IMG/VR virus record: IMGVR_UViG_3300037635_000457
Span: 1 to 33,692 of that record
From: a virus
Direction: 5' to 3' (one strand)
Length of the DNA stretch: 33,692 nt
Part shown: positions 1 through 33,692 of the stretch, piece by piece
Position numbering within the stretch: position 1 is the stretch's first letter
How the letters are laid out: every line of letters starts with the position of its first letter
Notes under the pieces: model-generated
Told to the model about the DNA's origin: nothing
The model's input: only the letters and a program-made list of their open reading frames with translations
Database searches by the model: none
Position numbers and translations under genes: made by a program

Positions 1-62
1 AGAAAACTAGGTTAGGAGTCAGGTATAATGAACTCTTAGCATTTATAATTGCAGCAATATAG
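1..62 (+). CDS. 3' end of a tail-fibre gene (partial)
   Basis: An open frame runs from the first base (full codons from base 3) to a TAG at 60-62 and encodes KTRLGVRYNELLAFIIAAI. The pattern GVRYNELLAFII is typical of the last helix of phage tail-fibre C-termini. No start is present because the window begins inside the gene. The gene left open at 33389-33692 ends one base into a codon, so joining the window ends continues exactly into this frame. I infer it is the end of that fibre gene; the alternative is a different, truncated fibre. Confidence 0.5.
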   Translation, partial: KTRLGVRYNELLAFIIAAI

Positions 63-74
63 GAGAAATATAAC

Positions 75-431
75 ATGGCAAATACATACACTTGGGATTG
101 CAAAACAGTAGACGTTTATCCCACATACGAAGAACATACTGACACAGTATATAACGTACATTACAGACTAAACGCTGAGAGCAGCGAGACACATGAAGTA
201 GATGGAGTGCAAGTACCATATACTGCTAGTGTTTATGGCACACAATCATTATCACTAGAGGATATTGGTTCTGACTTTATACCTTTTGCAGACTTAACCA
301 ATGCAGTAGTTACTGGTTGGGTAGAAGGCATTATGGGTGAAGAGGAAGTAGCAAACTTAAAATCTGCTTTAGACTCTAAAATAGCTGAAGAGATTAACCC
401 AACTACTGAAACAAAAACCATAGGAGAGTAA
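75..431 (+). CDS. small tail-module protein, unknown function
   Basis: This 118-aa soluble protein opens with MANTYTWDCKTVDVYP and ends in an acidic helix. It has no signal peptide or membrane segment. Its N-terminus resembles a small family (DUF7936-like, from memory) that sits beside tail-fibre genes in marine phages. A good ribosome site (AGGAGA) precedes the ATG. It lies between the end of one fibre gene and the start of a second, so a role in tail or fibre assembly is likely. I recognise no catalytic motif and do not assign a function. Confidence 0.75.
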   Translation: MANTYTWDCKTVDVYPTYEEHTDTVYNVHYRLNAESSETHEVDGVQVPYTASVYGTQSLSLEDIGSDFIPFADLTNAVVTGWVEGIMGEEEVANLKSALDSKIAEEINPTTETKTIGE

Positions 432-432
432 T

Positions 433-540
433 ATGGAAGTCTTGATAGAGATAATTGTCATAACAGGCGTAATATTGTTTATAATATATAAAAAGAAACC
501 AGAATGGATTGAGTTAATAAAATCCAAATTTAAGAAGTAA
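433..540 (+). CDS. 35-aa single-pass membrane microprotein
   Basis: The ORF starts one base after the previous stop, with a Shine-Dalgarno (AGGAG) inside the 3' end of that gene, and stops just before the next fibre gene. The product has one hydrophobic segment (about residues 4-19, [16 protein letters not shown]) followed by a basic tail ending IKSKFKK, so N-out/C-in topology is likely. Its exact fit between two genes is the main support. The function is unknown; small holin-like or membrane-anchoring roles are possible. Confidence 0.6.
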
Positions 541-545
541 GCATT

Positions 546-1433
546 ATGGCAGATACCTTTACTACCAATTTAAACCTAACCAAACCAGAAGTAGGAGCAT
601 CTACTAATACTTGGGGAGGTAAAATTAACACAGACCTAGATACTGTTGATGGTATCTTTGCAGACGCTGGTAACGGAACTAGTGTTGGTCTTAATGTTGG
701 TAGCGGTAAAACTTTAACAGTAGCAGGAACATTAACTTCTACTGGTACAGCATCTTTTACAACTATTGATATCAATGGTGGTGCTATAGATGGATCTCCA
801 ATAGGAGCTAACTCAGCTTCTACAGGTGCATTTACTACTTTATCAACAACTGGTTTAGCTACTTTAAACAGCGCAACAATAAGCGGTACATCTACATTAA
901 CCACAGTAGATATTAATGGCGGTGCAATAGATGGTACTGCTATCGGTGCTAATTCAGCATCAACTGTTGCAGCAACCACAGTAACAGCAACAACTGTAAC
1001 CGCTAGTGGTAATGTAAATACTACTGGTGGCGAGCTACAAATCGATGGTACTAACGTGCTAGAAAAGGTGTACCCAGTTGGATCTATTTATATCAATGCA
1101 ACCAGTTCAACCAATCCAGCAACATTGCTTGGCTTTGGTACATGGGTAGCTTTCGGAGCTGGTAAGGTTATAGTTGGTTTAGATTCTGGTGATACAGACT
1201 TTGACACAGCAGAAGAGACTGGCGGTGCAAAAACACATACACTTTCTATTAGTGAAATACCATCACATACACATTCATTAAGCACTAGTGACAATCCAGG
1301 TGGTACTGGAGCAATAGAGGTTGCTGGTGGTGCGCCAACATCAACACAAACTACACAAGCCACAGGTGGCGGTGGGGCGCATAATAACTTACAACCATAC
1401 ATAGTTGCATATATGTGGAAACGTACAGTATAG
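546..1433 (+). CDS. tail fibre / receptor-binding collar protein
   Basis: The 295-aa protein begins [18 protein letters not shown], a phage fibre N-terminus shared with the gene at 33389. The shaft is Thr/Ser/Gly-rich with two copies of a DINGGAIDG.xIGANSAST repeat (about residues 75-92 and 122-140). The C-terminal domain (about 174-295) starts [11 protein letters not shown], contains G.GTW, an SHTHS histidine pair and [14 protein letters not shown], and ends with Trp-Lys-Arg. This is the pattern of phage collar / gp12-type tips in which paired histidines bind metal in a trimer. It likely contacts the host surface. The fold is inferred from motifs. Confidence 0.8.
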
Positions 1434-1442
1434 GAGCTGACA

Positions 1443-2957
1443 ATGGCCCTATACCCAATTACACCACCCGCAGGAATAATCAAAAACGGTACTGACTACG
1501 CTAATAAAGGACGTTGGGTAGATGGTGATTTAGTACGTTTTGAAAACGGTTATCTAAAACCAATAGGTGGTTGGACAAATTTTAAAGATACTGCACTCAC
1601 AGGCACACCAATAGCTATGTATTCTTATAGAGCTAATAACGGTAATAAAGTATTAGTTGTTGGAACTAGAAGTAAAGTCTATGTTTTATATGACGATACA
1701 TGGACTGACATAACACCAGTAGGTTTTGTAGGCGATATAGTAAATTCATCAACTGGTTATGGTACATACGATTATGGTGAAGAAGATTACGGTGACGAAA
1801 GATCAACATCTACACTAGCACTTAAAGTAGATCATTTTTCATTTGATAACTGGGGTGAGCATTTAGTCTTCTGTTGTTCTAGTGACGGTAAAATTTATCA
1901 ATGGAGACCAGATGCAGGATCAGGTTCACCAGATACCATAGCTACACAAATCAGTAATTCTCCAATAGGCTGTCAAGCCATTATAGTTAGTAACGAAAGA
2001 CATTTAATAGCTATAGGATCTAATAGCGATCCAAGAAAAGTATCTTGGTCAGATAGAGAAGATAACACTAACTGGACATCTACTGCTAGAAATACAGCAG
2101 GTGACTTGCAAATACCAACAGGTGGTAGAGCTTTATATGCAGTTAAATGGCAAAACGATATTATTATATTTAGTGATATTGGTATTAATAGACTCTATTA
2201 TGTAGGCTCACCATTTGTATATGGTATACAAGATGCTGGTGTAAGCTGTAAAGCTATTAGCCCTAGAGCAATAGCATCATCTGGTAACTTTATATCATGG
2301 ATAGGTGAGAACTCATTCTTTACATTTGATGGTAGATTAAGAGAACTTAAATCAGACGTGCATGATTTTATCTTTGATAATATACAAATAAACAGTTCAG
2401 CTAATACTTTTGGCACACACAACATAGACTTTAATGAAGTTTGGTGGTTCTTTCCAGTTGGAGATATAGACCAACAAACACCAAACAAATATGTTATTTG
2501 GAATTACTTAGATAATGTATGGTCAATAGGATCAATGGACAGAACATGTTGGGTAGACCAAGGTGTATTTGACCATCCAATATCATGTGACTCTAGTGGA
2601 TTTGTTTATGAACACGATAAAAGATCACTATTTAATTCACCAGGCATAGGAACACAAGTACCATTTTGTGAAAGCGCACCTATAGAAATAGGTAATGGCG
2701 ATAGAGTAGTGCAAGTTAATCAGATTATTCCAGATGAAGAAGCAGCAACATTACCAGGCATAACAGTAGGATTTAAAGGTAGGTTTACACCGCTTGGCGC
2801 AGAAACAGATTTTGGTAACTTTACTTTTGATACAGATGGTTATACCGATGCAAGGTTTAGCGCAAGACAAGTATCTATGAAAGTGACAGGATCACTAACC
2901 CAAGATTTCCAAGTTGGCAAAATAAGAGTAGACGGTAAACCAAGGGGTAGAAGATGA
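1443..2957 (+). CDS. tail nozzle/hub-like beta-propeller protein
   Basis: The 504-aa protein consists of repeated beta-rich segments from start to end, for example WVDGDLVRFENGYLKPIGGW near residue 26 and further W/Y-G-rich blades. It has no signal peptide or membrane span. It resembles phage proteins annotated as P22 gp10-like packaged-DNA stabilisation or tail-hub proteins, which form a propeller ring under the portal. Its position between a fibre gene and internal virion proteins fits a tail nozzle or hub. The specific homology is from memory, so 'tail structural protein' is secure and 'nozzle' is inference. Confidence 0.65.
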   Translation: MALYPITPPAGIIKNGTDYANKGRWVDGDLVRFENGYLKPIGGWTNFKDTALTGTPIAMYSYRANNGNKVLVVGTRSKVYVLYDDTWTDITPVGFVGDIVNSSTGYGTYDYGEEDYGDERSTSTLALKVDHFSFDNWGEHLVFCCSSDGKIYQWRPDAGSGSPDTIATQISNSPIGCQAIIVSNERHLIAIGSNSDPRKVSWSDREDNTNWTSTARNTAGDLQIPTGGRALYAVKWQNDIIIFSDIGINRLYYVGSPFVYGIQDAGVSCKAISPRAIASSGNFISWIGENSFFTFDGRLRELKSDVHDFIFDNIQINSSANTFGTHNIDFNEVWWFFPVGDIDQQTPNKYVIWNYLDNVWSIGSMDRTCWVDQGVFDHPISCDSSGFVYEHDKRSLFNSPGIGTQVPFCESAPIEIGNGDRVVQVNQIIPDEEAATLPGITVGFKGRFTPLGAETDFGNFTFDTDGYTDARFSARQVSMKVTGSLTQDFQVGKIRVDGKPRGRR

Positions 2958-3319
2958 TATCTCCAGAAAGCAAAAGCCAGTACATACAACAGGTTACTAA
3001 TGCTAAATTAGATGTTGGTACTACTGGCTCATTACAAACAATATACACAGCACCAAGCGGTACTGACTTTGACTTTGCTGTTATTGAGTCTATTTTAATA
3101 GGTGATGATGGCAACCAACAAACTAATATAGATTTAGCAGTAGTATCTGGTGCAACAACCCATTATTTATTTAAAGAACACAACATAACAGCACATGCAA
3201 CAGATGAAATGCTGACAAGAGACTTAGTTTTAACTGCTGGTGAAATATTAAAAATAGAAGTTAACCATGCAAACATTAATGTATTTGTTAGTCTAGTAGA
3301 GTATGCAAAAGGCGATTAA
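2954..3319 (+). CDS. tail-module protein, beta-sandwich-like
   Basis: This 121-aa protein overlaps the previous gene by four bases (ATGA), so translation is probably coupled. The sequence is mostly short beta strands (LQTIYTAPSGTDFDFAVIES, then a C-terminal LKIEVNHANINVFVSLVEY), typical of a small beta-sandwich such as a decoration or tail accessory protein. There is no signal peptide and there are no cysteines. The family is common in marine podovirus structural modules, but I cannot name it. Placement suggests a virion or assembly role. Confidence 0.7.
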   Translation: MISPESKSQYIQQVTNAKLDVGTTGSLQTIYTAPSGTDFDFAVIESILIGDDGNQQTNIDLAVVSGATTHYLFKEHNITAHATDEMLTRDLVLTAGEILKIEVNHANINVFVSLVEYAKGD

Positions 3320-3680
3320 AGAAAGCTGGCAAGAGGAATGGATAAGAACTAAACCTCTTATAGCAAAAGCGGTTAAACATCAAGATGCCTATACAATTGA
3401 TGACATAGAAGATAAAATAAGAGAAGGAATATTCCTACTTTGGGCTAGTAAAAACGCAGCCTTTGTAACAGAGTTTGTAGTATTTCCACAGCACACCGCA
3501 ATGAATTTACTTTTTTGTGGTGGTGACTATAAAGAATTAGAGGCAATGTTGCCACACATAGAAGAGTATGCAAAGCAATGTGGAGTCAAAAGGCTCTACG
3601 GTGGTGGCAGAAAAGGATGGACAAGAAAGCTTAAACATCTTGGATTTGTAACAGAACATTTAATTAGAAAAGATTTATGA
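3303..3680 (+). CDS. phage protein with GNAT-like C-terminal pattern
   Basis: The 125-aa protein starts within the last 17 bases of its upstream neighbour and overlaps the next gene by four. The C-terminal half, with EYAKQCGVKRLYGGGRKGW followed by LKHLGF, resembles the end of an acetyltransferase (GNAT) fold seen in small phage proteins next to internal virion genes. The acetyl-CoA-binding Q/RxxGxG/A motif is not visible, so enzymatic activity is doubtful. It sits just before the internal-core genes, so an assembly role is plausible. Confidence 0.65.
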   Translation: MQKAIKESWQEEWIRTKPLIAKAVKHQDAYTIDDIEDKIREGIFLLWASKNAAFVTEFVVFPQHTAMNLLFCGGDYKELEAMLPHIEEYAKQCGVKRLYGGGRKGWTRKLKHLGFVTEHLIRKDL

Positions 3681-4678
3681 GTAAAGGAAAAACCAAAACA
3701 ACTTCGCAAGCCACAATGCCAGATTGGCAGATGGACTTATTTAAAGACTATTATCAACAAGCCAAAGAAGCAGCTGATATACCATTCCAAGGTTATACTG
3801 GTGATAGAATAGCTGGGTTATCTCCAGAAGAGATGCAGATGGGTGCAGGCATACAAGACCTGTACGGCAGTGCATTTGGTGGACTTGATCCTACTGGACT
3901 GCTACAACAATTAGCCAGTCAACAAGCGCCACAGTTAAGTGATGTGCCTTCTTTATTAGATGTAGATATTGGTGCATATCAATCACCTTATGAACAACGA
4001 GTCATAGATCTAACAGAGCAAGACTTTGCTAGACGTAGAGATTTACAACAACAGCAAGCAGAAGATGTAGCAATGCGTGCGGGCGCGTTTGGTGGTTCAA
4101 GAGGAACTATATACGAGCAAGAAGCATTGAGACCTTTACAAGAACAAGAAGCTAGAACAGTTGCAGGTTTACGACAGTCAGGATTTGAGCAAGCACAAAG
4201 AGCTGCTGAGTCTGACATAGCAAGACAACAACAGATGGCTATGCTTGCACCAGAATTAGAACTCAGAGGCAGACAACAACAAGCTGGTTTACTAAGTGGT
4301 TTATTAGGCGGACAACAACAAGCACTAGGATTACTTGGTGGCTACGGTGGTTTGGCTAGAGGACTAGAGCAACAAGGTAGAGACTTTGACTTTAGCGAGT
4401 TTATGAGACAACAACAATACCCAGCATATCAATTAGGATTGCTAGGACAAGGACTTGGAATGATGCCAAAACTTATGGGCCAAAGCGGAACTACTGAAAA
4501 ATTTGCGTCACCTTTAAGTGTTGGCGGCGACATATTGGGATTAGCAGCTGGAATGGCTACAGGTGGTATGTTTGGCCCACTATCAGTAGGAGGACTTGGC
4601 GGAGCTTCAAACATAGCCTCGCAGATTAACATGCCTTCATTTTTACCAGGCGCAGGAACAGGATTACCAGGGATTTAA
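3677..4678 (+). CDS. internal virion / DNA-ejection protein (Gln-rich)
   Basis: The 333-aa protein has a long amphipathic, Gln- and Arg-rich central region (about residues 95-215; DLTEQDFARRRDLQQQQAED and similar). Glycine/leucine-rich hydrophobic stretches follow near residues 205-225 and at the C-terminus. This composition is typical of small podovirus internal or ejection proteins (T7 gp14-like class) that leave the capsid and insert into the host envelope. It is the first of three consecutive genes of this type. The assignment rests on composition and position. Confidence 0.7.
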   Translation: MSKGKTKTTSQATMPDWQMDLFKDYYQQAKEAADIPFQGYTGDRIAGLSPEEMQMGAGIQDLYGSAFGGLDPTGLLQQLASQQAPQLSDVPSLLDVDIGAYQSPYEQRVIDLTEQDFARRRDLQQQQAEDVAMRAGAFGGSRGTIYEQEALRPLQEQEARTVAGLRQSGFEQAQRAAESDIARQQQMAMLAPELELRGRQQQAGLLSGLLGGQQQALGLLGGYGGLARGLEQQGRDFDFSEFMRQQQYPAYQLGLLGQGLGMMPKLMGQSGTTEKFASPLSVGGDILGLAAGMATGGMFGPLSVGGLGGASNIASQINMPSFLPGAGTGLPGI

Positions 4679-4680
4679 TT

Positions 4681-5721
4681 ATGGGATTTGGAAAACCTAA
4701 AACACCTCTAACACCAGAGGAGCAAGTTGAAAGAAATAGAAGGCGTGCTATAGGATTATCTGTAGCAGCAGAGGCTTTTAAACAAGGAGATCCAGTTGGT
4801 AGGGCTATAGGTTTACAACAACAGTTTGAACAGCAAGAAGCACAAGCAGAGCAAGACAGATTGATGCAACAATTTGCCCAAGATCCAAGATATGCTGACC
4901 AAATAAAATTAATACAAGCTGGTTTAGATCCTAGAATGTTTACGCCTAAAACAACTAAAGGGCCAGCATCTTATGAAGAATATATAAGAACAGACTCAAC
5001 GCCCACAGAAGCAGAATATCTTGCATTCTTACGTGATAAAGAAAAAGCCAAAGCTACTGTAATTCAGATGGGAAAAGGAGAAGAAGAATATATAAAATCA
5101 TTAGCAAGACTTGGCGAATCAGATATAAAAACATCAAGAGAAATTGCAACAACAAGCAGAGAATTGTTACCAAGATTACAATCTGCACAAATATTATTAC
5201 AAAACCCAAATTTTGAGACTGGCCCAATAGCTAATGTGTCTTTACCATTAAGAAGGTTGTTTAATGATATCACTGGCCAAGATCAAACAGAAGTAAGTGG
5301 ACAAGAATTATTCCAGGCTCTTGCAAACTATACAGTTCCAAGAATGAGGCCGCCAGGTTCTGGTGCTACTTCTGATTTTGAAGCCAATTTATTTGCCTCA
5401 TCCACCATTCAACTTGGTAATACTAAAGAAGGAAACGAGCTTACACTTGCAACCATGATTCAACAAGCGGAAAGAGAACAAGAACTGTTAAGACTTAAAG
5501 AAAAGTATTTTAGAGAAAATAAAGGCGATACAGTTGGTTTTAATGATTACTTATTTAAAAATAATTTAGTACCCCCACTCTATCAACAGATAAACTTAAA
5601 TAAACAGGATATTGGCGATCTATATGATTCTGGTCAGATAAAAAATGGTGAGGCTTATGTGGACATGACTGATCCAGTGAATCCAAGATTAACTATATTT
5701 AGACTTTCAGATTTTGAATAA
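4681..5721 (+). CDS. internal virion protein candidate
   Basis: The 346-aa protein starts two bases after the previous stop. It opens with a basic segment (TPEEQVERNRRRAIGL), then an EQ-rich helix (QQQFEQQEAQAEQDRLMQQF), a central helical domain and a C-terminal alpha/beta segment. There is no signal peptide or membrane span. The high helical content and its position between two other ejection-type proteins suggest a second internal core component. No enzymatic motif is visible. Its stop overlaps the next start (TAATG). Confidence 0.65.
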   Translation: MGFGKPKTPLTPEEQVERNRRRAIGLSVAAEAFKQGDPVGRAIGLQQQFEQQEAQAEQDRLMQQFAQDPRYADQIKLIQAGLDPRMFTPKTTKGPASYEEYIRTDSTPTEAEYLAFLRDKEKAKATVIQMGKGEEEYIKSLARLGESDIKTSREIATTSRELLPRLQSAQILLQNPNFETGPIANVSLPLRRLFNDITGQDQTEVSGQELFQALANYTVPRMRPPGSGATSDFEANLFASSTIQLGNTKEGNELTLATMIQQAEREQELLRLKEKYFRENKGDTVGFNDYLFKNNLVPPLYQQINLNKQDIGDLYDSGQIKNGEAYVDMTDPVNPRLTIFRLSDFE

Positions 5722-7217
5722 TGGCAAAATATAAAGATAGAAAATACGTACCAAACAAATCAATACAAAAACAAGCCGAAGTTGGTGGTTTTAGAGATAT
5801 CGTTAGATCTGCCATCGGTCAAGGGCTTGCTTTTGGTTTTGGTGATGAGGTTGAAGCTTTTGCTAGATCTTTGGCTAGTAATAAAGATTATGAAACTTTG
5901 GTTAAAGAAATTAGACAAGACATACAAACATTTAAAGAAGAACAACCAGCGTTAGCTTACGGATCTGAAATAGGTGGAGGTCTTCTTACTGGCGGTCTTG
6001 GTTTGGCTAAAACAGCTTTAGGAACTGGTTTGAAAAGTGGCGGATTAGGATTAGCTTATGGTACAGGAATGGCTGAAGGGGATGTTGGAGAAAGATTGAA
6101 ATCTGGTGCTGCGAGTGGGGCTGCATCTGCTGTTTTAGGCCCAGTATCACAAAGGCTTTTACCCACTAAAACAAAAGAAGCCAAAGAGCTAATGGAAGAG
6201 GGAGTTGAATTGACTCCTGGTCAAGCTCTTGGAGGTCCAATGGCAAGAGGATTAAAAAGGTTTGAAGAAACAGCAACCTCAATACCTTTAATTGGAACAA
6301 GCGAAGCTCTAAAAAGAGGTAAAGAAACATTTAATATAGCTGTTTATAACAGAGCTTTAGATAAAATCGGTTATCAAATGCCTAAAGATATTAAACTAGA
6401 AGACGCTCCAAAGGTTTTTGAAAGAACTGTTTTAGATAGATTGGAGCAAACGGTTAGAGGATTAAAAGTAAAAAACATTGCTGAATTACAACAACAAATA
6501 AATGAGGTATTAATTGATAGCCCCTTAACAAAAGCAGAAATAAAAAACATAAATTCAAAATTAAATAAAATGATTTTTGAAAAAAGTAAAAGAAAAACTG
6601 TAACAGGTCAATTGACTGGTAAAGATTTACAAAAAGCAGATTCGTATTTAAACAGACAAGCAAGGAATTACTCAACAAGTACAGACGCAGCGCAAAGAGA
6701 AATGGGTGAGGTTTATTCTGATATATATAATGTTTTTTCAGATCATTTAATAAAAAATAATCCACAAACTGTTGTGAAAAATTACAAAAACGCTAAAAAT
6801 GCTTATGGTGATTTGCTAACAATATCAAAAGCAGCAACAGCATCCTCCAAAGACACTACATTTACGCCAACTCAGCTTTTAAGACAATCTAGGGCGTTAG
6901 ATCCAACATCGGCGAAAAGAAGAACCTTTACAGGGGAAGGAAGACTGCAAGATATAGGAAGGCTTGGAGAGGGTATAGTTGGCAGAGAAATACCAGAATC
7001 AGGAACAATACCAAGATTTATAACAGCAGGAGGAGCCTTGACTGGATTTTCCTCAATAGATCCTATAGCCGCTGCAATTTCTTCTATGACGTTAGGATCA
7101 TATCAAAGCCCATTATCACAAAGAGCGTTGCTAGAATCTTTAAATATTGGATCACAGGCAGCACAAAGAACCACGCCCTTAATAACCTCCGAGCTTTTAA
7201 GCCCCCCAATAGAATAA
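5721..7217 (+). CDS. large internal virion / DNA-injection protein
   Basis: The 498-aa protein begins with a basic stretch, then an Ala/Gly-rich hydrophobic region (about residues 88-140; GGGLLTGGLGLAKTAL and AASGAASAVLG) able to associate with membranes. The motif ELTPGQALGGPMARGLKRFE followed by ATSIPLIG is one I know from phage internal or injection proteins in many podoviruses. The rest is helical and Lys-rich. It is the last gene of the structural run. No lytic transglycosylase motif is seen, so this is not an obvious murein-cutting core protein. Confidence 0.7.
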   Translation: MAKYKDRKYVPNKSIQKQAEVGGFRDIVRSAIGQGLAFGFGDEVEAFARSLASNKDYETLVKEIRQDIQTFKEEQPALAYGSEIGGGLLTGGLGLAKTALGTGLKSGGLGLAYGTGMAEGDVGERLKSGAASGAASAVLGPVSQRLLPTKTKEAKELMEEGVELTPGQALGGPMARGLKRFEETATSIPLIGTSEALKRGKETFNIAVYNRALDKIGYQMPKDIKLEDAPKVFERTVLDRLEQTVRGLKVKNIAELQQQINEVLIDSPLTKAEIKNINSKLNKMIFEKSKRKTVTGQLTGKDLQKADSYLNRQARNYSTSTDAAQREMGEVYSDIYNVFSDHLIKNNPQTVVKNYKNAKNAYGDLLTISKAATASSKDTTFTPTQLLRQSRALDPTSAKRRTFTGEGRLQDIGRLGEGIVGREIPESGTIPRFITAGGALTGFSSIDPIAAAISSMTLGSYQSPLSQRALLESLNIGSQAAQRTTPLITSELLSPPIE

Positions 7218-7221
7218 CCTC

Positions 7222-7635
7222 ATGTCCCGCCAATCAGAAAGAGTTGGCCGATCTGGAGAATATTTAGTAGCCTCGGTGCTTTCTACCCTTTCTGATACTG
7301 TTACTGTTATGCCACATGGTTCTAAAGCCGACATCATCTTTGAGGTTGGCCACACTCTTTATAAGTGCCAGGTCAAAACACAAAAGCAAATAGAGAAAGC
7401 TAGAAGGAGTTGGAGGTTTGATCTTAGATGTGGATCTCATTCTAAGACTAGGTTTTATGATAAAGGTGATATAGATGTATATGCTTTGGTTGCGTTAAAC
7501 TGTCAAAAAGTGATGTTTTTCTTTCCAGATGGTAGCAAGCAAGTAACTGTTCAAGACAAAGATATCCAAGCGATTGACTCGCTGAAAAATGTAGAAAACT
7601 TATTTAAAGAGCTTCAATGTCAACAGACACAGTAG
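7222..7635 (+). CDS. PD-(D/E)XK nuclease, group-I-intron endonuclease-like
   Basis: The 137-aa protein has the compact nuclease arrangement: GE at residues 12-13, ADIIF with Asp37, then CQVKTQ with Gln50 and Lys52. That E-D-QxK order is the signature of the PDDEXK_5 family, which includes I-SspI-type homing enzymes and Holliday-junction-resolvase-like nucleases. A likely role is cleavage of branched or specific DNA during replication or packaging; homing activity is possible but unsupported by any nearby intron. It closes the forward structural run and overlaps the convergent gene by 32 bases. Confidence 0.65.
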   Translation: MSRQSERVGRSGEYLVASVLSTLSDTVTVMPHGSKADIIFEVGHTLYKCQVKTQKQIEKARRSWRFDLRCGSHSKTRFYDKGDIDVYALVALNCQKVMFFFPDGSKQVTVQDKDIQAIDSLKNVENLFKELQCQQTQ

Positions 7636-7819
7636 GATCTTTATAATGTGTTACAGAGTTCATACCTAAAGATATTAGATACTCAGCCACATCATGTGGT
7701 TCTTTCTGTTCAGCCTGGCAAAAATCTATAAATTTTTTTGCAAGGTATTTGTTTATATAGATAGGTTTTCTACCGTTTCTTTCTTCATATATTGGATCAT
7801 TAAATTCATCAAAATTCAT
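7604..7819 (-). CDS. small protein, possibly ribbon-helix-helix
   Basis: A 71-aa protein with a good ribosome site (GAGAAG) on the minus strand. The middle reads RKPIYINKYLAKKFIDFC then a second helix, an arrangement (strand, helix, helix) compatible with a ribbon-helix-helix DNA-binding fold. It is the second gene of a two-gene minus operon behind the DUF3310 gene, and its end overlaps the nuclease gene. A regulator of the adjacent divergent early promoter is plausible but inferred. Confidence 0.55.
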   Translation of the reverse strand: MNFDEFNDPIYEERNGRKPIYINKYLAKKFIDFCQAEQKEPHDVAEYLISLGMNSVTHYKDPTVSVDIEAL

Positions 7820-7826
7820 AATCTTC

Positions 7827-8144
7827 TCAGTTATTTATTGTTACCTCTACAGAGTAAGCCCCAATATTATTACCCTCATTATCTACTCCGTAGACCATTT
7901 CCAACTCAAGATCAACAAAGTGTTTTGCTTTTAGCAAATCTTTTATTCTATCTTTTCTGTCGCCTTTGCTTCTAGTTATATACTTCAAGCAACTGCCTAA
8001 GTTATAGGATAGCTTGTTTGCATAAATATAATCAATTGGTTGTATTCTTAGTTTGTTATAATGTTCGCCACCTACCTGGTTATTGGTTGCAAGTCTATCT
8101 ATAGATTGATCCCATTCTTCTGGTGTTATTTTGTCTATACTCAT
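7827..8144 (-). CDS. DUF3310 protein
   Basis: The 105-aa protein contains the DUF3310 core: VGGEHYNKLRIQPIDYI (from about residue 24), then LGSCLKYITR and DRIKDLLKAKHFVDLELE. The family is very common in phage early regions and is sometimes labelled nucleotide kinase, but its biochemistry is not established to my knowledge. It is divergent from the early block, sharing an 85-bp intergenic region, and is followed by the small possible RHH gene. The family call is firm; the function is open. Confidence 0.85.
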   Translation of the reverse strand: MSIDKITPEEWDQSIDRLATNNQVGGEHYNKLRIQPIDYIYANKLSYNLGSCLKYITRSKGDRKDRIKDLLKAKHFVDLELEMVYGVDNEGNNIGAYSVEVTINN

Positions 8145-8170
8145 AATATTTCCTTTTTTATATTTTATAC

Positions 8171-8199
8171 TTGTTTCTTCGTAGAAGAGAGTATATCAT
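8171..8199 (+). promoter_or_regulatory. sigma70-like early promoter with internal palindrome
   Basis: TTGTTT (8171-8176), a 17-base spacer and TATCAT (8194-8199) form a recognisable promoter 30 bases upstream of the first early gene. The spacer contains a perfect inverted repeat, TCTTC-GTA-GAAGA (8176-8188), suited to bind a dimeric repressor between -35 and -10. The site lies in the divergent region between DUF3310 (-) and the HTH gene (+). Confidence 0.55.
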
Positions 8200-8229
8200 A
8201 ATGCAACTGAACACAAAAAGGAATAAAAA

Positions 8230-8433
8230 ATGAGTAATAGTGAAAAAAAGTTTATTGATACCAAGCAACTAGCTAAACGCTGGATGCGGTCTCCAAGGAC
8301 TATTGAGAACTGGAGAAACAAAAAAATGGGACCAAACTATCTAAAACTAGCTGGTAAAGTTGTTTACGATATGGAGGAGATTCTAAAGGAAGAAGAGAAA
8401 GCAAAGGTATCAAATGAAGCACGCTTTACTTAG
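8230..8433 (+). CDS. excisionase/AlpA-like helix-turn-helix protein
   Basis: The 67-aa protein has the layout of the MerR-like HTH_17 family: DTKQLAKRWMRSPRTIENW (helix-turn-helix, about residues 10-29) followed by a small beta wing (GPNYLKLAGKVVYD) and a charged helix. Such proteins act as phage transcription regulators or recombination directionality factors. No integrase is present, so a regulatory role is more likely. It is first in the early operon and has a palindromic candidate operator in its own promoter. Confidence 0.75.
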   Translation: MSNSEKKFIDTKQLAKRWMRSPRTIENWRNKKMGPNYLKLAGKVVYDMEEILKEEEKAKVSNEARFT

Positions 8434-9145
8434 CCCATCTTCTGCTGATAAATGGACTAATTGTCCAGGCATGCCAAAGTTAGCTGCGAAAGTTGACTAC
8501 CAGGTTGGCGTACCTGCGGCAGTAGGAACATTAATACACTCTATGACAGAGCAGCTGTTGAAGGGTTACATAGTAGATGTTAGTTTAGAAGACTATTGGT
8601 TAGGTAAAAAAGAATTAGTTGAGGATTTTGAAATAGAAGTAGATCAAGACATGATAGATTGCGCGAAAGTCTACGTTAATTATGTTCAAAATCGTACAAA
8701 AGAAATTGACGGGAGACTGCTTGTTGAACAAAAGGTTAGGCTGGAAGAGATTTCAGACAATCTATACGGTTATGCTGACGCGCTAATCGTAACCCCTAAG
8801 AGAATGTGCGTTATCGACCTTAAAACTGGTAAGTTTCCTGTCAGCCCAGACAACAACAAACAAGCAATGATATATGCCCTAGGCGCATTATCAAGATATG
8901 GTAGTGAAGACACAGAAATTGAGATTACTATCGTACAACCTAGAGCTACATGGGGCGGCGGCCCTATAAAAACATGGGTTACAACTGCTGAATATTTAGT
9001 AGATTGGGCCTACGATTTCTTACAGCCCGCTGTTAATGCGTGCGAAGAAGAAAATCCTGTATATGTATACGGGGATCACTGTCGCTGGTGCAACGCGAGA
9101 AGCATTTGCGATTTATATAAACAAAATAACAAGGAAAAAAAATGA
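8414..9145 (+). CDS. Cas4/RecB-like PD-(D/E)XK nuclease with Fe-S cysteines
   Basis: The 243-aa protein has the full RecB-family motif set: IHSMTEQ (His42), GYADALIV (Asp122), VIDLKTGK (Asp135, Lys137) and KQAMIYALG (Gln150). Cys17 in NCPGMP and the C-terminal trio Cys223, Cys226 and Cys232 form the four-cysteine staple that binds an iron-sulphur cluster in Cas4 and AddB. It matches the phage DUF2800 group. It probably degrades or processes DNA ends for recombination-dependent replication, together with the Sak4-like ATPase and SSB-like protein downstream. It overlaps the HTH gene by 20 bases. Confidence 0.8.
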   Translation: MKHALLSPSSADKWTNCPGMPKLAAKVDYQVGVPAAVGTLIHSMTEQLLKGYIVDVSLEDYWLGKKELVEDFEIEVDQDMIDCAKVYVNYVQNRTKEIDGRLLVEQKVRLEEISDNLYGYADALIVTPKRMCVIDLKTGKFPVSPDNNKQAMIYALGALSRYGSEDTEIEITIVQPRATWGGGPIKTWVTTAEYLVDWAYDFLQPAVNACEEENPVYVYGDHCRWCNARSICDLYKQNNKEKK

Positions 9146-9387
9146 GCAATAACGAAGAAGTAAAAACCTTTAGCTTTGAAGAGGGTGGACAAGAATATAA
9201 TCTTGACGATCTTAATGATGAGCAAGGTTTGTTGTATAACAAATTAGCAGTACTAGAAAAACAAAAAAATGAATTTGTTGGTAATGCTAATTTTGAAGTA
9301 GAGAAGCTTGACATATTAAGAGCTGAGTACTCAAGAAGACTAAAAGAGTCATTAGAAAACGAATCAGTAATTGAGGTGGCAGAATGA
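9142..9387 (+). CDS. small coiled-coil early protein
   Basis: An 81-aa acidic protein overlapping both neighbours by four bases (ATGA type). After a short N-terminal beta segment (TFSFEEGGQEYNLDDLNDEQ), almost all of it is predicted helix with heptad-like leucines (LLYNKLAVLEKQKNEF, then LDILRAEYSRRL). Similar small proteins (DUF6447-like, from memory) accompany phage recombination genes. Tight coupling to the nuclease and ATPase suggests a partner or assembly role; no function is assigned. Confidence 0.65.
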   Translation: MSNNEEVKTFSFEEGGQEYNLDDLNDEQGLLYNKLAVLEKQKNEFVGNANFEVEKLDILRAEYSRRLKESLENESVIEVAE

Positions 9388-10109
9388 GTCTAGCTGATAT
9401 ACGAAAAAAATCTAAGCAGAAACCACCACGAATTATCGTACATGGTGGACCAGCTGTTGGTAAAACATTCTTAGCTTCACAAACTAAAAACCCTATCTTA
9501 TTAGATGTCGAAGATGGTTTAGGTAAAATAGAAATGGACAACATTCGTTGTAAGACTTACCAAGACGTAATGGAAAATCTAAACGAGCTAGCCACCGAGG
9601 AACATGACTATAAAACAGTATGTATTGATTCTCTTGATTGGTTAGAGAATTTATTATGGGAAAAGGCTTGCCAGGACAACGGTTGGAAATCAATAGATCA
9701 ACCAAGTTTCGGAAAGGGCTATACCGAAACGCTTAACTACTGGCGCAAGTACATTGACGCTCTTAATGTATTAAGAGAAAAAGGTATGATGATATTCCAG
9801 ATATGCCACAGTGAAGTTAGAAAAGTAGAAGATCCTAGAATAGAGCCTTATGATAGGTACTCACTTAAATTGCATAGAAAAGCTGCGGCATTGTTGTTAG
9901 AACACTCAGACGCATGTTTCTTTGCAGCAAAAAAACTTGGCACTGTTAAGGTGCAAGGTAAAAGCGGCGGTATGACTACTAAAACTGTCAGCGGTGACAG
10001 AATTGTATACACCAATGAAGAGCCAGCTTTTTTAGCTAAAAACAGATACAACCTTCCAGATGAAATACCAATGGATTGGGAAACTATTAGAAAGGAGATG
10101 TTGAAATGA
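9384..10109 (+). CDS. Sak4-like RecA-fold ATPase
   Basis: The 241-aa protein has a Walker A GGPAVGKT (residues 21-28), an acidic DVEDGLG after strand 2, and a Walker B strand TVCIDSLD with Asp82. A conserved phage-type segment YWRKYIDALNVLREKG leads to ICHSE. This fits the AAA_24/Sak4 group, single-domain RecA-like proteins that promote single-strand annealing with a phage SSB. Its neighbours, a Cas4-like nuclease and an SSB-like protein, complete a recombination cassette. A DnaB-type helicase is unlikely because the protein is short and a full helicase lies downstream. Confidence 0.7.
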   Translation: MSLADIRKKSKQKPPRIIVHGGPAVGKTFLASQTKNPILLDVEDGLGKIEMDNIRCKTYQDVMENLNELATEEHDYKTVCIDSLDWLENLLWEKACQDNGWKSIDQPSFGKGYTETLNYWRKYIDALNVLREKGMMIFQICHSEVRKVEDPRIEPYDRYSLKLHRKAAALLLEHSDACFFAAKKLGTVKVQGKSGGMTTKTVSGDRIVYTNEEPAFLAKNRYNLPDEIPMDWETIRKEMLK

Positions 10110-10234
10110 ACGAAATAATTTTAAAAGAATACAACGAGTTTGATACTGGTGAAGATCCACAATACACAGATGGTTATTGTAACTACTGCGGATCTAAAGA
10201 GGATGACTGCGTTGAATATAAATGTTGGATATAA
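10106..10234 (+). CDS. 42-aa zinc-ribbon-like microprotein
   Basis: The ATG overlaps the previous stop (ATGA) and has a strong ribosome site (AAAGGAG). The product has CNYCG followed by two more cysteines (DDCVEYKCW), a CxxC...C....C pattern suggesting a small zinc-binding knuckle. The N-terminus is acidic. It lies between the recombination ATPase and the SSB-like gene, so a DNA-metabolism accessory role is plausible. The family is unknown to me. Confidence 0.6.
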   Translation: MNEIILKEYNEFDTGEDPQYTDGYCNYCGSKEDDCVEYKCWI

Positions 10235-10249
10235 CAGAGGAGAAAAATA

Positions 10250-10756
10250 ATGGACTTAAGTAAATATAATAATGTAAACCTAGAAACTGACGGCAAGGTT
10301 AGTTTAGAACCAAAAAGATACGTCTTGCACTATTACGGTGAAAAAGAAGGCTTGATAAGTAAGACCAACCCTAACTGGGAAGGTTATAGTATTAAGTTTG
10401 AAGTAGCTGATACTGGTCAAACTGTAGATGCTATGTTTCACATGCAGCATCAAAAAGAAAGCGTTGTAACAAACAGCTTAAAATCTTTGTTAGCTATGTG
10501 TAAAGCAATGGGCTTGCAAGAACTTCCAGATGACACTCAATCTGCTTTTATGGGTAAAAGTGTCACAGCTCTTATTAAACAAAAGCAAGACAGCATCTAT
10601 TTTGAAGTTGACCATGAGTGGGGAGAAACATGGAAACCCGCTAATGAAAAGAAAAAAACGGTAAGCGAAAAACCGATTGAAGCATCACCATCGGCTGCTG
10701 ATCTTGAAAAAATGGGATCAACAACGGTAGACGATGACGAAGACGCGCCGTTTTAG
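10250..10756 (+). CDS. SSB-like protein (DUF669-type)
   Basis: The 168-aa protein has a beta-rich body (RYVLHYYGEKEG, then YSIKFEVADTGQTVDAMFH), a helical middle and a low-complexity linker ending in the acidic tip TVDDDEDAPF. An acidic tail ending in Asp/Glu-Pro-Phe is the hallmark by which single-stranded DNA-binding proteins recruit partners. I infer a phage SSB that would coat DNA for the Sak4-like annealer and the primase-helicase. The ribosome site GAGGAG is strong. The OB fold is not proven from sequence alone. Confidence 0.6.
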   Translation: MDLSKYNNVNLETDGKVSLEPKRYVLHYYGEKEGLISKTNPNWEGYSIKFEVADTGQTVDAMFHMQHQKESVVTNSLKSLLAMCKAMGLQELPDDTQSAFMGKSVTALIKQKQDSIYFEVDHEWGETWKPANEKKKTVSEKPIEASPSAADLEKMGSTTVDDDEDAPF

Positions 10757-11129
10757 CCTCAAGGAAGATAGGCCCACGCTTTGTGGATATTGTAAATCCC
10801 CAGCTGGGCCATTTTTGTACGAAGATAACAACAACTGGATTGGAGCATGCTGTATGGCTCATTTAGACAAAATTAAAGAAGGCAAACGCCTTCCAAATAA
10901 GGCGCAACTTAATGACATTGGTACCGAGTACGCTATAGCATCCACCAAAGACTTATATAAAAAATTATTAATTGCTAACAAAGAAAATCCATTACACAAA
11001 TGGAAACGTGAAGATAGAAAAAAAGTATTTGTTTCAATTATTAGAGAATATCTAAACTGGGCTAACGCCAGAGCCAAAGAAGATGATGAGAGAGCTTTAA
11101 ATGGATCTAAAAAAATACTGCAACGATAG
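10734..11129 (+). CDS. early protein with N-terminal cysteine knuckle
   Basis: A 131-aa basic protein overlapping the SSB-like gene by 23 bases and the primase-helicase by 29. Residues about 16-45 carry CGYC and a downstream ACC..H, compatible with a zinc site; the remainder is helical and lysine-rich (LHKWKREDRKKVFVSIIREY). The zinc site next to a primase gene invites comparison with a detached primase zinc-binding domain, but the spacing is not canonical. Function is unassigned. Confidence 0.6.
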   Translation: MTKTRRFSLKEDRPTLCGYCKSPAGPFLYEDNNNWIGACCMAHLDKIKEGKRLPNKAQLNDIGTEYAIASTKDLYKKLLIANKENPLHKWKREDRKKVFVSIIREYLNWANARAKEDDERALNGSKKILQR

Positions 11130-12930
11130 AAACATATTATTTGAAACAAAAAACAAAGAAACAAAAACAATAAATGATTTAATGAATGAGATGCAGGCGC
11201 AAGGCTTGCAGGTAAATCATTTACAAGCGTCTGGAGAAATAGTCAGAGTACCCACAGCGTTACCAGGAATGAAGCCAGACTTAGGTGGCGCTAGATCAGG
11301 CTGGTATGTAGTCAATACATTCAATGGCCATCACTTTGCCACTTATGGTAATTGGAAGACTGGTTTTGAGGGTAAGTGGAGTTCTGTTAGTTCCTCTACA
11401 TTAAGCCAGGTTGATAGAGAAGCCTTACAGAAAAAAATGGAGCAGGCTGCGAAAGAAGAGAGTATTAAGCGGAAGGCTAGGCAGGATGAGGTGGCTATAG
11501 AGATAAGGGAAAAATTTGATAAATGTCAAAATGTTATTGAACATGAATATCTCACGAATAAAAAGGTTAAAAACTATGGGTTGAAACAATCGTACGATAG
11601 CTTGATTGTTCCCGTGTATTCTACTACAGGTCAGATAAGATCTATACAGTATATCGATAAAAAAGGTAACAAAAAGTTTGCTTCATCGTCAGAAATTAAA
11701 GGTAATGTATTTTTAATTGGAACTACATTCAATGAACTAGCAAGTTGTGAAAAGTTGATAGTAGCTGAAGGTTACTCAACATCCGCAACAATATATGAAG
11801 CTACCCAAATTCCCGTGGCTTGCGTTTTTAGTGCCAATTTTACATTGGATGCAGTCTCTAAATTTCGCAGGTTAACGGGTGCTAGAATTATTTTGGCTTT
11901 GGACCATGATGACAATGGAGTGGGCGAAAAGAAAGCCCAGGAATGTGCAACTGCAATACCCAACGTGGCCGTGCGTCTGCCCAGCGAACGTGGTGATTAC
12001 AATGATTTATATCTAAGGCATGGTTTAGATAAAGTTAAAGCTGAACTCATGGACCACAAGTTAGGCATACAAAAATACGCGATCAGAAACCTAGTCGGTA
12101 AGCCAGAACCACAAAAATTTTTAGTGGATGGATTAATACCAATGGGTAAACCTGGACTGTTAGCAGCGTCAGGTGGCGTTGGAAAGTCTTTGAGTGTAAT
12201 TCAACTGGCATTAAGAATAGCTTGCGGTGGTGGCCGTTGGTGGGGTAAAGATGTTAAGGAACATGGAAACGTAATTTTGTTTTCAGCTGAAGATGATATA
12301 CCAGAGATCCACAGAAGATTAGATCTATTAGATCCAAACGGCAACAGGTTTAAAAGTGAATATGATGTTTATATTTTTCCAGTTCCAGAGCAAAAAGAAC
12401 CAATGATATTGTTAAAGGAAGAGGGCGTCACTCAGCTTGCACAAGATTTGGTTGAGGAGCTGCAAGTTATACCAGATTTAAAGTTGGTTTGTTTTGATCC
12501 GCTCCAGGCATTCACTACTGGTAACGTATCAAGCAGTAACGAGGCGGGACAGCTTTGGGGATCTTACTGTGCAAACATCAGCGCAAGGTTAAACTGTTGC
12601 ACGCTAACTATTCACCACTTAAATAAACAAGGCTTGACTGTGGACTCAGATGATTCAATGGTTCAGAGAACCAGCGTGCGCGGCGCATCGTCACTCGTGG
12701 ACTCAATAAGATTTGTTCTTGTAATGGCACTGGCAAGTGTTGAGGATTGTGAAAGGATTTGTGAAGAGCAACATGTGCCTTACGATAGAATGGCGGTGGT
12801 TAGAGGCGCGCTAGTAAAATCCAACAGCGGAGGCGTAGACTATTCCTCTAAAACATTATTCAGACGCAACGGTGTGTTAGAGCCATTAAATGAACCGCTA
12901 GATACCAGTAATTTATATGACAATTTTTAA
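11101..12930 (+). CDS. TOPRIM primase - RepA-type helicase fusion
   Basis: A 609-aa two-domain replication enzyme. Residues about 30-320 are primase-like, with the TOPRIM glutamate motif VAEGYSTSATI (Glu223) and ALDHDDNG (Asp268, Asp270, Asp271). Residues about 330-590 are a RecA-fold helicase: Walker A ASGGVGKS (356-363), FSAEDD after strand 2 and Walker B LVCFDPLQAF (Asp466). The helicase half resembles the hexameric RepA of IncQ plasmids (AAA_25 class) rather than DnaB or T7 gp4. No zinc-binding domain is visible at the N-terminus. It would unwind and prime the phage DNA and lies directly upstream of the candidate origin. Confidence 0.85.
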   Translation: MDLKKYCNDRNILFETKNKETKTINDLMNEMQAQGLQVNHLQASGEIVRVPTALPGMKPDLGGARSGWYVVNTFNGHHFATYGNWKTGFEGKWSSVSSSTLSQVDREALQKKMEQAAKEESIKRKARQDEVAIEIREKFDKCQNVIEHEYLTNKKVKNYGLKQSYDSLIVPVYSTTGQIRSIQYIDKKGNKKFASSSEIKGNVFLIGTTFNELASCEKLIVAEGYSTSATIYEATQIPVACVFSANFTLDAVSKFRRLTGARIILALDHDDNGVGEKKAQECATAIPNVAVRLPSERGDYNDLYLRHGLDKVKAELMDHKLGIQKYAIRNLVGKPEPQKFLVDGLIPMGKPGLLAASGGVGKSLSVIQLALRIACGGGRWWGKDVKEHGNVILFSAEDDIPEIHRRLDLLDPNGNRFKSEYDVYIFPVPEQKEPMILLKEEGVTQLAQDLVEELQVIPDLKLVCFDPLQAFTTGNVSSSNEAGQLWGSYCANISARLNCCTLTIHHLNKQGLTVDSDDSMVQRTSVRGASSLVDSIRFVLVMALASVEDCERICEEQHVPYDRMAVVRGALVKSNSGGVDYSSKTLFRRNGVLEPLNEPLDTSNLYDNF

Positions 12931-12938
12931 TAACCATA

Positions 12939-13019
12939 GGGAGTGTTAGGGACATACCTTGAGTAAGTTAGGGACATACCTTGAGTAAGTTAGGGACATA
13001 ACTCTAGTAGAACACTCCC
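12939..13019. repeat. three iteron-like direct repeats inside a 9-bp inverted repeat
   Basis: Three tandem 22-bp units begin at 12945, 12967 and 12989, each opening with GTTAGGGACATA. The first two are identical over all 22 bases and the third diverges in its second half. The array is bracketed by a perfect inverted repeat, GGGAGTGTT (12939-12947) and AACACTCCC (13011-13019). The 22-bp spacing places each unit about two helical turns apart, as in plasmid iterons bound by an initiator. The array sits between the primase-helicase and a small winged-helix gene, which supports an origin or autoregulatory role. Confidence 0.8.
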
Positions 13020-13027
13020 ATATATCC

Positions 13028-13044
13028 GTATAATAAAATTATAC
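13028..13044. repeat. 17-bp AT-rich palindrome next to the iterons
   Basis: GTATAAT-AAA-ATTATAC is a perfect 7-bp inverted repeat with a three-base centre, in an AT-rich stretch just downstream of the iterons. It could be a melting element of an origin, an operator, or the -10 region (TATAAT at 13029-13034) of the downstream gene. No good -35 is seen 17 bases upstream. Confidence 0.55.
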
Positions 13045-13049
13045 ATAGA

Positions 13050-13081
13050 GAAAGCGAACCCCTTGAGGGGGTTCAGCTTTC
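13050..13081 (+). other. long hairpin before the winged-helix gene
   Basis: GAAAGC plus GAACCCC (13050-13062) pairs with GGGGTTC (13068-13074) and GCTTTC (13076-13081), giving a 13-bp stem with one bulged A and a five-base loop. There is no following U-run, so an intrinsic terminator is unlikely. It ends 14 bases before the ATG at 13096, so it may be a replication structure (single-strand initiation or initiator site) or a translational control element. Confidence 0.6.
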
Positions 13082-13095
13082 AAGAGAGAGGAAAT

Positions 13096-13530
13096 ATGTA
13101 CAAAAGATTTAAACCTGTAAGCAAAGATCACTGGTGGATCACGGCACACACGAGCGAGCGGGAGCGCGCGGGAGTGTTTGTCCCGTTAGAGCTAGCAAGA
13201 CGCGAGGGTGATTTTGTAAGAGCCAGGGGAGTGGTTTGGGATTGGTACAGGCGTGAGTGCGGGAGAACGGATTTGTCAGTAAGTGCCAAATTGATTCTCT
13301 GGTCCGTGTGCGAGCGGTGGAGATATGAAACCTGGAGCAGCCATGATGCGATTAGTTATTATGCAAAGATGACTGGTGTTAATAGGAAAACATCTGGGCG
13401 AGCTATGACTGAGCTGATAGACAAAGAGGTGGTCTGGTGTGTGTTAGAGGGTGAGCAGAAGCGATTAAGGAAGTCGCAGCCTGGTGGTAAGAAGCATTTT
13501 TTATTAGTGGGGTTAGTGGATCTTCTGTAG
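13096..13530 (+). CDS. winged-helix replication-initiator-like protein
   Basis: I start at the ATG at 13096, which has AGAGAGGA upstream, rather than the in-frame TTG at 13063 that lies inside the hairpin loop. The 144-aa basic protein has a helix-turn-helix region (LSVSAKLILWSVCERW, then DAISYYAKMTGVNRKTSGRAMTELIDKEVVW, about residues 65-125) like phage/plasmid replication proteins. The base composition is unlike its neighbours: 38 of 60 bases at 13141-13200 are G or C, suggesting recent transfer. With iterons directly upstream and a RepA-like helicase before them, an initiator or autoregulator role is likely but inferred. Confidence 0.6.
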   Translation: MYKRFKPVSKDHWWITAHTSERERAGVFVPLELARREGDFVRARGVVWDWYRRECGRTDLSVSAKLILWSVCERWRYETWSSHDAISYYAKMTGVNRKTSGRAMTELIDKEVVWCVLEGEQKRLRKSQPGGKKHFLLVGLVDLL

Positions 13531-13603
13531 GTGAACGCACACGGAAGGTTGTTGAGGAGGGGGAGTATCCCGTGCGCGCTCGTGGATGGATTAATCTAAA
13601 AGA

Positions 13604-13732
13604 TCAACCCGTCTTATCTTTGTTCTTACCTGTTTCTTTTTTCTTTTTACGTTTACCAAATATTCTATCAAATTCTGACTCGTATTTCTTACGGTCTGGT
13701 ATTGGTCTTGGTCTGCTGCCCTTGCCCGCCAT
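13604..13732 (-). CDS. 42-aa basic phage microprotein
   Basis: Minus-strand ORF with a clear ribosome site (GAGGAG). The product starts MAGKGSRPRPIPDRKKYESE and continues FDRIFGKRKKKKE, a pattern I recognise from short conserved phage proteins (GS.PRP..D...YE..FD.IFGK). It is strongly basic. It is the last gene of the minus-strand block and faces the winged-helix gene, with 73 bases between the two stops. The function is unknown. Confidence 0.7.
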   Translation of the reverse strand: MAGKGSRPRPIPDRKKYESEFDRIFGKRKKKKETGKNKDKTG

Positions 13733-13735
13733 TAG

Positions 13736-13918
13736 TTACTCCTCGTTAATTAAGTGATTATATCTTTTATCTTTTTTAAAAGCTGTATAAAGCTTAGATC
13801 TATCGTCTTTAGATACTATTTTTAATAGCTTCTCTGGTGTCAAGCCGTTGTTCCAACCAGAAATGTTTTTCAAGCCGTACTTTTCTCTCATTTGTCTCAT
13901 TATCTCTTCTGTGTTCAT
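13736..13918 (-). CDS. 60-aa minus-block protein
   Basis: I prefer the ATG at 13918 (MNTEEIMRQMREKYGL), preceded by AAGG with a seven-base spacer, over the upstream ATG at 13939, which has no ribosome site and lies inside the previous gene. The 60-aa product is charged and mostly helical (LTPEKLLKIVSKDDRSKLYTAF), with no cysteine or membrane segment. It begins one base after the neighbouring stop and is part of a chain of abutting microgenes. No family is recognised. Confidence 0.55.
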   Translation of the reverse strand: MNTEEIMRQMREKYGLKNISGWNNGLTPEKLLKIVSKDDRSKLYTAFKKDKRYNHLINEE

Positions 13919-13919
13919 T

Positions 13920-14102
13920 CTAAAGCCTTGTAACGCCATGTTTGTCTACATAGGCTATGTTGTCCTTGTCTGTGTCTTTAAGCAACCACGCGCCTTCTGT
14001 GTTCGTTTTAGAGGCTTTCTTTGAAATGTAGGTATTACTTCCTGTAATTCCATTGTCTACCATGTGCGCTCTGTATTTTGCGTATGCCTGGTCAAATGTC
14101 AT
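13920..14102 (-). CDS. 60-aa minus-block protein
   Basis: A 60-aa protein starting MTFDQAYAKYRAHMVDNG, with an AAGG ribosome site seven bases upstream. Its ATGA start overlaps the stop of the preceding 31-aa microgene. The N-terminal half is helical and the C-terminal half beta-like (GAWLLKDTDKDNIAYVDKHG). It is soluble and near neutral. There are no motifs I can name; position and coupling mark it as a genuine phage accessory gene. Confidence 0.6.
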   Translation of the reverse strand: MTFDQAYAKYRAHMVDNGITGSNTYISKKASKTNTEGAWLLKDTDKDNIAYVDKHGVTRL

Positions 14103-14194
14103 AGTCTTGCCTTAAATAGTTGAATTAGTAAATCTAATTGTTTATTGGTTAAATGTCTTAAATGCTGCGGGATCTTGCGCCTGTCAATCTTCAT
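14099..14194 (-). CDS. 31-aa basic microprotein
   Basis: The ORF starts at an ATG with AGGA seven bases upstream and ends in a TGA overlapping the next ATG. The product, MKIDRRKIPQHLRHLTNKQL and eleven more residues, is a single basic amphipathic helix after an N-terminal Arg/Lys cluster. It fills a gap that would otherwise break an otherwise gap-free minus operon. Ribosome site, coupling and lack of alternative explanation support it. Confidence 0.5.
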   Translation of the reverse strand: MKIDRRKIPQHLRHLTNKQLDLLIQLFKARL

Positions 14195-14203
14195 GTACTG
14201 GTC

Positions 14204-14293
14204 CTAGTTCTTTAAGAAATGATTAATTAAATATGAACCGTGCCAAGCTTTACGCCTGGCTGGTTTTCTGAATAGTTTTTTTAATAAGTTCAT
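14204..14293 (-). CDS. 29-aa cationic microprotein
   Basis: The start codon overlaps the stop of the upstream gene (TAATG), with GGGAGG seven bases before it. The product begins MNLLKKLFRKPARRKAWHGS and is very basic with an amphipathic start, so membrane or nucleic-acid binding is conceivable. It is nine bases from the next microgene. The perfect start-stop overlap and strong ribosome site are the evidence; no family is known to me. Confidence 0.5.
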   Translation of the reverse strand: MNLLKKLFRKPARRKAWHGSYLINHFLKN

Positions 14294-14514
14294 TACACTA
14301 CCTCCCAAATAATTTTAGCACCCACAACACCAGCATACTTGCCACCTTCCATTGTGACATCGTAGCCGTCTTCATAGGTGTAGTAGACTCTGTTTCTACC
14401 ATAGGCATCCCAACCAGTAATAGTAACAGTTTCATCCCTGAATGTTTTTACCTTATCACCAATGTTTATTGGCGCACCCGTTTTTTCATCAACCAACTTA
14501 GTTACTGTCGTCAT
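14293..14514 (-). CDS. small beta-rich phage protein (DUF7241-like)
   Basis: I choose the ATG at 14514 because GGAGG lies six bases upstream; the longer frame to 14541 starts without a ribosome site. The 73-aa product reads MTTVTKLVDEKTGAPINIGD, then a VTITGWDAYGRNRVYY segment and a KIIWEVV end. This resembles a conserved short phage family with a KOW/SH3-like strand pattern. It is the first gene after the internal minus-strand promoter. Its role is unknown. Confidence 0.7.
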   Translation of the reverse strand: MTTVTKLVDEKTGAPINIGDKVKTFRDETVTITGWDAYGRNRVYYTYEDGYDVTMEGGKYAGVVGAKIIWEVV

Positions 14515-14550
14515 TATTTCCTCCTTATTTAACAACCTCATTACCCTATA

Positions 14551-14578
14551 ATTATAACATTATATATGCACATGTCTA
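14551..14578 (-). promoter_or_regulatory. sigma70-like promoter for the minus-strand microgenes
   Basis: On the minus strand, TAGACA (14573-14578) and TATAAT (14551-14556) are separated by 16 bases. The -10 is a perfect consensus about 37 bases upstream of the ATG at 14514. It would drive the six genes from 14514 down to 13604 independently of the HAD-phosphatase gene upstream. Confidence 0.6.
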
Positions 14579-14583
14579 CTCTT

Positions 14584-15051
14584 TTACACTATTAATTCAA
14601 GTTTTCTTATGGTGTCCTGGGCTTCTTTGTGTAAGATCCCAATACCACCAGCTTGTATCCAGGCGTTGATGTTGTCCGCTCTATCATCAATTAATATGTG
14701 ATCCTCCCTGGCATAAGCTGCTTTATGTTTGCCTTTGATGGTGCATGTTACAAGTACTCCTGGATCAATATGTTTACCAATCCAAAAGTTCTTATCAGCT
14801 GCAACTCTTTTTCTATTGACATCACCTGTTGCTGTTAGGATCTCCCAGTACAGGCCAGTATCCTTGATGTATTTAATTAGAGCTGGAGTACCTGGTAACA
14901 CTGGTAACTCTAAAAACAAACCTTTATCACTTAGTTCCTTTTTTCTAAAGTCATACATGTTTGGATCTAAAGGGCCGTTTAAAAACTTTGGCCCTTCTAC
15001 TCCTTTGATAAAGTCAGCTAGTACTCCGTCCATATCAACAAATATCTTCAT
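14584..15051 (-). CDS. 5'(3')-deoxyribonucleotidase (HAD superfamily)
   Basis: The 155-aa protein begins MKIFVDMDGVLADF, giving the nucleophile and acid/base pair Asp6/Asp8 of HAD motif I. LTATGD (about 72-77) supplies motif II, a Lys-rich segment near 107-110 motif III and ILIDDRADN (Asp122, Asp123) motif IV. Length and motifs match the NT5C-type 5'(3')-deoxyribonucleotidases common in phages, which dephosphorylate dNMPs and may trim nucleotide pools. GGAGGG precedes the ATG, and the start overlaps the previous stop (ATGA). Confidence 0.8.
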   Translation of the reverse strand: MKIFVDMDGVLADFIKGVEGPKFLNGPLDPNMYDFRKKELSDKGLFLELPVLPGTPALIKYIKDTGLYWEILTATGDVNRKRVAADKNFWIGKHIDPGVLVTCTIKGKHKAAYAREDHILIDDRADNINAWIQAGGIGILHKEAQDTIRKLELIV

Positions 15052-15308
15052 GCAATTCCCTCCACATATCTGGTCATTTTATCTTTTGGTATTTCCTTGT
15101 GTATCCAGTCAATAACCATTGGATCTTCTTTGACCTCTTTGTAAGTATTCATAAACATGTAAGCGTCACAGTCTTCCTCTAGGTAAACTTTGTTACCCAT
15201 TTGATAGCTGAACGGGCTGATCTTGTTGGCTATGCCTAGATCTTCTAGTTCTTTGTGTTTGACAACCAGGTATCCATGGCTGCCTGTTATGTAGAATTTA
15301 TATTCCAT
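15048..15308 (-). CDS. 86-aa conserved-type phage protein
   Basis: The protein starts MEYKFYITGSHGYLVVKHKE with a strong AGGAGG ribosome site. The first half looks like a small beta sheet with an HGYL turn; the second is helical and acidic (CDAYMFMNTYKEVKED). Similar short 'GHGYL.V' proteins occur in phage accessory regions. The start overlaps the preceding stop and the end overlaps the HAD gene, so it is translationally coupled. Function is unknown. Confidence 0.65.
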   Translation of the reverse strand: MEYKFYITGSHGYLVVKHKELEDLGIANKISPFSYQMGNKVYLEEDCDAYMFMNTYKEVKEDPMVIDWIHKEIPKDKMTRYVEGIA

Positions 15309-15463
15309 TATTTATCCTCCTTGTTTTTTAACGCTTCAAGTATCATTTCAAGCTTCTCAAGATCATCATCAAAGACCTGGCCTTTTTGAAACTTGATGTT
15401 TTCAATTGTCATTTCAAGTCTATCTATTGCAAAAAATAATGTATATCCTCCAATTGGTTTCAT
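15308..15463 (-). CDS. 51-aa helical microprotein
   Basis: The ORF has a very strong ribosome site (AGGAGGATAGG) made from the last codons (I-G-G) of the upstream gene. It encodes MKPIGGYTLFFAIDRLEMTI and then an acidic/basic amphipathic helix (LEKLEMILEALKNKEDK). A short coiled-coil dimer is likely. The stop overlaps the next ATG. It has no recognised family but fits the coupled operon exactly. Confidence 0.65.
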   Translation of the reverse strand: MKPIGGYTLFFAIDRLEMTIENIKFQKGQVFDDDLEKLEMILEALKNKEDK

Positions 15464-15466
15464 AAC

Positions 15467-15985
15467 CTATCCTCCTATGTTGTTTTTAACCAGGCACTTA
15501 CCATAGACATGGTTGGCGTAGTTAGTTAGTTTATTTGTTATCTCTTCTTGTTCAGCATCTCTCTTGGCTATCTCTTCATCATCCATCATTGTTGTATTGA
15601 CAATCTGAACATCAACCATTTTTCTTACATGGTGTATTGTTTTCATTTCACATATCTTTGCTCTTTGAGCATCAGTCAACTTGGCAATATCAACAATCTC
15701 CTGGAACTCAGCAAGCCATTCTTTGCTATCCCAGACAGGATCTAGCGTGTAAGTCTTGATATGTCCATCCTCGTTCTCGTAAAGAACTTTGATACCAGCA
15801 TAAGTGCTTTTCTTAACAGCGCACCACTTATCAGTCTTGGGATTTAGAGTTTGGTAACAAAGCCTGTCACCTCTCTTGGTTGTCTCAATCCAATATTTTC
15901 TCTTGGTCTTGAGTTTGTATCCCCAGGGATAATTGTCAACTGTAACAGCGTTGTCAGCTGCATCCTTGTTATAAATAATAGTCAT
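15467..15985 (-). CDS. 172-aa phage protein, first gene of the minus block
   Basis: The protein begins MTIIYNKDAADNAVTVDNYP, then a Trp/Tyr-rich beta region (KYWIETTKRGDRLCYQTLN, then KWCAVKKSTY) and a helical, acidic C-terminal half. The N-terminal part matches a widespread short phage family (DUF7717-like, from memory) of unknown biochemistry. A strong AGGAGG ribosome site and a consensus-like promoter lie just upstream, so this leads the minus-strand transcript. There is no signal peptide. Confidence 0.7.
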   Translation of the reverse strand: MTIIYNKDAADNAVTVDNYPWGYKLKTKRKYWIETTKRGDRLCYQTLNPKTDKWCAVKKSTYAGIKVLYENEDGHIKTYTLDPVWDSKEWLAEFQEIVDIAKLTDAQRAKICEMKTIHHVRKMVDVQIVNTTMMDDEEIAKRDAEQEEITNKLTNYANHVYGKCLVKNNIGG

Positions 15986-16019
15986 TATTTCCTCCTTTTA
16001 AATTAACAACCACATTTAT

Positions 16020-16047
16020 ATATTACACTATACTACTCTATTGTCAA
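16020..16047 (-). promoter_or_regulatory. sigma70-like promoter for the minus block
   Basis: On the minus strand a perfect TTGACA (16042-16047) is followed after 16 bases by TAATAT (16020-16025), about 35 bases upstream of the ATG at 15985. It faces away from the terminase genes. A perfect TATAAT on the plus strand (16100-16105) precedes the terminase small-subunit gene, but has no convincing -35. Confidence 0.7.
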
Positions 16048-16115
16048 CACCTATACACTAATTAATAGTAATAAATAGCTAACAATCTTGTATTTAAGCT
16101 ATAATTAATCGGATT

Positions 16116-16562
16116 ATGATTGAGAAAATGCCAAAAAAACGAGGAAGAAAACCTATAGTCATTGACTATGATCGTGTTGAATATCTAGCGTCTCTTAATA
16201 TGGGAATTATGGATATTTGTAGGAGTTTAGGGATAGGCTGGGACACATTTAATAAACATAGAAACAAAAAAAATTCGGAATTAAAGGAGAGATTGGACGC
16301 TGGCAAGGCGAAGGGACTTCAGCTCGCAACCTCAAAGCTCATGGAGAAGATCCAGGACGGCGACTTCAACAGCATCCAGCTCTACCTCAAATCAGCAGAC
16401 CGCGATACCTGGGCAGACAAGCAGACGGTAGAACATAATCTCAACCTGGGCGACGTACTCACGCAAGCTCGGGCGCGCGTGATTGACCACAAGCCAAGCA
16501 GCGCGGGAACTAAAAAGCTTTCGTCAGAGCGGGCGAGCGTGGACGTGAGCGTGAATGAATAA
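16116..16562 (+). CDS. terminase small subunit candidate
   Basis: A 148-aa protein (or 144 aa from the ATG at 16128) directly before the large terminase gene. It starts with an AT-hook-like basic tract (KKRGRKP), then a helix-turn-helix (YLASLNMGIMDICRSLGIG, WDTFNKH) and a helical, oligomerisation-type region, the usual plan of a small terminase that recognises the packaging site. Codon use changes abruptly: the first third is AT-rich, while the rest (from about 16300) is GC-rich, so the gene may be a recombinant. Function rests on position and layout. Confidence 0.65.
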   Translation: MIEKMPKKRGRKPIVIDYDRVEYLASLNMGIMDICRSLGIGWDTFNKHRNKKNSELKERLDAGKAKGLQLATSKLMEKIQDGDFNSIQLYLKSADRDTWADKQTVEHNLNLGDVLTQARARVIDHKPSSAGTKKLSSERASVDVSVNE

Positions 16563-16704
16563 CGGGGTTAGATACAAGCATAGTTTTTTAAGCTTCATTT
16601 TTTAACCATGCGACTCTCTCAAGAAAATCAGTATTTAGCCCCCCCCCTTTTTTCTATTGCGGGTGATTCTTATACAGAACTAATGAACTAAAATTTTTTT
16701 TAAT
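16563..16704 (+). other. terminase intergenic region with homopolymer tracts
   Basis: This 142-bp gap holds a C9T6 tract (starting near 16639), a T8 run just before the ATG of the large terminase gene, and an imperfect inverted pair (GCATAGTT near 16578, AACCATGC near 16604). No clear terminator or ribosome site is seen. A packaging (pac/cos) site is possible by position only. Confidence 0.35.
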
Positions 16705-18237
16705 ATGAAATATGGAATAAAACAAGAGCGCGAGTTGATGACCGAACTATGGTCAGGACCAATCAAAGACAACCCAGTAAACTTTGTTAAGTATGTATTC
16801 CCATGGGGACAGAAAGACACCCCCCTTGAAGAGTTTAAAGGACCAAGGAAGTGGCAAGAAAAAATTTTACGAGAAATGGCAATACACATTGAGCGTAACA
16901 ATGTATTAGACTTACCAGAGATGTTTAGACTTGCTGTAGCCTCTGGTCGTGGTATTGGTAAATCTGCACTAGTTGCATGGATCATTCTATGGATGTTATC
17001 TACCAGGCTTGGTTCAACCATTATTGTTACCGCTAACACCGAACAACAGCTTAGATCAAGAACCTGGGCGGAGTTAGGTAAGTGGCTAACGCTATCAATA
17101 AATTCACATTGGTTTCATAAAACAGCAACAACCATAAAACCAGCACCTTGGTTTGAAGAGGCATTAATTAACGATCTTAAAATAGATACTGGTTATTACT
17201 ACGCCCAGGCACAATTATGGAGCGAGGAAAACCCAGACGCGTTCGCGGGTATTCACTCTTCTTATGGTGTTTGCTTAATTATGGACGAGGCATCTGGTAT
17301 CCCAGCTCCTATCTATTCTGTATCAGAAGGATTCTTCTCCGAGCCAACGCGTAATAGATACTGGTTTACTTTTTCCAACCCACGCCGAAACACAGGGCCA
17401 TTCTACGACAGCTTTAACTCTAAACAATCCTTCTGGAAGAACGTGCAAATAGACTCACGCACGGTTGAAGGCACAGACCAAAAGCTTTTCCAAAGCATGA
17501 TTGAGCAGTACGGCGAAGATTCCACCGTCGCGCGCGTGGAGGTGATGGGTGAGTTTCCATCTGCGGATGATGATACCGTAATACCAATGAGTTTAGTTAA
17601 AGCTGCGATTGATAGGGATGTATCACTTACAGCTAACGCACCGATTATATGGGGATTGGATGTCGCAAGATTCGGCGGTGATAACTCCGCGCTATGTATT
17701 AGACAAGGTAACCATGTAATGAGTATTAAGTCATTTAAGTCTATGGATCTGATGCAGTTATGCGGTGTGATAAAAAATATGTACGACGAATGCACCAATA
17801 TAGAGCAACCGCAAGAAATACTAGTAGATGTAATCGGACTAGGCGCGGGCGTGGTCGACAGACTCGCCGAGCAGAACTTGCCCGTGCGCGGAGTCAATGT
17901 CGCAGAAGCACCCGCCACGAAAAAAAATTATTTAAACCTACGCGCGGAATTATGGTTTGCGATCAAAGACTGGTTAACGCAACGTGATTGCAGACTACCA
18001 CAAGACGATGAACTCGTTGCAGAACTTGCTGCACCCCTTTATAAATATACGTCTACTGGCAAAATAAAAATAGAATCAAAAGATGAAATGCGTAAGCGTG
18101 GAATTAAATCACCCGACAAAGCAGATGCACTTGCATTGACCATGGCATCCTCCGCTGCAAGTTTTGGTGGAAGCGTTAACTTTTTAGGTTATAATTTCAA
18201 GAAACCACTAAAATCTAGGATAATCAGAATAGGGTAA
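16705..18237 (+). CDS. terL: terminase large subunit
   Basis: The 510-aa packaging motor has an N-terminal ATPase with Walker A SGRGIGKS (about residues 80-87) and Walker B CLIMDEASG (Asp194, Glu195). The C-terminal RNase-H-like nuclease has GLDVARFGGD (first Asp about 319), VDVIGLGAG in the middle and SPDKADALAL near the end. It would cut concatemers and pump DNA through the portal encoded immediately downstream. Some patches, for example 17821-17880 (35 of 60 bases G or C), are GC-richer than the rest. Confidence is high from complete motifs. Confidence 0.93.
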   Translation: MKYGIKQERELMTELWSGPIKDNPVNFVKYVFPWGQKDTPLEEFKGPRKWQEKILREMAIHIERNNVLDLPEMFRLAVASGRGIGKSALVAWIILWMLSTRLGSTIIVTANTEQQLRSRTWAELGKWLTLSINSHWFHKTATTIKPAPWFEEALINDLKIDTGYYYAQAQLWSEENPDAFAGIHSSYGVCLIMDEASGIPAPIYSVSEGFFSEPTRNRYWFTFSNPRRNTGPFYDSFNSKQSFWKNVQIDSRTVEGTDQKLFQSMIEQYGEDSTVARVEVMGEFPSADDDTVIPMSLVKAAIDRDVSLTANAPIIWGLDVARFGGDNSALCIRQGNHVMSIKSFKSMDLMQLCGVIKNMYDECTNIEQPQEILVDVIGLGAGVVDRLAEQNLPVRGVNVAEAPATKKNYLNLRAELWFAIKDWLTQRDCRLPQDDELVAELAAPLYKYTSTGKIKIESKDEMRKRGIKSPDKADALALTMASSAASFGGSVNFLGYNFKKPLKSRIIRIG

Positions 18238-18240
18238 TTT

Positions 18241-20391
18241 ATGGCAAAACAATACAAAGAAGAAATGTCCGTAAAGGTGTCAGAAGAAACCAACATGGAA
18301 AATCTTGTCGGCGTTATTAAATCCGAAATGGATGACGCTAGTGATTTCATACACCAGGTCGGTTCGGACAGAGCCGAGTCAACAGAATATTATTTAGGCA
18401 ACGAGCCAGAAGGAACTAGCTCGCTACAGTCAGAGTTTATATCTACTGATGTTAGAGAAAGCATATTGTTTATGTTGCCGTCTATCATGCGTACATTCTT
18501 TGGTACTAAGAAAGTTGTAGAATTTGTACCTAAAGGTCCAGAGGATATCCAACTTGCTGAACAGCAAACCGATTATATTAATTATATTATCCAACAAAAA
18601 AATAATGGTTTCCAAGTTTTATACGATGCGTTTAAAGATGCGCTCGTTAGAAAGACTGGTTTTGTCAAAGTGTTTTGGGATGATACAGTCAAAGCTACCA
18701 CGCACGAATACACAGGTTTAGATCCACAATCCTACCAAGCGCTTATCATAGACAAAGATGTAGAAATTGTAGAAGAGTCTTCTGTTACCGAAAGTATTAC
18801 TACCCTTGATCCTGTTAGTGGCGAGGAGATAACCCAAGAAATACCAACAAGCTATGATCTTACTATTAGAAGACTCAAGCAAAAAAACCAAGTGTGTATT
18901 GAAGCGATACCACCAGAGGAAGTATTAATATCAAGACACGCACGCGATCTTGAATCAGCATCTTACGTTGCACACAGAATGATTAAGTCGGTTTCTGATT
19001 TGGTGGCAATGGGCTACGACCAAGAGGAAGTAGAACAACATGCTGGCTACGGCGGAAGCGCGGTAGATCCAGAGGCTTTTGAAGAGATAGAAGCAAGAAA
19101 CCCATTTGATAACATGGTATACCCAGACAGAAACGATGCTGGCGGAAAAGATGTTTTATATGTAGAGCATTACTTGTTCTATGATTTTGATGGTGACGGT
19201 ATAGACGAACGCGTTAGAGTTTGTAGTATCGGCAACGGCTTACATGTTGTAAATGTAGAACCATGGGATGAACTACCAATATGTATGTTCTGTCCTGATC
19301 CAGAACCGCACACAGCTATAGGTTCATGTCCAGCTGATTATCTAAAACCTATACAAGCTGCTAAGTCACAAATTATGCGTGACACTTTAGACTCACTAGG
19401 TCATTCAATCTTCCCACGCATGGGTATTGTTGAAGGACAAGTTAATATTGATGATGTATTAAACACCGACATAGGGCAACCTATTAGGATGCGTGCGCCA
19501 GGAATGGTACAACCATTTGCCGTGCCGTTTGTGGGTAAAGAAGCGTTCCCAGTATTAGGATATTTAGACGAAGCCAAAGAAAATAGAACTGGCGTATCTA
19601 AAGCATCAGCTGGCCTCAACGCAGACGCTCTACAATCTAGCACCTCGCAAGCTGTTTCGGCTACTATGAGTGGCGCACAAGGAAGAGTAGAGCTGATATG
19701 CAGACATTTTGCAGAAGGTGGCCTCAAAGATATCTTCAAAACGGTTAATAACTTGGTTATCAAGCACCAAAACGCGCAAGATGTGTATAGATTAAACAAC
19801 AAATTCGTACCAGTAGATCCAAGATACTGGGATAATGACAAAGATATTATTGTAAATGTAGCGATATCTAAGTCTTCAGATCAAGAAAAGTTCTCAGTTC
19901 TACAAAATGTAGCGCAAAAACAAGAACAAATCATGCAATTGCTAGGACCACAGAATCCATTGGTATCAATGCAACAATACGCTAATACATTGACCAAAAT
20001 GATAGAAATGGCTGGGTTTAAAGACTCATCATCCTTCATAAATCCAGAAGTTCCACCAATGCCACCGCAACAACCAGAAGAACAGAAGCCAGATGCAGCT
20101 GAAATGCTTGCACAGGCCGAAGCAATGAAGGCACAAGTTAGCGCACAGAAGGCAATGATCGACGCTGAAACAGACAGAATGAAGATTATCATGGACGATG
20201 ACAGACAAAGAGACATAGAAGAAGCACAGCTTAAAGTTAAGGTTGTAGAGATGCAAGCTAAGTACGGCGCACAGGTTAATGTCGCAGAGATCAATGCAAT
20301 AATGGAAAGAGACAGAGAAGGAATAAGACAAAATGCAAAAGCTCAAGCTCAAGGATTATTTACAGGCAATGTCCCACCACAAAATATTTGA
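18241..20391 (+). CDS. portal protein
   Basis: The 716-aa protein follows the large terminase with a three-base gap. The N-terminal half has the portal pattern (RAESTEYYLG, then SEFISTDVRESILFMLPSIM and RKTGFVKVFWDD), the middle has the DPEPHTAIGSCPADYL region, and the C-terminus is a long Gln/Ala/Met-rich coiled coil (about residues 615-716), corresponding to the barrel of podovirus portals. It forms the dodecameric ring at the capsid vertex and docks terminase and tail. Length is typical of long podovirus portals. Confidence 0.88.
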   Translation: MAKQYKEEMSVKVSEETNMENLVGVIKSEMDDASDFIHQVGSDRAESTEYYLGNEPEGTSSLQSEFISTDVRESILFMLPSIMRTFFGTKKVVEFVPKGPEDIQLAEQQTDYINYIIQQKNNGFQVLYDAFKDALVRKTGFVKVFWDDTVKATTHEYTGLDPQSYQALIIDKDVEIVEESSVTESITTLDPVSGEEITQEIPTSYDLTIRRLKQKNQVCIEAIPPEEVLISRHARDLESASYVAHRMIKSVSDLVAMGYDQEEVEQHAGYGGSAVDPEAFEEIEARNPFDNMVYPDRNDAGGKDVLYVEHYLFYDFDGDGIDERVRVCSIGNGLHVVNVEPWDELPICMFCPDPEPHTAIGSCPADYLKPIQAAKSQIMRDTLDSLGHSIFPRMGIVEGQVNIDDVLNTDIGQPIRMRAPGMVQPFAVPFVGKEAFPVLGYLDEAKENRTGVSKASAGLNADALQSSTSQAVSATMSGAQGRVELICRHFAEGGLKDIFKTVNNLVIKHQNAQDVYRLNNKFVPVDPRYWDNDKDIIVNVAISKSSDQEKFSVLQNVAQKQEQIMQLLGPQNPLVSMQQYANTLTKMIEMAGFKDSSSFINPEVPPMPPQQPEEQKPDAAEMLAQAEAMKAQVSAQKAMIDAETDRMKIIMDDDRQRDIEEAQLKVKVVEMQAKYGAQVNVAEINAIMERDREGIRQNAKAQAQGLFTGNVPPQNI

Positions 20392-20545
20392 TATTGAAGT
20401 GATTGTTGACGATATGGTTTATGTTGGTAAAGAAATTAAAGCAAGAAATAGAAATCACGCTATGCAGATAATGTCTTTAATGTCTGGTGGTGAAGTGACA
20501 GAAGATTCTGAAATAATATATTATGAAGAAAGGACGATACACTAA
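20369..20545 (+). CDS. 58-aa protein overlapping the portal end
   Basis: I start at the ATG at 20369 (MSHHKIFDIEVIVDDMVYVG), which removes most of the overlap with the portal gene that a start at 20333 would give. The product looks like one small alpha/beta unit: IFDIEVIVDDMVYVGKEIKA, a helix with NRNHAMQIMSLM, then EDSEIIYYEE. It ends overlapping the next microgene. The pattern resembles short phage proteins beside portal genes. No function is known. Confidence 0.6.
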   Translation: MSHHKIFDIEVIVDDMVYVGKEIKARNRNHAMQIMSLMSGGEVTEDSEIIYYEERTIH

Positions 20546-20643
20546 TGAAAAAATATTTTAATAAATTTTGGACTTGGCTAGACAATCTAATGAAGCCAGC
20601 TCCTGTAATTAAAAAAAGAGGCAGACCTAGAAAGAAAAAGTAA
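20545..20643 (+). CDS. 32-aa AT-hook-like microprotein
   Basis: The start overlaps the previous stop and the stop overlaps the next start (TAATG), so it is fully coupled. The product has an aromatic amphipathic start (MKKYFNKFWTWLDNLM) and a C-terminal KKRGRPRKKK, a textbook AT-hook core (RGRP) flanked by basic residues that bind the minor groove of AT-rich DNA. The amphipathic part could attach to membrane or protein. The role is unknown. Confidence 0.6.
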   Translation: MKKYFNKFWTWLDNLMKPAPVIKKRGRPRKKK

Positions 20644-21626
20644 TGGATAAGTTGAATCAAATTTTGCAGGCAGGAGTAACCACTCCTTATTCCAAGCCAC
20701 TAAGCCCACCAAATCGTACAGGTATTGCAGCTCCATTATCCCCAATGGATCTTGAAAAGATAAAAAGACAACAATATTCTCCAGATCCAGTCATAGCCAA
20801 CTTACAAAAATTAGGTAGAGGCATGAAAGATTTTATTGTTCCAGATACCCCGATAGAAGCGCTTGGCATTTTAGGCGCTCCAGCCAAAGCAGCAGCAACA
20901 GTTGGCTCTGGTTTACTAAAATCTGTTCCAGGTAAAAAACAATACTTATACACTCCAGATATTCCTAAAAGCCAGGAGATAGATTTTATAACATCCACCC
21001 AGGCTGCAATAAAAAGCCCAGAAGATTTATACAACACAAGCACTAAATTAAACCCAGGGTTTCAGGCAGAAGTTAAGTCTATAGCTGACAACCTTGGATT
21101 AGAAAAAGCACCTAAATTTAAAATGTCCGGTGGTAAAACCATTGATGTTGAGGTTAAGTCTTTGGAAAGCATCCAGGACAAAGCTTTAAGAAAACAGGGA
21201 AACGTACAAAAGATAACAGATGGAATAAGAACCAGGATCTATGTTAATAAGCCTGCTGACTCAGACAAAGTCGTTGCACAATTAAATAAAAAATATGATG
21301 TTATAGACGAGGGCGAAAAACTTATCAAAAACACTGGATTTCAATCCAGGGGCGTAAAAATTAAATACGTTGACGATGCTGGTGACTCAGTTATAGCAGA
21401 GGTTCAACTCATATCAAAACCAATGGCGGAGGCTGCTGATAAAACTCATAAATATTACACAATACAAAGATCTTTAAGGGAAAAAGCCCTATCTCAAGGC
21501 AAAGAGGTTTCAGAAGATTTAATTAAAAAAGAAACAGAGCTATTTAATATACAAAGAAAAATATACGATGAAGCTCGTAAAAAGATAGATCCATCTTTTA
21601 AAAAAAGAATTGTTACCATAAAATAA
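20643..21626 (+). CDS. RelA/SpoT-like protein with virion-type N-terminus
   Basis: In this 327-aa protein, residues about 145-270 follow the RelA/SpoT nucleotidyltransferase pattern: VKSLESIQDKALR (171-183), ITDGIRTRIYV (191-201; compare ITDIAGVR), GFQSRGVK (232-239, at the place of GYRSxH) and AEVQLISKPMAEA then HKYY (Glu253, Gln255, His269; compare EiQ.RT..m...H..Y). The GYRSH histidine and tyrosine are replaced, so (p)ppGpp synthesis may be altered or lost. Residues 1-100 are Pro/Ala-rich with a weakly hydrophobic stretch (PIEALGILGAPAKAAATVGS), like ejection proteins. No HD hydrolase domain is seen. It may be a virion-delivered or toxin-like effector. Confidence 0.6.
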   Translation: MDKLNQILQAGVTTPYSKPLSPPNRTGIAAPLSPMDLEKIKRQQYSPDPVIANLQKLGRGMKDFIVPDTPIEALGILGAPAKAAATVGSGLLKSVPGKKQYLYTPDIPKSQEIDFITSTQAAIKSPEDLYNTSTKLNPGFQAEVKSIADNLGLEKAPKFKMSGGKTIDVEVKSLESIQDKALRKQGNVQKITDGIRTRIYVNKPADSDKVVAQLNKKYDVIDEGEKLIKNTGFQSRGVKIKYVDDAGDSVIAEVQLISKPMAEAADKTHKYYTIQRSLREKALSQGKEVSEDLIKKETELFNIQRKIYDEARKKIDPSFKKRIVTIK

Positions 21627-21851
21627 TTAAGTTGGTAATTTAGGAAGTTTTTTGCCTATACCACCAAATCTTTTATCAAACTCTCCTTTGTTTAATATTT
21701 CCCCATCATCAAAGAAATCTCCAATTTGTAAGGCGTTAGCGGTTTCCCAGTTGTTATCTTTTATAAAATAACCAAAGTAAGTTTTTCTGCCTGTAGGCAT
21801 TAAAACCGCTGGGCTGTTCTCCCATTCAAAATAAAATGTTTTGTTCTCCAT
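21627..21851 (-). CDS. 74-aa protein convergent to the RelA/SpoT-like gene
   Basis: I start at the ATG at 21851 (MENKTFYFEWENSPAVLM); a longer frame would need a TTG. The product is beta-rich and acidic, with WETANALQIGDFFDDGE. A perfect TATAAT on the minus strand lies six bases before the ATG and there is no ribosome site, so the mRNA would be nearly leaderless. Its stop abuts the stop of the RelA/SpoT-like gene (TAATTA). An antidote or regulator of that neighbour is a guess from orientation; an ordinary small phage protein is equally possible. Confidence 0.5.
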   Translation of the reverse strand: MENKTFYFEWENSPAVLMPTGRKTYFGYFIKDNNWETANALQIGDFFDDGEILNKGEFDKRFGGIGKKLPKLPT

Positions 21852-21872
21852 CCGATTATTATACAATAAGTT

Positions 21873-22145
21873 ATGGCATTAACATATAGAGGCGAAAAAT
21901 TCGCGGGTTATAACAAACCTAAACGTACACCTGGCCATAAAACAAAGTCACACGCTGTTCTAGCAAAGTCAGGAGACAGGATTAAATTAATTCGCTTTGG
22001 TCAACAAGGTGTTAGTGGCGCTGGTAAAAACCCTATGACTGCCAAGGGCAAAGCTAGAAGAAAATCATTTAAAGCGAGACACGCTAAGAATATCGCAAAG
22101 GGTAAGTTGTCAGCAGCTTACTGGGCTAACAAAGTAAAATGGTAA
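21873..22145 (+). CDS. basic DUF6321-like phage protein
   Basis: The 90-aa, very basic protein reads MALTYRGEKFAGYNKPKRTP, then KSHAVLAKSGDRIKLIRFGQ, GVSGAGKNPMTAKGKARRKS and AAYWANKVKW. I recognise this as a family widespread in marine and other phages (DUF6321-like). Its charge and conserved FKARHAKNIAKGK segment suggest nucleic-acid binding; it could be packaged or act on DNA condensation. It precedes another conserved basic microgene. Confidence 0.75.
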   Translation: MALTYRGEKFAGYNKPKRTPGHKTKSHAVLAKSGDRIKLIRFGQQGVSGAGKNPMTAKGKARRKSFKARHAKNIAKGKLSAAYWANKVKW

Positions 22146-22155
22146 GGAGATAAGT

Positions 22156-22302
22156 ATGCCAAAAGGACTATACGCAAACATACATGCAAAAAGAAAAAGA
22201 ATCAAAGCTGGTTCTAATGAGAAAATGAGAAAGCCTGGAACTAAAGGCGCACCTAAAGCTAGTGCTTTTAAGAAAGCAAAAAGAACAGCTAAAAAGAAGT
22301 GA
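22156..22302 (+). CDS. 48-aa basic phage protein (GLYANIHAKRKR family)
   Basis: An ATG with AAGGAGA upstream encodes MPKGLYANIHAKRKRIKAGS, then EKMRKPGTKGAPKASAF and a lysine-rich tail. The GLYANIHAKRKRI.AGS.EKMRKPG pattern is a well-conserved short phage family (DUF5872-like, from memory) of unknown role. About 40 percent of residues are Lys or Arg, so nucleic-acid binding is likely. It is immediately downstream of the DUF6321-like gene, a pairing I associate with phage genomes. Confidence 0.75.
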   Translation: MPKGLYANIHAKRKRIKAGSNEKMRKPGTKGAPKASAFKKAKRTAKKK

Positions 22303-22382
22303 AGTTTATAAGTTATCTTATAGACAAATTTTTAGAACGGTCATTCCAAAAAACAGAAGACAGATTAACAAAATCTAAATGA
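22299..22382 (+). CDS. possible 27-aa microprotein, GTG start
   Basis: A GTG overlapping the previous stop opens a frame (VKFISYLIDKFLERSFQKTE and seven more residues) whose TGA overlaps the ATG of the next gene. The product would be one amphipathic helix. It exactly fills a 76-base gap. There is no good ribosome site and GTG starts are rare here, so it may be chance. Confidence 0.3.
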   Translation: MKFISYLIDKFLERSFQKTEDRLTKSK

Positions 22383-22729
22383 ACGACATTGTTACCTTAA
22401 TAACCGAGTTAGGTTTTCCTGTAGCTGCGGCTATAGGTTTAGGTATGTTCGTATGGAAACTGATTAACAGAATTATAGATGGTATGGAAACTAAATTAGA
22501 TACCGTAGATGATAAGGTTAATACATCACTCACAGCTATGGAAGATAGACTAGGAACAAAACTAGACACACAACATGGTATTCTTGTAGCATTGATAGAT
22601 AGAGTCAGGTCGTTAGATAACGAGATTATCAGACAAGACACAATGATTAAAACCATGTTAGGTGTACCACAATTAATAGACACTAACAAAATAGGTAAAG
22701 CAAAAAGAAATGACAAAAGGAAAGATTAG
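22379..22729 (+). CDS. single-TM coiled-coil protein at the head of the curli-like block
   Basis: The 116-aa protein has one membrane helix near the N-terminus (ELGFPVAAAIGLGMFVWKLI, about residues 10-29), then a long heptad-patterned helix (IDGMETKLDTVDDKVNTSLT onward) and a basic C-terminal tail (IGKAKRNDKRKD). This resembles small phage membrane proteins of the XhlA/holin-accessory kind, but I see no specific signature. It overlaps csgF by 20 bases, so it is probably co-expressed with the secretion genes and may belong to that system or to membrane lysis. Confidence 0.65.
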   Translation: MNDIVTLITELGFPVAAAIGLGMFVWKLINRIIDGMETKLDTVDDKVNTSLTAMEDRLGTKLDTQHGILVALIDRVRSLDNEIIRQDTMIKTMLGVPQLIDTNKIGKAKRNDKRKD

Positions 22730-23147
22730 TTTATTGGTATTATGTTTATCTGTATCAGCAGATGAAATGGTACATAAATTTAAGTCACCGTCATTCTCTG
22801 GTATTGGTACATCTGCACACTATTTGACTATAGAAAACCAAATGCACACTAGAAAGATGACTCTAAAAGCAGAGATCAAAGCATTACAAGACGAGATAGA
22901 AAGAGATAAAGAAAATACTACACTAGCTAGGTTTATTAGAAACTTGGAAAGCAGAATCTATGCACAGCTATCAAGACAGCTAGTAGAAAACTTATTTGGT
23001 GAAACTGCAAGCACCAGTGGTATTTTAGAGTTAGAAGGTAACACTATAGAGTATAATGTTGTTGACGGTATAATAACTTTAACAATAACGGATTCTAATG
23101 GTGATACAACGACTATATCTTTACCTGTTGGCAACTTTACTTTCTAG
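22710..23147 (+). CDS. csgF: CsgF-like curli accessory protein
   Basis: The 145-aa protein has a signal peptide (MTKGKISLLVLCLSVSA, cleavage before DEMVHKF). The mature N-terminus, HKFKSPSFSGIG then AHYLTIENQ, matches the CsgF segment (F..NP.FGG.P..G..LL..A..QN) that plugs into the CsgG channel and forms its second constriction. The middle helix (LARFIRNLESRIYAQLSRQL) corresponds to CsgF FTQAIQSQIL..L, and the C-terminal strands (IEYNVVDGIITLTITDSNGD) to its VDI...GQLQLNVTD region. It would sit at the outer-membrane pore encoded next. The mature part is longer than E. coli CsgF. Confidence 0.85.
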   Translation: MTKGKISLLVLCLSVSADEMVHKFKSPSFSGIGTSAHYLTIENQMHTRKMTLKAEIKALQDEIERDKENTTLARFIRNLESRIYAQLSRQLVENLFGETASTSGILELEGNTIEYNVVDGIITLTITDSNGDTTTISLPVGNFTF

Positions 23148-23961
23148 TTGCGCGATAATAATAGATCCGTTAGAAAACAATCTACCACCACTACAAAAAA
23201 TAGAAAAGCCAGAGATAGGATCATTATTAGTTCCAGAACTTGCTAACATAAAAACAAACAACAAAACAAAACCAGTAGTAGCAATTTATGCTGGTTCGTT
23301 CACAGACCAAACTGGTCAACGTAGAAGTAATAGTACGTACGCAACTTTTAGTTCTGCTGTAACACAAGCCCCAGATGCTTATTTAATAAGAGCGTTGAAA
23401 CATGCTGGTAGCAATAATGATGGTTTTTTTGAAGTGGTAGAGCGTGTAGGTTTAGACCATGTAACTAAAGAAAGACAAATCATAAGAAGTACCAGGCAAG
23501 AGTTTAAAAAAGATACCAAATTACAACCACTTATGTTCGCGGGTTTAATAATGCAAGGTGGCGTGATATCATACGAAAGTAACGTAAAGAGTGGAGGTGC
23601 TGGAGCTAGATACCTTGGAATAGGAATGTCTAGGCAGTACAAACAAGATACAGTTACCATCTCCTTACGTACCGTATCTGTGAGTACGGGTAAAGTATTA
23701 CTAGAAGTACTAGTAACTAAAACGATATTAAGTGCATCTATAGATCAAGATATCTTTCGTTTTATTAGTGATTCAACCGAACTAGTAGAAGTAGAGAACG
23801 GTTTAGTCAGAAACGAGTCAATCAATATAGCACTACAAACAGCGATAGAAACTGCTGTTTTACAAACTATAAAAGAAGGAAAAACTAGAGGATATTGGAG
23901 TTATGAAGAATTTAAAACAATTGATTGCGACACTGATTGTCTTACCGCTATTCGCGGCTGA
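23098..23961 (+). CDS. csgG: CsgG outer-membrane curli secretion lipoprotein
   Basis: The 287-aa protein has a lipoprotein signal with lipobox LSSC (Cys18). The body carries CsgG hallmarks: VVAIYAGSFTDQTGQ (CsgG VSVYNIQDETGQ), FSSAVTQAPDAYLIRALK, FFEVVERVGL, RQIIRSTRQ, ISYESNVKSGGAGARYLGIG and ISLRTVSVSTGKVL followed by TKTILS. YESNVKSGG lies in the region that forms the pore and constriction. CsgG assembles a nonameric channel that exports curlin. Its first 50 bases overlap csgF in another frame. This is one of the most certain calls in the window. Confidence 0.95.
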   Translation: MVIQRLYLYLLATLLSSCAIIIDPLENNLPPLQKIEKPEIGSLLVPELANIKTNNKTKPVVAIYAGSFTDQTGQRRSNSTYATFSSAVTQAPDAYLIRALKHAGSNNDGFFEVVERVGLDHVTKERQIIRSTRQEFKKDTKLQPLMFAGLIMQGGVISYESNVKSGGAGARYLGIGMSRQYKQDTVTISLRTVSVSTGKVLLEVLVTKTILSASIDQDIFRFISDSTELVEVENGLVRNESINIALQTAIETAVLQTIKEGKTRGYWSYEEFKTIDCDTDCLTAIRG

Positions 23962-24613
23962 CAACGAGATATTTGTAGAGCAAGCTGGTGCAACAGCAAA
24001 CATAGACTTAGAGCAACTAGGCTCATCTAATATTATAGGCGGTCTTAATTCTATAGCTGGTACATTGACAGCATTGGATCTTGACGGTATTAATTTAACA
24101 CTAGATATCAACCAGATAGGTAATACAAATAAATTCCTTGGTGATATTTACGGTGACAACATTACAGGATTTTTTGAATTTGATGGTGACAGTAATACAT
24201 TTACTATACAAGCAGATCCAACAGACACTTATGGTATTAGTGGATCAGACTACAATGTTGATGTTACAGGTAGCTCTAACACATTCACGTTAGATACTGG
24301 TACAAGTGCGTTAAGCGAAAACCTAGACTTAGATTGGATAATCAATGGTGACAGTAATACTTTTGATTTTGATATTAATTATGATGGTGCTACTAGCTAT
24401 GTTGATGTAGATGGAGATAGCAACACAGTAAACTTTACAGGAAGTGGATATGCAGGAGGGTACTTCTATCTCGACCAAACAGGAAACAGTAGAACATTCA
24501 ACATCATACAGTCATCAACTCTTGCTGCTGATTGGTTACAGATTAACTCTACTGGCTCTAGCGGTACTGTTTGCGTCGTTCAAAGCGACGGCGGAACAAG
24601 CACAAGCTGTTGA
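23903..24613 (+). CDS. secreted curlin-like repeat protein
   Basis: The 236-aa protein has a signal peptide (MKNLKQLIATLIVLPLFA). The mature part contains irregular 20-27-residue repeats with curlin-like cores: EQAGATANIDLEQLGSSN, INQIGNTN, then GDSNTFTI (95-102), GSSNTFTL, GDSNTFDF, GDSNTVNF and DQTGNSRTFN. The Q-x-G-x-x-N spacing at the start is that of CsgA/CsgB repeats; later repeats exchange Gln for Asp. Two cysteines near the C-terminus (224, 236) could form a disulphide. It is the likely substrate of the CsgG pore encoded just upstream. The protein is very acidic and could form extracellular fibres. Confidence 0.75.
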   Translation: MKNLKQLIATLIVLPLFAADNEIFVEQAGATANIDLEQLGSSNIIGGLNSIAGTLTALDLDGINLTLDINQIGNTNKFLGDIYGDNITGFFEFDGDSNTFTIQADPTDTYGISGSDYNVDVTGSSNTFTLDTGTSALSENLDLDWIINGDSNTFDFDINYDGATSYVDVDGDSNTVNFTGSGYAGGYFYLDQTGNSRTFNIIQSSTLAADWLQINSTGSSGTVCVVQSDGGTSTSC

Positions 24614-25643
24614 TGTAGGAAACATATCTGAGCTAACTGGCTCTGCACAAGTTGTAAGAGATAAACCATATAAAGCTACAGAGTCGTTTGATATACAGCA
24701 AAACGATGAGGCCATTACATCTAATGGTCGTATGGCTATTACATTCCTAGATGATTCTAAAGTTAAGCTAACTGAACACTCACAATTGACTATAGATGAA
24801 TACGTCTTTGATCCTAACCCTAGTAAATCTAAAATGGCTATTACCTTTGGTCTTGGCACAGCCAGGTTTATTACAGGTAGTCTTAATAAAATAGATAAAA
24901 ACAATATAGATTTAAAAACACCTACAGCAAACATAGCTATACGTGGTACTGACTTTACCGTAACAGTAGACGAGGTAGGAAGATCATTACTAATACTTCT
25001 ACCAGATGAATTTGGTTTATCTAGTGGTGAGATCCTAGTAACAACAGCTATGGGTACAGTTACACTAAACAAACCCTACGAAGCCACAACGGTAGATGTG
25101 TATGAAAAGTCACCAAGCAAACCAGTTATATTGGATTTAACACTAGAGTTGATAGATAACATGCTTATTGTGAACCCGCCACAGCAAGAAATAACTGAAG
25201 AAGAAACTATACAAACCAAAAAGAAAAACATATTAGACTTTGATGATTTAGATATAGATTACTTAGAAGAAGACTTGTTAGACTCAGAGCAAGAACTAGA
25301 GTTTACAGAGTTAGATATAAATTATCTTGATGTAAACTTTTTAGAAGACTTGCTAGATGTCATAGACGCATTACAAGAAATCCAAGAAGAAGATCAGCTT
25401 GCTCAAGATGCTACGTCAACTAACATTGTTGGTACACAGCTAGGGCAAGACTTAAACACACAAATAACATCGTATATAACTGGTGAGGTATTAACGCTTA
25501 TGCGTAACGTGAACGATACAGCTAGAATAGATGTGGATTCATCAGCTAGTTATACAGTTATCTTTATACAAGACGGTGCGTCTAAAGTTGTAAAAATTAA
25601 TGGCGGTACTGGTAGTATTATAAAAATAACTCAAAGCAATTAA
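24450..25643 (+). CDS. exported FecR-domain protein
   Basis: I take the ATG at 24450 (AGGAAG upstream); a GTG at 24444 or a TTG near 24522 are alternatives. After about 25 polar residues comes a signal peptide or anchor (LTLLALAVLFASFKATA). The FecR domain follows: VGNISELTGSAQVVRD, NGRMAITFLDDSKVKLTEHS, GTARFITGSL and KTPTANIAIRGTDFTVTVDE. The next region is highly acidic with two DIDYLEEDLL / DINYLDVNFLEDLL repeats, then a beta C-terminus (ASYTVIFIQDGASKVVKING). FecR domains sense or bind partners in the periplasm; here it probably pairs with the CHASE2 cyclase, whose gene it overlaps by one base. Confidence 0.85.
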   Translation: MQEGTSISTKQETVEHSTSYSHQLLLLIGYRLTLLALAVLFASFKATAEQAQAVDVGNISELTGSAQVVRDKPYKATESFDIQQNDEAITSNGRMAITFLDDSKVKLTEHSQLTIDEYVFDPNPSKSKMAITFGLGTARFITGSLNKIDKNNIDLKTPTANIAIRGTDFTVTVDEVGRSLLILLPDEFGLSSGEILVTTAMGTVTLNKPYEATTVDVYEKSPSKPVILDLTLELIDNMLIVNPPQQEITEEETIQTKKKNILDFDDLDIDYLEEDLLDSEQELEFTELDINYLDVNFLEDLLDVIDALQEIQEEDQLAQDATSTNIVGTQLGQDLNTQITSYITGEVLTLMRNVNDTARIDVDSSASYTVIFIQDGASKVVKINGGTGSIIKITQSN

Positions 25644-27388
25644 TGAAACGACTACTATTCATCATACTTATAATACTAGTGTTGCCTTTGTTATATCAGT
25701 CAACGCCTACAGAAATATTAAAGTTAAAGGTATTTGACTATTTAGTACCAAAGCAACAACCATCTGGTTACTTTACTATTTTAAATATTACAGAAGAAGA
25801 TATTGCTAATGAAGGTGGTTGGCCGTTACCAAGAAAAAGATTAGGACAAATACACACAGAGATAATAGCTAAAGGTGCTATAGGTGCTGGTTATGTTATT
25901 GGTTTTCCACAACCCGATAGGATGGGTGGTGATGTTTACTTAGCAGAGTCATTAAAGTATGGCACTTCTGTTTTAGCAATGTTTGAAAATCCTAATGGTA
26001 ATTATCCACCAACAACAGGAACTGTCATACTCGGTGATGATATAGGCGGTATGACTACAAATGGTGTCATACAAAACATAAAGATATTAACAACTTATGC
26101 ACAGGAAGGTATTGCAACTGCACCAACTGATGTAGATAACTTAGTAAGAAGAATACCGTTATTGTTAAGAACGCCAGATGGATATGTACCCGCGTTTGGC
26201 ACAGAAGTATTAAAAGCATTGGTAGATGCAAAAACCTATGTAATAAAAACAAATGATCTTGGTATAGAAGAAATAAGAGTAAAAGGATTGCCACCAGTTG
26301 CTACCGACAGTTTAGGTCGTAAGTGGATTAGTTGGGTAGACACACCACAAACCAATTTACAAGAAATGGATGTTGTTGGTAAGTTTGTATTTGTTGGTGT
26401 AACTGCTCCAGGTATCATGCCACAGATTGCAACTCCAGTTGGTTTATTAGAACCACATAGAATACAAGCAGCATTATCTGAGTCAATCTTGCTAGAAAAC
26501 TCACCAAAGATTCCTGACTGGCATTTATCAGCCGAAATTTTGATTTTTGGAATTTTTGTGTCGCTGACGTGGCTTGTAATTAATTATCTCAGCATAGTTA
26601 AGGGCATAAGTCTCGCTATAATTTTACTCTTCACCACGGGCTTCTCAGGCGTTTTTAGCGTTCAAAAAGGCATTTTGTTGGATTTTTCATGGACTTTTAT
26701 CTCACAAATACTAATTTCTACAATTGCTTTGTATTTAAGCTACAAAAAACAATATAAATTACGTCAACAAATAAAAAAGCAGTTTGAGCATTACCTAGAT
26801 CCAAGACAAGTTAAAGAATTACAAAAGAATCCAGAGTTATTAAAACTTGGCGGTGAGAAAAAAGAAGCAACATTTTTATTTACAGATGTTAGAGGTTTTA
26901 CAAATTTAAGTGAGAAGTTAGAACCAGAAGAAGTTACTAAGATTATGAATGACGCATTGACCATACAATCTAACGCGGTACAAGAACACGGTGGCATGGT
27001 AGATAAATATATTGGTGATGCAATGATGGCAATATTTAACGCACCTATATCTATGGATGACCATAAAGAAAAAGCTATGCAAGCTGCTATAAAAATAATT
27101 GAAGACATGAGTAAAGCAAATTTAGATATAGCTATAGGCATAGGTATAAATACAGGCACTGCTGTTATTGGTAACATGGGTAGCAATACTAGGTTTGATT
27201 ATTCTGCTATTGGTGATTGTGTAAATACAGCTGCAAGATTAGAGTCGGCTACTAAAGAAGTTGGCGTAGATATATTGATTGGTGAATCTACTGCAAATAA
27301 ATCTAAAATTAAGTTAAAATTATTAAAACCAATAAAAGTTAAAGGAAAAGAGAAAGCCTTAACTATTTATACAATTGATAAGGAGTAA
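25643..27388 (+). CDS. CHASE2-type transmembrane class III nucleotide cyclase
   Basis: The 581-aa protein has an N-terminal membrane helix (3-18), a large CHASE2-like extracytoplasmic sensor (about 30-290, with GGWPLPRKRLGQIH and KFVFVGVTAPG), three further helices (about 297-318, 320-338, 347-366) and a cytoplasmic class III cyclase domain (about 405-580). Metal aspartates are Asp415 (FLFTDVRGFT) and Asp459 (DKYIGDAMMAIF). Lys455 with Ser521 form the purine-recognition pair of bacterial adenylate cyclases. Asn528 and Arg532 (VNTAARLE) complete the site. It should make cAMP in response to an envelope signal, probably with the FecR protein. Confidence 0.9.
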   Translation: MKRLLFIILIILVLPLLYQSTPTEILKLKVFDYLVPKQQPSGYFTILNITEEDIANEGGWPLPRKRLGQIHTEIIAKGAIGAGYVIGFPQPDRMGGDVYLAESLKYGTSVLAMFENPNGNYPPTTGTVILGDDIGGMTTNGVIQNIKILTTYAQEGIATAPTDVDNLVRRIPLLLRTPDGYVPAFGTEVLKALVDAKTYVIKTNDLGIEEIRVKGLPPVATDSLGRKWISWVDTPQTNLQEMDVVGKFVFVGVTAPGIMPQIATPVGLLEPHRIQAALSESILLENSPKIPDWHLSAEILIFGIFVSLTWLVINYLSIVKGISLAIILLFTTGFSGVFSVQKGILLDFSWTFISQILISTIALYLSYKKQYKLRQQIKKQFEHYLDPRQVKELQKNPELLKLGGEKKEATFLFTDVRGFTNLSEKLEPEEVTKIMNDALTIQSNAVQEHGGMVDKYIGDAMMAIFNAPISMDDHKEKAMQAAIKIIEDMSKANLDIAIGIGINTGTAVIGNMGSNTRFDYSAIGDCVNTAARLESATKEVGVDILIGESTANKSKIKLKLLKPIKVKGKEKALTIYTIDKE

Positions 27389-27390
27389 TT

Positions 27391-27471
27391 ATGCCAAGAG
27401 GTAAAGGAACATACGGATCTAAAGTAGGTAGACCGCCTAAAAAGAAAAAAGTAAAAAAAACTAAAAAGTGA
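27391..27471 (+). CDS. 26-aa AT-hook-like basic microprotein
   Basis: A perfect AAGGAG ribosome site precedes the ATG two bases after the cyclase gene. The product, MPRGKGTYGSKVGRPPKKKK plus VKKTKK, belongs to a short phage pattern (GKGTYGS..GRP.KKK) and has an AT-hook-like GRPPKKKK. The TGA overlaps the GTG of the next gene. It likely binds DNA; its function is unknown. Confidence 0.65.
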   Translation: MPRGKGTYGSKVGRPPKKKKVKKTKK

Positions 27472-27806
27472 AACCATCATCTGCAAAAGCCAAAGGGAGA
27501 GCTTTGCAACAATGGGTAGTAGACAAACTTGTTGAACTACTAGGATTTGATCCAGAAGATTTAGAATCAAGACCAATGGGTTCTAATGGTGAAGATATCA
27601 TCATGGGCGTGCAATCTCGCAAACAATTCCCATATTCAGTAGAGTGTAAAAATCAAGAAGCTGTTAATGTGTGGAAAGCATACGAACAATCGCAAGAGAA
27701 CTGTAAAGATTACGAACCTTTGGTTATAATTAAAAGAAACAGAACAAAACCATTAGCATTAGTAGATGCTGAGTATTTTTTAAAATTACATAAAAAAGAT
27801 GATTGA
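27468..27806 (+). CDS. small PD-(D/E)XK resolvase-like nuclease
   Basis: The 112-aa protein starts at a GTG that overlaps the previous stop. It has the compact nuclease core: an N-terminal helix with GRALQQWVVDKL, then SRPMGSNGEDIIMG (Asp43) and FPYSVECKNQ (Glu59-Cys-Lys61), the D...ExK motif, followed by VNVWKAYEQSQEN. This fits phage Holliday-junction-resolvase/VRR-type enzymes that clear branched DNA before packaging. It is the third PD-(D/E)XK protein in the window. It overlaps the holin gene by eight bases. Confidence 0.7.
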   Translation: MKPSSAKAKGRALQQWVVDKLVELLGFDPEDLESRPMGSNGEDIIMGVQSRKQFPYSVECKNQEAVNVWKAYEQSQENCKDYEPLVIIKRNRTKPLALVDAEYFLKLHKKDD

Positions 27807-28179
27807 TAAACTAATAGGACCAGTAGGTGACATTGTCAGCAAGCTAGTGCCAGATAAAGACTTACAAGCAAAACTAAACCATGAACTCAAAACAGAATTA
27901 CATAAAGCGAATATGGCACAGATTGAGATCAACAAGATTGAAGCTGGACATAGATCCTTATTCGTTGCGGGCTGGAGGCCCTTTGTGGGCTGGACTTGTG
28001 GGATTGCTATGCTGTACCACTTTTTATTACAGCCTATTATTATATTCGGACTATCAGCAGCTGGACTATCATTTGACTTACCAACTTTTGACATGGGTTC
28101 GCTAATGACTGTATTAATGGGTATGCTAGGACTTGGTGGACTTAGAACATTTGAAAAAACTAAAGGAGTTACAAAATGA
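27799..28179 (+). CDS. 3-TM holin (GTA holin type)
   Basis: The 126-aa protein has an amphipathic N-terminal helix with charged linker (DLQAKLNHELKTELHKAN), the signature AGHRSLFVAGWRPFVGW, then hydrophobic segments (WTCGIAMLYHFLLQPIIIF and MGSLMTVLMGMLGLGGL). The RS.FV.GWRPF.GW motif is that of the GTA_holin_3TM family. It would permeabilise the inner membrane and let the M15 endolysin, encoded immediately downstream with a four-base overlap, reach the wall. Confidence 0.85.
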   Translation: MIDKLIGPVGDIVSKLVPDKDLQAKLNHELKTELHKANMAQIEINKIEAGHRSLFVAGWRPFVGWTCGIAMLYHFLLQPIIIFGLSAAGLSFDLPTFDMGSLMTVLMGMLGLGGLRTFEKTKGVTK

Positions 28180-28547
28180 GTTGGAAGAATTTTACGTTAG
28201 AAGAATTTGCATGTAAGCATACTGGCGAAAATAAAATAGAACATGAACTTATAGACAAACTACAAGCACTAAGAACAGAGTGCGGATTCCCATTTAAAAT
28301 CACATCTGGTTATAGGAGCGCAGATCATCCTGTAGAAAGAAAAAAATCAAAACCTGGTACACATGCTTTAGGTTTAGCAGCTGATATAGGCGTTAGAGGA
28401 CAACAAGCATTAGAAATTATATCTAAAGCTAGAGACTTTGGTTTTACTGGTATCGGTGTAAATCAAAAAGGTAATGCAAGATTCATACATCTTGATATAT
28501 CTAAAGATTCGCAAGGTAGACCTAGACCACATATTTGGAGTTATTAA
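28176..28547 (+). CDS. M15 peptidase endolysin
   Basis: The 123-aa enzyme is a peptidase M15A: the zinc ligands are His63 and Asp70 in GTHALGLAADI and His105 in FIHLDIS, with SGYRSADHPVE before them. It starts LEEFACKHTGE, the usual N-terminus of the phage group. It cleaves peptide cross-links of peptidoglycan as endolysin. No signal peptide is present, so export depends on the holin upstream. Its stop overlaps the following start (TAATG). Confidence 0.9.
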   Translation: MSWKNFTLEEFACKHTGENKIEHELIDKLQALRTECGFPFKITSGYRSADHPVERKKSKPGTHALGLAADIGVRGQQALEIISKARDFGFTGIGVNQKGNARFIHLDISKDSQGRPRPHIWSY

Positions 28548-28780
28548 TGGATCCATTAATGTATTGGAATATTATTATCACTTTAGTAATTGCACCAATC
28601 ATTCATGGTATTAGAACAAACGCGACAGAATTAAAAAGAGTTGATATACTACTCAATAAGACTCGCGAAGAAGTTGCAAAAGATTATGTAACTAAAGTTG
28701 AATTAACAATCAGCATTGACCGAGTCATAGATCGTTTAGACAAGCTAGACGAAAAAATGGATAAATTAATTACAGGTTAA
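28547..28780 (+). CDS. TM plus coiled-coil protein, spanin-like
   Basis: I use the ATG at 28547, which overlaps the endolysin stop (TAATG); the in-frame TTG at 28535 is unnecessary. The 77-aa protein has one N-terminal membrane helix (MYWNIIITLVIAPIIHGI) followed by a long charged helix with heptads (LKRVDILLNKTREEVAKD, then VIDRLDKLDEKMDKLI). This is the plan of an inner-membrane spanin or a lysis accessory protein. No separate outer-membrane lipoprotein spanin is visible nearby, so the role is inferred from the cassette. Confidence 0.65.
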   Translation: MDPLMYWNIIITLVIAPIIHGIRTNATELKRVDILLNKTREEVAKDYVTKVELTISIDRVIDRLDKLDEKMDKLITG

Positions 28781-28781
28781 T

Positions 28782-29150
28782 ATGAGCAAAGGTGCTTTTC
28801 AGACAAGACTAGGTCAAATGGGAGAGATCCCTAACTTTCAACAAACCCCACCAATGGCATATACTGGTAATTATTTTATGCCACAAAAGCCAAACTATTT
28901 ACCAATAGAAAAACAAGCAATGGCTAGGGTACAACAACCTATGTCTATACAACAGCCGATTGCAAACATTATGGCAGAAGGCAGTATGCAACAACCAACT
29001 CCATCATTATTATCTACACCAGCAATGCCTGTAGAACAGGCACAGCCACAATCATTATTACAAACACCTGGTATCGGCGTAGAGAAGCCAACACAATACG
29101 ATAGAGCGTCATCAAGAATATCATTACCACCTATAAACTTATTTAGATAA
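28782..29150 (+). CDS. Pro/Gln-rich low-complexity protein
   Basis: The 122-aa protein is rich in Pro, Gln, Met and Ser (SIQQPIANIMAEGSMQQPTP, then EQAQPQSLLQTPGIG) and probably disordered. It has no signal peptide and no motif. The N-terminus (MSKGAFQTRLGQMGEIPNFQ) is basic. It sits between lysis and head genes, start and stop abutting its neighbours. Low-complexity proteins at this place in related phages may be minor virion or scaffold-associated proteins; no firm assignment. Confidence 0.6.
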   Translation: MSKGAFQTRLGQMGEIPNFQQTPPMAYTGNYFMPQKPNYLPIEKQAMARVQQPMSIQQPIANIMAEGSMQQPTPSLLSTPAMPVEQAQPQSLLQTPGIGVEKPTQYDRASSRISLPPINLFR

Positions 29151-29416
29151 TGTCAGTAACACACGAAGAAGCTGTAAAGGCTGAACAAGCAAGATTATTG
29201 CTTGAGTCAGATGTTTTTAAAGAAGCAGTAGAAAATTTAAAAAACGAATACATCACGCATTGGTTAAACTCAAGAGATATCAATGACGTTAAGATCAGAG
29301 AAGACTTACACAGGTCTTTACTATTATTACCAGAGGTTGAAAGGCATCTGCGTATCATTGCTGAAAAAGGCAAGCTCACCCAAGCAAACATTAAGAAAAT
29401 TAGAAATATTGGTTAA
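29150..29416 (+). CDS. helical protein before the scaffold gene
   Basis: The 88-aa, mostly helical protein (MSVTHEEAVKAEQARLLLES, then FKEAVENLKNEYITHWLNSR and LLLLPEVERHLRIIAEKGKL) overlaps the previous stop by one base. The pattern 'helix - W..S - DV..RE.L - LLPE.ER.L' is a short conserved phage family found just ahead of scaffold and capsid genes. It is probably an assembly factor. A 60-bp AT-rich gap follows, with TTGATA (29438-29443) but no convincing -10. Confidence 0.6.
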   Translation: MSVTHEEAVKAEQARLLLESDVFKEAVENLKNEYITHWLNSRDINDVKIREDLHRSLLLLPEVERHLRIIAEKGKLTQANIKKIRNIG

Positions 29417-29476
29417 TACTTCCCTTTTTATACATTCTTGATATAAAATACTTATAAATACATATAAGGAGTATTT

Positions 29477-30478
29477 ATGAGCAATAACGGAAAACCGACT
29501 GCTTTACAAAGCGACACAGATAAAGCTGCGTCTGTTTTTGAAAGTATACTAACACCCCAAGAGGATAATGTTGAAGATGCAGTCGAAGAACAGGATGTAG
29601 CAGAAGAAGAGGTCATTGAAGATGATTCTGAGTTTGTTGAAGATGAAATAGATCAAGAAATTATAGATGAGTTGGAAGATGACGAAGATGTTGAAGAAGA
29701 ACAAACAGACGTTGAAGAGGAAGCTCCGCAACTTCAAACATTTACTGTAAAGGTAGATGGCCAAGAGGTAGAAGTCACGCAAGAGGAACTCATTAACGGA
29801 TATTCTCGTCAGCAAGATTATACGCGTAAAACACAAGAACTCTCTCAACAGCGTAAGACTATTGAGCAGCAGCAAGCAGAGTTAACGCAAAGAGATGCGA
29901 TCTATTCGCAGTTGTTACCGAAAATGGAAGCCCAGTTAAAGGGCGTTTTGGGTGAAGAGCCAGACTGGCAACGATTATATGAAGATGATCCAGTTGGTTA
30001 CGTAAGAGAAAAACAGCTTTGGGATGAACAAAAGCAAAAGCTAGAAGCTGTCCAAGCTGAACAACAAAGACTTCAACAGGAGTCATTTGCTGAACAGCAG
30101 AAACTAATTCAACAACAAGTTGAAGAAGGGCAGGCAAAGCTACTTGAGGTTATTCCAGAATGGCAGAACCAAGAGGTCGCCAGTAAAGAAAAAGCTGAAA
30201 TTGCAAATTACGCAACTAACGTCTTGGGATATACCCAAGAAGAGATCAACTCTGTATATGACTGGAGAGCTTTACTTGGTTTAAGAAAAGCATGGTTAAG
30301 CGATAAAATCGCTGAAAATGTTAAGAAGAAACCAACACAAAAAGCACCAGCTAGAGTTGCAAGACCTGGTACTACAAACAAACGAACCACGGTAACTCCT
30401 GCAAAGAAAGCAAAACAACGATTAGCTAAAACTGGAAAAGTTCAGGATGCAGCTAAAGTTTTTGAACAATTAATATAA
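29477..30478 (+). CDS. capsid scaffolding protein
   Basis: The 333-aa protein has an extremely acidic N-terminal third (residues about 30-85, mostly Glu and Asp), a short VDGQEVEVTQEELINGYSRQ segment, a long Gln-rich coiled coil (about 110-220), and a basic C-terminus (KKPTQKAPARVARPG, then PAKKAKQRL). This acidic-coiled-coil-basic layout, immediately before the major capsid gene, is standard for phage scaffolds that template procapsid assembly through a basic C-terminal hook. The ribosome site AAGGAG is strong. Confidence 0.85.
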   Translation: MSNNGKPTALQSDTDKAASVFESILTPQEDNVEDAVEEQDVAEEEVIEDDSEFVEDEIDQEIIDELEDDEDVEEEQTDVEEEAPQLQTFTVKVDGQEVEVTQEELINGYSRQQDYTRKTQELSQQRKTIEQQQAELTQRDAIYSQLLPKMEAQLKGVLGEEPDWQRLYEDDPVGYVREKQLWDEQKQKLEAVQAEQQRLQQESFAEQQKLIQQQVEEGQAKLLEVIPEWQNQEVASKEKAEIANYATNVLGYTQEEINSVYDWRALLGLRKAWLSDKIAENVKKKPTQKAPARVARPGTTNKRTTVTPAKKAKQRLAKTGKVQDAAKVFEQLI

Positions 30479-30500
30479 ATTTTTAACATAGGAAAATATC

Positions 30501-31439
30501 ATGGCCGAAATAGATAATGTATTTAGTACATTTGATGCTCAAGGTAACAGAGAACAGTTAAGCAATGTTATTTATAACATTTCTCCAACATCTACGCCTT
30601 TTATGTCATCAATTGGAAAGAACTCAATTAAGAACGTTGTTTTTAATTGGCAAACAGAAGCACTACCAACAGTAAACGCTGCTGGTGAAATTGAAGGATT
30701 TAGATTAGATGGATCAACATCTGCTTCTACTCCTACAGCAAAGAAAGTAAACGTTGCAATGATTTCAAAAAGAGATGCAACAGTATCAGGTTCTCAAGAA
30801 TCTAGTGATCCTGCTGGTAAAAGAGCAGAGATGGCGCACCAACTAGCTATTATGGCTAAAGCTTTGAAAAGAGATATGGAAACAGCTCTTTGTCAAAAAG
30901 GTGCTAAGACAACTGGTGACTCTACAACAGCTAGGGTAACTGGTGGTTTTGAATCTTGGATGACTTCTAACGTATCAAGAGGAGCTACTGGCGCAAGTGG
31001 TGGTGAAGGTGTTGCTCCAACAGACGGTACTCAAAGAGATTTAACTGAAGCTTTGCTTAAAACAGTTTTACAATCTTGTTTTGAAAATGGTGGCGAGCCT
31101 TCATTGGCAATTTGCGGACCAGTAAACAAACAAGTTATCTCTGGTTTTACAGGTAGAACTTCAGCTAGACAAATGATTGATGCAAACACAGTAGAGGCTT
31201 CTGTTTCTATTTACGCATCAGACTTTGGTGAGCTTAAAATCGTACCATCTAACTTTAGTAGAGACAGATCACTATTATTAGTAGATCCTGAGTATGCAAA
31301 AGTTTCTTACCTAAGAGACTTCAAAACTGTTGATATTGCTACAGTGGGAGATGCCCAGACCAAGCTACTTTTAGTTGAGTATGGTTTAGAAGTAGGTAAC
31401 GAAGCTGCACACGGTATCGTTGCTGACTTAAACACTTAA
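30501..31439 (+). CDS. major capsid protein, SU10/DUF5309 family
   Basis: The 312-aa protein starts MAEIDNVFSTFDAQGNREQL then SNVIYNISPTSTPFMSSIG, the typical N-terminus of the SU10-type HK97-fold capsid family. The other family segments follow: NWQTEALP, SKRDATVSGSQE, KRDMETALCQKG and the C-terminal LLVEYGLEVGNEAAHGIV. It follows the scaffold gene and is followed by a strong terminator, consistent with high expression. No N-terminal prodomain or decoration domain is evident. The family call is confident. Confidence 0.9.
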   Translation: MAEIDNVFSTFDAQGNREQLSNVIYNISPTSTPFMSSIGKNSIKNVVFNWQTEALPTVNAAGEIEGFRLDGSTSASTPTAKKVNVAMISKRDATVSGSQESSDPAGKRAEMAHQLAIMAKALKRDMETALCQKGAKTTGDSTTARVTGGFESWMTSNVSRGATGASGGEGVAPTDGTQRDLTEALLKTVLQSCFENGGEPSLAICGPVNKQVISGFTGRTSARQMIDANTVEASVSIYASDFGELKIVPSNFSRDRSLLLVDPEYAKVSYLRDFKTVDIATVGDAQTKLLLVEYGLEVGNEAAHGIVADLNT

Positions 31440-31460
31440 TAAGTTAAGTCAATAACTTTA

Positions 31461-31487
31461 AGGGATGTTTCGGCATCCCTTTTTTTT
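31461..31487 (+). terminator. intrinsic terminator after the capsid gene
   Basis: AGGGATG (31461-31467) pairs with CATCCCT (31474-31480) across a six-base loop, followed by a run of eight T. This is a textbook Rho-independent terminator 20 bases after the capsid stop, and the only clear one I see in the window. The next gene starts only 16 bases later. Confidence 0.9.
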
Positions 31488-31502
31488 GTGCTAAAATTAA
31501 GC

Positions 31503-31793
31503 ATGGCAAAAACCACAATAATAGATCATAAAAGAAACTTTAAATCTTCGTTTGCAACAGAAGATGATAAGTTTATATATCATACAAAACAGAATATTGA
31601 TCCTACTTTGAAGTATGTAAAACAACTGTCTGAACAAGCGCCAGGCAAAGATCTTAGGCATATAGCAGAAGTTCCAATGGTTATATACCAACAGGCGCTA
31701 AGAGAAGGTTGGGCGCAAGATTCTGCAAAATGGAAAGACTGGTTAAACCATTCAGACAACAAACCGTTTAGAACATGGAAAGGTAAAGTATGA
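31503..31793 (+). CDS. small head protein after the capsid gene
   Basis: I start at the ATG at 31503 (MAKTTIIDHKRNFKSSFATE); the longer frame begins within the terminator region. The 96-aa protein has a beta N-terminus, then IDPTLKYVKQLSEQ, EVPMVIYQQALREGW and KWKDWLNHSDNKPFRTWKGK. This KDW.N...N..FRT...K end is known from short proteins between capsid and adaptor genes in podoviruses. No ribosome site is visible, so read-through or weak, near-leaderless initiation is implied. It is probably a head completion factor. Confidence 0.65.
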   Translation: MAKTTIIDHKRNFKSSFATEDDKFIYHTKQNIDPTLKYVKQLSEQAPGKDLRHIAEVPMVIYQQALREGWAQDSAKWKDWLNHSDNKPFRTWKGKV

Positions 31794-32440
31794 CATACGA
31801 CGAATTAAAAACTAATATTGCTAATTTTTTAAATAGATCTGATCTAACTAACCAAATAGATTTTTTTATTGATGCAACAGAGGCAGAATTAAATAGAAGG
31901 CTTAGAGTAAAAGATATGATTAAACGAGCAACTGCAACAGCAGATGGTCAGTATTTATCATTACCAACCGATTGGTTAGAAGCAATTAATGTGCAAATTG
32001 ATGGTAATAGTTTTAAACCATTATTCCAACAATCTATAGAATCAATGGATGTATACAGAAAAGGTAATGATAATGCTACTGGTTTGCCTGTATATTTTGC
32101 TTTAGTAGACAATACAATTGAATTAGCACCTACACCAGACTCAAGTTATACGTTACAATTAACATACTATGGCACTATAGATGCTTTGAGTGATACGAAT
32201 ACAAGTAATTTTATTTCTACATCATACCCAGACGCATACCTATACGGTGCATTAAAACACGCATCTATCTATCTTATGGAAGATGATAGAGTTGCTTTAT
32301 TCACATCACAGTTTGAAAAAGCTTTAGAAGAGATGAGAATGGAACAAGAGAAGGCTGAATTTGGTAAAGGATCGTTAATGCAAAGACGAAGAACTTATGG
32401 CAAGTCAGGCAGAAATACTTACATTTGGAAAAATAATTAG
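31790..32440 (+). CDS. head-tail adaptor protein
   Basis: The 216-aa protein begins MTYDELKTNIANFLNRSDLT with FIDATEAELNRRLRVKDMIK, then LSLPTDWLEAINVQIDG and the C-terminal SYPDAYLYGALKHASIYL and FEKALEEMRMEQEKAEFG. This is the pattern of the phage adaptor (SU10 adaptor/gp6-like) family that binds below the portal and connects to the tail. It overlaps the previous gene by four bases. Synteny capsid - small head protein - adaptor agrees. Confidence 0.8.
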   Translation: MTYDELKTNIANFLNRSDLTNQIDFFIDATEAELNRRLRVKDMIKRATATADGQYLSLPTDWLEAINVQIDGNSFKPLFQQSIESMDVYRKGNDNATGLPVYFALVDNTIELAPTPDSSYTLQLTYYGTIDALSDTNTSNFISTSYPDAYLYGALKHASIYLMEDDRVALFTSQFEKALEEMRMEQEKAEFGKGSLMQRRRTYGKSGRNTYIWKNN

Positions 32441-32448
32441 GAGAAAAA

Positions 32449-32841
32449 ATGGCAGGATTTAGCGATTATTTAGAAGATAAAGTGTTAGACCATGTATTTG
32501 GTGGTAACGCTTACTCAGCACCATCAACATTATATGTTGCTTTATACACAGTAGCACCTACTGATACAGGCGGTGGAACTGAAGTATCAGGCGGTGGTTA
32601 CGTGAGACAGTCAAGTGCATTTACCGTATCTGGTACTAACCCAACAACAGCATCTAATTCAGCTGCTGTAGAATATCCAACAGCTACAGCGGACTACGGA
32701 ACAGTAGTTGCAGTTGGTATCTTTGATGCTTCATCATCAGGCAACTTACTAGCATACGCAAACTTAACTACATCAAAAGTTGTTAGTACTGGGGATGTTT
32801 TCAGATTCAATACTGGTGATTTAGACGTAACACTAGCTTAA
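32449..32841 (+). CDS. Gp80-like tail protein
   Basis: The 130-aa protein starts MAGFSDYLEDKVLDHVFGGN followed by APSTLYVALYT, then Thr/Ser/Gly-rich beta strands (YVRQSSAFTVSG) and a FDASSSGNLLAYANLTTSKV segment. I recognise the 'FSDYLE..LLDHVFGG..Y..PSTLYVALYT' family, commonly annotated as phage tail fibre or Gp80-like. It is a virion protein of the head-tail or tail part, though its exact place is not clear to me. AGGAGA precedes the ATG. Confidence 0.75.
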   Translation: MAGFSDYLEDKVLDHVFGGNAYSAPSTLYVALYTVAPTDTGGGTEVSGGGYVRQSSAFTVSGTNPTTASNSAAVEYPTATADYGTVVAVGIFDASSSGNLLAYANLTTSKVVSTGDVFRFNTGDLDVTLA

Positions 32842-32845
32842 CATC

Positions 32846-33388
32846 ATGGCCAGTATAGGCTATAACAAAGGCTACTATTCAAGATCAAAGTATAACGATC
32901 TTGCGTTTCAAGCCGAAGCAACCATATCAGCAACTAGCGGAGCTACCGCTACTGGAACACAAGTAGATGTAACCACAGCAGTCATACAGGCTGTTTCAGG
33001 CTTTACTGCAACTGGTACACAAATTGATAGAGCAGTTGCAACTATAAGTGCTGTATCAGGTGCTAGTGCAATAGGCAGAAAAACGCATGGTGCTAATGCA
33101 ACGATTGCAGGAGTATCAGGCTTTGACTCGCAAGCATTTATTACCGCAGCTGGTTTCTCAACCATTGCACAAACATCAGGCTTTGATGCAACAGGTAGAG
33201 CAACATTTGCAGCCGCATCAACGATCAACCAAACCAGTAGCCTTGTCGCTGTTGGTGGTCTAAAATGGGAAGATATAATTGTTCCAGACGATACATGGAC
33301 AGATCAGATAGTTGCAAGTGCAACATGGACAGATCAAAGTAACCCATCAACAAATTGGACTGAATTAGACAAACAAGAGGCAGCTTAA
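32846..33388 (+). CDS. repeat-rich tail structural protein
   Basis: The 180-aa protein carries about six degenerate 20-25-residue repeats of the type ATISATSGATATGTQ, AVIQAVSGFTATGTQ, ATISAVSGASAIGRK and STIAQTSGFDATGRA between residues 23 and 137. Three DTWTDQ / ATWTDQ / TNWTE units follow at the C-terminus. Such Ala/Thr/Ser/Gly beta repeats suggest a trimeric beta shaft or an adhesin-like tail accessory. It lies between the Gp80-like protein and a fibre gene. Trp-Thr-Asp/Glu repeats at the end may dock to the fibre. Confidence 0.65.
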   Translation: MASIGYNKGYYSRSKYNDLAFQAEATISATSGATATGTQVDVTTAVIQAVSGFTATGTQIDRAVATISAVSGASAIGRKTHGANATIAGVSGFDSQAFITAAGFSTIAQTSGFDATGRATFAAASTINQTSSLVAVGGLKWEDIIVPDDTWTDQIVASATWTDQSNPSTNWTELDKQEAA

Positions 33389-33692
33389 ATGGCAGATACA
33401 TATACAACTAATCTAAACTTAACAAAACCAGAACCAGGTGCAGCAGAGGATACCTGGGGTATTTCGCTTAACGCTGACTTAGATGCACTTGATGCTATCT
33501 TTAGTAGTTCTGGTACACAGATTAATTTAAACCCAAACCAAATTAATTTTGCAGATGGAAAGAAAGCCATATTCGGTACATCTAACGACCTACAAATTTT
33601 CCATGATGGTGATAATAGTTTTATAAAAGAAATTGGTACTGGTGATTTAAGAATACTAGCTAGTGCAAAGATTGACTTCAGAAGCAATGATG
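33389..33692 (+). CDS. tail fibre, N-terminal part (runs off the window)
   Basis: The start overlaps the previous stop (TAAATG). The visible 101 residues open [20 protein letters not shown] then DTWGISLNADLDALDAIF, paralogous to the fibre at 546, and continue with GTSNDLQIFHDGDNSFIKEI, a repeat type common in marine phage tail fibres. The gene is cut by the window end after the first base of a codon. If the ends are joined, it continues into the frame that stops at 60-62, giving a fibre of about 121 aa; otherwise the remainder is outside the window. Confidence 0.75.
   Translation, partial: MADTYTTNLNLTKPEPGAAEDTWGISLNADLDALDAIFSSSGTQINLNPNQINFADGKKAIFGTSNDLQIFHDGDNSFIKEIGTGDLRILASAKIDFRSND

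Follow-up and report, generated by a model that had tools for sequence, protein, structure and literature searches.

In the oriV of the IncQ plasmid RSF1010, an AT-rich stretch adjoins a set of about three iterons, each of roughly 20 bp. In phage lambda, the initiator O binds iterons, which sit within the O gene itself, and recruits the helicase. DnaA boxes are present in many iteron origins, not in all of them, and are thus not strictly defining. The 40-nt site of the RSF1010 primase comprises a hairpin flanked by a 6-nt 5' tail and by a 3' tail, and the enzyme makes contact with tail bases and, within the ssiA hairpin, with the first base pair (PMC4434180). Lambda infection can be blocked by extra copies of the origin (PMC4488673). 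In the PLE satellites of Vibrio cholerae, which carry RepA and an iteron origin, experiments showed that origin and initiator types covary and are exchanged as a specificity module (PMC8263062).

The window analysed here is the whole 33,692-nucleotide stretch of the viral record IMGVR_UViG_3300037635_000457. On its plus strand, a gap of 165 bases (12931-13095) lies exactly between the stop codon (12930) of a gene encoding a 609-aa TOPRIM primase/RepA-type (AAA_25) hexameric helicase (11101-12930) and the ATG (13096) of a gene encoding a 144-aa winged-helix (HTH_36-like) protein (13096-13530). The helicase matches Pfam AAA_25 (2.4e-32) and Toprim_3 (1.9e-7) and, by phmmer, RSF1010 RepA of the Protein Data Bank (1g8y, 5e-10). 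Domain matches and coordinates agree with an earlier note, made from the sequence alone, which had placed a candidate plasmid-type origin between these two genes. Genes upstream of the helicase gene encode a Sak4-like annealing protein and an exonuclease. None of the scanned proteins was recognised as a phage polymerase, and the remainder of the window is that of a tailed phage whose portal is of the SU10 type. HTH_36 is matched by all 13 aligned members of the winged-helix family (best 1.1e-5), the window's own protein alone being a weak match. The AF2 model of the latter, a weak one with a mean pLDDT of 60, shows helices 62-77, 82-93 and 97-109 plus a wing, which form a winged-helix core. 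The structure search gave no Foldseek match below 0.001 and only weak winged-helix matches. Relatives of this protein were absent from 50,697 phage and 72,556 plasmid records, and neither these collections nor Foldseek gave a relative of known function.

The repeat search located three 22-bp iterons with the core AGGGACATA at 12945-12966, 12967-12988 and 12989-13010, whose copies show 100, 100 and 82% identity. They are bracketed by a perfect 9-bp inverted repeat, with its left arm at 12939-12947 and its right arm at 13011-13019. Downstream, the octamer ATATATCC (13020-13027), which ends in ATATCC, directly precedes hairpin 1 (hp1), the 17-bp AT-rich palindrome GTATAATAAAATTATAC (13028-13044) with a 7-bp stem and a 3-nt loop. 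Hairpin 2 (hp2, 13050-13081) has the 13 pairs counted in the earlier note, arranged as 6 bp and 7 bp around one bulged base, A13075, and closed by the loop TTGAG (13063-13067). The last 14 bases (13082-13095) contain a purine-rich spacer and the presumed ribosome-binding site AAGAGAGAGGAAAT. A or T is found at 25 of the 30 bases of 13020-13049, so that an AT-rich stretch adjoins the iterons. All the elements described in the earlier note are confirmed. Direct repeats cover 56 nt of the gap (mean 0.2, maximum 22 in 500 shuffles of the gap) and are absent from every other window gap longer than 60 bp, and the fold energy is -55.1, lower than in any of 500 shuffles (mean -32.8, sd 3.8, minimum -45.2); by contrast, the 18 nt covered by 8-bp inverted repeats are unexceptional (mean 2.7, maximum 34, n = 500). 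No DnaA box (TTWTNCACA) occurs within the gap, the nearest being at 6773 and 25903, and ATATCCAT was rejected as such a box, its key positions differing from TTATCCACA. A reading of hp2 as an intrinsic terminator was also discarded, the stem lacking a following T-tract on both strands. An extended hp1 or three-way junction, formed by TCC and the ribosome-binding site, appears in many folds and is missing from others, and is not claimed.

The gap therefore shows several features by which iteron-type origins are recognised: regularly phased direct repeats of about 17-22 bp, an AT-rich stretch beside them and an adjacent DNA-binding gene matching the iteron type, whose product would be the initiator; DnaA boxes are the feature missing from it. 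The GC-skew check proposed in the earlier note is neutral. On either side of 13 kb the skew has positive values, and at third codon positions it is close to zero; the lack of a sign change near 13 kb, confounded by gene orientation, speaks neither for nor against an origin.

The locus resembles both the RSF1010 and the lambda origins and fails membership of either. It shares with RSF1010 oriV the RepA-type hexameric helicase, about three iterons of about 20 bp next to an AT-rich stretch, and a hairpin with a short unpaired tail on its 5' side. It differs in the primase, here a TOPRIM domain fused to the helicase and in RSF1010 the archaeo-eukaryotic RepB'; in the putative initiator, here of the HTH_36 type and not RepC (the 13 members gave HTH_36 and weaker HTH matches exclusively); and perhaps in the arrangement of the hairpins, two in tandem on one side where RSF1010 has one ssi (ssiA/ssiB) per strand. 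An invariant ATATCC ahead of a stem of free sequence is, by analogy, the trace to be expected from RSF1010-style recognition, although the primase here belongs to another family. With lambda the locus would share a phage initiator that binds iterons and recruits the helicase, but here the iterons lie upstream of the gene for the putative initiator and are accompanied by structured hairpins, and this protein has no Pfam O-family match. Hence the plasmid-type origin of the earlier note holds as a probable mode of working and not as a full match to any known plasmid or phage origin family.

Two cultured phages, PB15 of Alteromonas and CGphi29 of Salicola, encode distantly related TOPRIM/RepA helicases (28-29%), and in both of them repeats in both orientations lie directly behind the helicase gene. 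CGphi29 (L361:4933-5044) shows four copies of GGGGACAT, close to the iteron core found here, and PB15 (L360:4817-5020) shows five copies of GTGAACCA and one further copy within the helicase gene. Unlike the present locus, these phages gave no winged-helix relative in the phage collection, and no tandem-hairpin element was recognised in them by eye or by repeat search. Both arrays are candidate origins, and since even such distant helicase relatives carry repeats there, the position behind the TOPRIM/RepA helicase gene suggests itself as a general origin site.

A search of IMG/VR contigs identified 200 helicase relatives and 105 relatives of the winged-helix protein, 80 of each set being fetched. 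Absence of the repeats from relatives with the same replication genes, named beforehand as evidence against an origin, was not encountered: all 62 distinct gaps, mostly from marine viral contigs, show the same order of iterons, ATATCC, hp1, hp2 and winged-helix gene, and this layout also holds in two bacterial MAG contigs, whose winged-helix proteins are 55% identical. Conservation covers the palindrome and the hairpin as well as the iterons, whereas the outer 9-bp inverted repeat is only partly retained. The repeat period is 22 bp, or 21 bp in one clade, and stands out from all lags between 8 and 45; the iteron sequence itself varies between clades around a recurrent core resembling G(G/C)GACA(A/T)A (by eye). 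ATATCC is invariant across the aligned relatives and always lies 72-106 nt from the ATG (62 loci), with 12-42 mostly A/G-rich nucleotides between hp2 and the ATG. In 36 of the 62 loci other genes are located between the helicase gene and the array. The interval from the helicase stop codon to the iterons is an insertion hotspot (e.g. L022, L056, L064, L108, L144, L198 and L286), several of whose genes look by eye like DNA methyltransferases; insertions that separate the iterons from the winged-helix gene were never found. A covariance model located the hairpin pair at a single place in each of the 14 larger records, extra matches being the same place on the opposite strand. A degenerate pattern search gave mostly chance matches and no hairpin copy independent of the gene; its two real new loci, L198 and L219, also adjoin a winged-helix gene. 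No DNA similarity to the hairpins was found in phage records.

Both hairpins keep their pairing while their sequences change. The palindromic stem of hp1 has 7-9 bp, and the 16 distinct stems in relatives are all fully Watson-Crick. In nearly all of the 27 versions of hp2 one base bulges from the 3' arm, usually an A and in some cases a G; a small clade (L060, L198 and L219) shows rearranged internal loops. In a 31-row alignment, which includes one minus-strand match that slightly lowers the covariation values, 98.2% of cells are paired, falling to 43-49% when the partner is slid by one base, and two-sided changes affect 19 of 21 pairs, with 131 such cells against 29.6 in shuffles. MAFFT misplaced the hairpin arms and a covariance model was used instead; as its alignment leans toward structure, an independent test was made in which arms were swapped between loci, and pairing fell from 98-100% to 51-63% (51% for hp1). 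Three loci whose winged-helix proteins are more than 90% identical (L011, L012 and L013) show stem changes with an unchanged structure, so that shape, not sequence, is kept.

One-sided wobble-type changes occur in only one of 628 cells of hp1 and hp2, the loop-closing T-G of hp2 being counted as loop. A comparison stem just 3' of the winged-helix gene shows plus-strand A-C mismatches, equivalent to minus-strand G-U pairs, in 20 of 283 cells, and no plus-strand G-T (Fisher 8.5e-10, a p-value overstated by related rows that are not independent). Judged from these substitution patterns, the contrast favours a DNA role for hp1 and hp2 and an RNA role for the downstream minus-strand stem. The latter (13533-13581, minus strand) folds in this genome as an RNA with a 14-bp stem and a C-rich loop (z = -5.4); in relatives it has a 12-bp stem around a hairpin with a UCUCC loop and a C-tract. 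It has no Rfam match and is possibly an antisense or SD-binding RNA located where the leftward genes end. In one clade (L039, L067, L069, L076, L138, L140 and L198) a different, strongly conserved stretch beginning AGCTAGACATACCTGGAGAGGAGTGAAAGGGGGATCATGGTC directly follows the winged-helix gene, and its fold is no better than in shuffles.

The array varies with the winged-helix protein. Similarity between iteron arrays follows that between winged-helix proteins (partial Spearman 0.77, Mantel 0 of 300) far more closely than that between helicases (0.20), although the cassette boundaries coincide with gene ends and linkage alone thus explains part of this co-variation. The clearest case is a pair of relatives, L085 and L025, which share 95-100% identity as far as the helicase stop codon, fall to mostly about 45-70% across the array, hairpins and winged-helix gene (about 600 bp), and return to 100% over the roughly 150 bp that begin at the winged-helix stop codon; the one exception inside the divergent part is a near-identical stretch at the DNA-binding core of the winged-helix gene. 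On this comparison the pair is a natural replacement of the presumed origin-plus-initiator module, and related phages appear to swap the unit of array, hairpins and winged-helix gene for versions of other sequence. Joint change of the presumed origin and initiator type, seen here by sequence comparison, recalls the PLE satellites. In PLE, however, the origin and repA are separate stretches and the RepA_N domain alone swaps, whereas here the whole contiguous cassette is replaced, hairpins included, and the putative initiator is of a different family.

Taken as a whole, we consider it likely that 12931-13095 is the replication origin of this phage and forms, with the winged-helix gene, one origin-plus-initiator cassette. 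The main rival is an operator and leader of the winged-helix gene, in which the iterons would be sites for its product or another regulator and the hairpins a 5' untranslated RNA controlling translation or stability of the mRNA, with no origin at all. The element does always lie directly upstream of that gene, with hp2 close to the ATG, and regulator-operator pairs would presumably be exchanged jointly in the same way. A transcribed leader, however, agrees poorly with the near absence of G-U type pairs, present in 7% of cells of the neighbouring RNA stem; no Rfam match above the gathering score was found in the window (best 14.4 bits, cut-off 37), some loci lack the segments that pair with the ribosome-binding site, and three regular iterons with AT-rich hairpins near a primase-helicase gene exceed the needs of a repressor. 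We regard this explanation as unlikely, though it deserves to be taken seriously.

Much less probable is an origin made of iterons and initiator only, whose hairpins would be functionless by-products, namely quasi-palindromes that template switching had made perfect as the DNA was replicated. Such correction would leave near-perfect stems with scarcely any one-sided intermediates, as is seen, but it would erase the bulge on the 3' arm of hp2, which persists through complete stem changes, and the order and spacing of the hairpins and the invariant ATATCC survive these changes too. Direct repeats within an inverted repeat can also mark transposon ends, and the iterons could then be terminal repeats of a transposable element remnant. 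This reading was rejected and is hardly credible: the element occupies the same place in every relative, in single copy per genome, with no exact copy in a collection of genome contigs, and the outer repeat is only partly conserved.

If the gap is an origin, initiation may proceed as follows. The winged-helix protein would bind the 21-22-bp iterons, spaced by about two helical turns, and this binding would open the adjoining AT-rich stretch formed by ATATATCC and hp1. Both hairpins would then form in the opened strand and be recognised through their shape, contacts being likely at the invariant ATATCC tail and at the bulge of hp2; by analogy with the ssi sites of RSF1010, the hairpins are probably single-strand structures used at initiation. 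The neighbouring TOPRIM/RepA-type primase-helicase would be loaded there and lay the first primer, to be extended by a host polymerase, since no phage polymerase is among the scanned proteins. Through the iterons, the winged-helix protein is probably a repressor of its own gene as well.

More tentatively, and with somewhat less than even confidence, these loci may represent a distinct class of phage origin, in which a winged-helix initiator and iterons are combined with a shape-recognised pair of single-stranded DNA hairpins at which a TOPRIM/RepA-type primase-helicase primes. Exchange of the whole cassette between close phages might then create replicon types that avoid cross-recognition, for example by origin-targeting nucleases or competing phages.

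An origin-like cassette thus recurs in a broad range of uncultured phages, most of them marine, together with a putative initiator family that has no named function. If the proposed reading is true, it would give these phages a defined, clonable origin and provide a rare case of shape-only recognition of DNA hairpins legible from covariation. It would also represent a natural, repeated replacement of origins in free phages, like the experimental case of the PLE satellites, and would allow one to ask what selects for origin switching.

Follow-up and report, generated by a model that had tools for sequence, protein, structure and literature searches.

What use does a phage have for the parts of a curli export apparatus, and why should a FecR-domain protein and an adenylate cyclase travel with them? 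The question is raised by positions 22379-27388 of a 33,692-nucleotide stretch of marine phage DNA (positions 1 to 33,692 of IMG/VR record IMGVR_UViG_3300037635_000457; hereafter "the window"), where six genes make up a curli-export module: a small transmembrane (TM) gene, CsgF, CsgG, a curlin-repeat protein, a FecR protein and a CHASE2 cyclase (Table 1). A first-pass annotation had named five products there. All five are encoded, with profile or BLASTP matches well above chance, and the profile searches that it had proposed recovered both CsgF and CsgG. Its placement of CsgF at 22379-22729, however, was wrong: Pfam and PHROG profile searches rule out that identity, CsgF is the following gene, and the earlier position belongs to a sixth gene whose product has one TM helix and a coiled coil.

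Table 1. Genes of the curli-export module and of the adjoining phage segment, in window coordinates.
Feature	Coordinates	Strand	Matches
Small protein of 116 aa, with a coiled coil after a single N-terminal TM helix	22379..22729	+	phrog_18771
CsgF, exported curli accessory protein	22710..23147	+	PF10614 E=9.3e-19; phrog_35372 4.6e-44
CsgG, lipoprotein of the outer-membrane export pore (lipobox LLSSC)	23098..23961	+	PF03783 E=2.7e-45
Curlin-repeat protein, probable export substrate	23903..24613	+	BLASTP 7e-17 to Melnitz_101
Exported FecR-domain protein, start uncertain (24444-24528)	24522..25643	+	PF04773 1.5e-9; alignment A5
CHASE2 sensor and class III adenylate cyclase	25643..27388	+	PF05226 3.6e-25; PF00211 2.7e-22
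Phage nuclease, RusA-like/PDDEXK, separating the module from the lysis genes	27468..27806	+	phrog_244 4.7e-19
Holin, 3 TM, first of lysis cassette	27799..28179	+	PF11351 5.2e-17; phrog_3427
Endolysin, peptidase M15	28176..28547	+	PF08291 5.2e-13; phrog_894

The backbone of the window is that of a podophage with an SU10-type portal and an epsilon15-like TerL. An HTVC023P-type backbone was considered and rejected, only two weak protein matches being found to the first 45 kb each of HTVC023P and HTVC027P; the window is closer to HTVC106P (portal 33%, capsid 41%). There is next to no chance that the module is a piece of host DNA joined to viral sequence by faulty assembly. Nothing was found in favour of this explanation, and it is ruled out by the phage-gene junctions shared with IMG/VR contigs of other metagenomes (e.g., L007, L013 and L023), in which the module lies between the same TerL/portal and holin/M15/scaffold/capsid genes. 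Because the isolated phages HTVC008M and Melnitz carry the module in the identical order, mis-assembly is also refuted for the module as such. The phage-borne location claimed at the outset, its edges having been checked against these other contigs, therefore holds. The module is abundant, at least 579 related stretches having been detected in IMG/VR, and it has been transferred more than once from one phage backbone to another.

A search of viral contigs for the gene neighbourhood, as the first-pass annotation had suggested, revealed an invariant order in 80 viral loci. Wherever the contig extended far enough, csgF was present in 73/73 loci, the curlin gene in 75/75, FecR in 64/64 and the cyclase in 49/53, and the gene order was always identical. 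All six module genes are under purifying selection (dN/dS 0.02-0.21; 0.03-0.09 for the curlin gene). The proposal that pore, likely substrate and envelope-sensing cyclase form one unit is supported by this order, by the selection and by the conserved cyclase active site described below. A promoter scan was uninformative, the sites being fewer than in shuffled sequences.

The small TM/coiled-coil gene is the obligate first gene of the module, being located 5' of csgF/csgG in every checkable locus (59/59 and 71/71). All 26 family members scanned match phrog_18771; a few also have weak matches to holin families (phrog_4898 in 6/26, best 2e-5; phrog_1296 in 2/26), the window member giving none below 0.01. 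The gene at this position in the module of Wittmers et al. (2022; PMC9599517) is labelled a histidine kinase, an equation of the two genes that rests on their position. A Pfam scan of the same 26 members detected no kinase family, and the window gene has no kinase domain; judged by these members, the published "histidine kinase" appears to be misnamed.

The next three genes encode parts expected of type VIII secretion. CsgF is present, and CsgG is a lipobox-bearing member of the CsgG pore family that matches the E. coli CsgG structures (PDB 3x2r/6l7a) at 2e-40. The probable substrate, the curlin-repeat protein, is recognized through its homology to Melnitz_101, the Melnitz curlin, which passes the Pfam Curlin_rpt model, and through its repeat spacing; on its own the window protein is under the Pfam curlin cut-off (0.13). 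It has six GxS/TN motifs spaced 22-33 residues apart, a number that none of 5000 shuffles attained, and two C-terminal cysteines, C224 and C236, are invariant in the curlin alignment (A6). The AF2 model predicts a beta-rich solenoid (pLDDT 80.7), for which Foldseek returned no match at E<0.001. A Pfam/profile scan of the module and neighbouring proteins gave no match to CsgE.

The FecR protein has a FecR domain after its signal peptide and no other Pfam domain; its candidate starts (GTG 24444, ATG 24450, TTG 24522) all lie within the curlin gene, and its AlphaFold model is poor (pLDDT 46.6). The Pfam scan found neither a cytoplasmic anti-sigma domain on this protein nor a partner sigma factor in the module. 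The tails of these FecR proteins bear some resemblance to the curlin repeat, the motif QxGxx[NS]x[VIAL] occurring in 36/55 tails versus 1.4 in shuffles, among sequences that are related and not independent; a profile comparison of tail and repeats was not significant (hhalign probability about 1%). In the adjoining gene, CHASE2 (residues 10-304; PF05226) precedes the cyclase output domain, and the catalytic D, K, D, D, N and R are all present. When counted from the alignment columns of 51 homologues, the two metal-binding Asp, the Lys-Asp adenine pair and the transition-state Asn and Arg are kept in 51/51, 51/51, 51/51, 49/51, 50/51 and 51/51. In bacteria, a LysM-FecR gene is directly upstream of a CHASE2 sensor for 6 of 28 CHASE2 genes (20 genomes), where by our own estimate about 0.1 would be expected. 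This recurrence of exported FecR genes directly upstream of bacterial CHASE2 sensors suggests, by analogy, that FecR and CHASE2 constitute a sensor pair and not an iron regulator. The bacterial pairs differ from that of the window in having no curli linkage, and the two that were domain-scanned both have LysM on FecR and a histidine-kinase output. In S. meliloti CyaD1, deletion of CHASE2 results in constitutive cAMP (PMC5498481).

The first-pass annotation considered this not to be a described system, and there it was mistaken. Wittmers et al. (2022) reported HK, CsgF, CsgG, CsgA/B, FecR and AC in order in HTVC023P-type podophages and pelagimyophages and had already proposed superinfection exclusion, aggregation and uptake for the module (PMC9599517); parts of it were reported in 2020 and 2022 (PMC7029224, PMC9004378, PMC7198788). 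The window has the order CsgF-CsgG-CsgA/B-FecR-AC, preceded as in the published module by short gene(s); CsgE, CsgC and CsgD are lacking from the published module and were likewise not seen in that of the window. It differs in its podophage backbone and in having no second curlin, which the published module can carry between FecR and the cyclase. HTVC008M and Melnitz have homologues of CsgF, CsgG, curlin, FecR and cyclase ordered as in the window (PMC7029224, PMC9004378), but these are T4-like myophages with two short TM genes and an extra curlin gene, which in HTVC008M carries a PA14 domain; the Melnitz cyclase, unlike that of the window, is without the catalytic residues. For a T4-like Bacteroidetes viral genome, the portion of Tominaga et al. 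(2020; PMC7198788) consulted describes csgA, csgG and csgF homologues (printed csrA/G/F), proposes aggregation and does not mention FecR or cyclase. Bacterial curli operons also have CsgF, CsgG and curlin-repeat genes as neighbours, and curlin genes adjoin csgFG in several of 28 bacterial loci. FecR and CHASE2 cyclase are not usual neighbours of bacterial csgG, neither being found within 8 kb of it in any of these 28 loci. What is new here is a further podophage backbone, the invariant order and selection, the lack of a kinase domain, the FecR-CHASE2 pairing and the adjacency to lysis cassettes; the main text of PMC9599517 mentions no holin, endolysin or lysozyme.

Outside the myophages the module often adjoins a lysis cassette, with three unrelated endolysin families as well as spanins, and endolysin or spanin genes occur <=1.5 kb downstream in 23/39 loci. 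This count is restricted to endolysins and spanins; holins were left out because the "holin3TM" family merges the true holin with phrog_1544, of unknown function. Neither isolated myophage (HTVC008M, Melnitz) has a lysis gene near the module. Since the module adjoins lysis genes, late expression is suggested. The CsgG/CsgF pore might then itself serve lysis, as was proposed in 2022 for Melnitz, with a pinholin- or secretin-like use (PMC9004378), and the weakly holin-like first gene and the variety of adjacent endolysins and spanins would suit such a role. We consider it unlikely, if far from negligible: the curlin gene, present in all 75 loci, is strongly constrained, insertion sites among late genes can account for the position, and no lysis part is obviously missing, because in several loci the lysis genes form a full set, Rz-like spanins among them.

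Judging by which genes are present, their fixed order, the selection on them, the catalytic residues and the linkage to lysis genes, we give about even chances to a different reading, in which phages carry curli (type VIII) secretion as a mobile, late-expressed module whose exporter and envelope-sensing adenylate cyclase would alter the surface of infected cells. The module would probably be expressed together with the adjoining lysis genes; CsgG, aided by CsgF, would form an outer-membrane pore through which the curlin-repeat protein is exported onto the cell surface. The exported FecR protein may be the envelope partner of CHASE2, which would gate the cyclase such that cAMP is set by export or by the state of the envelope. 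The most likely net effect would be an altered, stickier surface of the dying cell, which could benefit the phage as a shield against other phages or by holding neighbouring hosts near the burst. Against such stickiness stands an observation by Buchholz et al. (PMC9004378), in whose infections the OM43 cells were not seen to clump. A more elaborate variant, which we hold to be improbable, would have the FecR/CHASE2 cyclase monitor curlin export or the envelope and be linked, via cAMP or the small holin-like protein, to the holin-endolysin-spanin cassette, the cell being coated or tethered before it bursts; the same module would hence be found beside different lysis cassettes in several unrelated backbones.

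Two other explanations give the leading part to the cyclase or to the pore. That the cyclase is the main effector, its cAMP reprogramming host metabolism while the curli parts merely supply the signal, fits with the conserved active site, but it is a long shot when the cyclase is absent from 4/53 loci that retain FecR, curlin and pore, and when the Melnitz copy has lost its catalytic residues. One of the proposals of Wittmers et al. (2022) is that nutrients or cofactors (iron complexes, cobalamin) enter the infected cell through the pore and that FecR is a regulator linked to iron. The name FecR favours this, as does their argument that the pore may stay open because no CsgE gate is seen (PMC9599517). 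We nevertheless find it very improbable, since the exported FecR has no FecIR-type anti-sigma domain or sigma factor, its closest alphaproteobacterial matches are in large open frames, many >800 aa, and the conserved substrate is left unexplained.

With the recurrent position next to lysis genes, the apparently misnamed "kinase" and the pairing of FecR with CHASE2, proposals that had been vague become directly testable. A phage-supplied export pore, together with a surface protein that is likely of amyloid type, would change the sticking and aggregation of infected marine bacteria.

The curli-like module at 22379-27388 of the window is real and of a kind already described; it is a new member of that kind, carried by a further phage lineage. 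Its six genes all run in one direction and mostly overlap, within an IMG/VR record that is linear and 33,692 b long. The five genes named in the first-pass annotation were correctly identified; the first coordinate given for them is in fact the start of an additional sixth gene, which encodes a small transmembrane (TM) protein. PHROGs already holds families for CsgF, CsgG, FecR and the cyclase.

Genes of the curli-like module and their positions in the window
Product	Position
Small protein, 116 aa, single TM stretch and coiled coil	22379-22729
CsgF	22710-23147
CsgG	23098-23961
Curlin-repeat protein	23903-24613
Exported FecR-domain protein	end 25643, start uncertain
CHASE2 class III cyclase	25643-27388

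This combination had been put forward as not a described system; the same kind of module was, however, published in 2022 (Wittmers et al. 2022, PMC9599517) as HK-CsgF-CsgG-CsgA/B-FecR-(CsgA/B)-AC in HTVC023P-type podophages and pelagimyophages. That study detected curli proteins of viral origin at 65 ocean stations, noted the absence of CsgE from the phage module and proposed roles in superinfection defence, aggregation and uptake. Three other papers (Zaragoza-Solas et al. 2020, PMC7029224; Tominaga et al. 2020, PMC7198788; Buchholz et al. 2022, PMC9004378) between them cover parts of the module and the ideas of aggregation and lysis. The isolated T4-like myophages HTVC008M and Melnitz have the same gene order as the window. 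From its position and its occurrence once or twice, we infer that the small TM gene is the "HK" gene of Wittmers et al. (2022). The gene at this published "histidine kinase" position encodes 93-116 aa; in none of the 26 members scanned did Pfam return a kinase family with E<0.1, and some members gave weak matches to phage holins. With the small TM protein as query, a separate scan found csgF/csgG behind it in all 71 of the 71 closest loci. Directly upstream of the module in L022, L056 and L080, and ending at the small TM gene, is a recurrent small protein that carries the motif VVDGDT(V/F)D and, judged by eye, resembles a nuclease.

Scanning IMG/VR with CsgG yielded at least 579 related stretches, and in the best 80 of these loci the module is present with a single gene order. 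Where the contig extends far enough, these 80 contain the small TM gene (59/59), csgF (73/73), curlin (75/75), FecR (64/64) and the cyclase (49/53). Purifying selection acts on each of the six genes (dN/dS 0.02-0.21). An unannotated short record, OR851715.1 ("Salmonella phage S.Kent 1-2-1", 1,499 b; CsgG match at 39.5%), probably represents host csg DNA deposited under a phage name.

The portal of the window phage is SU10-type and its terminase epsilon15-like; the phage is only distantly related to HTVC106P and shares just two weak matches with HTVC023P/027P (first 45 kb of each genome compared). Its replication block (8414-12930) comprises a DUF2800/PDDEXK nuclease, an AAA_24 ATPase and a Toprim/AAA_25 primase-helicase. 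Other carriers of the module are HTVC023P-like contigs, podophage contigs of 55-60 kb whose virion proteins are PBC5-like, and one contig, L069, that has tail genes of the siphophage type. A tree of CsgG places the viral sequences in one supported group, with the backbones interleaved (at least five label changes for SU10 and four for 023P; labels were assigned from shared genes, and half of the loci have none), and the module has therefore been exchanged repeatedly. HTVC008M and Melnitz lie outside this group on long branches.

Alone, the window curlin falls under the Pfam cut-off; it matches the Melnitz curlin (BLASTP 7e-17), which passes, and it carries six GxS/TN motifs spaced 22-33 residues apart, as many appearing in 0 of 5000 shuffles. 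Its AlphaFold model (pLDDT 80.7) is beta-rich and solenoid-like, and gave no significant structural match in Foldseek. The FecR tail resembles the curlin repeat by motif only, and the AlphaFold model of FecR was unusable. A C-terminal cysteine pair (C224 and C236 in the window) is invariant in the aligned IMG/VR module curlins and absent from myophage curlins. HTVC008M gp18 (10435-11760), annotated as hypothetical, has a PA14 domain (PF07691, 2.7e-6) followed by five curlin repeats and is thus possibly a sugar-binding curlin-type adhesin.

The window cyclase, like nearly all of 51 homologues, retains the metal, adenine-pair and transition-state residues. In the Melnitz cyclase (11511-13562) the catalytic Asn and adenine-binding Asp are apparently replaced (RHSYDVLGDSVSTAAR), so this enzyme may be inactive. 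Neither FecR nor cyclase was found within 8 kb of csgG at 28 bacterial loci, in agreement with Wittmers et al. (2022). Of 28 CHASE2 genes in bacteria, six are immediate neighbours of a FecR gene on the same strand (about 0.1 expected by chance, on our estimate), and the two pairs domain-scanned are both LysM-FecR followed by a CHASE2-histidine kinase. In Sinorhizobium meliloti CyaD1, deletion of CHASE2 leads to constitutive cAMP production (PMC5498481). This adjacency and the CyaD1 result lead us to read FecR and the CHASE2-cyclase as a putative envelope sensor pair joined to the curli exporter, rather than an iron regulator.

Of the 39 loci whose sequence continues for at least 1.5 kb downstream of the module, 23 have an endolysin or spanin gene within that distance. 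Upstream, the same distance contains such a gene in 4 of 55 loci, and among the 24 loci visible on both sides 13 have one on either side; loci of the same backbone are not independent in these counts, and we estimate the chance expectation at roughly 10% if each 35-60 kb genome has a single lysis cassette. The adjoining genes include endolysins from three unrelated families (M15, GH24 type and T4-lysozyme type) and Rz-like spanins; in the window, the cyclase is followed by a nuclease, a holin and an M15 endolysin. Such adjacency has an ordinary alternative explanation, that these are late-gene insertion sites, and the modules of the two isolated myophages have no endolysin or spanin neighbour. 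Four loci (L046, L047, L070 and L075) carry the module without the cyclase, and in L046, L070 and L075 spanin, holin-like or lysozyme genes follow FecR almost directly. The best explanation, to which we give about an even chance, is a predicted curli-type surface programme that would act late in infection, together with an adenylate cyclase that would sense the envelope. What is newly added here is a further phage lineage and some new, testable context for the module.
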